From NCBI RefSeq assembly GCF_000798815.1, contig NZ_JTLD01000014.1, positions 124,001 through 188,000 of the forward strand: a stretch of DNA of 64,000 bases. Direction: 5' to 3'. Positions 1-64,000 of the stretch are shown here, in pieces. The DNA comes from Alistipes sp. ZOR0009 (GTDB lineage: Bacteria > Bacteroidota > Bacteroidia > Bacteroidales > ZOR0009). The position numbers and the translations under genes are program-made. The notes below the pieces were generated by a model, which had not been told where the DNA came from, ran no database searches, and saw only the letters and a program-made list of their open reading frames with translations. Numbering within the stretch: the stretch's first letter is position 1; every line of letters begins with the position of its first letter.

Positions 1-791
1 GCCCTTCCATTCTTTTTGGTTTTGAAACGGCGTTACGAGACCTTAGCGCTGATGAGCATATATTTTGGAGCACCTCCTTTTCTAGAGGCGAATCGGGGAT
101 TCCGATAAATGGTTTAATATGGATGGGCTCGCACGATTATATGCTAAGCCAGATAGATACTAAGGTGTCGGCGGGCTTTAGGTGCCTAAAATTGAAGGTT
201 GGTGCTATTGATTTTGACCAAGAGTTAAGTTTGGTACAACATATTCGCGAGCGCTATTCTGCATCTGATCTAGAGATTCGTTTAGATGCCAATGGCGGTT
301 TTAAGCCTAACGAAGTGCTTGTAAAGATGGATAAGTTTTCAAAGTACCATATCCACTCCATTGAGCAACCGATTATGGCTCGTCAAATTGCTGATATGGC
401 GTCGTTGGTTAAGCATGCACCAATCCCTGTAGCACTTGATGAGGAGCTTATCGGAATTAATGCATATTCCCAGAAACTGGAGTTGCTAGAGGAGATTAAT
501 CCGCATTACATAATATTGAAACCAAGCTTACATGGAGGGCTGCTGGGTTCTACCGAATGGATAGAGCTTGCCAATGAGCATAAAATAGGATGGTGGATAA
601 CCTCGGCTTTGGAATCGAACGTTGGCCTTAACGCCATTGCGCAGTGGTGCGCTTCGTTGCCGGTTTCCATGCCTCAGGGATTGGGGACAGGAATGCTTTT
701 TACCAACAACATCGAATCTCCTTTAAGCATTAAAGGGCAGGAGTTATGGTACGATGCTTCTTCTTCGTGGAATTTTAGCGAAATTCTTTAG
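1..791 (+). CDS. menC: o-Succinylbenzoate synthase (MenC), 5' partial
   Basis: Enolase-superfamily enzyme that dehydrates SHCHC to o-succinylbenzoate in menaquinone synthesis, in the cytoplasm. The reading frame is open from base 3 with no start, so the N-terminal part lies before the window; the internal ATG at 123 is not the true start. Visible family residues are the KxK pair in LKLKVG, the metal ligands in RLDANG, SIEQP and ALDEE, and the second catalytic lysine in IILKPS, followed by a glycine-rich LHGG. All of these are present, so the enzyme should be active. menE follows 69 bases downstream on the same strand, the usual men gene order. The alternative, a dipeptide epimerase of the same superfamily, is made unlikely by the adjacent menE. 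Confidence 0.9.
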   Translation, partial: PSILFGFETALRDLSADEHIFWSTSFSRGESGIPINGLIWMGSHDYMLSQIDTKVSAGFRCLKLKVGAIDFDQELSLVQHIRERYSASDLEIRLDANGGFKPNEVLVKMDKFSKYHIHSIEQPIMARQIADMASLVKHAPIPVALDEELIGINAYSQKLELLEEINPHYIILKPSLHGGLLGSTEWIELANEHKIGWWITSALESNVGLNAIAQWCASLPVSMPQGLGTGMLFTNNIESPLSIKGQELWYDASSSWNFSEIL

Positions 792-860
792 CCTTTTTAG
801 AATATTTTTTGACGATTAGCTGCTAAATTGAGGGCTGCTAATAATTTGGGACTACTTATT

Positions 861-1910
861 ATGGATTCCTTAACGCTTAATGGTGTAACCTACTCCTCCA
901 AGGAGCTAAAAGTGCTTGTTTCGACGAGTTCTGATTTAAGAGAGGGTTACCTTCGAGACTTCTGGTCGTTTATTGGGGAGTGGTATAATGATAACGATTA
1001 TGTTGTCGTTTCTACATCGGGATCTACTGGCAAACCAAAGCAACTTAAGGTTCTTAAACAGCATATGGTAAATAGTGCCCATATGACTTGTAGCGCGTTG
1101 GGGTTGGAGCATGATGATAATGCTCTTCTATGCTTATCTACCGGTTATATTGCAGGGAAGATGATGGTTGTCCGAGCAATTGTGGCTGGATTAAATCTTA
1201 CCGTTATTGAACCTTGTGGAACTCCGTATATTGACAAAGATTACGCCTTTTGCGCAATGGTTCCCATGCAAGTTTATAACATACTTACCTCCTCGGAGCG
1301 TATGTTTTCGCTTAGCCAAGTGGGAAAATTGATTATTGGCGGAGGCCCTATCTCTGCAGATTTGCGGCAGGAGATAGAGCAATTAACGGTTGAATGCTAC
1401 TCAACCTATGGGATGACCGAAACGGTATCTCATATTGCGCTTCGAAGGCTCAATGGGCTCCATAAGCAGCATTCTTACCATCCTTTTCAAGGAGTTACCA
1501 TTTCTCTTAACTCAAATGGATGTCTTGTAATTGATGCTCCTAGCGTTTGTTCATCTCGCTTAGTAACCAACGATATTGCCGAGATTGAAGAAGATGGTTC
1601 GTTCCGAATATTGGGTCGGCTAGACAATGTTATTAACACAGGAGGGGTTAAGGTGATCCCCGAGGAGGTCGAGTTAAAAATAGGAGGATGTACTACCCAT
1701 TCTTACGCCATCTCCTCGCAGCCTGATGCCCGATTGGGCGAGAAGGTCGTGCTGGTTATTGAGGGAGGGATGGAATGCCTTTTCTATTTCGATGATGTGC
1801 TAACACCTTACGAACGCCCTCGTCGCATCGTCTATGTCGATAAAATTCCGCTAACGCCCAACGGTAAAATAAACCGTGTTGCTTTGCGAGAAATTCTTGC
1901 TACGCTGTAA
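861..1910 (+). CDS. menE: o-Succinylbenzoate-CoA ligase (MenE)
   Basis: ANL-superfamily acyl-CoA ligase that activates o-succinylbenzoate with ATP and CoA for menaquinone synthesis. The 349-residue protein is short for the superfamily, as Bacteroidota MenE proteins are. Visible motifs are the phosphate loop STSGSTGKPK (about residues 53-62), the adenylate motif YGMTET, the hinge GRLDNVINTGG and the C-terminal lysine motif TPNGKINR. I chose the ATG at 861; the frame also extends to a TTG at 828, but that would add an unconserved leader. It lies directly after menC and is probably co-transcribed. The 273 bases after it, up to the next gene, show no clear terminator. Confidence 0.9.
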   Translation: MDSLTLNGVTYSSKELKVLVSTSSDLREGYLRDFWSFIGEWYNDNDYVVVSTSGSTGKPKQLKVLKQHMVNSAHMTCSALGLEHDDNALLCLSTGYIAGKMMVVRAIVAGLNLTVIEPCGTPYIDKDYAFCAMVPMQVYNILTSSERMFSLSQVGKLIIGGGPISADLRQEIEQLTVECYSTYGMTETVSHIALRRLNGLHKQHSYHPFQGVTISLNSNGCLVIDAPSVCSSRLVTNDIAEIEEDGSFRILGRLDNVINTGGVKVIPEEVELKIGGCTTHSYAISSQPDARLGEKVVLVIEGGMECLFYFDDVLTPYERPRRIVYVDKIPLTPNGKINRVALREILATL

Positions 1911-2183
1911 TAACTTCCGATCATTTTGGCTGAACTTAGCTTCTCTTTTCCCCCTTTGATGAAATGCTTTAAAAGAAGTTTTTTCTTCCCTTTTTGTGAA
2001 GCGAGCAAACCTCTCTTTAAACCATTTCTAAGGCTTTCTGTATGTTTTTAAGGCCATTTTAAGGTTGATATTAGTGCAGGATTAGAAATGCTGCAAGCAG
2101 CGAAAAATGAGCTGTATTAAAATTACTATGTCTTTTTCTTTGCCTTACTTAGTTGATGAAATAATAGAATAAAAGCAACTGGT

Positions 2184-5100
2184 ATGTTAGAAGAAGAAGC
2201 AAATGCAGCCCTGATTTTGCAATGGAGCGGAATGGCTGAGTACGATATGGCACCCCAAGGCTTGCTACTTCATCATTTTTTTGAAGCGGCTGCTGCTCAC
2301 GATCCGAATGGCATCGCTATAGAGTATGATGGTGTAAAAATCTCTTACAAGGAGGTGGACGAGCGAGCTAACCAGTTTGCACGCTATCTTTCTGAGCAAG
2401 GCGTCTCTTTAGAAAGTAAGGTTGCCATAATGTTACCGCGTACGCCTTTTGTGTACATTGCCATGTTAGGTGTGCTAAAGGCTGGTGGTGCCTACATTCC
2501 GCTCGATCCTGAAATTCCTGGCGAACGAGTTGCTTATATTCTCGAAGATTCTAAGGCTACGCTTATTATTACCGCTCAGCAAATTATTGATAGAATAAGC
2601 GACGATCTTTCAGCGCATAGTGTATTCAATGTGGATGTTGATGCATCGCTGCTAGATAGGTACGAATTAACTAAAAATGAAGTTTTAGGTCTTTCTCCCA
2701 GCAACCTTTGCTATATCATCTATACTTCGGGTACAACCGGAAAACCCAAGGGCGTACTTCTTGAACATAGAAATGTGGCAACCTATATTGCTTCTGCCCA
2801 AAAGATTTACTCTATAGGTAAAAACGATCGTGCGTTACAAGGGTTTTCTGTAGCCTTTGATGCATCGGTAGAGGAGATTTGGGTGCCATTTTCGGTTGGT
2901 GCAACCGTTGTTGTTGGCACTTTTGAAATAATGCGCTCGGGCGATCGTTTTGCTGATATTCTTAGCCAGCTGAACATCTCGTTTCTTTCTTGCGCACCAA
3001 CTCTGCTTTCGATGGTCGACGGGGACATTCCGTCGTTGAGGACTTTGATTTTTGGAGGCGAGGTTTGCACTCCAGATATTGCCTACCGTTGGTGTAGAGG
3101 TAAGCGCGACGTTTTTAACACCTATGGGCCAACAGAGGCGGCGGTTATTGCCACCTACAGCAAGCTCGAACCTTTAGCCGAGGTTACCATTGGTCGTCCA
3201 ATGCCTCACTACATGGTAACCATCCTCAATGAAAACATGGAGGCAGTTGGGGTAGAGCAGGAGGGCGAAATTTATATAGGAGGAGAGGCTGTTGCTCGTG
3301 GATACTTGAATAGGGACGATTTATCAGCCCAAAAGTTTGTTACCATTGATAGATTTACAGGATCGCCAGTTCGTTTTTATAAAACGGGCGATCTAGGACG
3401 ATACAATGAAAAAGGGGAAATCGTATTTGTAGGAAGAGCGGACTCTCAGGTAAAAGTTCGTGGTTTTAGGGTAGAACTTTCCGAAATCGAAGGGCTCATC
3501 TTGAAGTGTGATGGGGTAAAAGCTTCGGTGGTTGCTTTAGACACAGAAACGCAGCAGCTCGCCGCATACGTGGTGGTCCGAGATGGTGAGGTTGTGAAAA
3601 GGGAGCAAATAGCGCTACTGCTTCGTAGCAAGCTCCCCTACTATATGATTCCTGCAACGCTCGATGAGATTGATGCGCTTCCGATGACTACCAGCTCAAA
3701 GGTTGATAGGAACAGATTGCCCAAACCTCAAAATCCGCTGGCCGTAAATGCTTCGAGAACGATTATCGAGCCATCTACACCACTCGAGGCTGCTCTTGTG
3801 GATATGTTGAAAAGCCATTTCGCTCGTACAGATGTTTCGATGGGGGATAATTTTTTCGATGACCTTGGAGGACACTCGTTGCTGGCTGCGCTCATTGTTT
3901 CCGATTTGCGAAAGCAGAAAATGTTCGAGACAATGTCTGTTGTGGACATTTACAAGAATCCAACAATAGCGAAGCTGGCCGCAGAATTGGAGCAGCGTTA
4001 TCAGGAGTCGGAGCAGACGAACAAGGTAGAGGTGGAGCGCGATTTTTACAAGCCATCGAGGTTAAGCTACTATACCTGCTGGTTTTTCCAAGGTCTATCA
4101 ATGATATTCCTAGCGTTCCTTTTTGGGATTGAATGGCTTGGTCCATTCTTCGTTTACTCGTACTACTATCAGGCCGATCAGGGGATTGCCTACTCTCTAA
4201 TGATGATGCTCGTTATGTACTTCGCATTGCTACCCACATTGTCGGTTCTTTCGCTGGCTTTGAAGTGGCTAATAATTGGTAAAATTAAAGCTGGGAAGTA
4301 TAAGCTTTGGAGCTTCTACTACTTTAGATTTTGGCTGGTAGATAAGATTATCAACATCACTCCTGTGATTTATTTCTCAGGAACGCCCATCATGAACCTT
4401 TACCTGAGGCTGCTTGGTGCAAAAGTTGGGAAAAATTCGTACATCAACACGCACTCTATTTCTGCTTTTGACTTGCTTAAGGTGGGCGAGAACGTGAGTA
4501 TATGTACCGATTCTCACCTTCGGGGATTTATCATTAAGGATGGATATTTAATTATTGGCAGCATCGAAATCGAGGACGACTGCTTTGTGGGTACCCGTTG
4601 CTGCATATCAGAGAATACCAAGATGCAGCGTAACTCTTCGCTCGACGACTTGACAATGCTTTTAAGCGGAGCTGTTGTTCCTGCAAATGAAAGTTGGCAA
4701 GGATCTCCAGGGCAAAAGGTGGGCACCAATAGCACTCCCGAGCGTACTAAGGTTTGGAATAGCTCCCATTTTATGGCCTACTTGATTGGGGTATTCGTAT
4801 TTCCTCTTCTTACCATGTTGGCCTACTTTCCAGGCATGATGCTAATTACCCACCTCGACTACTCTCGTGGTGATTACGGATTTCTTGCGCTCACAATTGT
4901 TGTGGCCGTTTCATTTGTATTTATGCTTTGTATCATTATAGCATTCCTGAAATGGGTAATGCTCGGAAATATAAAGGAGGGGCGATATAGGCTCAGCAGC
5001 ACATTCTACTACAAAAAATGGTTTTTTGATCAGCTGATGAGGTTAAGCTTACAGGTTATAGGTACGCTCTACACCACGCTTTACCTTCAAAAGTGGTTTA

Positions 5101-6149
5101 AGCTGCTGGGGGTAAAGATTGGCAAAAGGAGCGAGATTTCGACTGTTGAGTTTATATCTCCCGATCTTCTTGTGGCTGGCGACGAGTGCTTCCTTGCAGA
5201 TTCTGTCTCGGTAGGGGCCTCCCATGTACGCAATGGCTATATCAGCATTGCCAAAACGCATATTGGCGATAGAACTTTTGTCGGTAACAGCGCCGTGGTT
5301 AGTCCTGGTACTATTTTGGGGAACGACGTGCTGTTGGGGGTGCTCTCTAAGATGAAACCAGAGCATGTACCGACACCTAACGATACCTCCTGGTTTGGTT
5401 CGCCAGCAGTTTTTCTTCCAAGGCGCGATGTTAACCACGATTTTAGCGAGAGTCGCACCTACAAGCCATCTAGAAAACTTTTTATGCTACGCTACTTTAT
5501 CGAGTTTTTTAGGGTTACGCTTCCGGTAACGATGTTCATCGTTCTTGCTTCGATGATAACCAACGTAACCAGCTATCTGCAGGCCGAAAAGGACTTGGTG
5601 GAGCTATTCCTTCTATTTCCGTTGCTGTATATTGGAGCAAGCATTGTTGGCTTTGCCTTTATGGCTACCTTAAAATGGCTGGTTATAGGGAGGTATAAGC
5701 CGATGAATCGTCCGTTGTGGAGTGGTTTTGTTTGGCGTAGCGAGCTGGTAACGGGCTTTTACGAAAACTTCGGGGTGCTGTTTTTTATGAATATGCTAAC
5801 AGGTTCTCCATTTATAAAATTCCCACTTTGGCTTTTGGGAAGCAAGATTGGTAAGCGAACCTGTATATACACCACACAAATTACAGAGTTCGACTTGGTG
5901 AAGGTGGGCGATCACTCTGTTTTAAACGACAACTGTACCATCCAAACGCACCTTTTTGAAGATCGAGTAATGAAGATGTCCTACGTGGACATAGGAAAGG
6001 AGTGTACGGTGGGGGGAATGGCTGTTGTTCTTTACGATTCGCAAATGGAGGATGGCTCGAAGATCGAAAACCTCTCCGTGCTGATGAAGGGGGAGAGGCT
6101 GCCCGCCTTCAACACCTTTGTAGGGGCGCCCGCTAAGCCTTTAAGGTAG
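2184..6149 (+). CDS. Pls/PosA-type membrane nonribosomal peptide synthetase, poly-lysine synthetase-like
   Basis: A 1321-residue protein with the layout of epsilon-poly-L-lysine synthetase. An adenylation domain spans about residues 25-520: core motifs YTSGTTGKPKG near 178, FDASVEEIW near 226, NTYGPTEA near 312, YKTGDLGR near 400 and SSKVDR near 504. A carrier domain carries DLGGHSL with the phosphopantetheine serine near 565. Three membrane-soluble repeats follow: helix pairs near 631-693, 863-923 and 1100-1166, each followed by a hexapeptide-like left-handed beta-helix segment. There is no condensation or thioesterase domain. In Pls the three tandem C-terminal domains catalyse iterative isopeptide formation. 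The specificity positions, aligned by eye to GrsA, read D-A-E-S-I-G-T-V-I-K, close to lysine codes. It is a single-gene unit ending in a strong terminator. The exact amino acid and product are inferred. Confidence 0.85.
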   Translation: MLEEEANAALILQWSGMAEYDMAPQGLLLHHFFEAAAAHDPNGIAIEYDGVKISYKEVDERANQFARYLSEQGVSLESKVAIMLPRTPFVYIAMLGVLKAGGAYIPLDPEIPGERVAYILEDSKATLIITAQQIIDRISDDLSAHSVFNVDVDASLLDRYELTKNEVLGLSPSNLCYIIYTSGTTGKPKGVLLEHRNVATYIASAQKIYSIGKNDRALQGFSVAFDASVEEIWVPFSVGATVVVGTFEIMRSGDRFADILSQLNISFLSCAPTLLSMVDGDIPSLRTLIFGGEVCTPDIAYRWCRGKRDVFNTYGPTEAAVIATYSKLEPLAEVTIGRPMPHYMVTILNENMEAVGVEQEGEIYIGGEAVARGYLNRDDLSAQKFVTIDRFTGSPVRFYKTGDLGRYNEKGEIVFVGRADSQVKVRGFRVELSEIEGLILKCDGVKASVVALDTETQQLAAYVVVRDGEVVKREQIALLLRSKLPYYMIPATLDEIDALPMTTSSKVDRNRLPKPQNPLAVNASRTIIEPSTPLEAALVDMLKSHFARTDVSMGDNFFDDLGGHSLLAALIVSDLRKQKMFETMSVVDIYKNPTIAKLAAELEQRYQESEQTNKVEVERDFYKPSRLSYYTCWFFQGLSMIFLAFLFGIEWLGPFFVYSYYYQADQGIAYSLMMMLVMYFALLPTLSVLSLALKWLIIGKIKAGKYKLWSFYYFRFWLVDKIINITPVIYFSGTPIMNLYLRLLGAKVGKNSYINTHSISAFDLLKVGENVSICTDSHLRGFIIKDGYLIIGSIEIEDDCFVGTRCCISENTKMQRNSSLDDLTMLLSGAVVPANESWQGSPGQKVGTNSTPERTKVWNSSHFMAYLIGVFVFPLLTMLAYFPGMMLITHLDYSRGDYGFLALTIVVAVSFVFMLCIIIAFLKWVMLGNIKEGRYRLSSTFYYKKWFFDQLMRLSLQVIGTLYTTLYLQKWFKLLGVKIGKRSEISTVEFISPDLLVAGDECFLADSVSVGASHVRNGYISIAKTHIGDRTFVGNSAVVSPGTILGNDVLLGVLSKMKPEHVPTPNDTSWFGSPAVFLPRRDVNHDFSESRTYKPSRKLFMLRYFIEFFRVTLPVTMFIVLASMITNVTSYLQAEKDLVELFLLFPLLYIGASIVGFAFMATLKWLVIGRYKPMNRPLWSGFVWRSELVTGFYENFGVLFFMNMLTGSPFIKFPLWLLGSKIGKRTCIYTTQITEFDLVKVGDHSVLNDNCTIQTHLFEDRVMKMSYVDIGKECTVGGMAVVLYDSQMEDGSKIENLSVLMKGERLPAFNTFVGAPAKPLR

Positions 6150-6180
6150 CCCTGTCTACAAACATTTCTAGTGTTGTTGT

Positions 6181-6209
6181 AATGCCGAGGAGTTGTCCTC
6201 GGCATTTTT
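6181..6209 (+). terminator. Rho-independent terminator after the NRPS gene
   Basis: An 11-bp perfect stem, AATGCCGAGGA paired with TCCTCGGCATT, has a 4-nt loop and a following T-run. It lies 31 bases after the synthetase stop codon. Confidence 0.85.
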
Positions 6210-6211
6210 AA

Positions 6212-7453
6212 TTATAACTTATAACTAAGCAAGAAGTTAAAGTTTTTTGTAAACGTTTTAACGAATACCGCATCCGACATGCCATTCCCTATTTCATACC
6301 GAAATTCAACGGAGTAATTATTGTAATTAATACCACTACCTACAACTAGCCCTTGCTCATGTTTTCTAATTGCAAAAGCTGTAGATTCACGTGTGTGCGT
6401 AATTGTTGAGGAGTATTCTGTTTTTACGATTTGTTTGTTTTTGTTCTCTTTGATTACGAGTCCATTTGAAACCCCTATATTAAAAAAGATTGAGTAGTGT
6501 TTTAATGGAAACTTGGCTCGAACTAAATTTTGTAGTTTAATATATGTAAGGCTTAATTGAATAAATTTTTCTTCTTTTTCTGAACTGGTAATTGTATGTG
6601 AGGTTCCTTTAGCATTATACGATGTCATTCTTAGATCATTATAAATGGAAAATTTGCTAAGATTTCTAGGTAAGATGATGTTAAGGAATACACCCCCAGA
6701 TAGATTGTTAGAATTTGAAAATTTTACAGAACTGTTTTTAACATTGAAATTAGTTACAGTCAAACCTCCAATAATTCCAAATTCTGGCTTTATTTTGATT
6801 TCTTTTTTTTCAAATGCAATTTGTGAGTTTGTACATTGCTGGTAAAATTTGAAAATCGCTTTAAGATCCGACGTCTCGTACTTCAAATTGTTGATTTTAC
6901 TTCTTATTTTAGGGCAGTCTCTAAAGTAGTATGCTAGTTGTCCTTTGTATTTGTTGTTTTCAGCAATTCCTCTAACTGTGCCTGTTTTGTTTTCATCTAT
7001 ATATTTTTTATAGACAAGTAAGTTAATTGTAGAGTCTATGCTGATATAAAAGTTTGGCTTGATGGCAGTATTGTTAAGATAAAGCTTTTGCCGACCATCG
7101 ACAATAACTTGTAGGAATACGGTATCCTGTTGTAATTTTATACTGCTGTCGTAATCTATAAAGTAATTGTTGTTTGTGCTAGTCTCTACCTCAACGATGG
7201 CGCTTTCGTATCTATCATCGTCAGTTCCGAATCCTTTAATTGTTAATGGTGTGTGTGTGTGATACACACCATCTAGCGAAAGCTTAAATTTAATTTCTTT
7301 GGGGTTGCAAAGCCAGTTTCTGTAGTCTATGTATCCCTTAACTGTATCTCCTTTTACATCCAATATATACCCAGGGACATCATTTTTTTGCGAAAAGACA
7401 GCTGTTGATATTAAGCAAAAAAATAGCATGAAAGATTTTGATAGTAATTTCAT
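6212..7453 (-). CDS. Uncharacterised exported protein with possible C-terminal beta-barrel
   Basis: I do not recognise a named family. The 413-residue product starts with a clear type I signal peptide (MKLLSKSFMLFFCLISTAVFSQ). A beta-rich N-terminal segment follows with GYILDVKGDTVKGYIDY, a pattern seen in uncharacterised Bacteroidota envelope proteins. The last 180 residues alternate polar and hydrophobic residues and end in FNFLLSYKL, compatible with a small outer-membrane barrel. The gene is strikingly AT-rich compared with its neighbours, which may indicate transfer or low expression. It converges with the synthetase gene and stands alone. A structural or surface role is a guess. Confidence 0.6.
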   Translation of the reverse strand: MKLLSKSFMLFFCLISTAVFSQKNDVPGYILDVKGDTVKGYIDYRNWLCNPKEIKFKLSLDGVYHTHTPLTIKGFGTDDDRYESAIVEVETSTNNNYFIDYDSSIKLQQDTVFLQVIVDGRQKLYLNNTAIKPNFYISIDSTINLLVYKKYIDENKTGTVRGIAENNKYKGQLAYYFRDCPKIRSKINNLKYETSDLKAIFKFYQQCTNSQIAFEKKEIKIKPEFGIIGGLTVTNFNVKNSSVKFSNSNNLSGGVFLNIILPRNLSKFSIYNDLRMTSYNAKGTSHTITSSEKEEKFIQLSLTYIKLQNLVRAKFPLKHYSIFFNIGVSNGLVIKENKNKQIVKTEYSSTITHTRESTAFAIRKHEQGLVVGSGINYNNYSVEFRYEIGNGMSDAVFVKTFTKNFNFLLSYKL

Positions 7454-7685
7454 TTAGAAATGTAATTTAAAAATTTGTTGCAAAATAAATATATATATTC
7501 CATAGGCATTAGATTTATGGGTTTAGGGCTGTTTAAATTAACTTTTGCGTAAAAGTGTCATTCGCATGCCAATGGTTATTTTATATTCGAGTACATATCG
7601 TTGAAGAAGCAACAAATAATCATCACTTATGCGTGAATTTCAGCTAAACATTCTTCATCATACCTGCTATTCGCCATTAAAGAGC

Positions 7686-7693
7686 TAGTTTTG
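7686..7693 (+). promoter_or_regulatory. Candidate Bacteroidota -7 promoter element for the ABC-F gene
   Basis: TAGTTTTG matches the TAnnTTTG consensus and lies 55 bases before the ATG at 7748. No clear TTTG -33 box is present, so support is moderate. Confidence 0.4.
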
Positions 7694-7738
7694 CCCCAAT
7701 TTTGCAGTTGTGCATGCATTACAATAATTAAGGAGTAG

Positions 7739-9364
<1,626 letters not shown>

Positions 9365-9370
9365 CAATGA

Positions 9371-9398
9371 ATCCCGCCACCGTGCGGGATTTTTTTTT
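9371..9398 (+). terminator. Rho-independent terminator after the ABC-F gene
   Basis: Stem ATCCCGC paired with GCGGGAT, a 6-nt loop and eight T residues, starting 7 bases after the stop codon. Confidence 0.85.
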
Positions 9399-9447
9399 GT
9401 TTGTGGAGATGCGACTTATCGCGTCTCCTTTCACCTATAGGAGGCCG

Positions 9448-9816
9448 CTAACCTTCCTGCACCTTTGTTTTCCTCATTCGCTCCAAAATCAGCTTTTCAA
9501 TCTCGTCCATCTGCTCAACCGGCAGCCCCTGTACCAGCTTCACGAGCCCAACGGCGGCATCCTTGCGCCGAATGGATTGCAGCGCGTGCCCTTCAATATC
9601 GGTGTTGGGCTTCGATGGCGTCCACTCAAAGAGATCGTTGGGCGTGCAGTTTAGGCTTAGGCATATCTCCTCCAGGTTGCTCAAGTCAATCTTTTGGGTG
9701 AGGCTTCGGGATAGATGGTAGGCCTTGTTGTGCTTGTAGCCATGCGCCTTCAGGAAGGAGTAGGCGTTATCGATCCCTTTTAGGGCAAGCACGCGCGAGA
9801 TGTTTAGCTTCAGCAT
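9448..9816 (-). CDS. XRE/Cro-type helix-turn-helix regulator
   Basis: A 122-residue protein. Residues 1-70 form a Cro/C1-type helix-turn-helix of the Bacteroidota type: LNISRVLALKGI, then an AYSFLKAHGY helix, the likely recognition segment NKAYHLSRS, and LSNLEEICLSLNCTPNDLFEW, the conserved end of this fold. The C-terminal 50 residues are charged and helical (VEQMDEIEKLILERMR) and may mediate dimerisation. It converges with the ABC-F gene. Its upstream side faces the 42-bp repeat array that begins about 110-160 bases away, so the array lies where its own operators would be expected. The target is unknown. Confidence 0.75.
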   Translation of the reverse strand: MLKLNISRVLALKGIDNAYSFLKAHGYKHNKAYHLSRSLTQKIDLSNLEEICLSLNCTPNDLFEWTPSKPNTDIEGHALQSIRRKDAAVGLVKLVQGLPVEQMDEIEKLILERMRKTKVQEG

Positions 9817-9930
9817 AGCGTTCCGTTTTTGGTTGCTTCTGCTAATTTATGGCATTCTTTATTTCGAGATGCTGTTTTCCCTTAAAAAGTAGCATCACTT
9901 TTCTTTAATATGGAGAACTTTAATCCGGAA

Positions 9931-10190
9931 GATGGCTCAAACGGGAAATCTTTTAGTCGTATTTTACGGTCGGACGAGCTAATGGATGCCGGTATTGATA
10001 GCCGACGTTGCGCAGAAGAGCTACTATCGGTCAGTTGGGATAACCGACGTTGTTCGGAAGAGCATAGCTAAGCTGGTGTTGGTATCATACGTTGGTTGGA
10101 AGAGCAAGTTGGCCTATAAAATGGTAACCCAAGCCCTTCGGAAGAGCTTGGGTGTATCAAAAATGGTAGCATTAAGCTGTTGTTAGTAAG
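9931..10190. repeat. Degenerate tandem array with an exact 42-bp period (GAAGAGC repeats)
   Basis: The heptamer GAAGAGC (first copy GACGAGC) starts at 9973, 10015, 10057, 10099 and 10141, four successive intervals of exactly 42 bases. The ten or so bases before it are also related (CCGACGTTG, CCGACGTTGTTCG, TACGTTGGTTG, CCCTTCG). A weaker unit may precede at 9931. One plus-strand frame (9986-10186, 66 codons) stays open across the array and encodes a 14-residue repeat with an invariant Lys-Ser, but it has no recognisable family. The last junction forms a strong hairpin at 10127-10153. Function unknown; it could be a decayed coding repeat or a regulatory array. Confidence 0.65.
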
Positions 10191-10649
10191 GTTAAGCGTA
10201 CCGAAGTCTATCAGAACAAAGGAACTACCTTGCCCTCGTGCTAATTTCTGCTGGTTAAGGGGGCGAAGTCGCATATATAGGGATGGGCTACCGAGTAAAA
10301 TTAGTACTTTTGATTGGTAGGTTTACTGCTAGGTGAAAAAGGCTGCTGGAAGGATCTGTCACTTATTCGCCAAGTTCTTTATCTCGATAATCTTATTACA
10401 TGGAGCGAAAATAGGGTGTAAAAGCTATAGATTGAAACTTAAAGGGCGGCGTGTTTTGCAATTCGAAACTTTACCTCTTTTAAATTTTGATATATTGTTA
10501 ATGGCATTGCCTTATTAGACTACAGGTTGAAACTTTATTTACTTGAAATGTTTATAAATTATCTGTTCTTGGGATAAAAAACTATCAAATTGTTTTTATG
10601 TATTGAAAAAATCAGTAAAATTGTCATTGTAAAAAATCAACCTACAACG
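10191..10649. other. AT-rich intergenic stretch before the aminotransferase
   Basis: No gene is supported here. Two copies of TTGAAACTT (near 10434 and 10527) are the only repeats noticed. The short frame at 10333-10518 has no family features. The region probably holds the promoter of the downstream operon, but no good TAnnTTTG box was found. Confidence 0.4.
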
Positions 10650-11993
10650 ATGAGACAAACACCTATTGACTTTAATACGGTAAATCGATTGAAGACGGAA
10701 TCGGGGATTGCTGGTATTGGAAAAGCCTCTATACGTGAATTGGTTAAGTTGGTTGGCCAGATAGAGGCTGCAACTAGCTCTAGCTTTGTGCGAATGGAGA
10801 TGGGAGTTCCTGGGTTAAAGACCCCGTCGGTTGCAATTGATGCCGAAATTGAAGCTTTAAGAAGTGGTGTTGCCTCAATCTACCCTTCTATAGAAGGTAT
10901 TCCCTCCCTAAAAACCGAACTTTCGCGTTTTGTTAAGAATTTTCTGGATATTGAAGTGGCAGAGGAGGGGTGTATTCCGACGGTAGGCTCAATGCAGGGT
11001 GGAATGGCCGCCTTTATGGTTACTAGCCGATACGATAAAGATCGCGATACGATTCTTTTTATCGATCCCGGATTTCCTGTTCAGAAAACTCAGCTTAAGA
11101 TGCTGGGGATAAGCTATGAGTCGTTTGATGTATACAACTATAGGGGTGAAAAGCTGCGTGCTAAGCTGGAGGAGTACCTTCAACAGGGCAATATCTCAAG
11201 CATTCTCTACTCTAATCCGAACAATCCCTCGTGGGTTTGCTTTACCGAAAAGGAGCTGCAGATTATCGGAGAGCTTGCCACAAAGTACGATGCTATCATA
11301 ATTGAAGATTTAGCCTACTTTGCAATGGACTTTAGAAAAGATATGTCGGTGCCCGGGAAACCCGCATTTCAGCCTACGGTTGCAAAGTATACCGATAACT
11401 ACATGCTTCTGGTTTCTGGGTCAAAAGCTTTTAGCTACGCAGGACAACGTATCGGAAGTATGATTATTTCTAACGCTTTGTTTAAACGTCAGTTTCCCGA
11501 CTTGAAGCGTTATTTCATGAACGATATTTTTGGGAAGGCCGTAATATTCGGACCAATTTATGGCTTATCTTCAGGTGTTGCTCATTCGGTACAGTACGGT
11601 TTTGCGGCCTTGCTTAAGGCTGTAAACGACGGAAAGTATAACTTTGTAAGCGATGTGAAGGTTTACGGAGAGCGAGCAAAAGTGCTGAAGAGGATCTTTA
11701 CCGAAAATGGATTTGAGATCGTTTATGATAGGGATGAAGATCAAATTTTGGCTGATGGATTCTATTTTACCGTAAACTACCCTTCTTTTACAGGCGAAGA
11801 GCTGGTGGAAGAGCTGCTGTACTATGGTGTAAGCGCTATTTCGCTAAGTACTACGGGGAGTGATAAAGAGGGGATCAGAGCTTGCGTATCGCAGGTTAAG
11901 CCCGAACAGTTTGAGGTACTAAGAGAGCGATTGGAGGTTTTCCACGCGCATCATCAGGCGAATAAAAAAATTAAGCCGGCATCATTAGTTTAA
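10650..11993 (+). CDS. PLP-dependent aminotransferase, class I/II
   Basis: Fold-type I aminotransferase of 447 residues. The pyridoxal-phosphate lysine is in VSGSKAFSYAGQRIG, preceded by the cofactor-binding Asp region IIEDLAYFAMD and the conserved YSNPNNPSW segment. I chose the ATG at 10650, because the longer frame begins at a TTG whose 20-residue leader has no family look. The gene is 28 bases from the ferredoxin subunit of the 2-oxoacid oxidoreductase and on the same strand. It therefore likely supplies 2-oxoacids, for example from branched-chain or aromatic amino acids, to that complex, or consumes them in the reverse direction. Substrate specificity cannot be read from the sequence. Confidence 0.85.
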   Translation: MRQTPIDFNTVNRLKTESGIAGIGKASIRELVKLVGQIEAATSSSFVRMEMGVPGLKTPSVAIDAEIEALRSGVASIYPSIEGIPSLKTELSRFVKNFLDIEVAEEGCIPTVGSMQGGMAAFMVTSRYDKDRDTILFIDPGFPVQKTQLKMLGISYESFDVYNYRGEKLRAKLEEYLQQGNISSILYSNPNNPSWVCFTEKELQIIGELATKYDAIIIEDLAYFAMDFRKDMSVPGKPAFQPTVAKYTDNYMLLVSGSKAFSYAGQRIGSMIISNALFKRQFPDLKRYFMNDIFGKAVIFGPIYGLSSGVAHSVQYGFAALLKAVNDGKYNFVSDVKVYGERAKVLKRIFTENGFEIVYDRDEDQILADGFYFTVNYPSFTGEELVEELLYYGVSAISLSTTGSDKEGIRACVSQVKPEQFEVLRERLEVFHAHHQANKKIKPASLV

Positions 11994-12021
11994 AATCAAA
12001 GGAATCAAAACATAACTGCAT

Positions 12022-12252
12022 ATGGCAAAAATTAGAGGAGCGATAGTTGTTGACGCCGAAAAGTGCAAAGGGTGTTCTCTTTGCGTGGTTGCTTGTCCAA
12101 CTAAAACCATTGGCCTTGCGCATGAGGTGAATGGCAAAGGCTATAACTTTGCTCGAATGGTGAATCCCGAGAGTTGTATAGGATGTTCTAACTGCGCATT
12201 AGTTTGTCCTGATAGTGTAATTACTGTGTACAAGGTCAAACTAGAGGCCTAA
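12022..12252 (+). CDS. 2-oxoacid:ferredoxin oxidoreductase, ferredoxin-like (delta) subunit
   Basis: A 76-residue bacterial-type ferredoxin with two 4Fe-4S motifs: CKGCSLCVVACP near residue 15 and CIGCSNCALVCP near residue 53. It is the electron-transfer subunit of the four-subunit 2-oxoacid oxidoreductase and passes electrons from the TPP site to ferredoxin. It is the first of four tightly packed genes in delta-alpha-beta-gamma order, 27 bases before vorB. Its oxygen-sensitive chemistry fits an anaerobic lifestyle. Confidence 0.9.
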   Translation: MAKIRGAIVVDAEKCKGCSLCVVACPTKTIGLAHEVNGKGYNFARMVNPESCIGCSNCALVCPDSVITVYKVKLEA

Positions 12253-12279
12253 TAACCCTAACTAGAATAGCATTGCAAT

Positions 12280-13368
12280 ATGAAAGAGCTAAGACTAATG
12301 AAGGGAAATGAGGCTATCGCTGAAGCTGCGATTCGTTGTGGCTGCGATGGCTATTTTGGATACCCAATTACCCCTCAATCGGAAATTATGGAAACTCTTA
12401 TGGTTCGTAAGCCATGGGAGGAAACAGGGATGGTTGTTTTGCAGGCCGAAAGCGAAACGTCATCAATAAACATGCTGTACGGTGGAGCAGCAACCGGAAA
12501 AAAAGTGATGACCTCATCTTCATCTCCAGGGGTGAGCTTGATGTGCGAAGGCTTGACTTACTTGGCAGGAGCAGAGCTTCCTTGCTTGGTGGTGAACGTT
12601 TCTCGTGGAGGTCCCGGTTTAGGAACAATTCAACCTGCACAGTCTGACTACTTTCAGGCAGTTAAAGGTGGTGGACATGGCGATTACCATCTAATCGTTC
12701 TTGCCCCTGCTTCTGTTCAGGAGATGTACGACTTTGTAGACCTAGCTTTTGAGCTCGCATTTAAGTATCGTAACCCAGCTATGATTCTTGCCGATGGCGT
12801 TATCGGTCAGATGATGGAAAAGGTTTACCTAAGCGAATTTAAGCCACGTTGGACAAAGGAAGAAATTGTTAAGCTGAATGGTGAATGGGCTTGTGTTGGC
12901 AAACCAGCCAGCCGTGAGCGTCATATCTCTACCTCACTTGAGCTAGAATCTGAGCGTCAAGAAAAGTTCAACCACAAGCTTCAGGCTAAGTACAACGTAA
13001 TTAAGGAGAATGAGGTTCGTTTTGAGGAAATGATGTGCGAGGATGCTGACTACATCATCATTGCATACGGTTCTTCTGCTCGTATCTCTTCTAAAGCTGT
13101 TGAACTTTGCCGTGCTGAAGGCATTAAGGTTGGTATGCTTCGTCCAATTACCTTATATCCTTTCCCAACTCAGCAAATCATTTCGCATCTTTCTCATGCA
13201 AAGGGTATGCTTGCCGTTGAGATGAGCGCAGGACAGATGGTTGAAGATGTTCGTTTGGCTGTAAACGGAAAGATTCCAGTACACCATTTTGGACGTTACG
13301 GTGGTATTGTTCCATCACCAAATGAAGTGGTTGATGCAATTAAGGCTAACTTCTTAGGAGGAAAATAG
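12280..13368 (+). CDS. vorB: 2-oxoacid:ferredoxin oxidoreductase alpha subunit, VorB type
   Basis: A 362-residue subunit with the pyruvate:ferredoxin oxidoreductase domain I fold. Recognisable segments are KGNEAIAEAAIRCG, GYFGYPITPQSE, SSSSPGVSLMCEGLTYL and SRGGPGLGTIQPAQ. They match the group annotated as 3-methyl-2-oxobutanoate dehydrogenase VorB, which decarboxylates branched-chain 2-oxoacids to acyl-CoA. Closely related KorA proteins use 2-oxoglutarate, and the sequence alone does not decide between them. The next gene starts one base after its stop, so translation is probably coupled. Confidence 0.88.
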   Translation: MKELRLMKGNEAIAEAAIRCGCDGYFGYPITPQSEIMETLMVRKPWEETGMVVLQAESETSSINMLYGGAATGKKVMTSSSSPGVSLMCEGLTYLAGAELPCLVVNVSRGGPGLGTIQPAQSDYFQAVKGGGHGDYHLIVLAPASVQEMYDFVDLAFELAFKYRNPAMILADGVIGQMMEKVYLSEFKPRWTKEEIVKLNGEWACVGKPASRERHISTSLELESERQEKFNHKLQAKYNVIKENEVRFEEMMCEDADYIIIAYGSSARISSKAVELCRAEGIKVGMLRPITLYPFPTQQIISHLSHAKGMLAVEMSAGQMVEDVRLAVNGKIPVHHFGRYGGIVPSPNEVVDAIKANFLGGK

Positions 13369-13369
13369 T

Positions 13370-14140
13370 ATGGCTGAAATTTTACTAGAAGATATTGTAA
13401 AGCCAGAAAATCTGGTTTACCAAAAAACAAAAGTGCTTACTGATAATGTAATGCACTACTGCCCTGGATGTACCCACGGCGTTATTCATAAATTGATTGC
13501 TGAGGTAATTGAGGAGATGAATATTCAGGAAGATACCATTGGGGTATCACCTGTTGGATGTTCTGTGTTGGCCTACAACTACCTTGATATTGACTGGTTA
13601 CAGGCTGCACACGGTCGCGCTCCTGCGTTGGCAACAGCAGCAAAGCGTCTAAACCCAGAAAAGCACGTGTTCACCTATCAGGGTGATGGAGACTTGGCTT
13701 CTATTGGTACAGCCGAAATCCTACACGCCTGCAACCGTGGTGAAAACATCGTGGTAATTTTTGTAAACAACGCTATCTACGGTATGACTGGGGGGCAAAT
13801 GGCTCCAACTACGCTTATCGGACAAAAGACGGCTACGACTCCTTACGGACGTACTGTTGAGTTGAATGGACACCCATTGCGTATTACTGAACTTATTGCT
13901 CAGCTTCCAGGTGCTTCGTTTGTAACTCGTCAGAGCGCTCAAACACCAGCTGCTGTTCGTAAGGCAAAGAAGGCCATTCGTAAAGCATTCGAAAATGCAG
14001 CTAACTGCAAGGGTACTTCTTTTGTTGAAGTTGTGGGAACATGTAACTCTGGATGGAAACTGTCTCCCGTTAAGTCTAACCAATGGATGGAGGAGAATAT
14101 GTTCCCATTCTATCCGCTTGGTGATTTGAAAGACGAATAG
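13370..14140 (+). CDS. 2-oxoacid:ferredoxin oxidoreductase beta subunit (TPP-binding)
   Basis: A 256-residue thiamine-pyrophosphate subunit. The TPP/Mg motif runs from GDGDLASIGTAEILHACNRG to the NNAIYGMTGGQ segment (about residues 105-145). The N-terminal YCPGCTHG carries the cysteines typical of the beta chains of this family. It is the catalytic partner of the alpha subunit just upstream. The beginning, LTDNVMHYCPGCTHG, and the length are normal for the group. Confidence 0.9.
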   Translation: MAEILLEDIVKPENLVYQKTKVLTDNVMHYCPGCTHGVIHKLIAEVIEEMNIQEDTIGVSPVGCSVLAYNYLDIDWLQAAHGRAPALATAAKRLNPEKHVFTYQGDGDLASIGTAEILHACNRGENIVVIFVNNAIYGMTGGQMAPTTLIGQKTATTPYGRTVELNGHPLRITELIAQLPGASFVTRQSAQTPAAVRKAKKAIRKAFENAANCKGTSFVEVVGTCNSGWKLSPVKSNQWMEENMFPFYPLGDLKDE

Positions 14141-14169
14141 CCTAACCAATTATCAAAACGAGAATTGCA

Positions 14170-14721
14170 ATGAAAGAGGAAATCATTATAGCCGGATTTG
14201 GAGGACAAGGAGTTCTATCAATGGGCAAGATTCTTGCTTACTCTGGCATTATGCAGGGACAAGAAGTTACTTGGATGCCATCTTACGGTCCCGAAATGCG
14301 TGGTGGTACCGCTAACGTAACCGTAATACTAAGCGATGATAGGATTAGCTCCCCAATTGTACATGAGTACGATACGGCGATTATCCTAAATCAACAATCA
14401 ATGGATAAGTTTGCTGCCAATGTAAAGCCTGGTGGTGTGCTTATTTACGATCCAAATGGTATAATAAACCATCCTACACGTACTGATATCAATATCTACA
14501 AGATTGAGGCTGCCGAAGAGGCTGCAAACATGAATAATGCGAAGGCATTTAACATGATTGTGCTAGGTGCTTTCTTGAGCGTTAAGCCAATTGTGAAGAT
14601 GGAAAATATCCGTAAAGGTTTGGAAAAATCGCTTCCTGAGCGTCACCATCATTTAATTCCAATGAATGAGGAGGCAATCAAAAAGGGAATGGAAAAGGTA
14701 GTTACATTAAATGCTCTATAG
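14170..14721 (+). CDS. 2-oxoacid:ferredoxin oxidoreductase gamma subunit
   Basis: A 183-residue subunit of the POR/KOR gamma family, starting with the diagnostic IIIAGFGGQGVLSMGKIL and continuing with PSYGPEMRGGTAN. It binds CoA and closes the active site of the complex. It is the fourth gene of the cluster, 29 bases after the beta subunit, and is followed by the shared terminator at 14723. Confidence 0.9.
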   Translation: MKEEIIIAGFGGQGVLSMGKILAYSGIMQGQEVTWMPSYGPEMRGGTANVTVILSDDRISSPIVHEYDTAIILNQQSMDKFAANVKPGGVLIYDPNGIINHPTRTDINIYKIEAAEEAANMNNAKAFNMIVLGAFLSVKPIVKMENIRKGLEKSLPERHHHLIPMNEEAIKKGMEKVVTLNAL

Positions 14722-14722
14722 T

Positions 14723-14748
14723 AAAAAGCGGCCTAGTGCCGCTTTTTT
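14723..14748. terminator. Bidirectional terminator between convergent genes
   Basis: Stem AAAAGCGGC paired with GCCGCTTTT with a 5-nt loop. T-runs occur on both strands, so it can serve the oxidoreductase operon (+) and the GIN-domain gene (-), which ends 4 bases away. Confidence 0.85.
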
Positions 14749-14751
14749 ATT

Positions 14752-15450
14752 TTAAGGTATTCTTTTCACAACTCCGAATTCTTTTTTGATCTCGACGGTG
14801 GGTTTTCCTTTATAGTAAACTGCTCCAAACCCATTAATGCTGCCAATAAGCTGCTTTTTTGCGCTTATCTGGGCTTTTCCTGTTCCGTTGATAACGACGT
14901 TTGTATTGCTCGTGTTTAGGCCAAATCCGTCGTACATTCCGGCTCCATTCATCGTAAGCTTGACTTTCTCACTTTCCCCTTTTAGCCTTATATAGGAGGC
15001 ACCTCCCGATGTTATATCAAAGGTTTGACAGATTAAAGCTAAATCAATTTTACTAGAGCCGCTCAACCTTACGGATAGCGCTTTTACTTTCAGCTCGTTT
15101 TGCGATTTTAGGTTGGCATACCCGTCAATCTGGAGGTTGTTTAGGTTGGTTACGTAGAGGTTTATTGTTGGAATTTCATCGTTTCTTAGATGAAGCCTAC
15201 GGTCTCGATCTTTCGCCATTTCGATAGTCAGCAGCCCTTCCCGTACGGCAACCTTAATCCTGTTTACAACGGATGGCATTCCGATAATTTGTAGAGCGCT
15301 ATTTTTACATTGGCTGATGTTAATCTCAAACCCTCCGGTAATAGCAACCTTTTCAAAAGGTAATGTTTTGAAAATTTTGGTAGTCGGTTTTGTAGCCCAA
15401 AGTAGCTGGCTTGCTGACAGAATTAGCAGTATGGATAGTATCCTTTTCAT
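14752..15450 (-). CDS. Exported head-GIN domain protein (DUF2807)
   Basis: A 232-residue protein with signal peptide MKRILSILLILSASQLLWA. The remainder is a putative auto-transporter adhesin head GIN domain: FEKVAITGGFEINISQ near the start, then repeating beta-solenoid turns such as LQIDGYANLKSQNELKVKALSVRLSG, ITSGGASYIRLKG and VVINGTGKAQISAKKQ. The family is common in Bacteroidota envelopes and its function is unknown. The start was set at 15450 because the longer frame to 15546 runs through the terminator hairpin of the upstream gene and hides the signal peptide. Confidence 0.8.
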   Translation of the reverse strand: MKRILSILLILSASQLLWATKPTTKIFKTLPFEKVAITGGFEINISQCKNSALQIIGMPSVVNRIKVAVREGLLTIEMAKDRDRRLHLRNDEIPTINLYVTNLNNLQIDGYANLKSQNELKVKALSVRLSGSSKIDLALICQTFDITSGGASYIRLKGESEKVKLTMNGAGMYDGFGLNTSNTNVVINGTGKAQISAKKQLIGSINGFGAVYYKGKPTVEIKKEFGVVKRIP

Positions 15451-15504
15451 GGCTAAGGATTTTTTTAAATTTAGTAAAAAAAGGATACTAGAAAAGCTAA
15501 TGGT

Positions 15505-15540
15505 GAAAAAAATGCCCGAATACGGACTAGGTATTCGGGC
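15505..15540 (-). terminator. Rho-independent terminator after the sugar MFS gene
   Basis: A 10-bp perfect stem, GCCCGAATAC paired with GTATTCGGGC, with a 7-nt loop; the T-run is on the minus strand. It lies between the MFS stop (15605) and the start of the GIN-domain gene. Confidence 0.85.
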
Positions 15541-15604
15541 TTGCAAGATCGATATCCTAAGATATCAGGGGTATAAATTGGTTTTGCAAATATAGCAAAA
15601 AAAG

Positions 15605-16780
15605 TTAGGCTTTTCTTTTGTTGAATGCGATAGCCAAGATGTAAAGGAGGCAAACTAGAGGAACCGCGAATCCGGCTACAATATTGTTTGTCATATCTGC
15701 TACCACTCCAAATGCCAACGGAACAAATGCTCCACCTATAATTGCGGTAACCATAAGCCCTGAGATTTCATTTGCCTTTTCGGGTAGTGAGTCTACGGTA
15801 ATGGAGAAAATAAGCGGGAAGATGTTTGCAAATCCAAATCCAACAATGAAAATGGCAATAAATGCAACCATCTCGCTTGGGGCAATGAATAGCAGCAGGT
15901 TTCCTGCAATAGATAAAATGGTGGTAAGTACTAAAAATTTCTTTGGAGACATCCAGTTTAGAATGATAGAGCCAAAGAAGCGGCCAGCCATTACAGAAAT
16001 AAAGAAAAATAGGGTTCCCAGAAGTCCTAATTTGGTAATGTCGTAGTTAAATACATCTGCTAGGTAGTTCGGTAGCTTAGATGACATTGAAACTTCAGCA
16101 CCCACGTAAAGGAAGATCCCCATTACCATTGCAAGTATGTATCCGTTAGTAAGAAGAGACAAGCAAGAACTTAGAGTTGCTGGTTTTGCATTTTCATCAC
16201 TCTTTTTTTCTTCCACCTTAGTGAGAAGGATATACACGATGGTTAGTGCTATAAGTACGGCATAAATTGGGAAAAGAACTTTCCAGTCTAATCCAAAGTA
16301 GCGGCCAGCAACTAGAGGGATGAGCGATCCAGATAGAGAACCGATAGCCTTTACAAACTGTCCAAGAGAAAGGTTGCGCGAATACTTTCCTTCTGGCGAT
16401 ACATCTCGCATGATAGGATTTCCAGCTACCTGAAGGCAGGTTGCTCCTGCACCTAAAAGCAGGATAGAAACTAGCAGAATTACAAAGCTAGAGAACTGTC
16501 CGATAATAGGAAGGATAAGCCCTACTAGGGCGATTACCAATCCGTAGATTAGAACCTTCTTCTTCCCAATTCTATCTTGGATAAGACCCATTGGAATTGA
16601 AAGCAGACCAAACATGATAAAACCCATAAAGGTTAGTAGACCTGCTGCGAAATTTGATAGTTTAAATGCTTCTTGAACTTGGCTTGTTAGCGGCCCTACA
16701 ACATCTCCAAATCCCATGCACAGGAATGCAAAAAAGATCGGAAGAGCTGCAAGTTTGTTTGCCTTAGTGGCTTGTCCCAT
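15605..16780 (-). CDS. MFS sugar porter, FHS/glucose-galactose type
   Basis: A 391-residue major facilitator with 12 hydrophobic segments. The loop 2-3 motif is GLIQDRIGKKKVL and the motif near helix 5 is AGNPIMRDVSPEGKYSRNLSLGQFVKAIGS, split here by residues typical of the fucose-galactose-glucose (FHS) group. It probably imports a monosaccharide by proton symport through the inner membrane. It is downstream of trmD on the same strand but separated by 186 bases that contain a pair of alternative hairpins, so separate control is possible. The substrate is not determined. Confidence 0.8.
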   Translation of the reverse strand: MGQATKANKLAALPIFFAFLCMGFGDVVGPLTSQVQEAFKLSNFAAGLLTFMGFIMFGLLSIPMGLIQDRIGKKKVLIYGLVIALVGLILPIIGQFSSFVILLVSILLLGAGATCLQVAGNPIMRDVSPEGKYSRNLSLGQFVKAIGSLSGSLIPLVAGRYFGLDWKVLFPIYAVLIALTIVYILLTKVEEKKSDENAKPATLSSCLSLLTNGYILAMVMGIFLYVGAEVSMSSKLPNYLADVFNYDITKLGLLGTLFFFISVMAGRFFGSIILNWMSPKKFLVLTTILSIAGNLLLFIAPSEMVAFIAIFIVGFGFANIFPLIFSITVDSLPEKANEISGLMVTAIIGGAFVPLAFGVVADMTNNIVAGFAVPLVCLLYILAIAFNKRKA

Positions 16781-16914
16781 GGTGTTTCTTTTTTATTAAG
16801 GTTAAATATAACGTACGAAGATAAATAACCCTAAGAAATATAAAATACCAGTCGACAAATATTAACGTTACTAAGATTGATGTGCCGTAATGAGATGGCG
16901 TGAAAATGTTTGAT

Positions 16915-16960
16915 AGATAGCTTATAAGGGCATCATAAGCCATCTACGGAGATGACTTAT
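16915..16960 (-). promoter_or_regulatory. Two mutually exclusive hairpins between trmD and the MFS gene
   Basis: Three related 11-mers occur on the plus strand: AGATAGCTTAT (16915-16925), ATAAGCCATCT (16935-16945) and AGATGACTTAT (16950-16960). The middle one can pair with either neighbour over 11 bp. In both cases the single non-Watson-Crick pair is G-U when read on the minus strand, the direction of trmD and the porter. It could be the trmD 3' end, or a switch in the leader of the porter gene. Confidence 0.45.
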
Positions 16961-16966
16961 GCGATA

Positions 16967-17644
16967 CTATTCATCAAGAAGATCTGGTCTTAGGCGTTTT
17001 GTTCGCTCATAGGCTTGTTCTTCCTGCCATTTGGATATTTCCTTAAAATTTCCAGACATTAGAACTTGAGGTACTTCCCATCCGTTGTAAACGGCAGGGC
17101 GTGTATATACAGGAGGTGCTAAAAGCCCGTCCTGAAAGGAGTCGGTTAGGGCTGAGGTTTCATCGGATATAACGCCTGGAACGATGCGTACAACGCTATC
17201 TACAATAACAGCCGCCGCGAGTTCTCCTCCCGAAAGTACAAAATCGCCAATAGAAAGCTCCATTGTAACTACATGTTCACGAATACGGTGGTCGACACCT
17301 TTGTAGTGACCGCAGAGTATGATAATATTATCTAAAGTGGCAATGCGGTTGGAGATGCCTTGCTTTAGGGTTTGCCCATCGGGTGTTACGTAGATTACCT
17401 CGTCGTAGGTTCGTTCGTTTTTTAGTTTTTCGATGCAGCGAAAAATCGGATCGCATGTCATAACCATTCCTGCATCGCCACCAAATGCGTAATCGTCCAC
17501 ACTCTTGTGCTTATCGGTGCTGTAGTCGCGGATGTTATGTATGTGTATTTCTACCAACTCCTTCTGCTTTGCCCTTTTTATGATGGAATGGTTGAAGGGA
17601 CTTTCGAGAAGTTCTGGATGAATGGTTAGAATGTCAATTCTCAT
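16967..17644 (-). CDS. trmD: tRNA (guanine-37-N1)-methyltransferase
   Basis: A 225-residue SPOUT-class enzyme that methylates G37 of tRNA with S-adenosylmethionine and prevents frameshifting. Motifs are [12 protein letters not shown] at the N-terminus, [11 protein letters not shown], the knotted SAM site [14 protein letters not shown] and [14 protein letters not shown], and the C-terminal [12 protein letters not shown]. The start at 17644 removes a 15-residue leader present in the longer frame and gives the canonical N-terminus. It is not with rpsP/rimM/rplS here, as is usual in this phylum. Confidence 0.95.
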
Positions 17645-17966
17645 TGGATGAATTTTTTGCAAAGTTAATAGACTCGGCGAAATCGGCAAAAAGGAGGAAT
17701 AATGCAGGAGTAAAACCTGTTAAAATAGGCTGCTGCTAGAGTAGTTCTTGGCAATATGCGCTTTGTAAAAGTTAATCGGCCAGAGCTTCACAGCAATGGC
17801 CGATTTTTCTAAAACCACATAAAAAAACGTATATCAATTGCTAAGCAATTCAAATTTAGTAGGCTGCAAAGATAACAGAAATCATCTCTGCTGCGTCATC
17901 CTGTTCGATAAAAAGAATTTGAGCAGGCATAACTCACGAATATAGCATAAAAATCTATAAAAAAGA
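17645..17966. other. Intergenic region between trmD and the maltose phosphorylase terminator
   Basis: No protein gene is supported. It contains a strong Shine-Dalgarno (AAGGAGG, 17691-17697) with a three-codon frame ATG CAG GAG TAA at 17702, followed by a hairpin with AATCGGCCA (17774-17782) and TGGCCGATT (17797-17805) arms and a T-run on the plus strand. This could be a short plus-strand RNA. Confidence 0.35.
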
Positions 17967-17999
17967 GAAAGCCTGGATGATTTATTGATCCAGACTTTC
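17967..17999 (-). terminator. Terminator of the maltose phosphorylase operon
   Basis: On the minus strand, the arms GAAAG-CTGGAT and ATCCAG-CTTTC (one internal mismatch) enclose a 9-nt loop and are followed by a T-rich tract. The hairpin lies 23 bases after the stop of the GH65 gene. Confidence 0.7.
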
Positions 18000-18021
18000 C
18001 TTATTTTGGTTTACTAGATTT

Positions 18022-20322
18022 TTAAACCTCTACGGTTCCGTTGGCCGGAATGGTCACTTTTGCATCCCTTACAAGCACTGTAAGCTGCTCGTTGCTTTCG
18101 TTGGTAAGAGTGGTTTTGCTTCCTTCGAATTTGGCCTTGATGGTACGTCCACGGAAGATTGTCTTAAACGAAAGGCTCTTCCAGTTTTGAGGGATAAATG
18201 GATTAAAGTATAAGGTGTCTTCCTTGATACGAAGTCCTCCAAATCCTTCAACAACAGACATCCAGCTCCCTGCCATTGAGGTAATGTGAAGCCCCTCATT
18301 AACCTCCTTGTTGTAATCGTCGAGATCTAAACGTGCCGTACGTAGGTACATCTTCATGGCACGCTCCATGTCTCCTATTTTACAAGCAAGGATGGAGTGT
18401 ACGCATGGTGATAGCGAAGATTCATGCACCGTGCGTTGTTCGTAGAAGTCAAAGTTTTTGGCAATGGTTTCCATATCAAAATCTTCTTCGAAGAAGTAAA
18501 TTCCTTGAAGAACGTCTGCTTGCTTGATGTAAACTGAGCGCAGGATGCGATCCCAGCTCCATTTTTGGTTTAAAGGACGCTGACTTGGATCTAAATCTTT
18601 AACGAGAATCTGCTCCTTGTCCATGAATCCATCTTGCTGTAGAATAATGCCCAACTTTTCATCGTATGGCAGATGGATTTTTTCAACAATATCCGCCCAT
18701 TTAGAAAGCTCGGAGGCTTCGTTAAACGAAATTTTTTCTTGGATTTCAGCCCATTTATTCGCATCTGTTTCCTTAACGTATGCAATGCATTCTGCAGCAT
18801 ACTTCATAGTCCAGGTTGCAATATAGTTGGTGTACCAGTTGTTGTTTACGTTATTTTCGTATTCGTTTGGTCCGGTAACTCCGAGCATAACGTATTTTTG
18901 GCGCTTTTCCGACCAATTTACACGCTGAGACCAGAATCGGGCGATCCCGATAAGTACTTCTAGTCCATATTTTGCTAAGTAACTTTTATCGCCAGTGTAG
19001 CCGATGTATCGGTAGATACCGTATGCGATGGCGCCATTACGGTGAATTTCCTCGAAGGTAATTTCCCACTCGTTATGGCACTCTTCTCCATTCATGGTTA
19101 CCATTGGATATAACGCTGCTCCGTTGTTAAATCCGAGTTTAGCAGCATTTTCTATTGCTCTGTCTAGTTGGCGATAGCGATAGATGAGGAGTTGTTCTGC
19201 CACGTGCTCTCCTGCGGTTGCCATATAGAAAGGAAGACAGTAAGCTTCGGTATCCCAATAAGTTGATCCACCATATTTTTCACCAGTAAACCCTTTGGGG
19301 CCAATATTTAAACGGGCATCATCACCGGTGTAAGTTTGGAATAGCTGGAAGGTGCAAAAGCGAATTCCTTGCTGAGCTTCCGCATCGCCTTCTATGATAA
19401 TATCTGCATGCTGCCATTTTTCGAGCCACTTGCTGGTATGCTCGCTTTTTAGAGTGGCATATTTAGCGGCAACAGCTTTACTTAGAATTTCAGATGAGTT
19501 TTCAACCAGCTTGTCAAGATCGTGGTTAAGCGTAGAGGTTACGGCAACATACTTGTGAATAGTTAGCGTCTCTTCTTTTGCTACAGCAACCTCTGTGGCG
19601 TTAGACACGTATTTTTCGTGCTCAGCAGAAACAAGTTTTGTGTTGGTACTCTTTTCGTTGATGCTGTAGCAAACCTCCATGTTCCAGCATACGTTAAAGT
19701 CCAACTTTTTGGTTTTCATTGTCAAAAAGCCACCTTTTGTTGTGGTTCCTTTCGAAACTTCGTCCCAAAACTTTTCGTTGTAGTTCGAATCTTGGTTGAC
19801 AACATCACCATCGATGTAGGCCTCAATTTCTACTTTGACATCAGAATTCAAAGGACGAATAGAGTAAGATATTGCAGCCACTTCGGGACGAGCCATGCTC
19901 ATAAAGCGTTCTGCAATAACCTCTATCTTATTTCCATTTGTAAGTTCGACTACAAAATTACGTTGAAGCAAACCATGCTGCATGTCAAGAACTCGGCTAA
20001 AGCTAACAATCTTGTTCTTGTCTAAGTTAATGCTCTCTCCATCAACTTTTACACGAATACCGACGAAGTTGGCAGAGTTAAGTACCTTTGCAAAATACTC
20101 TGGATATCCATTTTTCCACCAACCCACGCGGGTTTTGTCTGGATAGTAGACCCCCGCGATGTAGCTTCCTCTAAGCGATTCGCCTGTGTAATCTTCCTCG
20201 AAATTGGCCCGTTGGCCCATCATTCCGTTGCCAATGCTGAAAATGCTTTCAGAACCTTCAACCCTATGTGGATCAAAACCTTCTTCTACAATTTTCCACT
20301 CGTCAACTTTATATTTTTTCAT
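18022..20322 (-). CDS. Maltose phosphorylase (GH65)
   Basis: A 766-residue cytoplasmic enzyme that splits maltose with inorganic phosphate to beta-glucose 1-phosphate and glucose. GH65 features are the N-terminal beta-sandwich with GFDPHRVEGSESIFSIGNGM, the catalytic-domain segment TYWDTEAYCLPFYMA, and GVTGPNEYENNVNNNWYTN. With the start at 20322 the general-acid Glu falls at residue 487, the position known for the Lactobacillus brevis enzyme. The GNGM and NNNWYTN patterns favour maltose over kojibiose or trehalose. It is the last gene of a porter-pgmB-GH65 operon. The longer frame (20361) adds 13 residues without support. Confidence 0.9.
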   Translation of the reverse strand: MKKYKVDEWKIVEEGFDPHRVEGSESIFSIGNGMMGQRANFEEDYTGESLRGSYIAGVYYPDKTRVGWWKNGYPEYFAKVLNSANFVGIRVKVDGESINLDKNKIVSFSRVLDMQHGLLQRNFVVELTNGNKIEVIAERFMSMARPEVAAISYSIRPLNSDVKVEIEAYIDGDVVNQDSNYNEKFWDEVSKGTTTKGGFLTMKTKKLDFNVCWNMEVCYSINEKSTNTKLVSAEHEKYVSNATEVAVAKEETLTIHKYVAVTSTLNHDLDKLVENSSEILSKAVAAKYATLKSEHTSKWLEKWQHADIIIEGDAEAQQGIRFCTFQLFQTYTGDDARLNIGPKGFTGEKYGGSTYWDTEAYCLPFYMATAGEHVAEQLLIYRYRQLDRAIENAAKLGFNNGAALYPMVTMNGEECHNEWEITFEEIHRNGAIAYGIYRYIGYTGDKSYLAKYGLEVLIGIARFWSQRVNWSEKRQKYVMLGVTGPNEYENNVNNNWYTNYIATWTMKYAAECIAYVKETDANKWAEIQEKISFNEASELSKWADIVEKIHLPYDEKLGIILQQDGFMDKEQILVKDLDPSQRPLNQKWSWDRILRSVYIKQADVLQGIYFFEEDFDMETIAKNFDFYEQRTVHESSLSPCVHSILACKIGDMERAMKMYLRTARLDLDDYNKEVNEGLHITSMAGSWMSVVEGFGGLRIKEDTLYFNPFIPQNWKSLSFKTIFRGRTIKAKFEGSKTTLTNESNEQLTVLVRDAKVTIPANGTVEV

Positions 20323-20410
20323 CCGACTAAATATTTTAAAAAGGTTGGATGTATCCCCCATATTATATTTTGCCTGTTGGCTTTCTAAAATGTGGGCTTC
20401 CTTTACTATG

Positions 20411-21073
20411 TTATTTACAATTCAACAAACTCACGAACTTATTGTAATCTAGCACTGATAGGCCTTCAACTACAACATCTGCTTCTTTGAGCATTTCCTG
20501 ATTTCCAATGCCAACAGCAAACATATTTCCTGCTTTTGCGGCTTCTATGCCTGCCTCTGCATCTTCAAATACAACGCAATTTTCTGGAGCAATTCCAAGC
20601 ATTTGAGCTCCGGTAATGAAAACCTCCGGATCTGGCTTTGCTGCGCTAACTTTTGTGCCATCAACAACTACATCGAAGAGAGATTTTAGCTCCAATCGAT
20701 CTAAAATTAAGTCAGCATTTTTGCTTGCAGAACCAAGAGCAGTCTTAATTCCTTTTTCCCTAATTTGAGATAGGAATGAAACTACCCCAGGAAGAATTTC
20801 TTCTTTTCCCATTTTGGTGATATACTCTACATACCACTCATTCTTCATTCGAGCCCACGTATCCATCTCTTCGTTAGAGGCACTTTTACCTCCCACTTCA
20901 AGCAGGATTTCGAGCGAACGCATGCGGCTCACGCCTTTTAGACGTTCGTTGTCTTTTTCAGTGAATTCAAAACCAAGCATTTCGGCTAATCTTCTCCACG
21001 CTAGATAGTGATACTTTGCGGTATCGACTATTACACCATCTAAGTCGAAAATACAGGCTTTAACATCTTTCAT
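20411..21073 (-). CDS. pgmB: Beta-phosphoglucomutase
   Basis: A 220-residue HAD-family phosphatase-fold mutase that turns beta-glucose 1-phosphate into glucose 6-phosphate through a phospho-aspartate. The catalytic FDLDGVIVD places the nucleophile at Asp10 and the acid/base at Asp12. The cap contains RLKGVSRMRSLEILL, with the RxKGxSR signature of beta-phosphoglucomutases; the core continues with GSASKN and VVFEDAEAGIEAAKAG. It sits between the porter and GH65 genes and directly uses the GH65 product. Confidence 0.93.
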   Translation of the reverse strand: MKDVKACIFDLDGVIVDTAKYHYLAWRRLAEMLGFEFTEKDNERLKGVSRMRSLEILLEVGGKSASNEEMDTWARMKNEWYVEYITKMGKEEILPGVVSFLSQIREKGIKTALGSASKNADLILDRLELKSLFDVVVDGTKVSAAKPDPEVFITGAQMLGIAPENCVVFEDAEAGIEAAKAGNMFAVGIGNQEMLKEADVVVEGLSVLDYNKFVSLLNCK

Positions 21074-21196
21074 TTTGTCGTAAATCTAGATAAAACAATT
21101 ACTGGAGTGCTGCAATATACAGCCTCTAAATTGATTGAATAACAAGTTGTTAGTTAATGTTCTTTTGCGTTCGTTAATTATGTATACGCAAACGAT

Positions 21197-22531
21197 TTAG
21201 GCCGTAGTTTTTTGATCCTTTACAACGAATACAAATAAGCTTGCAATGAGCATCGAAATGCCTGCAAGGATTATCATATAGATAGCACGGTCGTTGAAAA
21301 GGTATTTTAGTAAAGGTCCGGTAAGTAGTCCGCTGATAATTTGAGGCACTACTACGGTAATATTAAAGATTCCCATATAAACGCCAGTTCTACCGGCTGG
21401 TAGCGAGCGTGATAAAATGGCATAAGGCATGGCTAGTATGGCAGCCCATGCAATTCCGATTCCGACCATAGATAGAATCAGCGCGTACTCACCCTTAAAT
21501 AGGTATATCGAAAGAAATCCTAAAGCTCCCATTATTAATGCAAATGCGTAGGTTTTTTTTCGGCCTAAGCTATCTGCAATCTTATTCATAAATATGGCAA
21601 ATACGGCTGCAAAAACGCTGTAAAGGCCAAATAGTACGCCTACCCAGTTTGCTGCATCGTTGTATGCACTTGATGAAGAGTCTCCGATCGCTGTTCCCCA
21701 AATGTGCTGTGCTACGGCAGGAGTGGTGTAGACCCACATAATAAAGAGGGCAAACCATGAGAAAAATTGAACAACGGCGAGCTGACGCATGACTAGAGGC
21801 ATGCTTGCTAGCGTTTTCCAGAAGCTGATTTTTTCCGAAACTTTTTCTTCTTCCAGTGATTTTCCTTGATATTCTGCGAACTCTTTGGGGGCATACTCCT
21901 TCGTCCTGAAAACGGTCCAAAGTACAGATACGAGTAGAATTGCACCTCCAATATAGAATGACCAAATAACAGAAGGTGGAACATGCCCAGGTTCGGCTGT
22001 ATTTTCTATTCCAATAACATTGGTGAGAATATATGGTAGAAGTGAGCCTATTATTGCTCCAAGGTTAATAAGAAGAGTTTGGACTGAGTAACCAATATTG
22101 GTTTGGCTATCTGGCGTCATATCAGCAACTAATGATCTGAATGGCTGGAAGGTTACGTTGAACGAAGCATCCATCAGTGCGAGCATTAGAGCACCAAATG
22201 CAATTGGTGGGATAATATGGATTAGCCAGTTGGCATTTGGCATAAGAAACATTCCTATGGCAGCAGCAATTGCGCCTCCAAAAATGAAAGGCTTTCTTCG
22301 TCCTAAACGATTCCACGTTCTATCGCTAGCGGCCCCAACCCATGGTTGTATTATTAGCCCCATAATGGGAGCCAATAGCCAAAAAAAGGAGAGGTGATGA
22401 AGGTCTGCTCCAAAGTTGGAGAGTATGCGCGATACGTTTGCGTTTTGTAATGCAAAACCAGCCTGAACTCCTAAGAATCCAAAGCTTAGGTTCCAAATTT
22501 GCCAAAAAGACAGTCTTGGTTTCGTCTTCAT
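21197..22531 (-). CDS. MFS maltose/oligosaccharide porter (MalT/SUT-like)
   Basis: A 444-residue inner-membrane transporter of the glycoside-pentoside/sucrose type. Features are FWQIWNLSFGFLGVQAGFALQNANVSRI at the N-terminus (broken into shorter conserved blocks in the family), QPWVGAASDRTWNRLGRRKPFIFGG between helices 2 and 3, and FNVTFQPFRSLVADM. Such porters next to GH65 and pgmB import maltose. It is the first gene of the operon, and the region upstream holds a promoter candidate and a LacI-type palindrome, so it is probably induced with the SusC gene on the other side of the regulator. Confidence 0.87.
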   Translation of the reverse strand: MKTKPRLSFWQIWNLSFGFLGVQAGFALQNANVSRILSNFGADLHHLSFFWLLAPIMGLIIQPWVGAASDRTWNRLGRRKPFIFGGAIAAAIGMFLMPNANWLIHIIPPIAFGALMLALMDASFNVTFQPFRSLVADMTPDSQTNIGYSVQTLLINLGAIIGSLLPYILTNVIGIENTAEPGHVPPSVIWSFYIGGAILLVSVLWTVFRTKEYAPKEFAEYQGKSLEEEKVSEKISFWKTLASMPLVMRQLAVVQFFSWFALFIMWVYTTPAVAQHIWGTAIGDSSSSAYNDAANWVGVLFGLYSVFAAVFAIFMNKIADSLGRKKTYAFALIMGALGFLSIYLFKGEYALILSMVGIGIAWAAILAMPYAILSRSLPAGRTGVYMGIFNITVVVPQIISGLLTGPLLKYLFNDRAIYMIILAGISMLIASLFVFVVKDQKTTA

Positions 22532-22576
22532 TATATCGTTGCTTTATGGTACGTTAAAATTGCTTAAAACTAACTC

Positions 22577-22584
22577 CAAAAATA
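22577..22584 (-). promoter_or_regulatory. Candidate -7 promoter element of the maltose porter operon
   Basis: On the minus strand TATTTTTG matches TAnnTTTG, 45 bases before the porter start. A TTGC-containing -33-like sequence lies about 20 bases further upstream. Confidence 0.45.
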
Positions 22585-22654
22585 GGAAAAAGAGTATCGG
22601 AATAGCAACAAGAATCATGCTATAAAAAGTAGATTAAAAGCACTTTGGGCAAAT

Positions 22655-22664
22655 CAAACGTTTG
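22655..22664. promoter_or_regulatory. LacI-type operator candidate upstream of the porter
   Basis: CAAACGTTTG is a perfect 10-bp palindrome of the form CAAWCGWTTG, the same form as the two palindromes in front of the SusC gene, with a central CG as LacI-family operators usually have. It lies about 70 bases upstream of the -7 element, so its geometry is that of an upstream site. Confidence 0.5.
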
Positions 22665-22700
22665 CGATCGTGCAAATCTTACTAAAAAAAACAAAATCCA

Positions 22701-22712
22701 TGTTATATAACA
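22701..22712. promoter_or_regulatory. Second palindrome TGTTATATAACA in the porter control region
   Basis: A perfect 12-bp palindrome. A near copy, TGTTGTATAACA, is at 24194-24205 in front of the SusC gene, and ATTGTTATACAAT is at 24094-24106 at the regulator start. The shared placement suggests a second binding site; AT-rich chance is possible. Confidence 0.35.
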
Positions 22713-23051
22713 TCTAAATTTTAAAGAAGCTCATTAAAACCAAAAGGATGTTAACCTCTGTATTTATACGGGTTTGTTTTGTTGTGATAATTTCAATAAA
22801 ATGAGATTGTTATCCTTGTATTTTTGCCCTGTGAATTACGTCTAAAAAGGGATGTTTAAGATAGACCTTGAAAAATGAAAGGGGAGGTAGTTGAAATCTA
22901 AAAAGGCTAAAAAAAGCGTAAAAAGTCTCGATTCGTAGATTTTTGTGACGATATGTAAGCCTTTGATGTTATTTCGAAGGGAAGGAGTTGAAGAGAGAAA
23001 CTTGGTAAGAAAGAGCCAATATTAAAATTTTGTTTCGGAGTTGGGAAAATG

Positions 23052-23084
23052 AAAAAGGACTACCATATCTGTAGCCCCTTTTTT
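23052..23084 (-). terminator. Terminator of the LacI-family gene
   Basis: Hairpin with GG-CTAC and GTAG-CC arms (one mismatch) and a 7-nt loop, with a T-run on the minus strand, starting 7 bases after the stop. Confidence 0.65.
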
Positions 23085-23090
23085 AAATTC

Positions 23091-24095
23091 CTACGCAGTT
23101 TCTCGTACGACGATATTCGCTTCAAGCTTATGCTCCCGCTCTTGGGTCGATTTTTTGCCTATTTTATCGAGTAAGGTTTGCATTGCGACTCGTCCCATCT
23201 CCTTTCCTGGTTGCCTAACCGTGGTTAGCGGTTGGTCTAGCATCTTTGATACATCCTCATCTCCGAAGCCAACAACGGCGACTTGGTTCGGAACTGATAG
23301 TCCTTCTTTTTTAAGCGCTTTTAGTACTCCAATTGCCGTATAATCGTTGCATGTAAAGATGGCATCGAATGGGATGTTTTGGCTAATCAAAGTTTCTACT
23401 CCCGAAAATCCTTTTTCAAAAGAGTCAGCATGTAGGAGTAGGTTTTCGTTAAAGGCGATACCATTATTTTCTAATGCCTTTTTGTAGCCCTTTAGTCGCT
23501 CTCTTCCCACATGGGTAGATGCAGGACCCGCGAAATGGGCTATAGATTGTCGACCTTGCTTTATTAGGTATTCAACGGCGTCGTAGGCACCTTTAAAATC
23601 GTCAAAAACGACGCAGTCCACGTTTTCTCTTTCAATTGGTCTGTCAAAAAAGACAATTGGTATCCCATCAAGCTCCAATTCGTCTAAATGCTCGTATGAG
23701 GAGGTTTCTTTAGATATCGAAATTATCAAACCGTCAATCCACCCATCAGCAAAAGCGTCTAGCGCTTCCCCTTCCTTGATATAGCTTTCATTACTCTGCT
23801 GTACGATTACGCGTATTTTATGCTTGTCTGCCACTTCCTGAATTCCCGCAATTACTGACGAAAAAAAGTAGTGGACTAATTCGGGTATAATGACTCCAAC
23901 AACGTTACTTTTGCTGTTTTTTAAGCTTAGAGCCATCATATTTGGCTTGTACTTAAGTTTTTGCGATAATTCTACAACCGCCTTCTTTGTTTCGATGCTA
24001 ATGTCTGGATGGTCTTTTAGCGCTCTGGATACAGTTGACGCAGATAAGCCTAGCTCTCTTGCGATATCCTTTATGGTTACTCGGTTGCTTTTCAT
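23091..24095 (-). CDS. LacI-family transcriptional regulator of the maltose/starch locus
   Basis: A 334-residue repressor/activator. The N-terminal helix-turn-helix reads VTIKDIARELGLSASTVSRALKDHP (conserved core STVSRAL), followed by the hinge and a periplasmic-binding-like effector domain (VVGVIIPELVHYFFSSVIAGI, DGLIISIS, IFTCNDYTAIGVLKAL, VAVVGFGDEDVS). It is encoded between the porter-pgmB-GH65 operon and the divergent susC operon, with palindromic operators on the SusC side. The start at 24095 was chosen because the helix-turn-helix begins there; the longer frame adds 20 unrelated residues. The inducer is inferred to be maltose or a related sugar. Confidence 0.9.
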   Translation of the reverse strand: MKSNRVTIKDIARELGLSASTVSRALKDHPDISIETKKAVVELSQKLKYKPNMMALSLKNSKSNVVGVIIPELVHYFFSSVIAGIQEVADKHKIRVIVQQSNESYIKEGEALDAFADGWIDGLIISISKETSSYEHLDELELDGIPIVFFDRPIERENVDCVVFDDFKGAYDAVEYLIKQGRQSIAHFAGPASTHVGRERLKGYKKALENNGIAFNENLLLHADSFEKGFSGVETLISQNIPFDAIFTCNDYTAIGVLKALKKEGLSVPNQVAVVGFGDEDVSKMLDQPLTTVRQPGKEMGRVAMQTLLDKIGKKSTQEREHKLEANIVVRETA

Positions 24096-24218
24096 TGTTA
24101 TACAATATTTTATTTGCGATTTGCAATGATACCAAAATAAAAAATATGATGGCAACTTGTTTCAATTTGAGAGAATAAAAATAGTTAAAAATATGTTGTA
24201 TAACATTTTTACACAACC

Positions 24219-24242
24219 GCAATCGATTGCACAATCGATTGC
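24219..24242. promoter_or_regulatory. Double LacI-type operator before the SusC gene
   Basis: Two palindromes are in tandem: GCAATCGATTGC at 24219-24230 and CAATCGATTG at 24232-24241, with centres 12 bases apart. They lie about 100 bases before the SusC start and 125 bases before the regulator start, in the divergent promoter region. Confidence 0.7.
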
Positions 24243-24343
24243 TACCTGCAGTGTATCAATAATATGTGTTAATGTAACTAAAGTTATGGTAATTTAGCGC
24301 AGCAAAAAGGTCAATTTCTAAAACGTAAATTAACATTTGAATT

Positions 24344-27300
24344 ATGGAACTACCCATTTCTGCATTAAGGAAAACCCTTATGACCTTACTGGTAGTTTCC
24401 CTATTTACCGTAAGTGCTCTAGCACAAACTGTAAAGGTAACGGGAAAAGTAACGGACAGTAAAACTGGAGAAGGTCTTCCAGGGGTAAGTGTGATAGTAA
24501 AAGGTACCCAAAATGGTACCGCGACAGACATTAATGGGGCTTACTCTATTAATGCGCCTAAAGGTGCTTCTTTAGAATTTTCATTTGTAGGTTATACAAC
24601 TACAACAGCAAAGGCTGAGGGAGCAACGTTGAATATTCGGTTGGTGGAGGCCTCTAAGACAATCGATGAGGTTGTGGTGATTGGTTATGGAAAGGTAAAG
24701 AAAAATGATGTTACAGGATCGGTAACGGCAATTAGTGCTGACAAGATGGTTAAAGGGGCTGCTAGTTCTGCTTCTGACATGCTTGTAGGTAAGGTTGCTG
24801 GTGTAAGTGTTATTACAGATGGAGGTGCTCCTGGTGCGGGAGCAACCATTCGTGTTCGTGGAGGTTCTTCTATGTCTGCAAGTAATGACCCATTAATTGT
24901 TATTGATGGTGTTCCTGTTGATAATGGAGGAATTAGCGGGATGGCAAACCCATTGGCTACAGTGCATCCTAACGATATCGAAACATTTACAGTATTAAAG
25001 GATGCTTCTGCAACTGCTATTTATGGATCTAGAGCATCTAATGGTGTAATTATTATCACAACTAAAAAAGGGCAAAGTGGAAAAGTAAAGGTAGATTATA
25101 GTGGAAATTTTTCAATTAGTACAAAGTCGAATACGGTAGATGTTATGAGCGCTGATAAATTTCGATCATTTGTTGTAGAAAAATTTGGTGCGAATAGTCT
25201 TCAAGCAAAAGCGCTAGGTGCTGAGAATACAGATTGGCAAGATCAAATATTCCGTACTGCTTATAGTACTGATCATAATGTTAGCCTTTCTGGATCGATT
25301 CCTCAAATGCCTTATAGAGTTTCAGTTGCCTATACCAATGATAATGGTATTCTTAGAACGTCTAATATGGAGCGTGTGACCGGAGCAGTAAGTTTAAGTC
25401 CTAGCTTTTTTAACAAGATGCTTAATATTCAAGTAAACGCTAAGGGAGTTTACAACACGAATCGTTTTGCAGATAAAGGTGCTATTGGACTTGCAACTCA
25501 ATTTGATCCAACACAGCCTATTCGTGTGGATAACAGCAAATATGGTAATGGCTTTTTTATGTATCTGAAAAAGGATGGAACTCCAATTGATATTGGTTTA
25601 ACAAATCCAGTTTCCATGCTTGAGCAGAAGCACGATGAATCAACTGTTTATAGAAGTATTGGAAATATACAGGCTGACTATAAGTTCCACTTTCTTCCAG
25701 AATTGAGAGCTAATCTTAATATGGGATACGATGTGTCAAAGAGTAAAGGCGATATTATTATTGATGATAATGCACCAATGACTTGGACATCTGGTAATTT
25801 TAAAACAGGATTTGGAGAGAATAGTCATTATTCTCAGTCGAAGCGCAATACGCTACTCGATTTCTACTTTAACTATGCTAACACGTTCGGGATACATAAT
25901 GTAGATGTAATGGCAGGCTATTCTTGGCAGCATTTCTACAATTCAACAGATAATACCTACCCATATTCTGCAGCTATGGCTGAAGCAAAAGGTAAAGAGG
26001 TTTACAAGTTGGGTGATGATTATAAGAGTGAAAGTTACCTTGTTTCTTTCTTTGGACGCCTAAATTACACATTGTTAAGTAAATATCTTTTGACAGTTAC
26101 GGTTCGTAATGATGGTTCTTCTCGCTTTAACCCAGATAATAGATGGGGTTTGTTTCCTTCAGCAGCTTTAGCTTGGAAACTTAATGAAGAATCGTTCCTT
26201 AAAGATGTATCAGTTCTATCAGATCTAAAGTTGCGTTTAGGTTATGGTATTACAGGTCAACAAAACTTAGGTAATGGAGACTATCCATATATGGCTCGTT
26301 ATATGTACTCTAAAGCTGGTGCAAACTACTATTTTGGAGATACAAAATATCCATTAATAGCTCCATTGGCTTTTGATGAAAATCTTAAATGGGAAGAAAC
26401 TACAACCTATAACGTAGGAGTGGATTATGGCTTTTTGAAGGGACGTGTTTCTGGTACTCTGGATGTATATTTCCGTAAAACGGACAATCTTTTAAATACA
26501 GTAACAGCTCCTGCTGGAACAAACTTTAGTAATCAACTGCTAACAAATGTTGGTACACTAGAAAATAAAGGTGTCGAATTTACTGTGAATGCGAATGCCA
26601 TTAACTCGAAGGAGTTGAACTGGACTATCGGTTATAATATATCTTATAACAAAAACAAAATTACAAAGATGACTAGAAATGATGACCCTAATTATGTGGG
26701 GGTTATTCATGGCGGAATCGATGGTGCAACAGGCACGAATGTAATGATTCACTCAGTAGGAAAGCCCTTCAATTCGTTCTATGTATTTGAACAACTCTAT
26801 TCAAAAGATGGAAAAGCAATAGAAGGTGCTTATGTAGACCAGAATGGTGATAATAAGATTGATGATAAAGACCTTATTGCCTTTAAGAAATCTGCTCCAG
26901 ATGTTTACATGGGGATAACATCTCAGTTGTCTTACAAAAACTGGGATCTCGGATTTGCTGTGCGAGCAAGCATTGGAAATTATGTTTACAATAATGTTCA
27001 GTCAAATCGTGAAGCTTATTCAGGTGCTAATATGTACGATCAAACAGGTTTCCTAAAGAACCGTCTCAACTCAGCATCATCAACTAACTTTAAAAATGTT
27101 CAGTATCGTTCGAGCTATTATGTTCAAAATGGCTCTTTTGTAAGGATGGATAATATCACATTGGGCTATAACTTTACAAAGTTATTTAATGATAAGCAAC
27201 GTGCGCGTATCTACGCTACGGTTCAAAATCCATTCATCATTACTAAATATAGCGGATTAGATCCTGAAATCAGTGGTAGCGGTCTTGATAATAACATTTA

Positions 27301-27346
27301 TCCACGTCCTCGTGTATTCCTACTTGGGATTAATCTTAACTTCTAA
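24344..27346 (+). CDS. SusC/RagA-family TonB-dependent receptor (alpha-glucan)
   Basis: A 1000-residue outer-membrane transporter for oligosaccharides. It has a signal peptide ending in SALAQ, a carboxypeptidase-regulatory-like beta domain (GKVTDSKTGEGLPGVSV to FSFVGY, about residues 30-105), a TonB-box-like DEVVVIGYG near 120, a plug domain (IRVRGGSSMSASNDPLIVIDGVPVDN) and a barrel ending in the conserved LGINLNF. There is no STN domain, so control does not run through an anti-sigma factor; the divergent LacI gene is the likely regulator. It is the first gene of the susC-susD-susE/F-amylase run. Confidence 0.93.
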   Translation: MELPISALRKTLMTLLVVSLFTVSALAQTVKVTGKVTDSKTGEGLPGVSVIVKGTQNGTATDINGAYSINAPKGASLEFSFVGYTTTTAKAEGATLNIRLVEASKTIDEVVVIGYGKVKKNDVTGSVTAISADKMVKGAASSASDMLVGKVAGVSVITDGGAPGAGATIRVRGGSSMSASNDPLIVIDGVPVDNGGISGMANPLATVHPNDIETFTVLKDASATAIYGSRASNGVIIITTKKGQSGKVKVDYSGNFSISTKSNTVDVMSADKFRSFVVEKFGANSLQAKALGAENTDWQDQIFRTAYSTDHNVSLSGSIPQMPYRVSVAYTNDNGILRTSNMERVTGAVSLSPSFFNKMLNIQVNAKGVYNTNRFADKGAIGLATQFDPTQPIRVDNSKYGNGFFMYLKKDGTPIDIGLTNPVSMLEQKHDESTVYRSIGNIQADYKFHFLPELRANLNMGYDVSKSKGDIIIDDNAPMTWTSGNFKTGFGENSHYSQSKRNTLLDFYFNYANTFGIHNVDVMAGYSWQHFYNSTDNTYPYSAAMAEAKGKEVYKLGDDYKSESYLVSFFGRLNYTLLSKYLLTVTVRNDGSSRFNPDNRWGLFPSAALAWKLNEESFLKDVSVLSDLKLRLGYGITGQQNLGNGDYPYMARYMYSKAGANYYFGDTKYPLIAPLAFDENLKWEETTTYNVGVDYGFLKGRVSGTLDVYFRKTDNLLNTVTAPAGTNFSNQLLTNVGTLENKGVEFTVNANAINSKELNWTIGYNISYNKNKITKMTRNDDPNYVGVIHGGIDGATGTNVMIHSVGKPFNSFYVFEQLYSKDGKAIEGAYVDQNGDNKIDDKDLIAFKKSAPDVYMGITSQLSYKNWDLGFAVRASIGNYVYNNVQSNREAYSGANMYDQTGFLKNRLNSASSTNFKNVQYRSSYYVQNGSFVRMDNITLGYNFTKLFNDKQRARIYATVQNPFIITKYSGLDPEISGSGLDNNIYPRPRVFLLGINLNF

Positions 27347-27356
27347 TCAGTAGAAC

Positions 27357-28976
27357 ATGAATACTATAAAATCTAAATATTTTATTCCTGGTGCATTACT
27401 TGTAATGATGGGATTTTCTTCTTGCGTGAACGATCTCGATACAATTCCGCTTGATAAAGACGAACTAGTTTCTGAAGTTGTTTTCGGTAATACGCAGAGT
27501 GCGTACGATCAAAGTCTTGCTAAAATATATGCAGGCATGGCAATAGGAGGAAACAGTGGCGGAGATGCAGATCAAGATGTAGCAGGAATTGATGGTGGTA
27601 GCCAAGCATCGTTTTTACGTGTGCTTTGGAATATGCAGGAACTGTCATCTGATATGGCGCATTGTGCATGGAACGATGTTGGAATTCCTGAGTTTAATCA
27701 TATAACATGGAGTTCTTCTAGCCCTTGGATTAAGGGATCTTATTATCGTCTTTTCTATCAAATCAATGTTGCTAACGCTTTTCTTCGAGAAACAAGCGAC
27801 GATAAGTTGAACTCTAGAGGTTGTAGTGATGAACTTAAAGCTACAATTAAAACGTATAGGGCTGAAGCTCGTTTTCTTCGTGCAATGACTTATGAGTATG
27901 CATTAGATCTGTACCGTAACGTTCCTTTTGTGGATGAAAATAGTCCTATTGGGAGTATTCTTCCTAAGCAAATTAAGGCGGCTGATCTTTTTGTATGGAT
28001 AGAAAAGGAGCTGGTTGCTTGCGAAAAAGATCTTCGTGATCCAGTAGTTGGTTTTAACTCAAACTACGGGCATGCTAATAAGGCTGCTGCTTGGGCTTTG
28101 CTATCTCGCTTATACTTAAATGCAAAAACCTATGTAGGTGTTGATAAGTATACAGAAAGTATTACCTATTCAAAGAAAGTAATTGAGGTAGGTTATGCTC
28201 TAGAGCCAGTTTATGGCGATATGTTTAAGGCCGACAACCATCTTTCGAAGGAGATGATTTTCCCTATTCGTTACGATGGTGATCAAACGATGACTTGGGG
28301 GGGGATGACAGCCTTCTTATGTTGGGGTGCTGCTGCTACCCAAGAAGAAACCAATGCAAAAGGTGCTTGGCAAGGGGTACGCGCAAAGTCGTCATTATAC
28401 CGTTTGTTTACAAAAGAGGATGCGAGCGCATCTGACTCTCGTATGGCAATGCTTCGCGTAGAGCATACAACTAACATTGAAATAGACGATGAGAATACCT
28501 TCAAGAATAATGGTATTCCTGTAACTAAATTCTATAATGTAAATAAGGATAAGTCACTACCTGCTTCAAAAGAAGCTTACGTTGACTTTCCGCTGTTCCG
28601 TCTAGGTGAGATCTACTTAAACTATGCTGAGGCTGTACTAAGAGGTGGACAAGGTGGTAGTAGAGCAATTGCTCTTGGATACGTAAATGATCTTCGTAAA
28701 AGAGCGTATACCGATAAGTTTGCCGCTCCTATTGGAGACTCTCAGTTTGATTTGAATTTTATTATAGACGAGCGTGGCCGTGAGTTGTTTTTCGAAGCTC
28801 AGCGTCGTACTGATTTGGTTCGTTTTGGTCTATACACTTCTGCAGACTATCTATGGCCTTGGAAGGGTGGAGTTAAAAACGGGAAAGCCGTAGAGTCTTA
28901 TTTTAAGGTATTCCCAATTCCTTCTGACGACATGGGTACAAATACCAATTTGACTCAAAACGAAGGGTACAATTAA
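27357..28976 (+). CDS. SusD/RagB-family starch-binding lipoprotein
   Basis: A 539-residue surface lipoprotein that forms the lid of the SusC pore. The lipobox is in GFSSC near residue 22. The TPR-rich fold shows ATIKTYRAEARFLRAMTYEYALDLYRNVPFVDE and the C-terminal RGRELFFEAQRRTDLVRFG, both diagnostic for the family. It lies 10 bases after the SusC gene. An acidic region (GGDADQDVAGIDGG) is similar to those of maltodextrin-specific homologues, but ligand contacts cannot be assigned by eye. Confidence 0.92.
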   Translation: MNTIKSKYFIPGALLVMMGFSSCVNDLDTIPLDKDELVSEVVFGNTQSAYDQSLAKIYAGMAIGGNSGGDADQDVAGIDGGSQASFLRVLWNMQELSSDMAHCAWNDVGIPEFNHITWSSSSPWIKGSYYRLFYQINVANAFLRETSDDKLNSRGCSDELKATIKTYRAEARFLRAMTYEYALDLYRNVPFVDENSPIGSILPKQIKAADLFVWIEKELVACEKDLRDPVVGFNSNYGHANKAAAWALLSRLYLNAKTYVGVDKYTESITYSKKVIEVGYALEPVYGDMFKADNHLSKEMIFPIRYDGDQTMTWGGMTAFLCWGAAATQEETNAKGAWQGVRAKSSLYRLFTKEDASASDSRMAMLRVEHTTNIEIDDENTFKNNGIPVTKFYNVNKDKSLPASKEAYVDFPLFRLGEIYLNYAEAVLRGGQGGSRAIALGYVNDLRKRAYTDKFAAPIGDSQFDLNFIIDERGRELFFEAQRRTDLVRFGLYTSADYLWPWKGGVKNGKAVESYFKVFPIPSDDMGTNTNLTQNEGYN

Positions 28977-28997
28977 TAACACAATTCAGAACAAGAA

Positions 28998-30602
28998 ATG
29001 AAGAAGATATTTTTATATACGCTTATGTTGGGGTTGTTTGCCCTAGCATCTTGTGATGACGAAACTAATCCTATCTTGGAGCTTCGAAAGGCTGCAGAGT
29101 TTCAGCCTCTAGCAAAAACGGAGTTTGTTTTTAATAAAGATAATGCAACCCAAGCATTTCCAACTATAAAGTGGGCTCGTGCCGATTTTGGGGTTTCTGC
29201 TGTGGTGAATTACAGCGTTGTTTTAACTAATACCGATAGCAAAAAAAGCGTGGTAATTGGAGAAACTGGTAATGCAGAACTTCAGCTTACTAATGCTCAG
29301 ATGAATGCATGGATGGCAAAGGTTGGTGGTTACCCCGGTCAAACATACAACTTTACTATTTCTTTAGATGTTAAGGCTTACGACTATGCAAATGGTCCTG
29401 CCTCTAATAGTTTGTCATTTAAAGCGAAACCTTACGATCCTAAAGCTGTCGATTGGAATTTTGCCTATATAGCAGTTTCCCACCCTGATTGGGATTATAC
29501 GTCTGCCTTCATGATTGGTGATCCAGATGCCGATGGAGTTTATCATGGTTACGCTTATTTTGATGCTGACCGTTTATCTTATAAGGTTGTAGATGGTAAG
29601 GATGTTACTAAAGTGCTTTCTAAAACAACAGGTACTGTTGCAAAGAAGGGATTTTACGAAATTACTGTTGATGCTTCTGGTAATCTGACTCAATCTGAAC
29701 CACTATCTTGGGCTATTATTGGAGATGCGACTTCAGGAGGTTGGAGTAGTGATACTAAGATGGATTATGATGCCAATGCCCGTGTTTGGAAGGTGGTTAC
29801 TACGCTTCTAAATAAAGAGTTTAAGTTTAGAGCTAATTCTAACTGGGGGATTAATTTAGGTGCATTAAAAGATAAAGAAGGAGAAATTGCAGGAGCCGTT
29901 GTTCCTAATGGTTCTAATATCAAAGTAATGAAAGCTCACGCTTACATTGTAACTCTTGATTTATGTAATGCCGATAAGCCTACCTATACGCTTGTAGAAA
30001 CCACCGTAGAGCAATCTAGTGCAGAGATGTTTTTACCTGGTAGCTACCAAGGTTGGGATCCTGCTGCTGCTACATGCTATAAGGTAACATCTCCTGCTAG
30101 GGACTTTACCTATAGTGGTGTATTCTACTTCCCTGCTAATACTCAGTTTAAGTATTTTGATGGTGGTACATGGATTGGTATTCCATCGTCAACAGATGTT
30201 GCTTGGAACGCAGATCATTCTAATGCTTCGTTTACTATCAATGCTAAGGATTCTAAAGATATTACCATCGCTTACGCTGGTTGGTATCATGTTAATGTTG
30301 ATACAAAGAAGTTGACTAGCACTTTTGTGAAGTCAGGTTGGGAAATAATTGGTAGTGCAACTCCTGGAAGTTGGGATAAGGGTACTATTATGAACTACGA
30401 TCCTGTAACCAAGTTGTGGAGTATAGATATTACGCTTACTGATGGCGAGTTTAAATTCCGTTGGGATGCATCTTGGGAGATAAATCTAGGTGGTGCACTT
30501 TCAGGCTTAACTCAAGGAGGCGATAATCTAAAAATTACAGCAGGTACTTATACCGTAGTACTTAATCCTGCCAATAATACGGCAACTGTTACTAAAAAGT
30601 AA
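28998..30602 (+). CDS. SusE/SusF-like outer-membrane starch-binding lipoprotein
   Basis: A 534-residue lipoprotein (lipobox FALASC). A SusE-type beta domain (about residues 25-150, ending near SLSFKAKPYD) is followed by repeated starch-binding modules. Two are clearly alike: AIIGDATSGGWSSDTKMDYD with FKFRANSNWGINLG, and EIIGSATPGSWDKGTIMNYD with FKFRWDASWEINLGG. A different module between them begins MFLPGSYQGWDPA. The aromatic residues in these modules are the usual glucan contacts. It is the third gene of the locus, 21 bases after the SusD gene, and helps hold starch at the cell surface. Confidence 0.9.
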   Translation: MKKIFLYTLMLGLFALASCDDETNPILELRKAAEFQPLAKTEFVFNKDNATQAFPTIKWARADFGVSAVVNYSVVLTNTDSKKSVVIGETGNAELQLTNAQMNAWMAKVGGYPGQTYNFTISLDVKAYDYANGPASNSLSFKAKPYDPKAVDWNFAYIAVSHPDWDYTSAFMIGDPDADGVYHGYAYFDADRLSYKVVDGKDVTKVLSKTTGTVAKKGFYEITVDASGNLTQSEPLSWAIIGDATSGGWSSDTKMDYDANARVWKVVTTLLNKEFKFRANSNWGINLGALKDKEGEIAGAVVPNGSNIKVMKAHAYIVTLDLCNADKPTYTLVETTVEQSSAEMFLPGSYQGWDPAAATCYKVTSPARDFTYSGVFYFPANTQFKYFDGGTWIGIPSSTDVAWNADHSNASFTINAKDSKDITIAYAGWYHVNVDTKKLTSTFVKSGWEIIGSATPGSWDKGTIMNYDPVTKLWSIDITLTDGEFKFRWDASWEINLGGALSGLTQGGDNLKITAGTYTVVLNPANNTATVTKK

Positions 30603-30686
30603 ATAAATAGAGCTGCAATGGTATGTCTTTTAGATATCTAACTCCATATTTTTTGCAGGTAAACATTTTAATGTAAAAAAACTATC

Positions 30687-30722
30687 ACAGGCAGTCATGT
30701 AATGGGCTGCCTGTACTTTTTT
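30687..30722 (+). terminator. Terminator between the SusE/F gene and the amylase
   Basis: Stem ACAGGCAG paired with CTGCCTGT, a 12-nt loop and a T-run. It separates the amylase from the susCDE transcript at least partly. Confidence 0.75.
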
Positions 30723-30843
30723 ACAACATTGGCCTCTTTTACACTTTATGACGTACAATTTGATGCACAAGTTGTACTTGCAGCATCTTTGCTGCTGCAT
30801 TGCAATTTTCATTTGAAACGCGGACTTACATTTTCTATCAACT

Positions 30844-33800
30844 ATGAAATATTGTTTTAGAATCAGATTTTTAGTGCTTGCCCTACTTGTTGTACTGGTT
30901 AAGGCAGCATCTGGTCAGGTTACCACTATTCCTACACCAGCCATCGAATCTCAAGGGGTGAAAATAGTGTTTGATGCATCGCAAGGTAACGGTGGCCTTA
31001 ATGGCTATGCTGGCGATGTATACGCGCATATTGGTGTAATCACCAACCTGAGTACTAGCGGATCGGATTGGAAGTACGTGAAGGCTGATTGGGCAACCAA
31101 TAAGCCAGAGTGCAAGATGACACGAACTGGCTCTACTACCTACTCTTTGGATATAGCACCTTCCATTCGTTCGTTTTTTGGGGTTCCTGCAGGAGAGCAG
31201 ATTAAGCAGGTGGCAATAGTGTTTCGAAGTACCGATGGTTCTAAAACTGGAAAGACTAGCTCTGGTGGAGATATTTTTGTAGATGTCTTTACAAATGCGA
31301 TAGCCCTCAAGTTGAGCAATCCGAACGACGGGGCAACCTTCTTAGTGGGGGAGTCAATAGCCGTGAATGCAACGGCCAATGCATCATCTATCGATCTATT
31401 TGTGGATAATATGCTTGTAAAATCCTCTTCTACATCTTCATTGTCCTACTCTTTTATTCCTAATGCCGCAAAGCAGTATAGCTTAAAGGCGGTTGCTAAG
31501 GAAGGGAACTTGACCGAAGAAAAGTCTATTTCTGTAAATGTGGTAGGTCAGCCGGTGGTAGAGGAGCTGCCTGCGGGTTGCCGTCCGGGGCTAAATATTG
31601 CCGATGGAAAGGCGACTTTTGTGCTCGAAGCTCCCTATAAGAAGTTCTGCTCTTTAATTGGCAGTTTCAACGGCTTTGCTGCAACAGGTAATTTTGCGAT
31701 GAAAAGAACCCCAGATGGGACCAAGTTCTGGATTTCAGTTGATACGTTAAGGAATAATGTGGACTACAGCTACCAGTACTTGGTTGATGGAAAGGTGAAG
31801 ATTGCAGATCCCTACTCAAGCTTAGTGCTAGACCCTTGGAACGATAAGTATATCGACAGCCAAACGTACCCCAATATGCCCGCATATCCAGCAGGATTAA
31901 CTAGCGGCATCGTCTCTTCTTTTAGGATGAATCCAGCCAGCTATACCTGGCAAACAAAGAGCTTTACCCCTTCAGCAGCTGCTAAGCTAAATGTTTACGA
32001 GGTGCATTTGAGGGACTTTTTAGCCAAGCACGATTTTAAGGCGCTTACCGATACAATTAGCTACTTTAAAAAGCTAGGCATAAATACCATAGAGCTGATG
32101 CCCGTTAATGAGTTCGAAGGAAACAACAGCTGGGGGTACAACCCAAGCTTCTACTTTGCCGTCGATAAGTATTATGGGCCAGCAAACGATCTTAAGCGAT
32201 TTGTTGACGAATGCCACAAAGAGGGAATAGCCGTTATAATGGATATGGTTTTGAACCATAGCTTCGGATTATCTCCGCTTGTGCAGCTTTACTACGATAA
32301 TACAACCAACAAGGTTACCCCAAATAACCCTTGGTATAATGTCGACTCTCCCAATACCGCCTACGCTTGGGGGTACGACTTTAACCACGAAAGCCAGTAT
32401 ACCAAAAATTTTGTCGATTCGGTTAACGCCTACTGGATGAGGGAATTTAAGATAGATGGCTTCCGATTCGACTTCACAAAGGGCTTTACGCAAAAGGCGG
32501 GTGACGGATGGGCTTACGATGCCTCTCGTATTGCCATTTTAAAAAGAATGGATGCCGAGATCAAGAAGCGCAACCCTAATGCCTTTGTGATACTGGAGCA
32601 TTTAACCGACAACTCGGAGGAAAAGGAGCTGGCAAATGCAGGCATTCTGCTTTGGGGAAATATGAATAACAGCTCGTGCGAGGCGGCTATGGGGTATAAC
32701 GAGGGCACAAAGTCTGATCTTTCGTGGGCATCATATGCCAAAAGAGGATGGAGTAAACCTAACGTTGTTGCCTATATGGAAAGCCACGACGAGGAGCGCG
32801 TCTCCTTTAAGCAGCAGGCTTATGGGGCAACCAACGGTGCTTACAACGTAAAGAATTTGGCAACAGCCAACCAAAGACATTCCGCATTAGCGGCCATATT
32901 CCTCTCCATTCCCGGGCCCAAAATGATTTGGCAGTGGCAGGAGTTGGGCTATGACTATTCGATTAATACCTGCGAAAATGGTTCTATAAGCAACGATTGT
33001 AGAACTAACCCAAAACCTACATTTTGGACAAAGTACAACCAGAATGCTGAGAACAAATCACGAATGGAGCTTAAGTCGGTATTCGAGCAGATGAATCAGC
33101 TTCGAAATACCTACCCCGCATTCTCGACTAGCAGCTTTAAGGATAGCCTAGCTGGGGCTGTTAAGTACGTAAAGCTGAATGATAGCGATATGGATGTTAT
33201 CACCATGGCTAACTTCGATGTGGTGGAGCGTCCAATTCAGGTGGCAGTTGCTGGCAGCGGTTACTACTACAGCCATTTTGCAAAGGATTCTATTCAAATA
33301 GCAAATGGTCGGATTACCACTATGCTAAAGCCAGGGCAGTTCCATGTGCTTACTAGCAAGCGGTTGTTTGTTCCATTAAAGCTGTCAATACTATCGCCTG
33401 CCGAGGCTTCGTCGTACAAGGTAGACGACGTTATTACCATCAAGGCAACCTCTAGCGCATCGAAGGTAACGCTATTTGTGAATGATGTTAAGGTGGCCGA
33501 TTTTGGTGCAAATGTAGACTACCGCTACACCGTAGTTAAGGCAGGGACCTACACCATAAAGGTGGTGGCCACGTTGGGTAGTAACGTCGAAGAAAAGACG
33601 CGTACCATTACCGTAACCGATAATCCTGTCGACTTGAAGATTGTATCGCCAGCTGATAAGCAGGAGTTTTTTGTTGGAGATCAGATTCAGGTGGCGGCAT
33701 CGGCCAACTCTTCGGCCATAGCGCTATCTCTAAATGGAACAGAGGTGGCTACAGGTGTAAGTAGCATTTCCTACACCTATAACACCACTAAAGCCGAGGT

Positions 33801-34140
33801 GCTAAAGCTTCGCTTTGTGGCATCAAACACCACTTTGGTGGTAGATTCTACCATTACTGTTAAGGTGAAGTATAAGATGCTGCCCAACAAGTTTGGTCCA
33901 AACCCAGTAGCTGCAGGGGGCGTCGTTAGCTTCAACATTGTTGCAGCCGAGGGTGGTGCAGTAACCATACAGGTGCTTAATACCAACGGAAGCGTTATTG
34001 CCAATAAAAAGGTAAGCGTAGCTAAGGGAGATAACTTGGTTCCTTTAAATACGGCAGAGCTGGCAGCAGGTGGTGGAATATACCTGATTCGCATTTCAGG
34101 ATGCGGAGTTAACCTAAAGGAGAAGCTGGTAATTCTTTAA
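30844..34140 (+). CDS. Secreted GH13 alpha-amylase with binding modules and T9SS sorting domain
   Basis: A 1098-residue multidomain exoenzyme. In order: signal peptide; an N-terminal module resembling starch-binding CBM26-type domains (about 35-150); an Ig-like domain (about 155-235); a CBM48-like domain (about 245-340, with SLIGSFNGF); the GH13 barrel (about 375-760) with MDMVLNH, DGFRFDFTKG (nucleophile Asp near 543), VILEHL (acid/base Glu near 586) and MESHDEERV; two further Ig-like repeats (about 845-1015); and a type IX C-terminal sorting domain beginning FGPNPVAAGG. All catalytic residues are present. It likely cuts starch outside the cell to products for the Sus proteins upstream. T9SS export, rather than lipidation, is notable. 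Confidence 0.92.
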   Translation: MKYCFRIRFLVLALLVVLVKAASGQVTTIPTPAIESQGVKIVFDASQGNGGLNGYAGDVYAHIGVITNLSTSGSDWKYVKADWATNKPECKMTRTGSTTYSLDIAPSIRSFFGVPAGEQIKQVAIVFRSTDGSKTGKTSSGGDIFVDVFTNAIALKLSNPNDGATFLVGESIAVNATANASSIDLFVDNMLVKSSSTSSLSYSFIPNAAKQYSLKAVAKEGNLTEEKSISVNVVGQPVVEELPAGCRPGLNIADGKATFVLEAPYKKFCSLIGSFNGFAATGNFAMKRTPDGTKFWISVDTLRNNVDYSYQYLVDGKVKIADPYSSLVLDPWNDKYIDSQTYPNMPAYPAGLTSGIVSSFRMNPASYTWQTKSFTPSAAAKLNVYEVHLRDFLAKHDFKALTDTISYFKKLGINTIELMPVNEFEGNNSWGYNPSFYFAVDKYYGPANDLKRFVDECHKEGIAVIMDMVLNHSFGLSPLVQLYYDNTTNKVTPNNPWYNVDSPNTAYAWGYDFNHESQYTKNFVDSVNAYWMREFKIDGFRFDFTKGFTQKAGDGWAYDASRIAILKRMDAEIKKRNPNAFVILEHLTDNSEEKELANAGILLWGNMNNSSCEAAMGYNEGTKSDLSWASYAKRGWSKPNVVAYMESHDEERVSFKQQAYGATNGAYNVKNLATANQRHSALAAIFLSIPGPKMIWQWQELGYDYSINTCENGSISNDCRTNPKPTFWTKYNQNAENKSRMELKSVFEQMNQLRNTYPAFSTSSFKDSLAGAVKYVKLNDSDMDVITMANFDVVERPIQVAVAGSGYYYSHFAKDSIQIANGRITTMLKPGQFHVLTSKRLFVPLKLSILSPAEASSYKVDDVITIKATSSASKVTLFVNDVKVADFGANVDYRYTVVKAGTYTIKVVATLGSNVEEKTRTITVTDNPVDLKIVSPADKQEFFVGDQIQVAASANSSAIALSLNGTEVATGVSSISYTYNTTKAEVLKLRFVASNTTLVVDSTITVKVKYKMLPNKFGPNPVAAGGVVSFNIVAAEGGAVTIQVLNTNGSVIANKKVSVAKGDNLVPLNTAELAAGGGIYLIRISGCGVNLKEKLVIL

Positions 34141-34872
34141 ACGGATAGCCATTCGATGGCTTATCGTTAAACATACATTAGAGCAAAAATAGGGGCGAGG
34201 GAAGTCTTTAAGGTGGTATGGAGCATTGCAATGCGTTTACCACTGCGGAGGCTTCCCTTTGCTTTATTATAGTAGGATATATCAGAGCTGCTTTTCGAAA
34301 TTCGCTATTGCTAATCTTATTCATCTTAGGTGTATTCCCTTTTATGCTCCTTAAATTAATACGATACTTATAGAGCTACGTTTCCCAATTTTTTTACCTT
34401 CTCCTTATTTCAATCTCTTGCATTTCTATAGGTTACGTAGGTTTGCCCATCTAATGTGGTGATGCTACGTTTGTGCTACTGCTGAGGGCTGTGGTTTCTG
34501 CTGCCGCCGCATGTTGGGGGCTTGTTGTTATAGATCGAGTTTGATATTGAAAATTCTGGGAGCAGCTACTGCTTGTCATCCCGGCGAAGGCCGGGATCTC
34601 ATAAGGCTTGGCACTGCTAATCTAATGGGCTATTCGCTTTCGCGGGTATGGTAGCGTTTGTTTTGCGCATGTTTTATAAGATCGAACTTATGTTATTGTA
34701 GTTTTTGTGGTAATGGATATCTTTAAGCTCGCTATGCAAGGCCTTATGCCTTGCTTGTGCATGCAGGGCAAGCCTCTGCTGATTTTTTTGAAATAAAAAC
34801 CTCTTTCACGTTAGTAGCAATAGCTCGATATATGTACTACTAGTAGATTGAAATAATACTTATCTATATACC
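34141..34872. other. 732-base gap with several hairpins
   Basis: No gene is supported. Hairpins seen are: 34143-34166 (GATAGCCAT and ATGGC-TATC arms); a long rod at 34198-34258 ending in a T-rich tract; a REP-like hairpin at 34578-34597 with ATCCCGG and CCGGGAT arms; and 34736-34754 with GCAAGGC and GCCTTGC arms. Confidence 0.5.
34198..34265 (+). terminator. Long structured terminator after the amylase
   Basis: Outer arms AGGGAAG and CTTCCCT continue with two G-U pairs, an inner GTGGTA/TACCAC stem and a CATTGCAATG apex, followed by TTTGCTTTATT. The G-U pairs fit plus-strand RNA. Confidence 0.6.
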
Positions 34873-37137
34873 ATGAAGTTTGGAAGACTATATGTCGCTG
34901 CCACGGTTGTTGCGCTGAGCGCATGCGCCGGAGTTAAGAGCGAGTATGCCGATTATGTCAACCCGTTTATCGGGACGGGCGGGCATGGGCACACCTTTCC
35001 GGGGGCTACGGTTCCCTACGGAATGATTCAACCTAGTCCGGATACGCGTATTTTTGAGTGGGACTCCTGCTCGGGCTACTACTATCCCGACTCCACCATC
35101 AACGGATTTTCGCATACCCATTTAAGCGGTACGGGCTGCTGCGACTACGGCGATGTGCTGCTGATGCCCACCGTTGGGAAGCAGGAGTACCACTCGATGG
35201 GCTCGCAAAGCCAGCAGATGGCCTACGCCTCCTCCTTCTCGCATAACAACGAGAAGGCCGAACCGGGATACTACTCGGTATTCCTCGATAGGTATAAGGT
35301 GATGGCAGAGCTTACCGCCACCAAGAGGGCGGCAATCCACCGCTATACCTTCCCCGCCAGCAAGGATGCCGGCTTTATCCTCGACTTCGACTACAGCCTA
35401 CAGCGCCAAACCAACAAGGAAATGACCTTGGAGGTGATTAGCGATACCGAGATTAGGGGCCGAAAGAAAACAATGTACTGGGCCTTTGACCAGTATATCA
35501 ACTTCTACATAAAGTTCTCGAAGCCGTTTACCTATACCATGGTTACCGACTCTATGCCCTTAGACAAGGGCGGACGCCTGCTTCCTACGGCCAAGGTGCT
35601 GCTGCACTTCAACACCTCGAAGGATGAGGTGGTGTATGCCAAGATTGGCATATCGGCGGTTGACATGGACGGAGCGCAGAAGAACCTGGAGGCAGAGATC
35701 CCTGCCTGGGATTTTGATGGGGTAAAGACAACCGCCCGCGCCATGTGGAACGACTACCTTTCGAAGGTGGATGTTAAAACAGACGATAACGACAAGAAGA
35801 CAATATTCTACTCGGCCTTATACCATACAGCAATAAGCCCAAACCTGTTTAGCGATGTAGATGGCCGCTACTTGGGTATGGATTTGAAGGTGCGCCAGAG
35901 CAATGCCAACGATCCGATGTACACGGTCTTTTCGCTTTGGGATACCTTTAGGGCTTTCCATCCGCTTAAAACAATTATCGATCCGGAGATTAACCAGGCG
36001 TTCATTCGCTCGCTTATCCAGAAGTATAAGGAGGAGGGAGTATTCCCCATGTGGGAGCTTGGCGGTAACGAAACGGGCGAGATGCTTGGGTACCACGCCG
36101 TATCGGTTATTACCGACTCGTACGTTAAGGGATACCGAAACTTTGATGCCAAGGAGGCGCTAAAGGCAGGCGTTCGTACTGCCGAATACGACACCTCGAA
36201 TATAAACTGCCCCCGTTTGGTGCTTCCTCGGTTGATGCCGCAGGCCAAGTACTGGAAAAATAAGGTTGGCTACGTGCCCTGCGATAAGGATAACGAGTCG
36301 GTTGCCAAGGCGCTGGAGTATGCCTACAACGACTGGTGTATTTCGGTCTTGGCCGATAGCTTAGGCGACAAGGAGGTGCACAGCAAGTACTCCAAGCTGG
36401 CCGAAGGGTATAAGCACTACTTCGATCCTTCTATCCGATTTATGCGAGGCAAGGATTCGCAGGGCAGCTGGCGTACTCCATTCAATCCTGCCGCATCTAA
36501 CCACCGCAACGACGACTACTGCGAAGGAAATGCCTGGCAGTGGACATGGTTTGTACCTCACCATGTAGATGGGCTGGTGCAGCTAATGGGCGGAAAGGAG
36601 GCCTTTGCTGGTAAGCTCGACTCCCTGTTTGCTGCCAAATCAAAAATAGAGGGACATGCCGTATCGGCCGACATTTCGGGGCTTATTGGCCAGTATGCCC
36701 ACGGTAATGAGCCCAGCCACCATATTACGCATCTGTACAACTACGTGGGACAGCCTTGGAAGACTCAGGCCTTGGCCGATAGCGTAATGCAGAGCTTATA
36801 CTTTAACGCGCCAAACGGGTTGGCGGGCAACGAGGACTGCGGCCAGATGTCGTCGTGGTACATTCTCAATAGCATCGGATTCTATCAGGTTTGTCCCGGT
36901 AAGCCGGTATACTCCATTGGCCGCCCGCTATTTCGTAACGTTACCATCAACTTAGGCAACGGCCGTAAGTTTAGCGTTGTTACCAAGAATAATAGCCGCC
37001 AAAACAAGTATATCCAGTCGGTAACGCTTAACGGCAAGCCGCTAAGCCAGCCATTCTTTAGCCATGCCGATTTGGTTGCAGGAGGCACGCTGGAGGTTAC
37101 CATGGGAAGCCAGCCAAGCTACCAAACCTTTAAGTAG
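34873..37137 (+). CDS. GH92 alpha-mannosidase (lipoprotein)
   Basis: A 754-residue calcium-dependent inverting exo-alpha-mannosidase. The N-terminus is a lipoprotein signal (VVALSAC). The family start is DYVNPFIGTGGHGHTFPGA, and the catalytic domain includes WDTFRAFHPL, GGNETGEMLGYH, CEGNAWQW (probable general-acid Glu near residue 551), GNEPSHH and NEDCGQMSSWY. The GNEPSHH form differs from GNQPIQH in the second GH92 of this window, so linkage preference may differ. The gene is GC-rich compared with the susC genes and stands alone with its own terminator. Probable substrates are alpha-mannosides of N-glycans or mannan. Confidence 0.92.
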   Translation: MKFGRLYVAATVVALSACAGVKSEYADYVNPFIGTGGHGHTFPGATVPYGMIQPSPDTRIFEWDSCSGYYYPDSTINGFSHTHLSGTGCCDYGDVLLMPTVGKQEYHSMGSQSQQMAYASSFSHNNEKAEPGYYSVFLDRYKVMAELTATKRAAIHRYTFPASKDAGFILDFDYSLQRQTNKEMTLEVISDTEIRGRKKTMYWAFDQYINFYIKFSKPFTYTMVTDSMPLDKGGRLLPTAKVLLHFNTSKDEVVYAKIGISAVDMDGAQKNLEAEIPAWDFDGVKTTARAMWNDYLSKVDVKTDDNDKKTIFYSALYHTAISPNLFSDVDGRYLGMDLKVRQSNANDPMYTVFSLWDTFRAFHPLKTIIDPEINQAFIRSLIQKYKEEGVFPMWELGGNETGEMLGYHAVSVITDSYVKGYRNFDAKEALKAGVRTAEYDTSNINCPRLVLPRLMPQAKYWKNKVGYVPCDKDNESVAKALEYAYNDWCISVLADSLGDKEVHSKYSKLAEGYKHYFDPSIRFMRGKDSQGSWRTPFNPAASNHRNDDYCEGNAWQWTWFVPHHVDGLVQLMGGKEAFAGKLDSLFAAKSKIEGHAVSADISGLIGQYAHGNEPSHHITHLYNYVGQPWKTQALADSVMQSLYFNAPNGLAGNEDCGQMSSWYILNSIGFYQVCPGKPVYSIGRPLFRNVTINLGNGRKFSVVTKNNSRQNKYIQSVTLNGKPLSQPFFSHADLVAGGTLEVTMGSQPSYQTFK

Positions 37138-37174
37138 CCACACTTCGAGGCGTATGCCTCGGTACAAATAGCCG

Positions 37175-37226
37175 CGAGAGGCTTTCTTCGTCAGCGTTTG
37201 CTGGCGGCGAAAGCCTCTCGTCGTAT
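37175..37226 (+). terminator. Strong terminator after the first GH92 gene
   Basis: A 12-bp perfect outer stem, CGAGAGGCTTTC paired with GAAAGCCTCTCG, encloses an inner GTCAGC/GCTGGC-like stem and is followed by a T-rich tract. Confidence 0.8.
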
Positions 37227-37686
37227 TTTATGGCACCGGATTTTGGCTCGCTGCAAAGGGGAATGTGCTACTCGAATAGCTTCGCATACCAAAAGGCAGT
37301 TAATTTATTCTTTTGATGCGGCTGTTTACAGCTTTTTGTTCTGCCTGCCTGCTTTTATAATGCCTACAGCAATAGTGGTTTATGAGGAACCTTTGGGCAT
37401 AATATGTTTAATAAAATTTCACAAAACAAAAATTACCATCTTTTAAATTCTTGGGTTTTTATATCAGTAAGTAGGCCAACTATCAGGATTGCAAGGGCAC
37501 ATTTGGCTGCCGCAACGCTTAAATGCAGCAAACTTTTGTAGGCTAGAAGTGGTAGGAGTGAGGCTTTATCCGCTACCTACCCATAGCCGAGGTGTCGGAG
37601 ATGGTTTTGTTACCCAGCAAAGAACGGTTGGCAGGCAAAAGCATCCAAGCATAGGCGTTCAAAGTTCTTTCGTACTACTTGTATTG
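37227..37686. other. Gap before the hairpin array
   Basis: No supported gene, repeat or RNA. The short plus-strand frames here have no family features and no plausible start context. Confidence 0.4.
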
Positions 37687-38084
37687 GGGTTTGCAACGAT
37701 GCAAGTAGGCAAAAGAGGGGCGGTAGCACCATTTGCAACGTTGCAAATGGGTAAATGGATGGCCAACGGGCCATTTGCAACGGTTCAAATGGATAAACTC
37801 TGACAAAATATCCGTTTGCAACAATGCAAATAGGTAAAATGGAGGCAAAAGCACGATTTGCAACGTTGCAAATCGAAAAACGGAGGCGGTTGCGCCATTT
37901 GCAACGTTGCAAATGGGTAAATAGGTAGCCAACGGGCTATTTGCAACAGAGTAAATGGCCAATTCATGACAAAATGTCTACTTGCAACGGTGTAGGTAGG
38001 TAAAAAGAAGGAGCAAGGTACTCTTGCAACGCTGCTTAAGGGTAAAAGTGATGTAGTAGGTCTGATTTGCATCTCATATTGAGG
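37687..38084 (+). repeat. Array of about nine RNA-like hairpins, 41-42 bp period
   Basis: Each unit has an 8-nt arm, a 6-nt loop of form AACRNT and an 8-nt arm. Unit starts are 37687, 37729, 37771, 37812, 37854, 37895, 37937, 37978 and 38020, plus a decayed tenth near 38063. Arms covary: CCATTTGC/GCAAATGG at 37729 and 37895, CGATTTGC/GCAAATCG at 37854, CTATTTGC/GTAAATGG at 37937, CTACTTGC/GTAGGTAG at 37978. Seven imperfect pairs are G-U on the plus strand and only one would be G-U on the minus strand, so a plus-strand RNA is favoured. Linkers of about 20 nt share GGTAAA-like sequence. The alternating period rules out a coding repeat. Confidence 0.75.
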
Positions 38085-38551
38085 TAAAACAGCTATTTAT
38101 ATAGTAAGACGTTGGTTAGTCTCGGTTAAGGAATTTCTTTTTTTGTAGATCCGGCATCGGTAGTACGTTCCGAACGGGGGAGCCGGAGATTTCCATTAAA
38201 GGTGATTCTACATGGCGAAGGGCTTTGTTGCAGAAGGCTCCTTCTGCCTGGGCTACCGCTAAACCGTAGGGCTTGGCGCATGCCGCCGCATCGCTAGCCG
38301 TTATGGTCTTACTGGGTATAAACTTTTAATTGTCGAGCTTGTGCTATGGCTTCTAATGTACGGTTAGCTGATGTTGGCCTTACGGCCAGCTTACCATTTC
38401 TTCTCTACGAGGAAATTTGCTCCATAGGCTGCCACGTGTATCCTACACGTAGGTGCAGGCGCCATGTAAAAGGGCTTATGCCGCTTTCGTTTGCAACTTT
38501 GTTCCCATTGTATACCATTCTTTTTGTATTCATCTTTTTAAAACGTGACGA
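38085..38551. other. Gap between hairpin array and the unknown gene
   Basis: No gene supported. It holds a hairpin at 38230-38247 with GCAGAAGG and CCTTCTGC arms and one isolated TTTGCAAC sequence at 38490 like those in the array. Confidence 0.4.
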
Positions 38552-39298
38552 ATGAATAAATTCCAGTCGTTTTTACGTAAATGCTTGCTAAACTCCCTGG
38601 TGGGTTTTAATAAGGACCTTAGAGGCATCCTTAAAGCAGCAAATCTTCCCGAGCTGGAAGCATCTAACGCATACAAGAGGTATCTGGATGTTTCCATGTT
38701 ACTAGACGAAGGGCACATGCAGGCCCGTAAGAATCCGTTTACTGTGAAGTTGGGCGCCAATGTTCGCGCACGCAGTAAATCGTACCATGCTATAAATTTT
38801 GCCATTAAAAGCAATCTTAACTCTAATATTGATGCTGAACGAAATGCGGCTACCCTGCTTAATATGCTATTTTTGAGGTATAGCCCCGAGTTCTCCAGAA
38901 CGTCGTACAGCGGTGCAACAGGTATGATAGCCAGCTTTATTCAGGAGCTAAAGCAGAAGCAGAATGTGGATGCGATAGCTGTTCTGAAGTTGGAAAACAA
39001 GGTTCAGCAGCTCCTCGACGACGATGCCAGCTGCGAGGCTAGCTACCTTCAGTGTATTGCTAAGAATATGGAGCAGGACGAGCACGTATCGGCCTCCAGC
39101 ATTCGTAACAACTTTATTACAGCAGCTCGTAACGTTATCACCTTTATAGAGACGCAGGCTAGCGAGGACAAAAGCGGTAAGTGGGTCGAGCTGAATGGTA
39201 AGGTAGCTATTCATAATGCTAAGTTCGAAAGGGCAGAGGCTGTTCGTCAGGCTAACCTTAAGAAAAAACGTGAGGAAAAGAAAAAGCGATCTATGTGA
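38552..39298 (+). CDS. Uncharacterised helical protein, possibly DUF6261-like
   Basis: A 248-residue soluble protein with no signal peptide and no membrane segment. It is predicted almost wholly helical, with RARSKSYHAINFAIKSNLNS, ERNAATLLNMLFLRY and GMIASFIQELKQ in the middle and a very basic tail (NLKKKREEKKKRSM). This pattern resembles the Bacteroidota family DUF6261, whose function is unknown; the match is by eye only. It is a single gene with its own terminator, and the nearest upstream feature is the hairpin array ending 470 bases before it. A nucleic-acid contact through the basic tail is conceivable but unproven. Confidence 0.65.
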   Translation: MNKFQSFLRKCLLNSLVGFNKDLRGILKAANLPELEASNAYKRYLDVSMLLDEGHMQARKNPFTVKLGANVRARSKSYHAINFAIKSNLNSNIDAERNAATLLNMLFLRYSPEFSRTSYSGATGMIASFIQELKQKQNVDAIAVLKLENKVQQLLDDDASCEASYLQCIAKNMEQDEHVSASSIRNNFITAARNVITFIETQASEDKSGKWVELNGKVAIHNAKFERAEAVRQANLKKKREEKKKRSM

Positions 39299-39328
39299 AC
39301 AAGATGTTATGCAATGGGGACTTAGGAA

Positions 39329-39353
39329 GAGGGGGGCTTTGCCCCCTTTTTTA
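39329..39353 (+). terminator. Terminator after the unknown helical gene
   Basis: Stem GGGGGC paired with GCCCCC, a short loop and a T-run, about 30 bases after the stop. Confidence 0.8.
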
Positions 39354-39442
39354 CGTTGAAGGTGGTGCTGCAGGAGGTTGGCTACCTGCTTTGGTGCTCG
39401 AATGCCGCCTTTTACGGATTGGGAGAGTAAATCCACTTGGTG

Positions 39443-39589
39443 ATGGGGTACTGCCGATTAATTGAAAAGGGGGATGTACTAAAGAGGGGCTTGGCATGGC
39501 AGACCGTTGCCATTACAATAGCGCAGAAACTGTATTTGTTCTTTATGCTTCTGCCTTTTTGGTGGCTACTTGTGGGGAGTAGGGTGTAA
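39443..39589 (+). CDS. Possible 48-residue single-span membrane peptide
   Basis: ATG to TAA frame in an otherwise empty 414-base gap. The product starts with a basic, soluble part (MGYCRLIEKGDVLKRG) and ends in one strongly hydrophobic stretch (AITIAQKLYLFFMLLPFWWL). No family is recognised, and no ribosome-binding site or promoter is clear. Part of the DNA is similar to the gap at 40930-41025 on the other side of the neighbouring lipoprotein gene (shared TGGCAGACCGTT and TTTGGTGCTCG). It may be a relic or a chance frame. Confidence 0.2.
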   Translation: MGYCRLIEKGDVLKRGLAWQTVAITIAQKLYLFFMLLPFWWLLVGSRV

Positions 39590-39712
39590 CTAGTCTCCTT
39601 TTACTACCCCTATACCTAAACCGTAGGATGTACAGGTGTAGGCGATAGGGGAGCTAGGGCGTGTGTGGTATCTGCAGATATTGCCATGCTAGCAGCTTAC
39701 CATCTTTTTTTG

Positions 39713-40801
39713 CTACTCGAATTGAGCCTTTCTGCGAAGCTCCTCTATAAAGGCGGTGCCTATCCAGTAGATGTCGGTATTACCATTTTGTGGCGAGCGG
39801 TAAAAGCGGTCGATACTTTCGGCGCTTAGCTCATCTATGTGGTTGCTACCTCTGCGTGCCGACATAAAAAAGAGGTACTTTCCATCGGGTGATAGCGAGG
39901 CCGACCACTCCTTCCCATCGTCGCTGTTTACCTTGTTGCCCATGTTTATTGGCTTACTCCACCTGTCTAGCGAATCTCTAAATACGATGTAGTAGTCGGT
40001 ACCTCCGTAGCTGTCGGGCATGCCAAAGGCGGGTACAATAATGTAGCTTTCGTCTGGGGCTACGAGCGCATTAAATCGGCCTTTACCCATGTTGACATTA
40101 GGACTCAGCTTTTCGGGTTGCAGGTAACGGCCATTAACGTAGCGCGAGCGGTATATGTACTCGTCTTTTGCTGCAGTGTCTAAATGGGTAAAGTAGATGG
40201 TGCCATCTGCAGTTACCGATGGGAAGAACTCCCTGCTGCTGGTATTTACAGGTGCCCCAATGTTGGTTGGTTGTTCCCATTGTCCGTCCTTTTTATCCGA
40301 TACCCATATATCAAAGTTCTCCTCCTTGCTGGTACCTGTCGGTTTGTTCGAGGCAAAGTACAACCTGCTACCATCTGGTGAAAGATGAGGCTCTAGGTAT
40401 TTGTATGCTGCATCCCTACAGAAGGGAAGAACCTCCGGCTTTGTCCATTTTCCGTTTGTTTGGGTGGTGTGGAGGATGGCGTTATACCTAAAGCCGCCCA
40501 CCTCGCGGCAAAAGAAGAGCTCCTTACCATCGGGGGCTACTACCAAGTCGCGCTCGTTTGCACCTGTCGACACTAAATGCGGGGCAAAAAGCAGGGCGCT
40601 ATCAGTTGGGGTATGCTCGCCAAGATAATCGCCCCGTTGTATCGATGGGTTGCCCAAGCTGCTGGGCATGCTGGTACAGGAGGCGAGGCAAAATATCAGA
40701 ATAGGCAGCAGTAGCATTGCCGAAAATGGCGCAATCTTGGTCGTTGCCCGTGCTGTGCTATGGCTACAGGGGGCGATGGTACGAATAGGGTAGGCTTTCA
40801 T
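39713..40801 (-). CDS. PD40/WD40-like beta-propeller lipoprotein
   Basis: A 362-residue protein with a lipobox (LIFCLASC) and a beta-propeller built from TolB-type PD40 repeats: VVAPDGKELFFCR, LSPDGSRLYFAS, VTADGTIYFTH, VAPDESYIIVPA, LSPDGKYLFFMS. The repeats are spread over most of the mature protein. Such lipoproteins are common in Bacteroidota and may bind glycans or peptides; no catalytic residues are recognised. The start is uncertain: 40801 gives a long basic n-region, whereas an internal ATG at 40717 starts directly at the hydrophobic segment. It stands alone on the minus strand. Confidence 0.7.
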   Translation of the reverse strand: MKAYPIRTIAPCSHSTARATTKIAPFSAMLLLPILIFCLASCTSMPSSLGNPSIQRGDYLGEHTPTDSALLFAPHLVSTGANERDLVVAPDGKELFFCREVGGFRYNAILHTTQTNGKWTKPEVLPFCRDAAYKYLEPHLSPDGSRLYFASNKPTGTSKEENFDIWVSDKKDGQWEQPTNIGAPVNTSSREFFPSVTADGTIYFTHLDTAAKDEYIYRSRYVNGRYLQPEKLSPNVNMGKGRFNALVAPDESYIIVPAFGMPDSYGGTDYYIVFRDSLDRWSKPINMGNKVNSDDGKEWSASLSPDGKYLFFMSARRGSNHIDELSAESIDRFYRSPQNGNTDIYWIGTAFIEELRRKAQFE

Positions 40802-41370
40802 TGGTTGATAGTTAGTGGGCAACAATTTGTTTTATTTAGTACTTAACGAGTGCATGGCACCTGCCAGCGCTTACATGTTGGGTACTGTCACGTTTTGAAA
40901 GATGGTCGCCTCTCCATGCAGTGCTGCGCTGCCGCATAAGGTGCTTCTATCTTTGCGAGGTTGGCAGACCGTTACTATGCCGCTATGGTTTTGGTGCTCG
41001 CTCTGGCTACTTTATATTTTACGAAACCTTCAAACCTGTAGGTTTACTTACTCCCTAAAGCTACAAGCAATTTTTAATAAACAAAACAGCCACACAAGTT
41101 GAATTTACACGTCTATTTTTCATCGTTTTATAGGCCGCAATTCAAATTAAGTAGCTACCTTTACTCTCTCTAAAAACGTTGGATGTTTAATTTAAAGAAG
41201 GATTTGGTGAGGTAAATAACCTTTGGTGTTCTGCCAAGGTTATCCCCTAGTTAGGCTCTGGCATATTTTGCCCGAGTTCTTTTCATGTCCATATCTTTCA
41301 TAGCTTGAGGCTAAAAAGGGGGCTACATCAAATCCCTGTGCTTCGAGTTCGACTTTTAAAATTAAATATC
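40802..41370. other. Divergent intergenic region
   Basis: No gene supported. It should contain the promoters of the PD40 lipoprotein (-) and the methyltransferase (+). The 66-codon plus-strand frame at 40902 has no family features. No operator was recognised. Confidence 0.4.
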
Positions 41371-42153
41371 ATGAGTAACGAAAATAAATCAATTCACGAG
41401 TTCGATTTCAGCCTAATCTGCGAATACTTTTCGAGTATAGAGCGTCAAGGGCCCGGCAGTCCGGAGGTTACCGTTAAGGCATTAAGCTTTATAGATGGCT
41501 TAACGCCCCAATCGCGCATTGCGGATGTTGGTTGTGGTACAGGTGGTCAAACCATTGTACTTGCGCAGAATGCCCCGGGTAGCATAGTCGGGATCGATCT
41601 TTTTCCCCTATTTGTAGATGGGCTCAACGCTAACGCCCGTAGGATGGGGCTAGATAGTCGGGTAACCGGTGCTGTTGGCAACATGGATAGCCTTCCTTTT
41701 GGCGATGGCGAGCTCGACTTAATATGGTCGGAAGGAGCAATCTACAACATTGGCTTTGAGCGCGGATTGAACGAGTGGCGACGTTTTCTTAAGGTAGGTG
41801 GCTACATTGCCGTTACGGAGGCATCGTGGTTTACTAACGAGCGTCCCGATGAGATTAACCAGTTTTGGCTCGATGCCTACCCTGAGATAGATACCATTTC
41901 GAATAAGCTTGCTCAGATGGAGCGTGCTGGCTATACGCCAGTAGCCTGCTTTACGCTGCCCGAAAGCTGCTGGATAGAGCATTTTTATGTTCCTCAGGCA
42001 GCAATGCAGCCCGACTTTTTGCGTAGACACCAAGGGAATAAGACCGCAGAGGATCTTGTTGCCAACGAACGCCGCGAGGCCGAGCTCTACCATAAGTATA
42101 AGGAGTTTTATGGCTACGTATTTTATATTGGTAAGGTAAACTTTTTGGGTTAG
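41371..42153 (+). CDS. Class I SAM-dependent methyltransferase
   Basis: A 260-residue cytoplasmic methyltransferase with a Rossmann fold. Motif I is [12 protein letters not shown] near residue 53, followed by [14 protein letters not shown], the post-I acidic residue, motif [21 protein letters not shown] and the motif III-like [15 protein letters not shown]. This places it in the UbiE/methyltransferase-11 group; the C-terminal half ([19 protein letters not shown]) is typical of Bacteroidota and Firmicutes small-molecule methyltransferases of unknown substrate. The start at 41371 gives [13 protein letters not shown]; the longer frame adds an improbable basic leader. Single gene with a strong terminator downstream. 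Confidence 0.85.
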
Positions 42154-42604
42154 GTGCTTTGTATAGCAATGGTGGTTGGCCGAAGGTCCGCTATAGGGTG
42201 CTGTAGTGAGGGGATTATTCTATCCGACTAGTAGGGTGAAGTTAATTTTTCGAAATATACCCTACTCGTAGGACGGCAGATTGCTGATGCCAACCCAAGC
42301 CATACCGTATTTATAGGAAAGGTTTGCTTCCGAAATACCGGAAGCAAACCTTTCGTTTATGGAATTATTAATGGTTATAGTGCTTTTGTTATCAGTTTAT
42401 TACAAATGTAGTGTGTGCCTGTTTTTGTTGCCGCTGATGGTGCCAGAACGAGCTTCGTGGTCGTTTAAGCTATCGTTGTACTGCTTTATGGATATCGCTG
42501 CTTGGCCTGCCATCCTATTTCCCTAATAGGTGGCGGTTGTGGCTCATATTTCAAATTATTATACCTTTAAGGGCAATTTAAACACTACTTTTAAGCACAT
42601 AACC
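42154..42604. other. Gap between the methyltransferase and the second GH92 gene
   Basis: Apart from the terminator at 42317, no gene, repeat or operator is recognised in these 451 bases. The GH92 promoter should lie near its 3' end. Confidence 0.4.
42317..42359 (+). terminator. Strong 15-bp hairpin after the methyltransferase
   Basis: Perfect arms GAAAGGTTTGCTTCC and GGAAGCAAACCTTTC with an 8-nt loop, followed by a weak T-tract. It is 160 bases after the methyltransferase stop. Confidence 0.7.
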
Positions 42605-44875
42605 ATGAAGAAAGCAGCTATTGCGCTTCTGCTATCCCTTTCTTTAACAGAGATAAGCGGATCGGCATTTGCACAGGAGCCCATCTCGTACGTTAACACG
42701 CTGATGGGAACCGAATCGACCTACCAGTTCTCTAATGGGAATACCTATCCTGCGGTGGCTGTCCCTTGGGGGATGAACTTTTGGAGCCCACAAACCGGAG
42801 ATAATAGAAGTGGATGGATGTACTCCTACAACGATAAGGAGATCCGTGGGTTTCGTCAAACGCACCAGCCAAGTCCTTGGATTAACGACTACGGAACATT
42901 CGCCATCATGCCCATCTCGGGCGACCTAAAGATGGTTGCCAAAGAGCGCGGCGCAACCTACAAGCAGGCCAACCAGCTTGCACAACCCAACTACTACAGG
43001 GTAACCTTCGATAATGGAACTACCACCGAGCTTACAGCAACCTCGCGCGGCTCTATATTCAGCATTCGTTTTGCTCCAGGGCAAAAGAAGTATGTGGTGG
43101 TTGATGCCTACGATGGCGGAAGTGCCATTTCCATCAGCAAGGATCGTAGACGCATTACCGGCTACGTAAAAAATAATAGCGGCGGTGTTCCTGCCAACTT
43201 TGCCAACTACTTTGTTATCGAATTCGACAAGCCAATCCTTGCTTGCGGAACCTCTGCCGATGATGTGCTTGCCGATGGTAAGCTTTCAGCCGAGGCCGCT
43301 AAGACGGCAGCCTACATTCAACCCGATGTAAAGGATGGCGAGGTGCTAACCGTTCGTGTGGCATCGTCGTTTATCTCGCCCGAGCAGGCGGAGCTCAACT
43401 TTAAGAAGGAGGTGGCCAACAAGTCGTTTGAGAACGTAAGGAAGGAGGCCTCCGATAAGTGGAACTCGCTAATGGGACGCATTAAGGTGGAAGGCGGAAG
43501 CAACGAGCAGCTTAGAACGTTCTACTCCTGCCTGTACAGGGTGCTGCTATTCCCTCGCGAATTCTACGAGTTTGATGCTGCAGGAATGCCTACCTACTAT
43601 AGCCCCTACGATGGTAAGATTCATAGCGGTTACATGTATACCGACAACGGCTTTTGGGATACCTTCCGTGCCGTTCACCCGCTATTTACCCTTGTTTACC
43701 CCGAAGTATCGGAAAGAATTATGCAGTCGTTGGTTAATGTGTACAACGAGAGCGGCTTTTTACCCGAGTGGGCAAGTCCAGGCCATCGCGGCTGTATGAT
43801 TGGAAACAACTCCCTTTCGCTAATCACCGATGCTTGGATGAAGGGCATCCGCAACTTCGATGCGAATAAGGCGTTGGAGGCAATGGTACATCAGGCTACC
43901 ACCGAAAATGAAATTCATTCGGTAGGTCGCCACGGAGCGCCTGCCTACTTTAAGCTAGGATACGTTCCCTACCCAGATTATAACGAGTCTACCGCCAAAA
44001 CATTAGAGTACGCCTATGCCGACTGGTGCTTGTCTCAGTTTGCCGCATCGCTTGGCAAGAAGGATATCAGCAAGCGTTTCGAAAAGAGCAGCTACAGCTA
44101 CCGAAATGTTTTTGATACCAAGCTAGGTTTTGTAAGAGGCAAGGATAAGAATGGAAAATGGATAGAACCATTTGATGCCGTAGAGTGGGGTGGACCATTT
44201 ACCGAAGGTAGCTCGTGGCATTGGACTTGGAGCGTAATGCACAACGTGGAGGATTTGTCGAAGCTATTTGGCGGACATGAAGCTATGGGCAAACGTCTGG
44301 ACTCCTTGTTTACCGCTCCTAATACCTACAAGGTGGGAACCTACGGTTTTGTAATCCACGAGATTGCCGAAATGGTTGCGTTGAATATGGGACAGTACGC
44401 GCATGGTAACCAACCCATACAGCACGCCATTTATCTGTACAACCACGTAGGACAACCTTGGAAGGCGCAATACCACCTCCGCGATGTAATGGCTAAGCTG
44501 TACAATGCAGGAAGTAGGGGGTACTGTGGCGATGAGGATAACGGACAAACTTCGGCTTGGTACGTATTTACCGCAATGGGATTCTACCCTGTAACACCAG
44601 GTAAGCCAGAGTACGTTATGGGTTCTCCTTTATTTAGGAAGATGACCCTAAGCCTTTCTAACGGCAAGAAATTTGTTGTTGAGGCCGACAATAATAGCAA
44701 TGCCAACGTTTATATCGAATCGGCGCAGCTTAAGGGTAAGACCTTTACCAAAAACTTCCTAACCCACAAGCAGATTGTGGATGGAGGAACCTTAAAGGTA
44801 AAGATGTCGAGCAAGCCTAATAAGGCTAGAGGAACAAAAGTTTCCGACTTACCGTATTCGTTAGATAAGAAATAG
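42605..44875 (+). CDS. GH92 alpha-mannosidase (exported)
   Basis: A 756-residue exo-alpha-mannosidase with a type I signal peptide ending SGSAFAQ. The family start is SYVNTLMGTESTYQFSNGNTYPA; the catalytic part holds WDTFRAVHPLF, SPGHRGCMIGNNS, TEGSSWHWTW (probable general-acid Glu), GNQPIQH and GDEDNGQTSAWY. GNQPIQH, in place of GNEPSHH in the 34873 gene, and the SPGH segment, in place of GGNE, mark a different GH92 subgroup, so a different linkage preference is likely. The start at 42605 was chosen for the signal peptide; 25 upstream codons in the frame are untypical. It lies just before the sigma/anti-sigma pair of the N-glycan-type locus but is terminated separately. Confidence 0.92.
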   Translation: MKKAAIALLLSLSLTEISGSAFAQEPISYVNTLMGTESTYQFSNGNTYPAVAVPWGMNFWSPQTGDNRSGWMYSYNDKEIRGFRQTHQPSPWINDYGTFAIMPISGDLKMVAKERGATYKQANQLAQPNYYRVTFDNGTTTELTATSRGSIFSIRFAPGQKKYVVVDAYDGGSAISISKDRRRITGYVKNNSGGVPANFANYFVIEFDKPILACGTSADDVLADGKLSAEAAKTAAYIQPDVKDGEVLTVRVASSFISPEQAELNFKKEVANKSFENVRKEASDKWNSLMGRIKVEGGSNEQLRTFYSCLYRVLLFPREFYEFDAAGMPTYYSPYDGKIHSGYMYTDNGFWDTFRAVHPLFTLVYPEVSERIMQSLVNVYNESGFLPEWASPGHRGCMIGNNSLSLITDAWMKGIRNFDANKALEAMVHQATTENEIHSVGRHGAPAYFKLGYVPYPDYNESTAKTLEYAYADWCLSQFAASLGKKDISKRFEKSSYSYRNVFDTKLGFVRGKDKNGKWIEPFDAVEWGGPFTEGSSWHWTWSVMHNVEDLSKLFGGHEAMGKRLDSLFTAPNTYKVGTYGFVIHEIAEMVALNMGQYAHGNQPIQHAIYLYNHVGQPWKAQYHLRDVMAKLYNAGSRGYCGDEDNGQTSAWYVFTAMGFYPVTPGKPEYVMGSPLFRKMTLSLSNGKKFVVEADNNSNANVYIESAQLKGKTFTKNFLTHKQIVDGGTLKVKMSSKPNKARGTKVSDLPYSLDKK

Positions 44876-44878
44876 CAA

Positions 44879-44909
44879 AAAGGGAGGCTTCGGTCTCCCT
44901 TTCTTTTTT
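44879..44909 (+). terminator. Terminator after the second GH92 gene
   Basis: Stem AAAGGGAG paired with CTCCCTTT, an 8-nt loop and a T-run, 4 bases after the stop. Confidence 0.85.
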
Positions 44910-45095
44910 AGCATAGCTGTATTGGCAGCGACCGCTGCTTGCAGATTCGCTCCTTAAAACGCCAGCGCCTAGGCGAGGATGCGCCCAGCATCCGATTATA
45001 GCGAGTAGAGCGAGGCCTATATTCAATGGTAGATAGGTATGTAAACGATGAAACCCAACAGGTGTTGTTGGCACTATACTTTATGCTTGTAGCAG

Positions 45096-45689
45096 CTATA
45101 GCTTGATGATTCCAAGTGCAACCATAATTGGGAGGTAATCTTTAAGCTCCGAGCGGAGAATCTTAAGCACTTGGCCTATGTGGTAGTTTACGAGTTGAGG
45201 CGATACGTTCAGCTTTTCGGCAATCTCCTTGTGGGTGAGGTTATCGTTACGGTGCATTTCGTAGGTACGCCGGAAATCTTCGGGCACCTTTTTTAGCGCC
45301 TCCTGGTATAGCTCAAAGAGCTCCGTTTCTAGGTAAAAATCGGGAGATTCAAATTTGGATGCGAACTTGTCAACAATTTCCTGATGTACTTTTTGCTTTA
45401 CTTTGTAGTGCGATATTTTGTTGAGCGATTTATTCTTGACGATGGTAAATAGTAGGGTTTTGAGGTTAAGCTCTGCAATTAGCTTATCCCTATTTTCCCA
45501 AAGCCAAATCATGGAGTCTTGTACAACCTCCTCGGCATCATCTTTACATAAGTATTGGCAAGAGAAGGCGTATAACTTTTGAAAATAGTACCGGTATACC
45601 GCATCAAAACTCTCCTCGTCGCCATTTTTTAGCATTTCGACGATTTTCCGATTGTCGGTGTTATCCTTTGATAGGGTATTGGCTACCAT
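45096..45689 (-). CDS. ECF-type RNA polymerase sigma factor
   Basis: A 197-residue sigma-70 family protein of the extracytoplasmic function type. Region 2 covers about residues 28-95 (FDAVYRYYFQKLYAFSCQYL, AEEVVQDSMIWLWENR); region 4 covers about 125-180 with the helix-turn-helix LTHKEIAEKLNVSPQLVNYHIGQVL. It is divergent from the FecR-type anti-sigma gene 171 bases away, the usual Bacteroidota arrangement for glycan loci. It should activate the SusC/SusD operons downstream once the anti-sigma factor receives a signal from an STN-bearing SusC. Confidence 0.9.
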   Translation of the reverse strand: MVANTLSKDNTDNRKIVEMLKNGDEESFDAVYRYYFQKLYAFSCQYLCKDDAEEVVQDSMIWLWENRDKLIAELNLKTLLFTIVKNKSLNKISHYKVKQKVHQEIVDKFASKFESPDFYLETELFELYQEALKKVPEDFRRTYEMHRNDNLTHKEIAEKLNVSPQLVNYHIGQVLKILRSELKDYLPIMVALGIIKL

Positions 45690-45813
45690 ACGGTTTTGCT
45701 TTTTTGTCTATTAACTGTGGTGAAGTTAATTTTGGTACAAAAGAAGGCTAACAAATCATAAAAACAAAACGCTCAAAAATAAAATAGAGTTAATTAACAG
45801 TAGGATGTATTAG

Positions 45814-45821
45814 TATCTTTG
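45814..45821 (+). promoter_or_regulatory. Candidate -7 promoter element of the FecR-type gene
   Basis: TATCTTTG matches TAnnTTTG exactly, 40 bases before the FecR start. The -33 box is not clear, but spacing to the start fits a short leader. Confidence 0.5.
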
Positions 45822-45860
45822 CATTCTGAAATGTATAACTTGTGATTAGTCGAAAATAGT

Positions 45861-46850
45861 ATGAAAATAGATGAAATTTTACTTCTGCAGTATTTAAGAG
45901 GAAACACGACGCCGCTTGAGGATGCTGAAGTAGAAAAATGGTATGACGAGTCTCTTGATAATAAGAAGCTGCTGGAGCAGCTTTACTATACTGTTTTTAT
46001 AGGTGATAGATTGAATGATATGGCAAGCGTAGATGTAGAGAAATCGCTGAAGGATTTTAAAACGATGCTTGAGAGGAGAAATAGAAAGAGCAAACAGCAA
46101 AAATGGTGGGGCAGTAAGGTAGCCTCTGTTGCTGCTCTTTTTGTTGGGATAATAGTGACTAGCGCATTTTTCTTGACAATGATTAATAGGCAGTCGAAAT
46201 ATACTGTAATAACGGATGCGGGAGAGCAATCTCAGGTTTGCTTGCCAGATGGATCAAAGGTCTGGGTTAACTCTTCCTCTGTTTTAACTTATACGTCATC
46301 GCTATTTTCGTCTACAAGAAATGTGACGCTAACGGGTGAGGCCTACTTTAACGTAACCAAGGATAAGCATTCTCCTTTTATTGTTAACAGCAAGGGGATT
46401 AGTACAAAGGTATTTGGAACTGAGTTTAATGTAAAGGCAAGGTTGGAAGATGCGATAGTTTCAACGACTCTCTATAGTGGTTCTGTTTCTGTTTGCCTTC
46501 CCAATGCGGTAAATGGCGAGTACTTGTTGAAACCCGGAAATAGGATTGAGGTGGATACAAAGACAAGAACAGTGGCACTCTCGTCTATCTCAGGGCAAAA
46601 ATACCCAATATGGATAAGGGGTAAGTTTCACTTTGAGCAGACTACGCTGCTGGAGATAACGCTGGCTCTCGAAAAGTATTATGGTGTAAAATTCGTCTTT
46701 AACGACAGTAGCCTAAAAACGGAGCGCTTTACCTGCGACTTTTATAAGGATGAAGGCTTGGGTAAAATTCTTTCAATATTAAAGATGACCCGTAGCATTG
46801 ATTACATCAGAAAGGGGAAGACCGTTTACATCAGCAGGCCTAGTAAGTAG
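45861..46850 (+). CDS. FecR-family anti-sigma factor
   Basis: A 329-residue inner-membrane regulator. The N-terminal cytoplasmic part (about 1-80, LLLQYLRGNTTPLEDAEVEKWY) should hold the sigma factor. One membrane helix lies near 87-109 (VASVAALFVGIIVTSAFFL). The periplasmic FecR domain follows with ITDAGEQSQVCLPDGSKVWVNSSS, LTGEAYFNV and FIVNSKGISTKVFGTEFNV, and a C-terminal domain of the DUF4974 type ends the protein (LEITLALEKYYGVKFVF). It should relay the signal from the STN domain of the SusC at 52188 to the ECF sigma encoded divergently. Confidence 0.92.
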   Translation: MKIDEILLLQYLRGNTTPLEDAEVEKWYDESLDNKKLLEQLYYTVFIGDRLNDMASVDVEKSLKDFKTMLERRNRKSKQQKWWGSKVASVAALFVGIIVTSAFFLTMINRQSKYTVITDAGEQSQVCLPDGSKVWVNSSSVLTYTSSLFSSTRNVTLTGEAYFNVTKDKHSPFIVNSKGISTKVFGTEFNVKARLEDAIVSTTLYSGSVSVCLPNAVNGEYLLKPGNRIEVDTKTRTVALSSISGQKYPIWIRGKFHFEQTTLLEITLALEKYYGVKFVFNDSSLKTERFTCDFYKDEGLGKILSILKMTRSIDYIRKGKTVYISRPSK

Positions 46851-47087
46851 CGATTGAAAGAACATTATGTTACAGGTAGATTAAAATAGTTTGTTGGACT
46901 TTTAAAGGGACCTAACTATGGGAATAACAAGCACGGTTTAAAGATTCTTTAGGGAGACAGGCATTTTCCCAGTCTTCTAGATAACTCATTTATATTTTTT
47001 TGAAAGTGAATGTAGCTACGAAAATGAAGCTATACAGGTGGTCTTTTGTACCATTCTGTTTATTGTTAATTAAATAACAACACCGTT

Positions 47088-50000
47088 ATGAAGAAAAAAA
47101 CTAGTCTTATTTTGATTGTACTGCTTGCTTTTTTGTCCAGCGCTATGGGACAAATAAAGGTGAGTGGAACAGTAAAAGATACCGATGGGAATCTGATCCC
47201 TGGCGTATCTGTAATTCAGAAGGGAACCACTTCGGGAGCAACAACTGATCTTGATGGGAAATTTGCATTGAAAGTGAACAACGAAAATGCGGTTTTACAG
47301 TTTTCTTTTGTTGGAATGAAAACATTAGAGGTTGCTCTAAATGGGAAAACGTACTTAGAAGTTAAGCTCGAAAGCAAGAATGTTGGGATTGATGAAGTTG
47401 TTGTAACAGCAATGGGTATCAAACGTTCGGAAAAGAGCTTGGCATACGCAACTCAGAAGCTATCTGGTAAGGAGTTGACCGCAGTTCCTTCGTCTAACTT
47501 CTTGGGTAATCTTGCTGGTAAGACATCGGGGATGCAGGTTTCAAGTTCTGGCTCTGGTGTCGGAAGTTCAGTGAAGATTGTGCTACGCGGTAATCGTTCT
47601 ATCCAAGGGAATAACCAACCTTTATATATCGTTGATGGAACTCCAATTAGTAGCGGAAACTTCTCTCAGACTGGAGCAGAAGGTGGCTACGGTGGTGGCG
47701 TTGATGCAGGTGGTGGACTTGCAGGTATCAACCCAGATGATATCGAAAGTATTAACGTTCTAAAAGGAGCAACAGCTGCTGCATTGTACGGAAGCCAAGC
47801 TTCTAATGGTGTAATTGTAATTACAACTAAGCGTGGTAGCTCTGAGAAAACAGTGGTGAACTTTACCTCTACTATCCAAACAGATATCCCATACATGACC
47901 TATAAGTTTCAAGATAGGTATACTATGGGTGTCGATGGTGTAAAGAAAGCATCTAGCGATGCATGGGGGACAAAACGTGCAGGAGAGGATTTAAGCAACT
48001 CGTTTGTTAGCGATTTCTTCAATACCGGAGTGATGTACCAAAACGGGATTTCAATTAGTGGCGGAAATAAAACTTCTCAAAACTTTATTTCGTACCAAAA
48101 TACTTCTGCTTCAGGTATTGTGCCTGACAACGAATTTACTAAGCATAACTTTAGCTTGAGAAACTCATCAACCTTCTTCAATAAATTTGTAGAGGTAGAT
48201 GGTAGTATTGCATTAACAAAACAGGATATCGAAAATGCACCAGCTGCTCCAGGTCAGTATTTTAACCCACTAGTTGGTCTTTTCTTATTTCCTAATGGAG
48301 CTTCAGATTTTAATACGTATAAGAACACCTATGAAGTTCCTGATCCATCCAGAAATGGTTTGATGAAGCAAAACTGGGTTAACGAAAGTGATATAAACAA
48401 AAATCCATACTGGTTGGTAAATAGACATTTATATTCAGTGGGAGTTGATAAGGTTATTACAAAGGCAAATGTGAAGTTTAATTTTACAGATTGGCTGAAT
48501 TTGCAGGTTAGAGGTAGCTACGACAAAACAAATATTTTAAGTGAGCGTAAGGTATATTCGGGTATTACTACCGTTGCTGGTCGTGGAGGAAGATACAACC
48601 ATGAGACAAACTCTAACACACAGGCATATGGAGATATGTTGTTGTCGCTAAATAAGGAGATCAACAAGTTTTCTGTAAATGCAACTCTTGGTTCAAGCGT
48701 AAATGATACAAAGCTGTATGTGGTTAATAATGATCTAGGAGATTTAGCAATTCCTAACTTATTTGACCTTCGCAATTTTGTAGGGAAAGGGAATGTAAAT
48801 AATAAGAAGGAGCATAAGACGCTGCAATCTGTTTTTGGTACATTCTCTTTGGGATATGCTGATATTGCCTTCTTAGATGTTACAGCACGAAACGACTGGT
48901 CTTCTACGCTTCCTGCAAAAAACAGAAGCTACTTTTACCCTTCTGTGGGAACTTCTTTGATTTTTTCGCAGCTAATGAAGAATATGAACCTTAATCCAGA
49001 GTGGTTAGATTTTGGAAAGGTACGTTTTTCTTGGACTCAAGTTGGAAACGATATGCCTTGGGGCTTAACTGAGCCTGCTGATAAAATTAATAGCGGTGGT
49101 ATTATTGAGGCAAACACCATAAAACCATTTACAGACTTAAAACCTGAGCGTTCTTCTTCTTTCGAAGGAGGTTTGACTCTTCGTGTATTAAACAATAGGT
49201 TGTCTTTTGATGTATCAGCATATCAAACTAATACCAAGAATCAGTATTTTTTGGTTGATAACACCTCTGGTTCAGGTTTCTCTAAGTACTACATAAATGC
49301 AGGAGAGGTTCGTAATAGAGGGATGGAATTTACCCTAGGATTTACACCAATAAAGGCTAAAGATTTTACATGGAACGGCTATTTGAACCTATCATTCAAT
49401 AAGAATAAGATATTGTCTCTACCAAGCCAATATAAAGATAATGGGTTTGATTTGAGCGGAGCTGGATTTAAGTTTAGGCTTTATGAAGGTGAAGAATGGG
49501 GATTGATGTACGCTAAGCGTTTGAAAAGAGATGATCAAGGAAGGATAATCTTAACTAAGGTTATTGAAAATGGTGTAGAAAAGGGTTTACAGTTATCTCA
49601 AAGCAATAGCGAAGAGAAAATCGGAAATGTAAATCCAAAGTATATGCTTGGATTTAAAAATGAATTCACATACAAAAATCTATCGTTAGGCTTACTTGTA
49701 GACGGTAGAGTTGGTGGCAATGTTGTTTCGTTGACCCAAAACTTTTTAGATGGAGCAGGGCGTAGTGCTGTTACCGCTGATGCTAGAGATAACGGTGGTG
49801 TCCATATTAATGGAGTTTTAACTACAGTTGTTAAGGAAGCCGGGAAGCCTGATGCTACTACAACCACAAACTTTGATGGGAAAGTGGATGCTCAGCTTTA
49901 TTACAAATCAGCACCAATTGGAGAAACAAATGTTTACAAGGCGACAAACTTTAGATTACGAGAGCTGTCTCTATCGTATGCGCTACCACAGACTGTTGTA

Positions 50001-50189
50001 AGCAAGTTAAAGGTTGTAAGTGGTGTGCGTCTTTCATTAGTTGGTCGAAATCTATTCTTTATTTATAAGGATGCTCCTTTTGATCCAGATAATATTTTGA
50101 CTACATCAGGAAATGGTGGTTCTAATGCAGATAACTTCGGTTTGCCTACCACAAGAAGTTTTGGCTTTAGTTTGAATGTGAACTTTTAA
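47088..50189 (+). CDS. SusC/RagA-family TonB-dependent receptor, first of the glycan locus
   Basis: A 1033-residue outer-membrane receptor. It has signal peptide MKKKTSLILIVLLAFLSSAMG, a carboxypeptidase-like domain (GTVKDTDGNLIPGVSVIQKG to FSFVGM), a TonB box region DEVVVTAMGIKR, plug segments (IVLRGNRSIQGNNQPLYIVDGTPI, INVLKGATAAALYGSQASNG) and a barrel ending in GFSLNVNF. It has no STN domain although it is next to the FecR gene, so signalling probably comes from its paralogue at 52188. It is followed at 11 bases by its SusD partner. Confidence 0.93.
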   Translation: MKKKTSLILIVLLAFLSSAMGQIKVSGTVKDTDGNLIPGVSVIQKGTTSGATTDLDGKFALKVNNENAVLQFSFVGMKTLEVALNGKTYLEVKLESKNVGIDEVVVTAMGIKRSEKSLAYATQKLSGKELTAVPSSNFLGNLAGKTSGMQVSSSGSGVGSSVKIVLRGNRSIQGNNQPLYIVDGTPISSGNFSQTGAEGGYGGGVDAGGGLAGINPDDIESINVLKGATAAALYGSQASNGVIVITTKRGSSEKTVVNFTSTIQTDIPYMTYKFQDRYTMGVDGVKKASSDAWGTKRAGEDLSNSFVSDFFNTGVMYQNGISISGGNKTSQNFISYQNTSASGIVPDNEFTKHNFSLRNSSTFFNKFVEVDGSIALTKQDIENAPAAPGQYFNPLVGLFLFPNGASDFNTYKNTYEVPDPSRNGLMKQNWVNESDINKNPYWLVNRHLYSVGVDKVITKANVKFNFTDWLNLQVRGSYDKTNILSERKVYSGITTVAGRGGRYNHETNSNTQAYGDMLLSLNKEINKFSVNATLGSSVNDTKLYVVNNDLGDLAIPNLFDLRNFVGKGNVNNKKEHKTLQSVFGTFSLGYADIAFLDVTARNDWSSTLPAKNRSYFYPSVGTSLIFSQLMKNMNLNPEWLDFGKVRFSWTQVGNDMPWGLTEPADKINSGGIIEANTIKPFTDLKPERSSSFEGGLTLRVLNNRLSFDVSAYQTNTKNQYFLVDNTSGSGFSKYYINAGEVRNRGMEFTLGFTPIKAKDFTWNGYLNLSFNKNKILSLPSQYKDNGFDLSGAGFKFRLYEGEEWGLMYAKRLKRDDQGRIILTKVIENGVEKGLQLSQSNSEEKIGNVNPKYMLGFKNEFTYKNLSLGLLVDGRVGGNVVSLTQNFLDGAGRSAVTADARDNGGVHINGVLTTVVKEAGKPDATTTTNFDGKVDAQLYYKSAPIGETNVYKATNFRLRELSLSYALPQTVVSKLKVVSGVRLSLVGRNLFFIYKDAPFDPDNILTTSGNGGSNADNFGLPTTRSFGFSLNVNF

Positions 50190-50200
50190 TAAGAACGAAG

Positions 50201-51832
50201 ATGAATAAATTGAAATATTTAATAGTACTTGCTACTATCTTAGTCGGTTTTAGTAGCTGTACGGATAGTTTTGATGATTATAACCGTAATTCTTATGGGG
50301 TTACAGACGAATTGAAGAAAGCCGATTGGATCTATCTGAAGGCGTATTTTCCTCAGATGGAGCAGTCTATCTACTATAATAATAGTGGCGGTAACTGGGA
50401 ATGGCAAGTTGCCCAAAACTTGAATAGCGATCTTTTCGGAGGTTACCTAACTCCTCCAACGGCATATAATAATGATAAGAATAACATTAACTACTTTATG
50501 ATGGAGGGTTGGAATAAATGGGCATTCAACCTATATAATAATAACATCATGAAGCCATGGTTAAATGTGAAGAAGCTGACTTATGACGAAAAGAAATTCT
50601 TGGATGTATATGGAGTTGCTTTGATTCTAAAAGTTGCCGGAATGCATCGTTGTACAGATCTTTATGGTCCGATTCCTTATTCTAAATATGGCGCAGGGAC
50701 TGTTACTTCTGAATATGATTCTCAGGAGGCTATTTATAACCAGTTCTTTGCAGAATTAGATGAGGCTATAGGATATCTAGATGCGCATTTAAATGGGCCA
50801 GAGAGTGCTGTTAATAGATTAGGTGCGGCTGATTACATCTATAAGGGAAACTATAAAAAGTGGATTCAATGGGCAAACTCATTGCGACTACGTCTTGCAA
50901 TTCGTATATCAAAGGTAAATCCAGCAAAGGCTAAGCTGGAAGGCGAAAAGGCTATGGCTAATCCTTATGGTATAATTGAAAGAAACAGCCAAAATGTTAC
51001 TGTTCCTACAGGAAACATGGGACACCCTCTTTCAATTATTGCCTATGATTATAATGATACTCGAATGAGTGCAGATATGGAGTCTATTCTTACAGGTTTA
51101 AAAGATCCTCGTATTGAAAGATATTTTACTAAAGCTACAGATTCAGATCCAAATATTAAAGGACAGTATCGTGGAATACGTCAGGGAATCTACATGACCA
51201 GTAAAGATCTTCGTGTTAAATACTCGAATCTTGGTGAAATATACAAATTGGATGATAGATATGTAACGCCTGTTATTCTAATGACTGCCTCTGAGGTGTA
51301 TTTCTTAAGAGCAGAAGGTGCGCTAAGAGGTTGGAGTAACATGGGAGGAACCCCATCTCAACTTTACCAAGCAGGTGTTGAGACATCTATGGGACAATGG
51401 GATGTATCTGGAACATCAGCATATCTTAATGATGGGTCTAGTACTCCTGCAAACTACGTAGATTACAAGAACTCGAAGTACAATGCTCCTGCTGCATCAC
51501 ATGTAACTGTAAAATGGGACGAAAGCGCGTCTAACGAGGTGAAGTTGGAAAAGATTATTACCCAAAAGTGGATTGCAATGTTCCCTGAAGGTGCAGAAGC
51601 GTGGTCTGAGTTCCGTAGAACTGGATATCCAAAATTATTCCCCATTGTTGAAAACAACAGTAATGGAGAAATTAGCTCTACGGTTATGATTCGTCGACTT
51701 CGTTTCCCTGAAGATGAGTATAACTACAATAAGACAGAAGTGCTAAAAGCAATTCAACTTTTGAAAGGGGCTAAAGATTCTCCTGGAGTACAACTTTGGT
51801 GGGATACTAATACAGGGGTGTCTAACTTCTAA
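50201..51832 (+). CDS. SusD-like lipoprotein (SusD/RagB, SusD_2 type)
   Basis: A 543-residue surface lipoprotein with lipobox GFSSC near residue 20, partner of the SusC just upstream. Typical blocks are LNSDLFGGYLTPPTAYNN, AGMHRCTDLYGPIPYSKYG, YKKWIQWANSLRLRLAIRI, YFLRAEGALRGW and ITQKWIAMFPEGAEAWSEFRRTGYP. These belong to the SusD_2 subfamily, different from the maltose-locus SusD at 27357 but the same as the paralogue at 55541. It binds the glycan and lids the transporter. Confidence 0.92.
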   Translation: MNKLKYLIVLATILVGFSSCTDSFDDYNRNSYGVTDELKKADWIYLKAYFPQMEQSIYYNNSGGNWEWQVAQNLNSDLFGGYLTPPTAYNNDKNNINYFMMEGWNKWAFNLYNNNIMKPWLNVKKLTYDEKKFLDVYGVALILKVAGMHRCTDLYGPIPYSKYGAGTVTSEYDSQEAIYNQFFAELDEAIGYLDAHLNGPESAVNRLGAADYIYKGNYKKWIQWANSLRLRLAIRISKVNPAKAKLEGEKAMANPYGIIERNSQNVTVPTGNMGHPLSIIAYDYNDTRMSADMESILTGLKDPRIERYFTKATDSDPNIKGQYRGIRQGIYMTSKDLRVKYSNLGEIYKLDDRYVTPVILMTASEVYFLRAEGALRGWSNMGGTPSQLYQAGVETSMGQWDVSGTSAYLNDGSSTPANYVDYKNSKYNAPAASHVTVKWDESASNEVKLEKIITQKWIAMFPEGAEAWSEFRRTGYPKLFPIVENNSNGEISSTVMIRRLRFPEDEYNYNKTEVLKAIQLLKGAKDSPGVQLWWDTNTGVSNF

Positions 51833-51861
51833 TTTTAAAAAATTAGTTTGATTGTATAAAT

Positions 51862-51938
51862 AAGGCTGACTCAGATGAAGATTGAGAATAATACTTTATT
51901 GAATTGGGTTTCTTAATTTCTCAAATGAGTTGGCCTTT
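51862..51938 (+). terminator. Composite hairpin between the two SusC/SusD pairs
   Basis: Three nested arms: AAGGC/GCCTT, ACTCA/TGAGT and TTGAGAA/TTCTCAA, with small internal loops, 30 bases after the SusD stop. It probably terminates or attenuates the first pair. The rest of the 355-base gap shows no gene. Confidence 0.5.
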
Positions 51939-52187
51939 ATTGTTAAGCTCTATATTTCTTTGATAGAATGGACTTCTTAGAATTTGAAAATTTTAGTTGG
52001 AGGATATCAATTAATATAGAGTATCTGAGCCAAACAACTGTAGTTTCAGTCTGCTCGAAATACAGAATGATAGTTGATTGGGATGATTTATAGGTTTACT
52101 ATTTTAAAGGGATGTACTATTAAAAGAATTGCTTTCATTTGTATGCACTTTTTAAAAATGTGTAGTTGAGTTGTAAATCTTTAGGCT

Positions 52188-55100
52188 ATGAGAAGTAGAA
52201 TAGGCTGTAATCTACAAAATGGGATTAGATGTGTAGTAAGGGATGTTAGGTGTCTCTTGTCGTTGATTTTTGTACTTATATTCTTGTCTATTTCGGTAAC
52301 TTCCAATGCTCAAGTACATAGGATAAGCTTAAATTATAAAAATACTGCACTTGGAACTATTCTGAGGGATATTGGAAGCCAAGCCTCTATGTTGGTAGTG
52401 TATAATAATGAGGATGTTAATTCGTCTAATTTGGTTTCTATTAGCGTCCATGATGAAAGGCTTGAATTCGTTTTATCGAAACTTCTTAGAGGAACTAACT
52501 TAACCTTTTCAATAGAAGACAACCATATTATACTATCTCAAAAGTCGTCTTTAAAAGCTGCTGTAAAAGAAAAGTTTCTGTTAAAAGGGGTTGTAAAAGA
52601 TGTAAAAGGAGAAAAATTAATAGGTGTAAATGTAAGCGTTAAAGGAACCTCGTGGGGGACAACAACAGACATAAATGGGAACTTTAGCCTACAGGTATCA
52701 GTGGGCGACGTTCTAAACATTTCATATGTAGGGTTTGTCACTCAGCTGATAGCAGTGAAGGGAGGGGCCTTTATTAATATTATTTTAAGTGAAGATTCTA
52801 AAACACTTAATGAAGTTGTTATTACGGCTCTCGGGATTAAAAGACAGCAAAACGCATTAAGCTATAATATCCAAGAGGTAGAATCTAATGAATTGACAGA
52901 AGTCAAAGATCCTAACTTTGTAAACTCATTAACTGGTAAAATTGCTGGTGTCTCTATAAATGCCTCTGCATCTGGAATTGGAGGAGCAACTCGAATTTTG
53001 ATGAGAGGTCCAAAATCAATAAATGGGAATAATAATGCCCTATATGTAATAGATGGAATTCCGTTAATTAATAATAGCAACGGAGAAACTGTAGGCGAGT
53101 ATAGCATGCAGCCTAGAGGTGAGGGGATTTCAGATATTAATCCGGAAGATATTGAAAGCATTTCGATACTAACAGGTGCCGCTGCAGCAGCGCTATACGG
53201 CAGTAATGCGGCAAATGGAGCTATAATTATAACAACAAAATCGGGCAATGCAGGTACTACTCATTTAACGATATCGAGCAATGTTGATTTCTTGAATCCT
53301 TTTGTAATGCCTGAATTTCAGTATACGTATGGGAATGATAGCGGAATTTATGCTAGCTGGGGAAAGAAAATGGCGTCTAAATCGGCAAATATTTCAAATC
53401 ATTTTTTTAATACAGGAGTTAATGTTCAAAATGCAGTTTCTCTTTCACTCGGGAATGCAAAAACTCAGACATACCTATCATTGGCTACAACCAATACCAG
53501 CGGTATTATTCCTAATAATAAGTATAATAGGTACAATTTTACTTATAGAAATACATCTTCTTTTATTGATGGCAAAATGCTATTTGATATAGGGTTCTGC
53601 TATATTATACAGAATGATCGAAACATGATGGCTCAAGGAAAGTACTTCAACCCCTTAACGGCTATTTATACATTCCCTAGGAGTGAAGATTTTCATGATA
53701 TTCAAATCTATGAGCGGTATGATCCTAATCGAAATATAAATGTGCAGTACTGGCCATACGGCGATCAAGGATTAAATATGCAAAACCCCTACTGGATTGT
53801 TAATAGAAATGTGTATGAGAATAAGAAAACCCGGTATATGCTTAACTCTAGCCTTAAATATAATCTTAATAAATGGTTAAGCGTAACGGGAAGGGTGCGT
53901 GTTGACAATGCAGTAAACAAGTATACAAAAAAATATTATGCTGGTACTATAGGCTTATTCTCGGGGCCTAAGGGGTTTTATATGAATCAGGATGATGATG
54001 ATCGGCAGCTGTATGCGGATGCTATTTTAAATATAAATAGGGTATTTACTCAGCTTAGCGTTTCTGCAAATCTCGGTACTTCTATTTCGTATAGTAAGCT
54101 TATCATGTTTGGAATACAGGGCCCATTAAAAGATGTGCCTAATTTCTTTTCTGCCAATAATGTGGATATTCAAGGTCGCGATGCAAAAATATATGATAAA
54201 ATAGGGCCTTCGAACATCATGACTCCGTCTGTTTTTACAAATATGGAGATTGGATGGAAGAATATGGCATTTTTGACGCTTACAGGCAGGAACGACTGGA
54301 GCTCTACACTGGTTGATATGCCAACAAAAAGTTTCTTTTATCCTTCTGTTGGATTTTCTATGCTGCTCAATAGGTTGGTTAATCTGCCTAAAAGTATACC
54401 TTATCTCAAACTCCGTGTTTCATGGGCCTCTGTTGGTTCTGCAATACCACCATATATAAGTATTCCTACTTATCAAAAGGATAATTCCTCGGGACAATGG
54501 AAAACAACAACGTACATGCCAATAGATAGGTTGTACCCAGAGCGAACTAACTCGTGGGAGGTTGGCTTTAATTCCAAGTTTTTTGAAAATGCTGTAGGTT
54601 TGGATTTTACATTCTACAAGTCGAATACCACAAAACAAACCTTTAATATGCCCATATCTACATCTTCTGGGTACGATTCGTGGTTTGTTCAAACTGGGAA
54701 TGTCGAAAACATGGGGGTTGAGCTAGGTCTGAAGTTTAGTACGAATTGGGATAACTTAAAATGGACTTCCAGCGTTGTTTATAGCCAGAATAAAAATCGA
54801 ATAGTAAAACTTTTTGATTCCAATCTGATTGATCCGATGGGAAATCCTGTGAAGATTGATAAAATTAGTAAAGGAGGAATTGGATCGTCAGATATAATAC
54901 TAACAGAAGGGGGAACCATTGGAGATCTTTATACCAAAACAGAGTTAAAGCATAATGGAGATGGATCGATAATGGTTGGTGCAGACGGAAACCTATTTGT
55001 TGATGCCAATACAATAAAGGAAGTCGGATCATCATTGCCCAAATGCAATTTTGGATACAATAATGAATTTACTTGGAATGGATTCAACTTGGGATTTATG

Positions 55101-55526
55101 TTTTCTGCTCGTTTTGGTGGAAAGGTTATATCTGCAACGCAGGCTGTTCTTGATGGTTTTGGAGTGACTAAGGAAACCGAAATAGCGAGAGATAATGGCG
55201 GGGTATTGGTTAATGGTAATCGATTTGATGCTCAGCGATGGTATGAAACAATTGGCAGGGGAGGCGTCTTTTCTCACTATGTTTTTAGTGCTACTAACGT
55301 TCGGTTACAGGAAGTCCTATTTGGATATACCTTTCCAAGCTCCTGGTTTGGGGATAAAATGAATGTCAATTTATCCTTTGTAGGAAGAAACCTTTGGATG
55401 ATTTACTGTAAGGCTCCTTTCGATCCAGAGTTAACACCTTCTACAGGTACATTTTATCAAGGTATTGACTATTTTATGCAGCCTAGCTTGCGAAAAGTCG
55501 GATTTAGCTTGAAGTTTCAATTTTAA
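52188..55526 (+). CDS. SusC-family receptor with N-terminal STN signalling domain
   Basis: A 1112-residue outer-membrane receptor. The signal peptide (hydrophobic LSLIFVLIFLSISVTSNAQ) is followed by an STN domain at about residues 45-125 (ISLNYKNTALGTILRDIGSQ, NLTFSIEDNHIILSQK), which contacts FecR-type anti-sigma factors. Then come the carboxypeptidase-like domain (GVVKDVKGEKLIGVNVSVKG to ISYVGF), TonB-box region NEVVITALGIKR, plug (ILMRGPKSINGNNNALYVIDGIPL) and barrel ending GFSLKFQF. It is therefore the likely sensor for the sigma/anti-sigma pair upstream, while sharing its substrate class with the 47088 paralogue. Confidence 0.93.
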   Translation: MRSRIGCNLQNGIRCVVRDVRCLLSLIFVLIFLSISVTSNAQVHRISLNYKNTALGTILRDIGSQASMLVVYNNEDVNSSNLVSISVHDERLEFVLSKLLRGTNLTFSIEDNHIILSQKSSLKAAVKEKFLLKGVVKDVKGEKLIGVNVSVKGTSWGTTTDINGNFSLQVSVGDVLNISYVGFVTQLIAVKGGAFINIILSEDSKTLNEVVITALGIKRQQNALSYNIQEVESNELTEVKDPNFVNSLTGKIAGVSINASASGIGGATRILMRGPKSINGNNNALYVIDGIPLINNSNGETVGEYSMQPRGEGISDINPEDIESISILTGAAAAALYGSNAANGAIIITTKSGNAGTTHLTISSNVDFLNPFVMPEFQYTYGNDSGIYASWGKKMASKSANISNHFFNTGVNVQNAVSLSLGNAKTQTYLSLATTNTSGIIPNNKYNRYNFTYRNTSSFIDGKMLFDIGFCYIIQNDRNMMAQGKYFNPLTAIYTFPRSEDFHDIQIYERYDPNRNINVQYWPYGDQGLNMQNPYWIVNRNVYENKKTRYMLNSSLKYNLNKWLSVTGRVRVDNAVNKYTKKYYAGTIGLFSGPKGFYMNQDDDDRQLYADAILNINRVFTQLSVSANLGTSISYSKLIMFGIQGPLKDVPNFFSANNVDIQGRDAKIYDKIGPSNIMTPSVFTNMEIGWKNMAFLTLTGRNDWSSTLVDMPTKSFFYPSVGFSMLLNRLVNLPKSIPYLKLRVSWASVGSAIPPYISIPTYQKDNSSGQWKTTTYMPIDRLYPERTNSWEVGFNSKFFENAVGLDFTFYKSNTTKQTFNMPISTSSGYDSWFVQTGNVENMGVELGLKFSTNWDNLKWTSSVVYSQNKNRIVKLFDSNLIDPMGNPVKIDKISKGGIGSSDIILTEGGTIGDLYTKTELKHNGDGSIMVGADGNLFVDANTIKEVGSSLPKCNFGYNNEFTWNGFNLGFMFSARFGGKVISATQAVLDGFGVTKETEIARDNGGVLVNGNRFDAQRWYETIGRGGVFSHYVFSATNVRLQEVLFGYTFPSSWFGDKMNVNLSFVGRNLWMIYCKAPFDPELTPSTGTFYQGIDYFMQPSLRKVGFSLKFQF

Positions 55527-55540
55527 AAGAATGCGCATCT

Positions 55541-57103
55541 ATGGATAGCTGCTTACTCTGTAAAGTATTCCGCAAACTACTTCTTTTTTGGGGGTATTTG
55601 TTTTTGGTTTCATGTTCAGGTATGTTCCGTGATCTAAATACGGATGAAACCCAGCTGACTCCCGATTTAATGAACGGAGATAACTATAAGTTGGGGGCTT
55701 TTTTCCCTCAAATGCAGGAAATTGTAAATCCAGTTCAAGAAAACGACTATCAAATGTGCAATAATTTGATCGGAGATGTATATGGTCGGTACATGAGTAT
55801 AACCAATGATGGATGGAAAAACAATTTTGCAACGTTCAACGCTCCTAGCTTATGGATAAACTATCCTTTTATAGCAGCATTCACCAAGATATACGGCCCT
55901 TGGATTTTAATAAAGAAGGAGACTAAAGGGGAAGGCGCCTACTTTGCATGGGCGCAAATACTGAGGGTGGCTGCTTTTCATCGAATTACAGATATGTACG
56001 GACCAATACCTTATTCTAAAGCAGGCAGAGGTGCCGCATCTGTAGAGTATGACTCTCAAGAGGATGCTTATAAAGCAATGTTTGCAGATTTGACAAACGC
56101 GATCAATATTCTAACGGAATATGTTAGCCTTAATAAAGGAGTTAGTCCATTAGCTGCTTTCGACGAAGTGTATGGGGGCGATTTTGTGAAATGGATAAAG
56201 TTTGCCAACTCACTAAAGCTGCGAATGGCAATGCGTATTGTCTATGCAGATGAGGTGTTGGCAAAAAGGATGGCGTTAGAGGCAATTAACCATCCTATTG
56301 GTGTAATAAAAAAGAACTCAGATAATGCATTTATATCATTCCCCCGGAATCCAATTAATGTAATGTGGGATGCATATACAGACACTCGTGTATGTGCTGA
56401 TATCGTTTCTTATATGAAAGGATATCAGGATCCTCGGATGGAAAAATATTTTCAACCGAGCGAGATAAATGGTCAAAAAGGCTACTTTGGGCTGCGGAGT
56501 GGTATTTCAATTCCAAGTAAAGCTTGGGCGTTGAAGTATTCAGCCCCAATAGCCAACCCTTCTGATAAACTTTTGTGGATGAATGCCGCCGAGGTTTCAT
56601 TTTTGCTTGCAGAAGGTGCCCTAAGAGGTTGGGATGTGGGAGGCAGCGTCGAAAAGCTGTATGAAGAAAGTGTGCGGTTGTCGTTTGAGCAGTATGGGCT
56701 AATGAATGCTGATGCTTACCTAAGCAACGATAGCTCAAAACCTTTAGATTATGTTGATCCACATGGGTTGTTCTCAGAGTCATCTCAAAGTTCCATTACT
56801 ATAAAATGGAAATCTACGGCCTCTTTTGAGGAGAAACTGGAAAGAATTATAACTCAAAAATGGATTGCCATTTGGCCATTGGGGTTGGAAGCATGGAGCG
56901 AGCAGCGTAGAACTGGATATCCTCGCTTTATGCCTGTGAAGTTAAATGCCAGTGGCGATGCTTCTCTAACTGTAAACTTAGCTCGTCGTATCCCTTTTCC
57001 TCCCGACGAGATGGAAAATAATAGGGTTAACTACAATGTTGCTGTAGAGATGCTAAAAGGTGAGGACTCTTATAGTACGAAGCTTTGGTGGGACAAAAAA
57101 TAA
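55541..57103 (+). CDS. SusD-like lipoprotein, second pair
   Basis: A 520-residue surface lipoprotein with lipobox LVSC near residue 24, 14 bases after its SusC. It parallels the 50201 protein block by block: NNLIGDVYGRYM, AAFHRITDMYGPIPYSKAG, VKWIKFANSLKLRMAMRI, SFLLAEGALRGWDVGG, ITQKWIAIWPLGLEAWSEQRRTGYP. The two probably arose by duplication of a SusC/SusD pair with later divergence. The N-terminal signal is unusually rich in Cys and Leu (MDSCLLCKVFRKLLLFWGY), so the exact start could differ slightly. Confidence 0.9.
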   Translation: MDSCLLCKVFRKLLLFWGYLFLVSCSGMFRDLNTDETQLTPDLMNGDNYKLGAFFPQMQEIVNPVQENDYQMCNNLIGDVYGRYMSITNDGWKNNFATFNAPSLWINYPFIAAFTKIYGPWILIKKETKGEGAYFAWAQILRVAAFHRITDMYGPIPYSKAGRGAASVEYDSQEDAYKAMFADLTNAINILTEYVSLNKGVSPLAAFDEVYGGDFVKWIKFANSLKLRMAMRIVYADEVLAKRMALEAINHPIGVIKKNSDNAFISFPRNPINVMWDAYTDTRVCADIVSYMKGYQDPRMEKYFQPSEINGQKGYFGLRSGISIPSKAWALKYSAPIANPSDKLLWMNAAEVSFLLAEGALRGWDVGGSVEKLYEESVRLSFEQYGLMNADAYLSNDSSKPLDYVDPHGLFSESSQSSITIKWKSTASFEEKLERIITQKWIAIWPLGLEAWSEQRRTGYPRFMPVKLNASGDASLTVNLARRIPFPPDEMENNRVNYNVAVEMLKGEDSYSTKLWWDKK

Positions 57104-57246
57104 AACAATTTTCTATTATCCATACTCATCTTATGTGAATACCATGATTAAAAATATTGTAGCGTTATTTTGCTGCAATTCTAACAAATAGGATATTAAG
57201 TATACGGGTTGTATGGGCTTTCTTAATATATATTTGTTGATGTTTG

Positions 57247-57282
57247 AAAAGGGGAGCAGGATAATCTCCTGCTCCTTTTTTA
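57247..57282 (+). terminator. Terminator between the SusD gene and the GH163-type gene
   Basis: Stem GGAGCAGGA paired with TCCTGCTCC, a 5-nt loop and a T-run, ending about 20 bases before the next start codon. It probably lowers read-through into the enzyme genes. Confidence 0.85.
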
Positions 57283-57302
57283 TACCTGTAAACTATTTAT
57301 CT

Positions 57303-59543
57303 ATGAGCCGTTTTGTTGGGAAAATCTTAGGAGTGTTACTCCTGCTAATGTTGGGGGCTACGCCTTTTTATGGGCAGGTTACCCTAGTTAAAAATGGAAA
57401 ATGTTCGCGAATCGTGGTTGCTTCAAGCGATCCAAACGACTTCAAGGCAGCCCTTTTGCTTCAGGATTTTGTAGGCCGAATTAGCGGGGTAAAGATGCCG
57501 TTAGTTAAAGGCGTTCAAAACCACAAGTGGAGTAAAAATGATGTGGTTGTAGGTGGAGGTAACGACATTCTTTCAAAAAGAGAGGCAACCGCCTTTTCGA
57601 GGCTGAAGGAGAATGGCTTTCTCCTCTCATCTAAGGATGGTTTTTTGAAGATTGTTGGAGGAGGCGCAAAAGGTTCTATCTATGGAGTAGTTACGCTGCT
57701 CGAAAATTGTTTTGGGGTAAGCTACTGGGGAGAGAAAGAAGTTTCTGTCCCTCATCAAAAGAGCGTAATCGTACCCGATACCTGCATTATTGACAATCCT
57801 GTATTTCGTTACCGTCAAACTGGATGCTATGCTGCTCGAACAGACTCAATTTATAAGCTTTGGTATCGATTAGATGAGCCAGAGGAGGTCTTTGCTGGAG
57901 GCTTATGGGTGCATACTTTTGATAAGTTGCTGCCTTCGGACGTTTATGGGAAGGAGCATCCCGAGTATTACTCTTACTTTAAAGGCAAGAGGCATCCTGG
58001 TAAGGCAAGCCAATGGTGCTTAACCAATCCGGAGGTTTTTGAAATCGTAGCAAAGCGCATTGATTCAATCTTTAAGGCAAATCCAGATAAGCATATCATA
58101 TCCGTAAGCCAGAACGATGGGAATTATACGAACTGTACCTGCGATAATTGTCGGGCAATAGATAATCGTGAGGGTGCTCTATCGGGTAGCCTTATTTGGT
58201 TTCTTAATAAGCTTGCGGCTCGTTTCCCGGATAAGGAGTTTTCTACGTTGGCTTACCTCTACACCATGAATCCACCAGCGCATATAAAGCCGCAGCCAAA
58301 TGTGAACATCATGCTTTGCGATATAGATTGCGATCGGGAGGTTTCGCTGACAGAAAACCGATCGGGGAAGGAGTTTGTAAAGGCGATGAAGGGATGGGCT
58401 GCTATTACCAATAACATCTTTGTATGGGATTACGGTATTAATTTCGATGGATACCTTTCGCCATTCCCGAACTTCCATATTTTGCAGGATAATATTCAGC
58501 TGTTTCGCGATCATCATGCCTCCATGCACCATTCGCAGATTGCAGGAAGCAAAGGAGGCGACTTTGCAGAGCTTCGCGCATATTTGGTTTCCAAGCTAAT
58601 GTGGAATCCCAACGTAAACGTCGATTCGTTGATGCACCATTTCCTTAACGGTTACTACGGGAAGGCTGGTCCTTATATTTACCAGTATATAAAGGTTATG
58701 GAGGGCGCTTTAATTGGTAGTGGACAGCGTTTGTGGATCTATGATTCTCCTGTATCTCACAAAAAGGGGATGCTTAAGCCTGAACTTATGCGTCGCTACA
58801 ACGAGCTGTTCGATAAGGCAGAGCAGGAGGTTGCTTCCGACAGCGTGATCTTAAAGCGAGTTCAGCGTACGAGGTTGCCGCTGCAGTTTTCTGCGTTGGA
58901 AATTGCCAGAACAGAGACCGAAAAGGATCTCGATCAGGTTGCCAATGCGTTAAACCTGTTTGAAAGAAGGGTGAAAGAGCTAGATATCCCAACGCTTAAC
59001 GAGCGCAACAACTCGCCTTTGGAGTATTGCAATTTATATCGCTTAAGGTATATGCCACAAAAGGTTCGCAGCTTGGCGCAGGGGGCTAAGATCGTATATA
59101 ACGTCGAGCCAACGGGAAGATACAAGCAGGTGGGCGAGCAGGCCTTAACCGATGGCCTTTTTGGTGGGTCTACATTTGTGGAGAGCTGGGTTGGCTGGGA
59201 AGGTATCGACGCCTCCTTTACGGTTGATTTGGGAGCGCAAACGGAGTTTAGGGTTGTCGAAACGGACTTCTTACATCAGCTTGGCGCGTGGATATTATTC
59301 CCTCGCAAGGTGGTGTACTCCTACTCGAATGATGGTGTTACCTACAAGCATTGGGAAACCCACGAGCTGCCCGAGGACAAATCGGTGGAGGTGAAGTTTA
59401 AAGGTGTTAGAAGCACCTCCGATACACCCATCAAGGCTCGGTTTATTAAGGTTGATGTTACCGCTACCAAGGAATGCCCAACGTGGCATTATGGGGTGGG
59501 GCATCCTTCTTGGATGTTTATCGACGAGGTATCCGTTTTTTGA
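57303..59543 (+). CDS. DUF4838 / GH163-type endo-beta-N-acetylglucosaminidase candidate
   Basis: A 746-residue exported protein (signal peptide ending FYGQ). An N-terminal alpha/beta domain resembles those of GH20-like enzymes (about 30-140). The DUF4838 catalytic region follows with SQNDGNYTNCTCDNC near 275, FSTLAYLYT and FVWDYGINFDGYLSPFPNF, and a C-terminal galactose-binding-like domain covers about 620-746 (LTDGLFGGSTF, WVGWEGIDASFTVDLG). DUF4838 includes the founding GH163 endo-beta-GlcNAcases that act on complex N-glycans. The neighbouring GH130, porter and GH92 genes fit release and breakdown of an N-glycan. The start at 57303 lies after the terminator; the frame to 57213 would read through it. 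Confidence 0.8.
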   Translation: MSRFVGKILGVLLLLMLGATPFYGQVTLVKNGKCSRIVVASSDPNDFKAALLLQDFVGRISGVKMPLVKGVQNHKWSKNDVVVGGGNDILSKREATAFSRLKENGFLLSSKDGFLKIVGGGAKGSIYGVVTLLENCFGVSYWGEKEVSVPHQKSVIVPDTCIIDNPVFRYRQTGCYAARTDSIYKLWYRLDEPEEVFAGGLWVHTFDKLLPSDVYGKEHPEYYSYFKGKRHPGKASQWCLTNPEVFEIVAKRIDSIFKANPDKHIISVSQNDGNYTNCTCDNCRAIDNREGALSGSLIWFLNKLAARFPDKEFSTLAYLYTMNPPAHIKPQPNVNIMLCDIDCDREVSLTENRSGKEFVKAMKGWAAITNNIFVWDYGINFDGYLSPFPNFHILQDNIQLFRDHHASMHHSQIAGSKGGDFAELRAYLVSKLMWNPNVNVDSLMHHFLNGYYGKAGPYIYQYIKVMEGALIGSGQRLWIYDSPVSHKKGMLKPELMRRYNELFDKAEQEVASDSVILKRVQRTRLPLQFSALEIARTETEKDLDQVANALNLFERRVKELDIPTLNERNNSPLEYCNLYRLRYMPQKVRSLAQGAKIVYNVEPTGRYKQVGEQALTDGLFGGSTFVESWVGWEGIDASFTVDLGAQTEFRVVETDFLHQLGAWILFPRKVVYSYSNDGVTYKHWETHELPEDKSVEVKFKGVRSTSDTPIKARFIKVDVTATKECPTWHYGVGHPSWMFIDEVSVF

Positions 59544-59928
59544 TGCTATGTCTAGCTTATTGGGTGGCTTTTTTGTGAGAAATGTTTAAAAACATTACGA
59601 ACGAAAGCCTTCTCATTTGCAATGATAAAGTTTTGATAGTAAGCATAAACCTATGAACGATTGCTGGCTCGATGCTTTTTCTTGTCGGAAATGTCTGTTT
59701 TTTCAGTTCTTTTTAGCTGCAATCGTTTACGGCTTATGTTAAGAATTAGTAAGTTCACACTCTCTTTATACCATATTAAGTAAACCCGATTTGATGAGAC
59801 TCGATATAACATAGCAGCCAATATAGGAGGTGATGGGACTCCTTGTGTGGTAATCCTTTCTTGCTCATTCGAGCGCATTTCCATTCTCGCCATCGAAGTC
59901 AACTATTTTAACGACTAATTAATGACTT
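59544..59928. other. Gap before the mannoside porter
   Basis: No convincing gene. An inverted repeat AACGATTGC (59656-59664) / GCAATCGTT (59719-59727) resembles half-sites of LacI-type operators but is too far apart for one site. A 29-codon frame at 59654 is probably chance. The MFS promoter should lie here. Confidence 0.4.
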
Positions 59929-61236
59929 ATGTCAAAATCTAGCAAATCGCCCCAGTTTTGGGTGCCTACGGTTTATTTTGCAATGGGCTTGCCATTCGTT
60001 GCACTATCTACGGTTTCGGTTCTCATGTTTTCTGATATGAATATATCCAACACTCAGATTGCATTTTGGACTTCGCTGATAATGCTACCTTGGACGCTAA
60101 AGCCGCTATGGAGTCCGCTTCTGGAAATATTCAAGACCAAAAAGTTTTTTGTTGTTGCAACACAGCTGGTAAGTGCCATTGCTTTTGCGCTTATCGCGTT
60201 GTCGTTGCCGTTGCCCGCGTTTTTCACCTACGCAATTGCCTTAATGGGCGTTGTTGCCTTTAGTGGGGCCACGCACGACATTGCTGGCGATGGGGTGTAC
60301 ATGTCCGAGCTGAGCGCAACCCAGCAGGCTAAGTATATCGGATGGCAGGGGGCTTTTTACAACCTGGCTAAGATTCTTGCTTCAGGAGGTTTGGTTTACT
60401 TTGCCGGATTCCTTAAGGAGTCGATGGGCGTTGTGCATGCATGGATGATAATAATGGCAATAAGTGCTGCTGTTATGGCCTTGTTAGGCTTGTATCATAT
60501 AAGGATGCTACCCTCTGGTGGTGTTCCTGCCCAAAAACAGTCGGCAAGTAGCTCAATGAAAACCTTGTGGGAGGTGCTTCGTTCCTTCTTCACCAAAAAG
60601 AATATTGTTTGGTATATATGTTTTATCATTTTATACCGATTTGCAGAGGGGTTTGCCATGAAAATAGTGCCGTTGTTCCTAAAAGCACCTGTTGCCATTG
60701 GCGGTTTAGGGCTCGACGTAAAGGATATCGGTTTAATCTATGGGACTTACGGTGCCGCAGCCTTCATTCTCGGCTCAATCTTAGCAGGATACTACATCTC
60801 CTCGTTTGGTTTACGAAAGGTGCTTTTCTCTCTTTGCTGCGTGTTCAACATTCCGTTTGTGGTTTACTGGCTTTTGGCGCTTTACCAGCCAACTAGCTTG
60901 TGGACTATAGGTGCTGCGGTGGTGTTCGAATACCTAGGATATGGTTTTGGATTCGTTGGCTTAATGCTCTTTATGATGCAGCAGGTGGCCCGAGGCCCTC
61001 ACCAAATGGCGCACTACGCTTTTGCCACTGGTATCATGAATTTGGGAGTGATGATTCCCGGTATGCTAAGCGGCTGGTTGAGCGACATGCTCGGCTACCA
61101 CGATTTCTTTATTTGGGTTCTTATTGCAACTATCCCCGCTTTCCTTGTTACTTGGTTGGTACCATTTACCTATGCCGATAATGGCGAACCATTGAAGAAG
61201 GATCAAAATGTTGCTGCAAGCAGTGCAATTGAGTAA
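59929..61236 (+). CDS. MFS porter, probable mannosyl-GlcNAc importer
   Basis: A 435-residue inner-membrane major facilitator of the AmpG-like/PAT group with 12 hydrophobic segments. Features are [34 protein letters not shown] between helices 2 and 3, and [16 protein letters not shown] in the helix 4-5 region (DIAxDG is typical of the AmpG-like group). The gene is 17 bases before the GH130 gene, and similar porter-GH130 pairs occur in gut Bacteroidota N-glycan loci, so it probably imports Man-beta-1,4-GlcNAc released in the periplasm. Substrate is inferred from context only. Confidence 0.85.
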
Positions 61237-61253
61237 CTAATATAGATATTAAT

Positions 61254-62231
61254 ATGAGTCAGAATGTAATGATGCCTTGGGAAGATCGTCCTGAGGGCTC
61301 GAAAGAGGTGGTTTGGCGCTATTCGCAGAATCCTATTATTCCTCGCGATTTGCTGCCAACTTCGAATAGCATTTTTAACAGCGCCGTTGTACGCTTTGGT
61401 AATGGCTATGCAGGCGTTTTCCGCTGCGACGATACCAACCGCCGCATGCGCCTACACGTAGGTTTTAGCGACGATGCCATCAATTGGCGTATTAACGAGG
61501 AGCCGCTTAAGTTTACCTGCAACGACGCCGAAATCGGAGAGTGGGTATACGGCTACGACCCTCGTGTATGCTGGATCGAAGATCGCTACTACGTAACCTG
61601 GTGCAATGGCTACCATGGCCCAACCATTGGCGTTGCCTACACCTTCGATTTTGTGACTTTCCACCAGCTCGAAAACGCATTTTTACCCTTTAACCGCAAC
61701 GGCGTACTTTTCCCCGAAAAGATTAACGGCAATTTTGCCATGCTTAGCCGCCCTAGCGACAACGGACATACGCCTTTCGGCGACATCTTCTACAGCGAAT
61801 CGCCAGACCTAGACTATTGGGGCAAGCATCGCCACGTTATGGCGCCTGCACCATTCGAGCAAAGCGCATGGCAGTGCACTAAAATTGGTGCTGGTCCAAT
61901 TCCAATTAAAACCGCCGAAGGTTGGCTGCTAATTTACCACGGTGTATTGGCTTCCTGCAACGGTTTCGTATACAGCTTTGGCTCTGCCATTCTAGACCTA
62001 GAGCAACCCTGGAAGGTGAAGTACCGTTCGGGTCCATACCTTCTCTCTCCACAAAAAGACTACGAGTGTATGGGCGACGTACCAAACGTTACCTTCCCTT
62101 GCGCAGCGCTTCACGACGAGGAGACTGGCCGTATCGCCATCTACTACGGATGTGCCGACACGGTAACCGGGTTAGCATTTGGCTACATCCCCGAAATTAT
62201 TGAGTTTACCAAGAAGACAAGCATCGTATGA
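61254..62231 (+). CDS. GH130 beta-1,4-mannosyl-N-acetylglucosamine phosphorylase
   Basis: A 325-residue cytoplasmic five-bladed beta-propeller that phosphorolyses Man-beta-1,4-GlcNAc to mannose 1-phosphate and GlcNAc. Motifs are [23 protein letters not shown] at the N-terminus (in shorter conserved blocks), [17 protein letters not shown], the catalytic GYDPRVCW with Asp near residue 102, [10 protein letters not shown] and the phosphate-site IYHGV / YYGCADT. These match GH130 subfamily 2, as in the gut enzyme UhgbMP, rather than the mannosylglucose phosphorylases. There is no signal peptide. Its stop overlaps the start of the next gene by four bases (ATGA). Confidence 0.9.
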
Positions 62232-64000
62232 TAAGAAACATTACCGCATGTGTGGCGTTCGTGCTGTTTGCGTTTGTAGCGCAGGCCCAAAAGGAGCCTG
62301 CCGACTATGTTAACGCGTTTATTGGCACCACCAACTACGGTACAACCAATCCGGGGGCGGTTACGCCCAACGGGTTGATGTCGGTGGTTCCGTTCAACGT
62401 AATGGGCTCGTCGTTAAACAAGTTCGATAAGGATGCGCAGTGGTTCTCCACGCCATACGAGCACACCAACTCCTTTTTGACTGGGTTTTCGCACGTAAAC
62501 CTAAGCGGTGTTGGCTGTCCGGACTTGGGTTCGCTGCTGCTGATGCCAACTACGGGCAAGCTGAACGTAGATTACAAGGAGTATGGCAGCTCCTACACCA
62601 ACGAGGTGGCTTCGCCAGGCTACTACTCCAATATGCTTACCAAGTATGGCGTTAAGTGCGAGGTTTCGGCCACTCCGCGCTCGGGAATATCGCGCTTTAC
62701 CTTCCCTAAAGGCGAAAGCCACATCCTGCTAAACCTTGGCGAAGGGCTTACCAACGAAAGCGGAGGTATGCTACGCAAGGTGAGCGAGACGGAGATTGAG
62801 GGGATGAAGCTGCTGGGCACGTTTTGCTACAACTCCAACGCGGTGTTTCCTATTTACTTCGTGATGCGCGTTAGCAAGGAGCCTAAGCAGATCGGTTACT
62901 GGAAAAAGCAGCGCACCATGGGCGTTGAGGCGCAGTGGGATAACACTAGCGGCAAAAACAAGATCTATACCACCTACGGCAAGGAGCTTGCGGGCGACGA
63001 CATTGGCGCCTTCTTCTCCTTTGATACCGATCAGGGCGAGCAGGTGGAGGTTAAGGTGGGCGTATCGTTCGTTAGCATCGAGAATGCACGCCTAAACCTA
63101 AACACCGAACAGGCCAACGAACATTTCGATGCCATTCGCGCCAACGCCCGAAAGATGTGGAACGACGACCTTTCGCGTATCAAGGTAACCGGAGGGTCTG
63201 ACGAGCAGAAGACTGTGTTCTACACCGCGCTTTACCACATGCTAATCCATCCAAACATCCTTCAGGATGTGAACGGACAGTACCCCGCCATGGAAAGCGA
63301 TAGGATTTTGACTACAAAGGGTAACCGCTACACGGTATTCTCGTTGTGGGACACCTACCGCAATGTGCATCAGCTGCTGACGCTGGTGTACCCCGAAAGG
63401 CAGCTGGCGATGGTGAATACCATGCTGGATATGTACCGCGAGCACGGTTGGCTTCCTAAGTGGGAGCTATTTGGACGCGAAACGCTGACGATGGAAGGCG
63501 ATCCAAGCATTCCCGTAATTGTTGACACCTGGATGAAGGGCATTCGTGGCTTTGATATTAACCTTGCCTACGAGGCGATGCGCAAGTCGGCCACCTTACC
63601 GGGCTATCAGAACCTGATGCGTCCCGATAACGACGACTACCTAAAGCTAGGATACGTTCCGCTTCGCGAGCAGTACGATAATTCGGTGTCGCATGCCTTG
63701 GAGTACTACATTGCCGACTATGCGCTTTCGCGACTAGCCGACTCGCTAGGAAAGAAGGGCGATGCGAAGCTGTTTTACAACCGTTCGTTAGGCTACAAGA
63801 GCTACTTCTGTAAAGATTTTGGAATGCTTCGTCCGAAGTTACCCGACGGTACCTTCTACAAGCCATTCATCCCACGTCAGGGTGAGAACTTCCAGCCATG
63901 CCCGGGCTTCCACGAGGGCAGCGCATGGAACTATACCTTCTACGTGCCGCACGATGTGCTTGGGTTGGCTAAGCTAATGGGCGGTAAGAAGCCCTTTGTA
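62228..64000 (+). CDS. GH92 alpha-mannosidase, 3' end outside the window
   Basis: The open frame of 591 codons reaches the last base of the window without a stop. Signal peptide [21 protein letters not shown]; family start [19 protein letters not shown], then [43 protein letters not shown], and [10 protein letters not shown] (probable general-acid Glu). The distal GNEP-type motif is beyond the window. Translational coupling (ATGA) to the GH130 gene places it in the same operon as the porter. It should trim terminal mannose in the periplasm before import of the core disaccharide. Confidence 0.93.

What the first reader, a model, noticed from the sequence alone, without database searches (positions are those of the whole stretch)
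2184..6149. Poly-lysine-synthetase-like membrane NRPS in an anaerobic Bacteroidota
Seen: one adenylation domain, one carrier domain, then three repeats of a membrane helix pair plus a hexapeptide-like soluble domain, with no condensation or thioesterase domain. Known: this is the layout of epsilon-poly-L-lysine synthetase and relatives, characterised mainly in actinomycetes. Inference: the ten specificity positions, aligned by eye, read D-A-E-S-I-G-T-V-I-K. The acidic residue at position 239 and the overall pattern resemble lysine codes such as that of the bacitracin lysine module. A homopolymer of a basic amino acid made by a gut-type anaerobe would be new chemistry for this group.
Basis: partly seen in the sequence, partly recalled or inferred. 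Interest (0 to 1): 0.75.

Follow-up and report, generated by a model that had tools for sequence, protein, structure and literature searches.

The report
Bacteroidales poly-lysine synthetase homologue
An oxygen-avoiding Bacteroidales bacterium carries an intact gene for a membrane enzyme of the known Pls/PosA family whose amino-acid pocket matches that of the Streptomyces poly-lysine synthetase, so it probably makes a lysine polymer; this is a new host group for a known kind of enzyme rather than a new kind of enzyme.

Summary
Window 2184-6149 (+) encodes 1321 aa: adenylation domain, carrier domain, then three [TM pair + left-handed beta-helix] repeats, with no condensation or thioesterase domain. 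NCBIfam TIGR02353 (Pls/PosA terminal domain) matches end to end, 604.9 bits against a 423.1 cut-off. The solved S. albulus Pls adenylation domain (7WEW) reads DAESIGTVVK, and all five residues reported to bind lysine there are present. The protein is 28% identical to a Streptomyces Pls relative in the terminal domain, but belongs to a clade of 28 Bacteroidota loci at 66-78% identity, including Bacteroides neonati and Segatella paludivivens. Codon evolution in close pairs shows strong purifying selection. The gene stands alone and is patchy: 6 of 395 Bacteroidota genomes sampled, absent from two congeners. Bacteroidota hold at least three separate lineages of the family, one with a PosA-like (ornithine) pocket. 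The family is already known well beyond actinomycetes and named in NCBI annotation, so this is a new member of a known kind; the interest is a predicted polycation in anaerobic Bacteroidales.

The parts
2184..6149 (+). Pls/PosA-family synthetase gene, 1321 aa
2280..3722 (+). adenylation domain, residues about 33-513
   Evidence: AMP-binding and AMP-binding_C; AA-adenyl-dom TIGR01733 408.5 bits; aligns with 7WEW and 8G95
2859..2873 (+). pocket residues D226, A227, E230 (alpha-amine binding, chain-length position, side-chain amine binding)
   Evidence: roles from PMC10522769 and PMC11253843
2988..2990 (+). S269, equivalent of Pls S256 (lysine contact)
3120..3122 (+). T313, equivalent of Pls T301 (lysine contact)
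3699..3701 (+). K506, A10-motif lysine, equivalent of Pls K495
3786..4000 (+). carrier (thiolation) domain with phosphopantetheine Ser565 in DLGGHS (Ser codon 3876-3878)
   Evidence: PP-binding; invariant in seven-way alignment
4062..4727 (+). terminal domain repeat 1: TM helix pair plus left-handed beta-helix unit
4761..5423 (+). terminal domain repeat 2: TM helix pair plus beta-helix unit
5472..6128 (+). terminal domain repeat 3: TM helix pair plus beta-helix unit
5943..5975 (+). QTHLFEDRVMK motif; His1256 (5949-5951) is the only invariant His of the terminal domain, candidate catalytic base (inferred)
   Evidence: 35-sequence alignment
6181..6206 (+). intrinsic terminator-like hairpin (11 bp stem, T-rich tail), 32 nt after the stop

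Best explanation
It is a membrane-bound, single-module NRPS-like homopolymer synthetase of the Pls/PosA family that most likely makes an isopeptide-linked poly-L-lysine (epsilon-poly-L-lysine). The A domain activates L-lysine as Lys-AMP and loads it on the phosphopantetheine of Ser565 (inferred from the pocket and motifs). The six-helix, three-beta-helix terminal domain, a single-chain pseudo-trimer of the acyltransferase type, repeatedly joins the thioester-bound lysine to the side-chain amine of another lysine (inferred from Pls and PosA biochemistry); His1256 is my candidate for the base. The carrier domain is probably activated in trans by the genome's Sfp-like transferase. The polymer is presumably released across the membrane (not shown). 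Approximate confidences: family membership 0.98, lysine as main substrate 0.85, epsilon-poly-lysine as product 0.7.
For: TIGR02353 full length, 604.9 bits against a 423.1 cut-off. No C or TE domain. Code DAESIGTVIK against DAESIGTVVK read from the 7WEW alignment; the 7WEW lysine contacts D213, E217, S256, T301, K495 (PMC11253843) are all present as D226, E230, S269, T313, K506. Alanine at code position 2 is the reported mark of lysine enzymes, against Met (ornithine) and Phe (DAP/DAB) (PMC10522769). 58 of 74 homologues with a readable pocket have exactly this code. Six TM in three pairs; predicted fold as published for PosA, pLDDT 88.7, with LbH acyltransferases as nearest folds. dN/dS about 0.03-0.11 in close homologue pairs. 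PPTase present in the genome. In a related Bacteroidota clade the synthetase gene is followed directly by an Sfp-type PPTase gene.
Against: No activity data. Terminal domain only 28% identical to a Streptomyces Pls relative, so linkage and chain length cannot be read across with certainty. The V331I pocket change is untested, though shared by nearly the whole clade. No neighbouring degrading or resistance gene such as pldII; the gene stands alone. PosA shows that pocket inference can be off: its code was read as nearest to lysine but its substrate is ornithine; there, however, code position 2 is Met.
Confidence: 0.75

Rival explanations
1. A Pls/PosA-family synthetase whose true monomer is another cationic amino acid (ornithine, hydroxylysine, beta-lysine, DAB), making a different isopeptide homopolymer.
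For: Family members with other pockets exist: DMEHNG.V.K (PosA-like) in other Bacteroidota, DFE..... in PDAB-type genes. The PosA A domain accepted lysine weakly although ornithine is the substrate.
Against: The window pocket matches Pls at 9 of 10 positions and differs from PosA (Met, His, Asn), PDAB/PDAP (Phe) and beta-lysine (DGESISVVNK) codes at the positions shown or proposed to set chain length. No DAB aminotransferase or aspartate kinase was seen next to the gene, unlike the Streptomyces PDAB-type cluster.
Confidence: 0.13
2. The enzyme activates lysine but uses the membrane acyltransferase domain to put one or a few lysines on an envelope acceptor (lipid or glycan) rather than making a free homopolymer.
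For: The terminal domain has the fold of beta-helix acyltransferases and sits in the membrane; terminal-domain sequence is distant from Streptomyces Pls.
Against: PosA, whose terminal domain is 34% identical to this one, makes 7-12-mers from free ornithine in vitro (PMC10522769). The invariant QTHLF.DRVM motif is shared by window, PosA-like, PDAB-type and Pls proteins.
Confidence: 0.08
3. A decayed or silent copy with no product in this strain.
For: Patchy distribution: absent from two congeners and found in 6 of 395 Bacteroidota sampled.
Against: Intact 1321-aa frame; all catalytic and pocket residues present; terminator in place; strong purifying selection across the clade.
Confidence: 0.04

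Closest known systems
[quoted passage not shown]
   Same: A-T-(TM pair + C)x3 layout; pocket DAESIGTV-K; all five lysine contacts; QTHLF.DRVM motif (seen in the S. viridifaciens relative)
   Different: A domain 33% and terminal domain 28% identical to the S. viridifaciens relative of Pls; Ile for Val at the ninth code position; no adjacent pldII-type peptidase
PosA, delta-poly-L-ornithine synthetase of Acinetobacter baumannii (8G95-8G98)
   Same: same architecture, single-gene locus, terminal domain 34% identical, same predicted fold
   Different: pocket DMEHNGTVSK (ornithine) against DAESIGTVIK
Bacitracin synthetase lysine module
   Same: lysine-type pocket; a published comparison finds the bacterial Pls and bacitracin synthetase lysine pockets conserved (PMC7179176)
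   Different: a normal C-A-T module without the membrane terminal domain
Poly-diaminobutyrate / diaminopropionate synthetases
   Same: same family and architecture
   Different: Phe at code position 2 (DFE...), clustered with a diaminobutyrate transaminase and aspartate kinase gene in the plasmid example seen

Membership tests
Pls/PosA (cationic homo-polyamino acid synthetase) family | full-length TIGR02353 terminal domain above the curated cut-off | tested here: met
   604.9 bits against 423.1, profile 3-695/695
Pls/PosA (cationic homo-polyamino acid synthetase) family | single A domain plus single carrier domain, no condensation or thioesterase domain | tested here: met
   Pfam scan
Pls/PosA (cationic homo-polyamino acid synthetase) family | six TM helices in three pairs, each pair followed by a soluble beta-helix domain | tested here: met
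   hydropathy; AlphaFold2 model; beta-helix acyltransferase folds nearest
Pls/PosA (cationic homo-polyamino acid synthetase) family | Asp at code position 1 and Glu at position 3 of the pocket, conserved in CHPA synthetases (PMC10522769) | tested here: met
   D226, E230
Pls/PosA (cationic homo-polyamino acid synthetase) family | makes an isopeptide homopolymer of a diamino acid | not testable with these tools
   needs purified enzyme or culture analysis
epsilon-poly-L-lysine synthetase (Pls) subgroup | lysine pocket: Ala at position 2 and the five 7WEW lysine contacts | tested here: met
epsilon-poly-L-lysine synthetase (Pls) subgroup | clusters with characterised Pls in a phylogeny | tested here: inconclusive
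   window clade lies among DAES-pocket proteins of many phyla, not next to the Streptomyces Pls relative, which sits on a long branch
epsilon-poly-L-lysine synthetase (Pls) subgroup | adjacent epsilon-poly-lysine-degrading peptidase (pldII type); an associated feature, not a defining one, since PosA also stands alone | tested here: not met
   neighbours are menC- and menE-like genes, an unassigned 413-aa protein and an ATPase with two ABC domains

The most novel reading that the evidence does not exclude
Anaerobic Bacteroidales, including host-associated ones such as Bacteroides neonati, make and release epsilon-poly-L-lysine, giving this group a broad antimicrobial or surface-active polycation, while other Bacteroidota independently carry a PosA-like poly-ornithine enzyme.
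Probability: 0.55. Interest if true: 0.62.

Novelty: new member of a known kind. Interest (0 to 1): 0.42.

Why it matters
Cationic isopeptide homopolymers have antimicrobial activity and are known from actinomycetes, one Acinetobacter and fungi. A conserved lysine-pocket synthetase under purifying selection in anaerobic Bacteroidales predicts that this group can make such a polycation too, which could affect competition or adhesion in anoxic and gut communities. Named isolates that carry close homologues (Segatella paludivivens DSM 17968, Bacteroides neonati MS4) make it directly testable. The clade also gives good material for solving the unsolved terminal polymerisation domain.

Tried and rejected
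Ordinary NRPS or DltA-like ligase: rejected, full-length TIGR02353 match and no C/TE domain. Ornithine, DAB/DAP or beta-lysine pocket: rejected as first choice by residue-by-residue comparison. Biosynthetic operon: looked for conserved neighbours in 31 related loci; none conserved in the window clade, only a downstream PPTase gene in a sister Bacteroidota clade. Recent foreign DNA by composition: GC 0.456 against 0.429 for the window, no outlier. Solved structure of the terminal domain: no full-length terminal-domain chain among the 60 PDB sequence matches listed, and fold searches returned beta-helix acyltransferase-like proteins only (absence there is not proof). Literature for Bacteroidota poly-lysine synthetases: none in the held library.

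Full report
Observation. The open reading frame at 2184-6149 (+) starts with ATG and encodes 1321 residues. Pfam finds one AMP-binding domain with its C-terminal part, one phosphopantetheine attachment site and hexapeptide repeats, and neither a condensation nor a thioesterase domain. NCBIfam TIGR02353, the terminal domain that names the Pls/PosA family, matches residues 636-1317 over profile positions 3-695 of 695 with 604.9 bits against a curated cut-off of 423.1. Hydropathy gives six membrane segments in three pairs in the C-terminal half. At DNA level two stretches 1422 nt apart still show the internal repeat. A terminator-like hairpin lies 32 nt after the stop.

Terminal domain. An AlphaFold2 model built from 35 homologues (A4) has mean pLDDT 88.7 and pTM 0.88 and shows three repeats of two long helices, a strand, short helices and a beta-helix. 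This is the architecture published for the modelled PosA terminal domain (PMC10522769). Nearest solved folds are left-handed beta-helix acetyltransferases (best Z 8.3, 144 residues, rmsd 2.8, covering one unit). These are middling scores; they support a shared fold class, not a function. Across the 35 sequences His1256, in QTHLFEDRVMK, is the only invariant histidine, and a Streptomyces Pls relative keeps it as QTHLFHDRVM. That it is the catalytic base is my inference.

Substrate. A Streptomyces viridifaciens protein close to S. albulus Pls aligns with the solved Pls A domain 7WEW (E 1.4e-215), and the 7WEW row reads DAESIGTVVK. A review of A-domain structures lists D213, E217, S256, T301 and K495 as the residues that bind lysine in 7WEW (PMC11253843); all five are present here. 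In PosA the second position was shown to influence chain length (M218A raised lysine efficiency nearly ten-fold), and lysine enzymes carry Ala there (PMC10522769). PosA itself has DMEHNGTVSK, PDAB-type genes DFECLSAVTK, and beta-lysine enzymes DGESISVVNK.

Distribution. A scan of GTDB species genomes with the terminal domain gave 80 kept loci out of 365 confirmed. Twenty-eight are 66-78% identical, and all of these bear Bacteroidota titles, among them Bacteroides neonati (L029), Segatella paludivivens DSM 17968 (L042), Paludibacter and Muribaculaceae MAGs. Of 74 homologues with a readable pocket, 58 have exactly DAESIGTVIK; the set is biased towards the window because it was found with the window's clade. 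In a draw spread over the phylum 6 of 395 Bacteroidota genomes carry the family, and two congeners of the window genome do not. A tree of 32 proteins places Bacteroidota members in three separate groups: the window clade (next to an Elusimicrobia protein), a second DAES group (G008, Taibaiella and others) and a PosA-like DMEHNGSV group. Deep nodes are weakly supported, and the Streptomyces Pls relative sits on a long branch. The PosA paper already reported the family in many phyla.

Function in this genome. Close homologue pairs have dN/dS of about 0.03-0.11, so the gene is under strong purifying selection in its clade. The genome has one other strong adenylation-domain hit, below the NRPS cut-off, and an Sfp-like phosphopantetheinyl transferase in another contig. 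No heme-copper oxidase was found and a cytochrome bd was, consistent with an anaerobe or nanaerobe. The synthetase stands alone, as in A. baumannii: upstream are menC- and menE-like genes, downstream an unassigned 413-aa protein on the other strand. In both congeners menE is followed by tRNA-Ser(TGA), in one of them with a tyrosine recombinase next to it, so this is a variable site; GC content gives no sign of recent import.

Conclusion. Shown here: family membership, lysine-type pocket, predicted fold, phylogenetic spread and selection. Inferred: lysine activation, isopeptide polymerisation, release. It is a new member of a known kind. The novelty lies in the host group and in the finding that Bacteroidota hold several separate lineages with two predicted specificities.

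Noticed in passing
L011-L014 (G320, G213, G076, G154): Other Bacteroidota genomes carry a PosA-like synthetase with pocket DMEHNGSV[T/S]K, predicting poly-ornithine rather than poly-lysine; they group with A. baumannii PosA in the tree.
   Followed up: partly
L016 9445-14031; also L091, L094, L104, L106: A second DAES-pocket Bacteroidota lineage has a roughly 200-aa N-terminal extension; in L016 and L104 it weakly matches the last part of a Condensation domain (E 0.0076 and 0.038), as if the enzyme derived from a C-A-T module. In L016, L091, L099, L104 and L106 an Sfp-type PPTase-like gene follows directly.
   Followed up: partly
window 1911-2183 against L117 and L118: In two congeners menE is followed by tRNA-Ser(TGA), and in one by a phage-type integrase; in the window the synthetase gene sits there and ARAGORN finds no tRNA in the window. 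Looks like a site of gene turnover.
   Followed up: partly
window 6212-7453 (-): 413-aa protein with a signal-peptide-like start, GC 0.32 against 0.43 for the window, no Pfam or NCBIfam match.
   Followed up: no
window 10590-11993: A class I/II aminotransferase-like protein (Pfam Aminotran_1_2) that scores far below every NCBIfam cut-off listed; substrate unknown.
   Followed up: no

Follow-up and report, generated by a model that had tools for sequence, protein, structure and literature searches.

The DUF6261-associated array

Does a tandem array of short palindromes, repeated every four turns of the DNA helix in a non-coding region, act as a folded RNA, or are its units sites on duplex DNA? 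The question is raised by a locus in the window (the whole stretch of 64,000 nt that was analysed), for which the original prediction favoured a selected plus-strand RNA or single-stranded DNA structure and dismissed a duplex protein site. The features concerned are as follows.

37687–38041, plus strand: array of nine palindromic units, 41–42 bp apart (repeat search, Tandem Repeats Finder and pairing count); the 22-nt dyads start at 37687, 37729, 37771, 37812, 37854, 37895, 37937, 37978 and 38020
38552–39298, plus strand: DUF6261 (PF19775) gene, 248 aa, owner of the array (open reading frame; Pfam profile score 63.3 bits, cut-off 27)

The nine units, first described as recurring every 41–42 bases, were recovered both by a repeat search, which placed nine 24-nt copies at 37690–38046 with start spacings of 42, 42, 41, 42, 41, 42, 41 and 42, and by Tandem Repeats Finder, which at score 50 reports no further array in the window. 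Folding each unit as an 8-bp stem closed by a 6-nt loop gives 72 pairs, of which 57 are Watson–Crick, seven G.T, two A.C and six other combinations; the last unit (38020) pairs weakly (4/8 Watson–Crick). The compensatory stem flanks CC/GG, CG/CG and CTAC/GTAG are all present. The seven wobble pairs counted previously on the plus strand hold, with two rather than one on the opposite strand, and the loop, which was said not to be kept palindromic, fits that description in six of the nine units, the other three having the self-complementary loop AACGTT.

Four possible second dyads lie inside the units; over the eight spacers such dyads do not exceed shuffled sequences (82 of 300 shuffles reach the same level), and each entry below carries that caveat.

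37760–37773, no strand assigned: possible second dyad, TGGCC-AACG-GGCCA
37885–37896, no strand assigned: possible second dyad, GGCG-GTTG-CGCC
37926–37939, no strand assigned: possible second dyad, TAGCC-AACG-GGCTA, a double change relative to the copy at 37760
37968–37978, no strand assigned: possible second dyad, GACA-AAA-TGTC

Open reading frames of 95–104 aa cross the array on both strands (37489–38072) and will probably be annotated, spuriously, as hypothetical proteins. A coding repeat was rejected, since the alternation of 41 and 42 bp breaks the frame; the reading frames through the array are by-products. Nor do the arrays show the conserved repeats and unique, uniform-length spacers of CRISPR: in most of them the repeat takes in the entire unit of roughly 42 bp. 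A scan of the window against Rfam 15 gave no match at the gathering score, in keeping with the earlier statement that no described RNA class has this form. The core motif of the window array occurs as an array at one place only in its own genome (G000), which holds no solo copy of it. The window also has a second, weaker array of the same period, flanked by an ABC-type ATPase region and an aminotransferase-like open reading frame.

9951–10186, no strand assigned: second array with a 42-bp period; the adjacent open reading frames lack DUF6261, and no kinship of its motif to the main array was established

The main array ends about 500 bp 5′ of the DUF6261 gene; neighbouring open reading frames at the locus encode GH92, PD40 and methyltransferase proteins. 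PF19775 is a Pfam family with no assigned function. In G002, one of two congeneric genomes (the other being G001), a DUF6261 gene whose product is 61% identical to the window protein is immediately preceded by a diverged form of the array (TTTGCAC CGTTGCAAA).

Arrays accompany DUF6261 genes across several orders

Among 60 relatives, eight encode DUF6261, as do six of a sample of 296 genomes from the phylum, both counts including the window genome; copies number 18 in G000, 33 in G001 and 38 in G002. For each of the 89 copies in the three genomes, 900 bp of upstream sequence was searched, an array being defined as at least three identical 8-mer pairs 36–48 bp apart. Arrays were present upstream of 78 of the 89 genes (13/18 in G000, 30/33 in G001 and 35/38 in G002) and downstream of six, compared with 48 of 440 random 900-bp windows taken from twenty 20-kb stretches scattered over G002 and free of its listed DUF6261 hits. 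Outside the genus, 22 of 24 DUF6261 hits had loci, and 17 of these carry an upstream array and none a downstream one. In the Chryseobacterium group (65 named loci from Chryseobacterium, Epilithonimonas, Kaistella and relatives, less L209, dropped for its short upstream region), the corresponding figures are 50/64 and 5/64. It had been proposed to check whether copies always lie near the same gene type; they do, and the gene is DUF6261.

Some contigs of the draft genome start inside or just beside arrays (loci L051, L059 and L063, and contigs C59 and C21 of G000). Arrays thus appear to break assembly, and may be undercounted in G000. With several G000 array loci at contig ends, and spurious reading frames as in the window, arrays may be both a cause of broken assemblies and a source of mis-annotation.

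One period, many motifs

The motifs vary between DUF6261 loci and the period hardly does. The modal repeat distance, tested over a range of 12–75 bp, is 40–43 bp in 76 of 79 regions. In a separate search confined to spacings of 40–43 bp, 82 arrays with 573 units gave 23 spacings of 40 bp, 146 of 41, 298 of 42 and 24 of 43 (mean 41.66, standard deviation 0.65, n = 491), equal to 4 × 10.41 bp, or four helical turns. A recurrence every 41–42 bp puts all the sites on one face of the helix.

The best dyad of each array is paired at a median of 0.60, against 0.47 in column permutations, and 47 of 80 arrays are more palindromic than all 20 of their permutations (33 are not). The commonest arrangement, seen in 35 of 80 arrays, has a second dyad 20–21 bp from the first. 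In arrays L094 and L130, and in a solo array (L151), the box GGTTCCGATT is nearly constant and the palindrome has changed on both arms. An intergenic region of G002 (L145:8705-9230) carries a near-perfect tandem repeat of 22 bp, or half a 44-bp unit.

Strong palindromes also occur at the orthologous loci L091 (G002) and L127 (G001), where a Y1 transposase gene stands some 3 kb from each DUF6261 gene. These palindromes may be REP elements and not DUF6261 arrays, and the pair was dropped as an example of complete array turnover.

Pairing symmetry and promoter geometry

Across the family, compensated double changes number 129, against 85.3 ± 7.4 in shuffles, which indicates that the symmetry of the arrays is maintained. 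Covariation thus persists when more arrays are aligned, with the qualification that pair-breaking double changes likewise outnumber those in shuffles (92 against 62.4 ± 6.7), probably due to some units being generally divergent. The core of the original prediction, a selected, covarying and palindromic non-coding array with a four-turn period, is borne out; the plus-strand RNA reading of it is not. RNA hairpins would favour G.U pairs, and the sense strand of an RNA class should show them in excess over A.C. Over 90 dyads in the genus arrays, read in gene sense, there are 257 G.T and 273 A.C deviations, with 35 dyads leaning to G.T and 41 to A.C; the window array alone leans to G.T.

The position of the promoter points the same way. 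The motif TAnnTTTG, which we take to be the −7 element of Bacteroidota promoters, was sought at 51 arrayed loci of the Chryseobacterium group, and lies between array and start codon at 35, only inside the array at three, only upstream of it at none, and is missing from 13. Where this −7 box stands between array and start codon (35/51), the array is outside the mRNA made from that promoter. The box stands at a median distance of 19 bp beyond the array and 54 bp from the ATG, which brings the last repeat up to the −33 region in this group. In the genus of the window the promoter position is less clear: TTG-N18-22-TAnnTTT lies between array and gene at 11 of 82 loci and upstream of the array at 4 of 82, and at the window locus no TAnnTTTG box was found between array and gene. 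A partition centromere or an autoregulatory operator array should consist of phased repeats that lie beside the gene of the putative binding protein and reach its promoter, and this is what was found, the promoter overlap coming from the Chryseobacterium group only.

The DUF6261 protein

A Chryseobacterium homologue matches the DUF6261 profile with 76.2 bits. No DNA-binding domain was recognised in DUF6261 by Pfam, PHROGs, PADLOC or PDB sequence searches, ribbon-helix-helix and HTH domains included, and the PDB gave no convincing sequence relative. PADLOC gave no convincing match to a defence system either, its sole defence match being a weak one between one homologue and ZorA. AlphaFold2 models the Chryseobacterium homologue as nine helices (pLDDT 84, pTM 0.56); the window protein, which has a basic tail, is poorly modelled from a thin alignment (pLDDT 62). 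The protein is predicted from these models to be all-helical. A Foldseek search with the model gave no match at E ≤ 0.001, and VIA-align scores, with Z up to 9.4 for four-helix bundles, are within the chance range for helical models and indicate generic helical bundles only. Divergent members share few invariant polar residues. A phage or plasmid origin was rejected: phage and plasmid collections gave no DNA match at distant sensitivity, and viral_contigs gave no relatives for alignments A3 and A4.

Solo arrays and a second array-bearing family

Most arrays of the 42-bp type in G002 have no adjoining DUF6261 gene. For three of its linked arrays (L084, L079 and L102), two solo copies apiece lie elsewhere in that genome, and 400 kb of G002 without DUF6261 contain 29 arrays. 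Five of these match G002 linked arrays with scores exceeding the highest null value (25), and three more match only a G001 linked array, with scores of 31–52 that have no null of their own. Two others are arrays of a second gene family, family X, and one matches a family X array, leaving 18 that match neither gene-linked family; arrays may have owners besides these two. The 29 solo arrays lie between convergent genes in 11 cases, divergent genes in seven and co-directional genes in 11. Three G001/G002 pairs (L074/L111, L083/L123 and L070/L110) have similar genes and arrays in dissimilar flanks, which suggests that gene and array move as one.

Family X was recognised from two homologous genes (32%) flanking arrays in the control stretches.

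L155:3322-3792 and L144:15119-15622: family X genes, about 160 aa, multi-copy; further loci are L237–L251 and L270–L279

The family has no Pfam match, and is present in seven copies in G002, five in G001 and three in G000. An array accompanies 13 of these 15 genes, mostly 3′ of the gene, and is palindromic with a spacing of 41–44 bp. Outside the genus, arrays were found downstream of 7 of 10 copies and upstream of one. Arrays of such build are thus not unique to DUF6261.

Proposed function and alternatives

Judged on sequence, the window array is probably a tract of duplex-DNA sites for the product of the adjacent DUF6261 gene, binding itself being inferred. Palindromic sites every 41–42 bp, often with a second dyad half a unit (20–21 bp) away, would present themselves on one face of the helix, where the DUF6261 protein would bind its own array as an oligomer aligned along the DNA. 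In the Chryseobacterium group the last repeat, lying over the −33 region, would allow the protein to set the expression of its own gene. Gene and array would be copied, diverge and sometimes move as one unit, giving each paralogue a private motif, and at solo copies the protein could act on, or gather, those places. An extension of this idea has an outside chance: a chromosomal address code, in which each DUF6261 or family X paralogue would read its private array at the gene and at a few intergenic sites, and bridging would hold places together or mark domain borders. Several observations count against duplex-DNA sites for the DUF6261 protein: the protein lacks a recognised DNA-binding domain and the window protein is poorly modelled; most 42-bp arrays of G002 adjoin no DUF6261 gene, and 18 of 29 fit neither gene-linked family; the frequent convergent setting of solo arrays (11/29) is not what simple promoter operators would lead one to expect; spacings of up to 44 bp in family X loosen the strict helical argument; 33 of 80 arrays have no dyad signal above permutations; and the window array is some 500 bp from its gene with no box in between.

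If the units were transcribed into a chain of hairpins serving as a leader, decoy or sponge RNA, the excess of compensated changes (129 against 85.3) and the 7 to 2 ratio of G.T to A.C in the window array would follow, and some loci of the genus do have AT-rich, promoter-like stretches upstream of the array that could place it in a leader. Free RNA hairpins have no reason to follow the helical repeat of B-DNA, however, and the equality of G.T and A.C over 90 dyads, the array position 5′ of the Chryseobacterium-group promoter, the mostly 3′ arrays of family X and the lack of an Rfam match in the window make a structured RNA very unlikely. Strand equivalence suits instead a cruciform or single-stranded DNA, in which a protein, or a repair or replication step, would read extruded hairpins whose stems drift with pairing kept; the constant box GGTTCCGATT beside palindromes changed on both arms (L094, L130 and the L151 solo array) also agrees with this. 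We regard it as quite unlikely, as extruded hairpins need no helical phasing of their centres, pairing is imperfect in many units, and template switching that perfects palindromes gives the same covariation without selection.

Selfish or satellite-like repeats of the REPIN/RAYT style, spread or amplified by the product of the adjacent gene, would account for the layout of gene, private palindromic repeat and dispersed solo copies, including the three linked arrays with two solo copies each and the joint changes of place of gene and array. Such spread leaves unexplained one period shared by unrelated motifs. DUF6261 has no Y1/HUH transposase domain, its divergent members keep few invariant polar residues, the copy number per motif is tiny (three), and G000 has arrays at 13 of 18 DUF6261 genes with no Y1_Tnp match at all, so that selfish spread appears unlikely. 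Duplex-DNA sites for the DUF6261 protein, the possibility set aside at the outset, are now the favoured reading.

Comparison with known systems

RAYTs are described as Y1 transposases (PMC3116915, PMC3733652), and the REPIN/RAYT systems resemble the present one in that a family of palindromic repeats lies beside the gene it belongs to, with dispersed intergenic copies and several families per genome. Unlike them, DUF6261 has no Y1 domain and G000 no Y1_Tnp match (G001 has three and G002 seven, two of which are the genes about 3 kb from L127 and L091). The DUF6261 repeats are phased direct tandem arrays at 40–43 bp and not inverted doublets, amount to three copies of a motif in each of three cases counted and, by eye, share no common tag such as the GTAG or CGTC of REPINs. 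In the titles and abstract openings of open-licence literature on DUF6261, on REPIN/RAYT in Bacteroidetes, on palindromic or tandem repeats in Bacteroidetes, Chryseobacterium, Bacteroidales and Flavobacteriia, and on intergenic tandem repeats, such a system is not described; DUF6261 is named there once, in a variant table.

The other comparison is with partition centromeres and iterons. In ParR/parC, TubR/tubC and iteron systems, a helically phased array lies upstream of the promoter of its binding protein, which assembles along the array and represses itself. By analogy, DUF6261 arrays are helically phased and stand upstream of the gene for their putative binding protein. Unlike ParR/parC and TubR/tubC they are chromosomal, with 18–38 paralogues per genome and unrelated motifs, and no ParM, TubZ or ParA gene is found among the open reading frames beside the window array. 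Neither REPIN/RAYT nor any Rfam family fits, and the DUF6261 arrays are filed under neither REPIN/RAYT nor partition centromeres. A Pfam family without a function gains a strong and testable partner, its own DNA array, in a system that spans several Bacteroidota orders with dozens of copies per genome, private motifs and one shared spacing. Whether they serve autoregulation, chromosome organisation or selfish spread, the DUF6261 loci form a natural set of many presumably orthogonal protein–DNA pairs.
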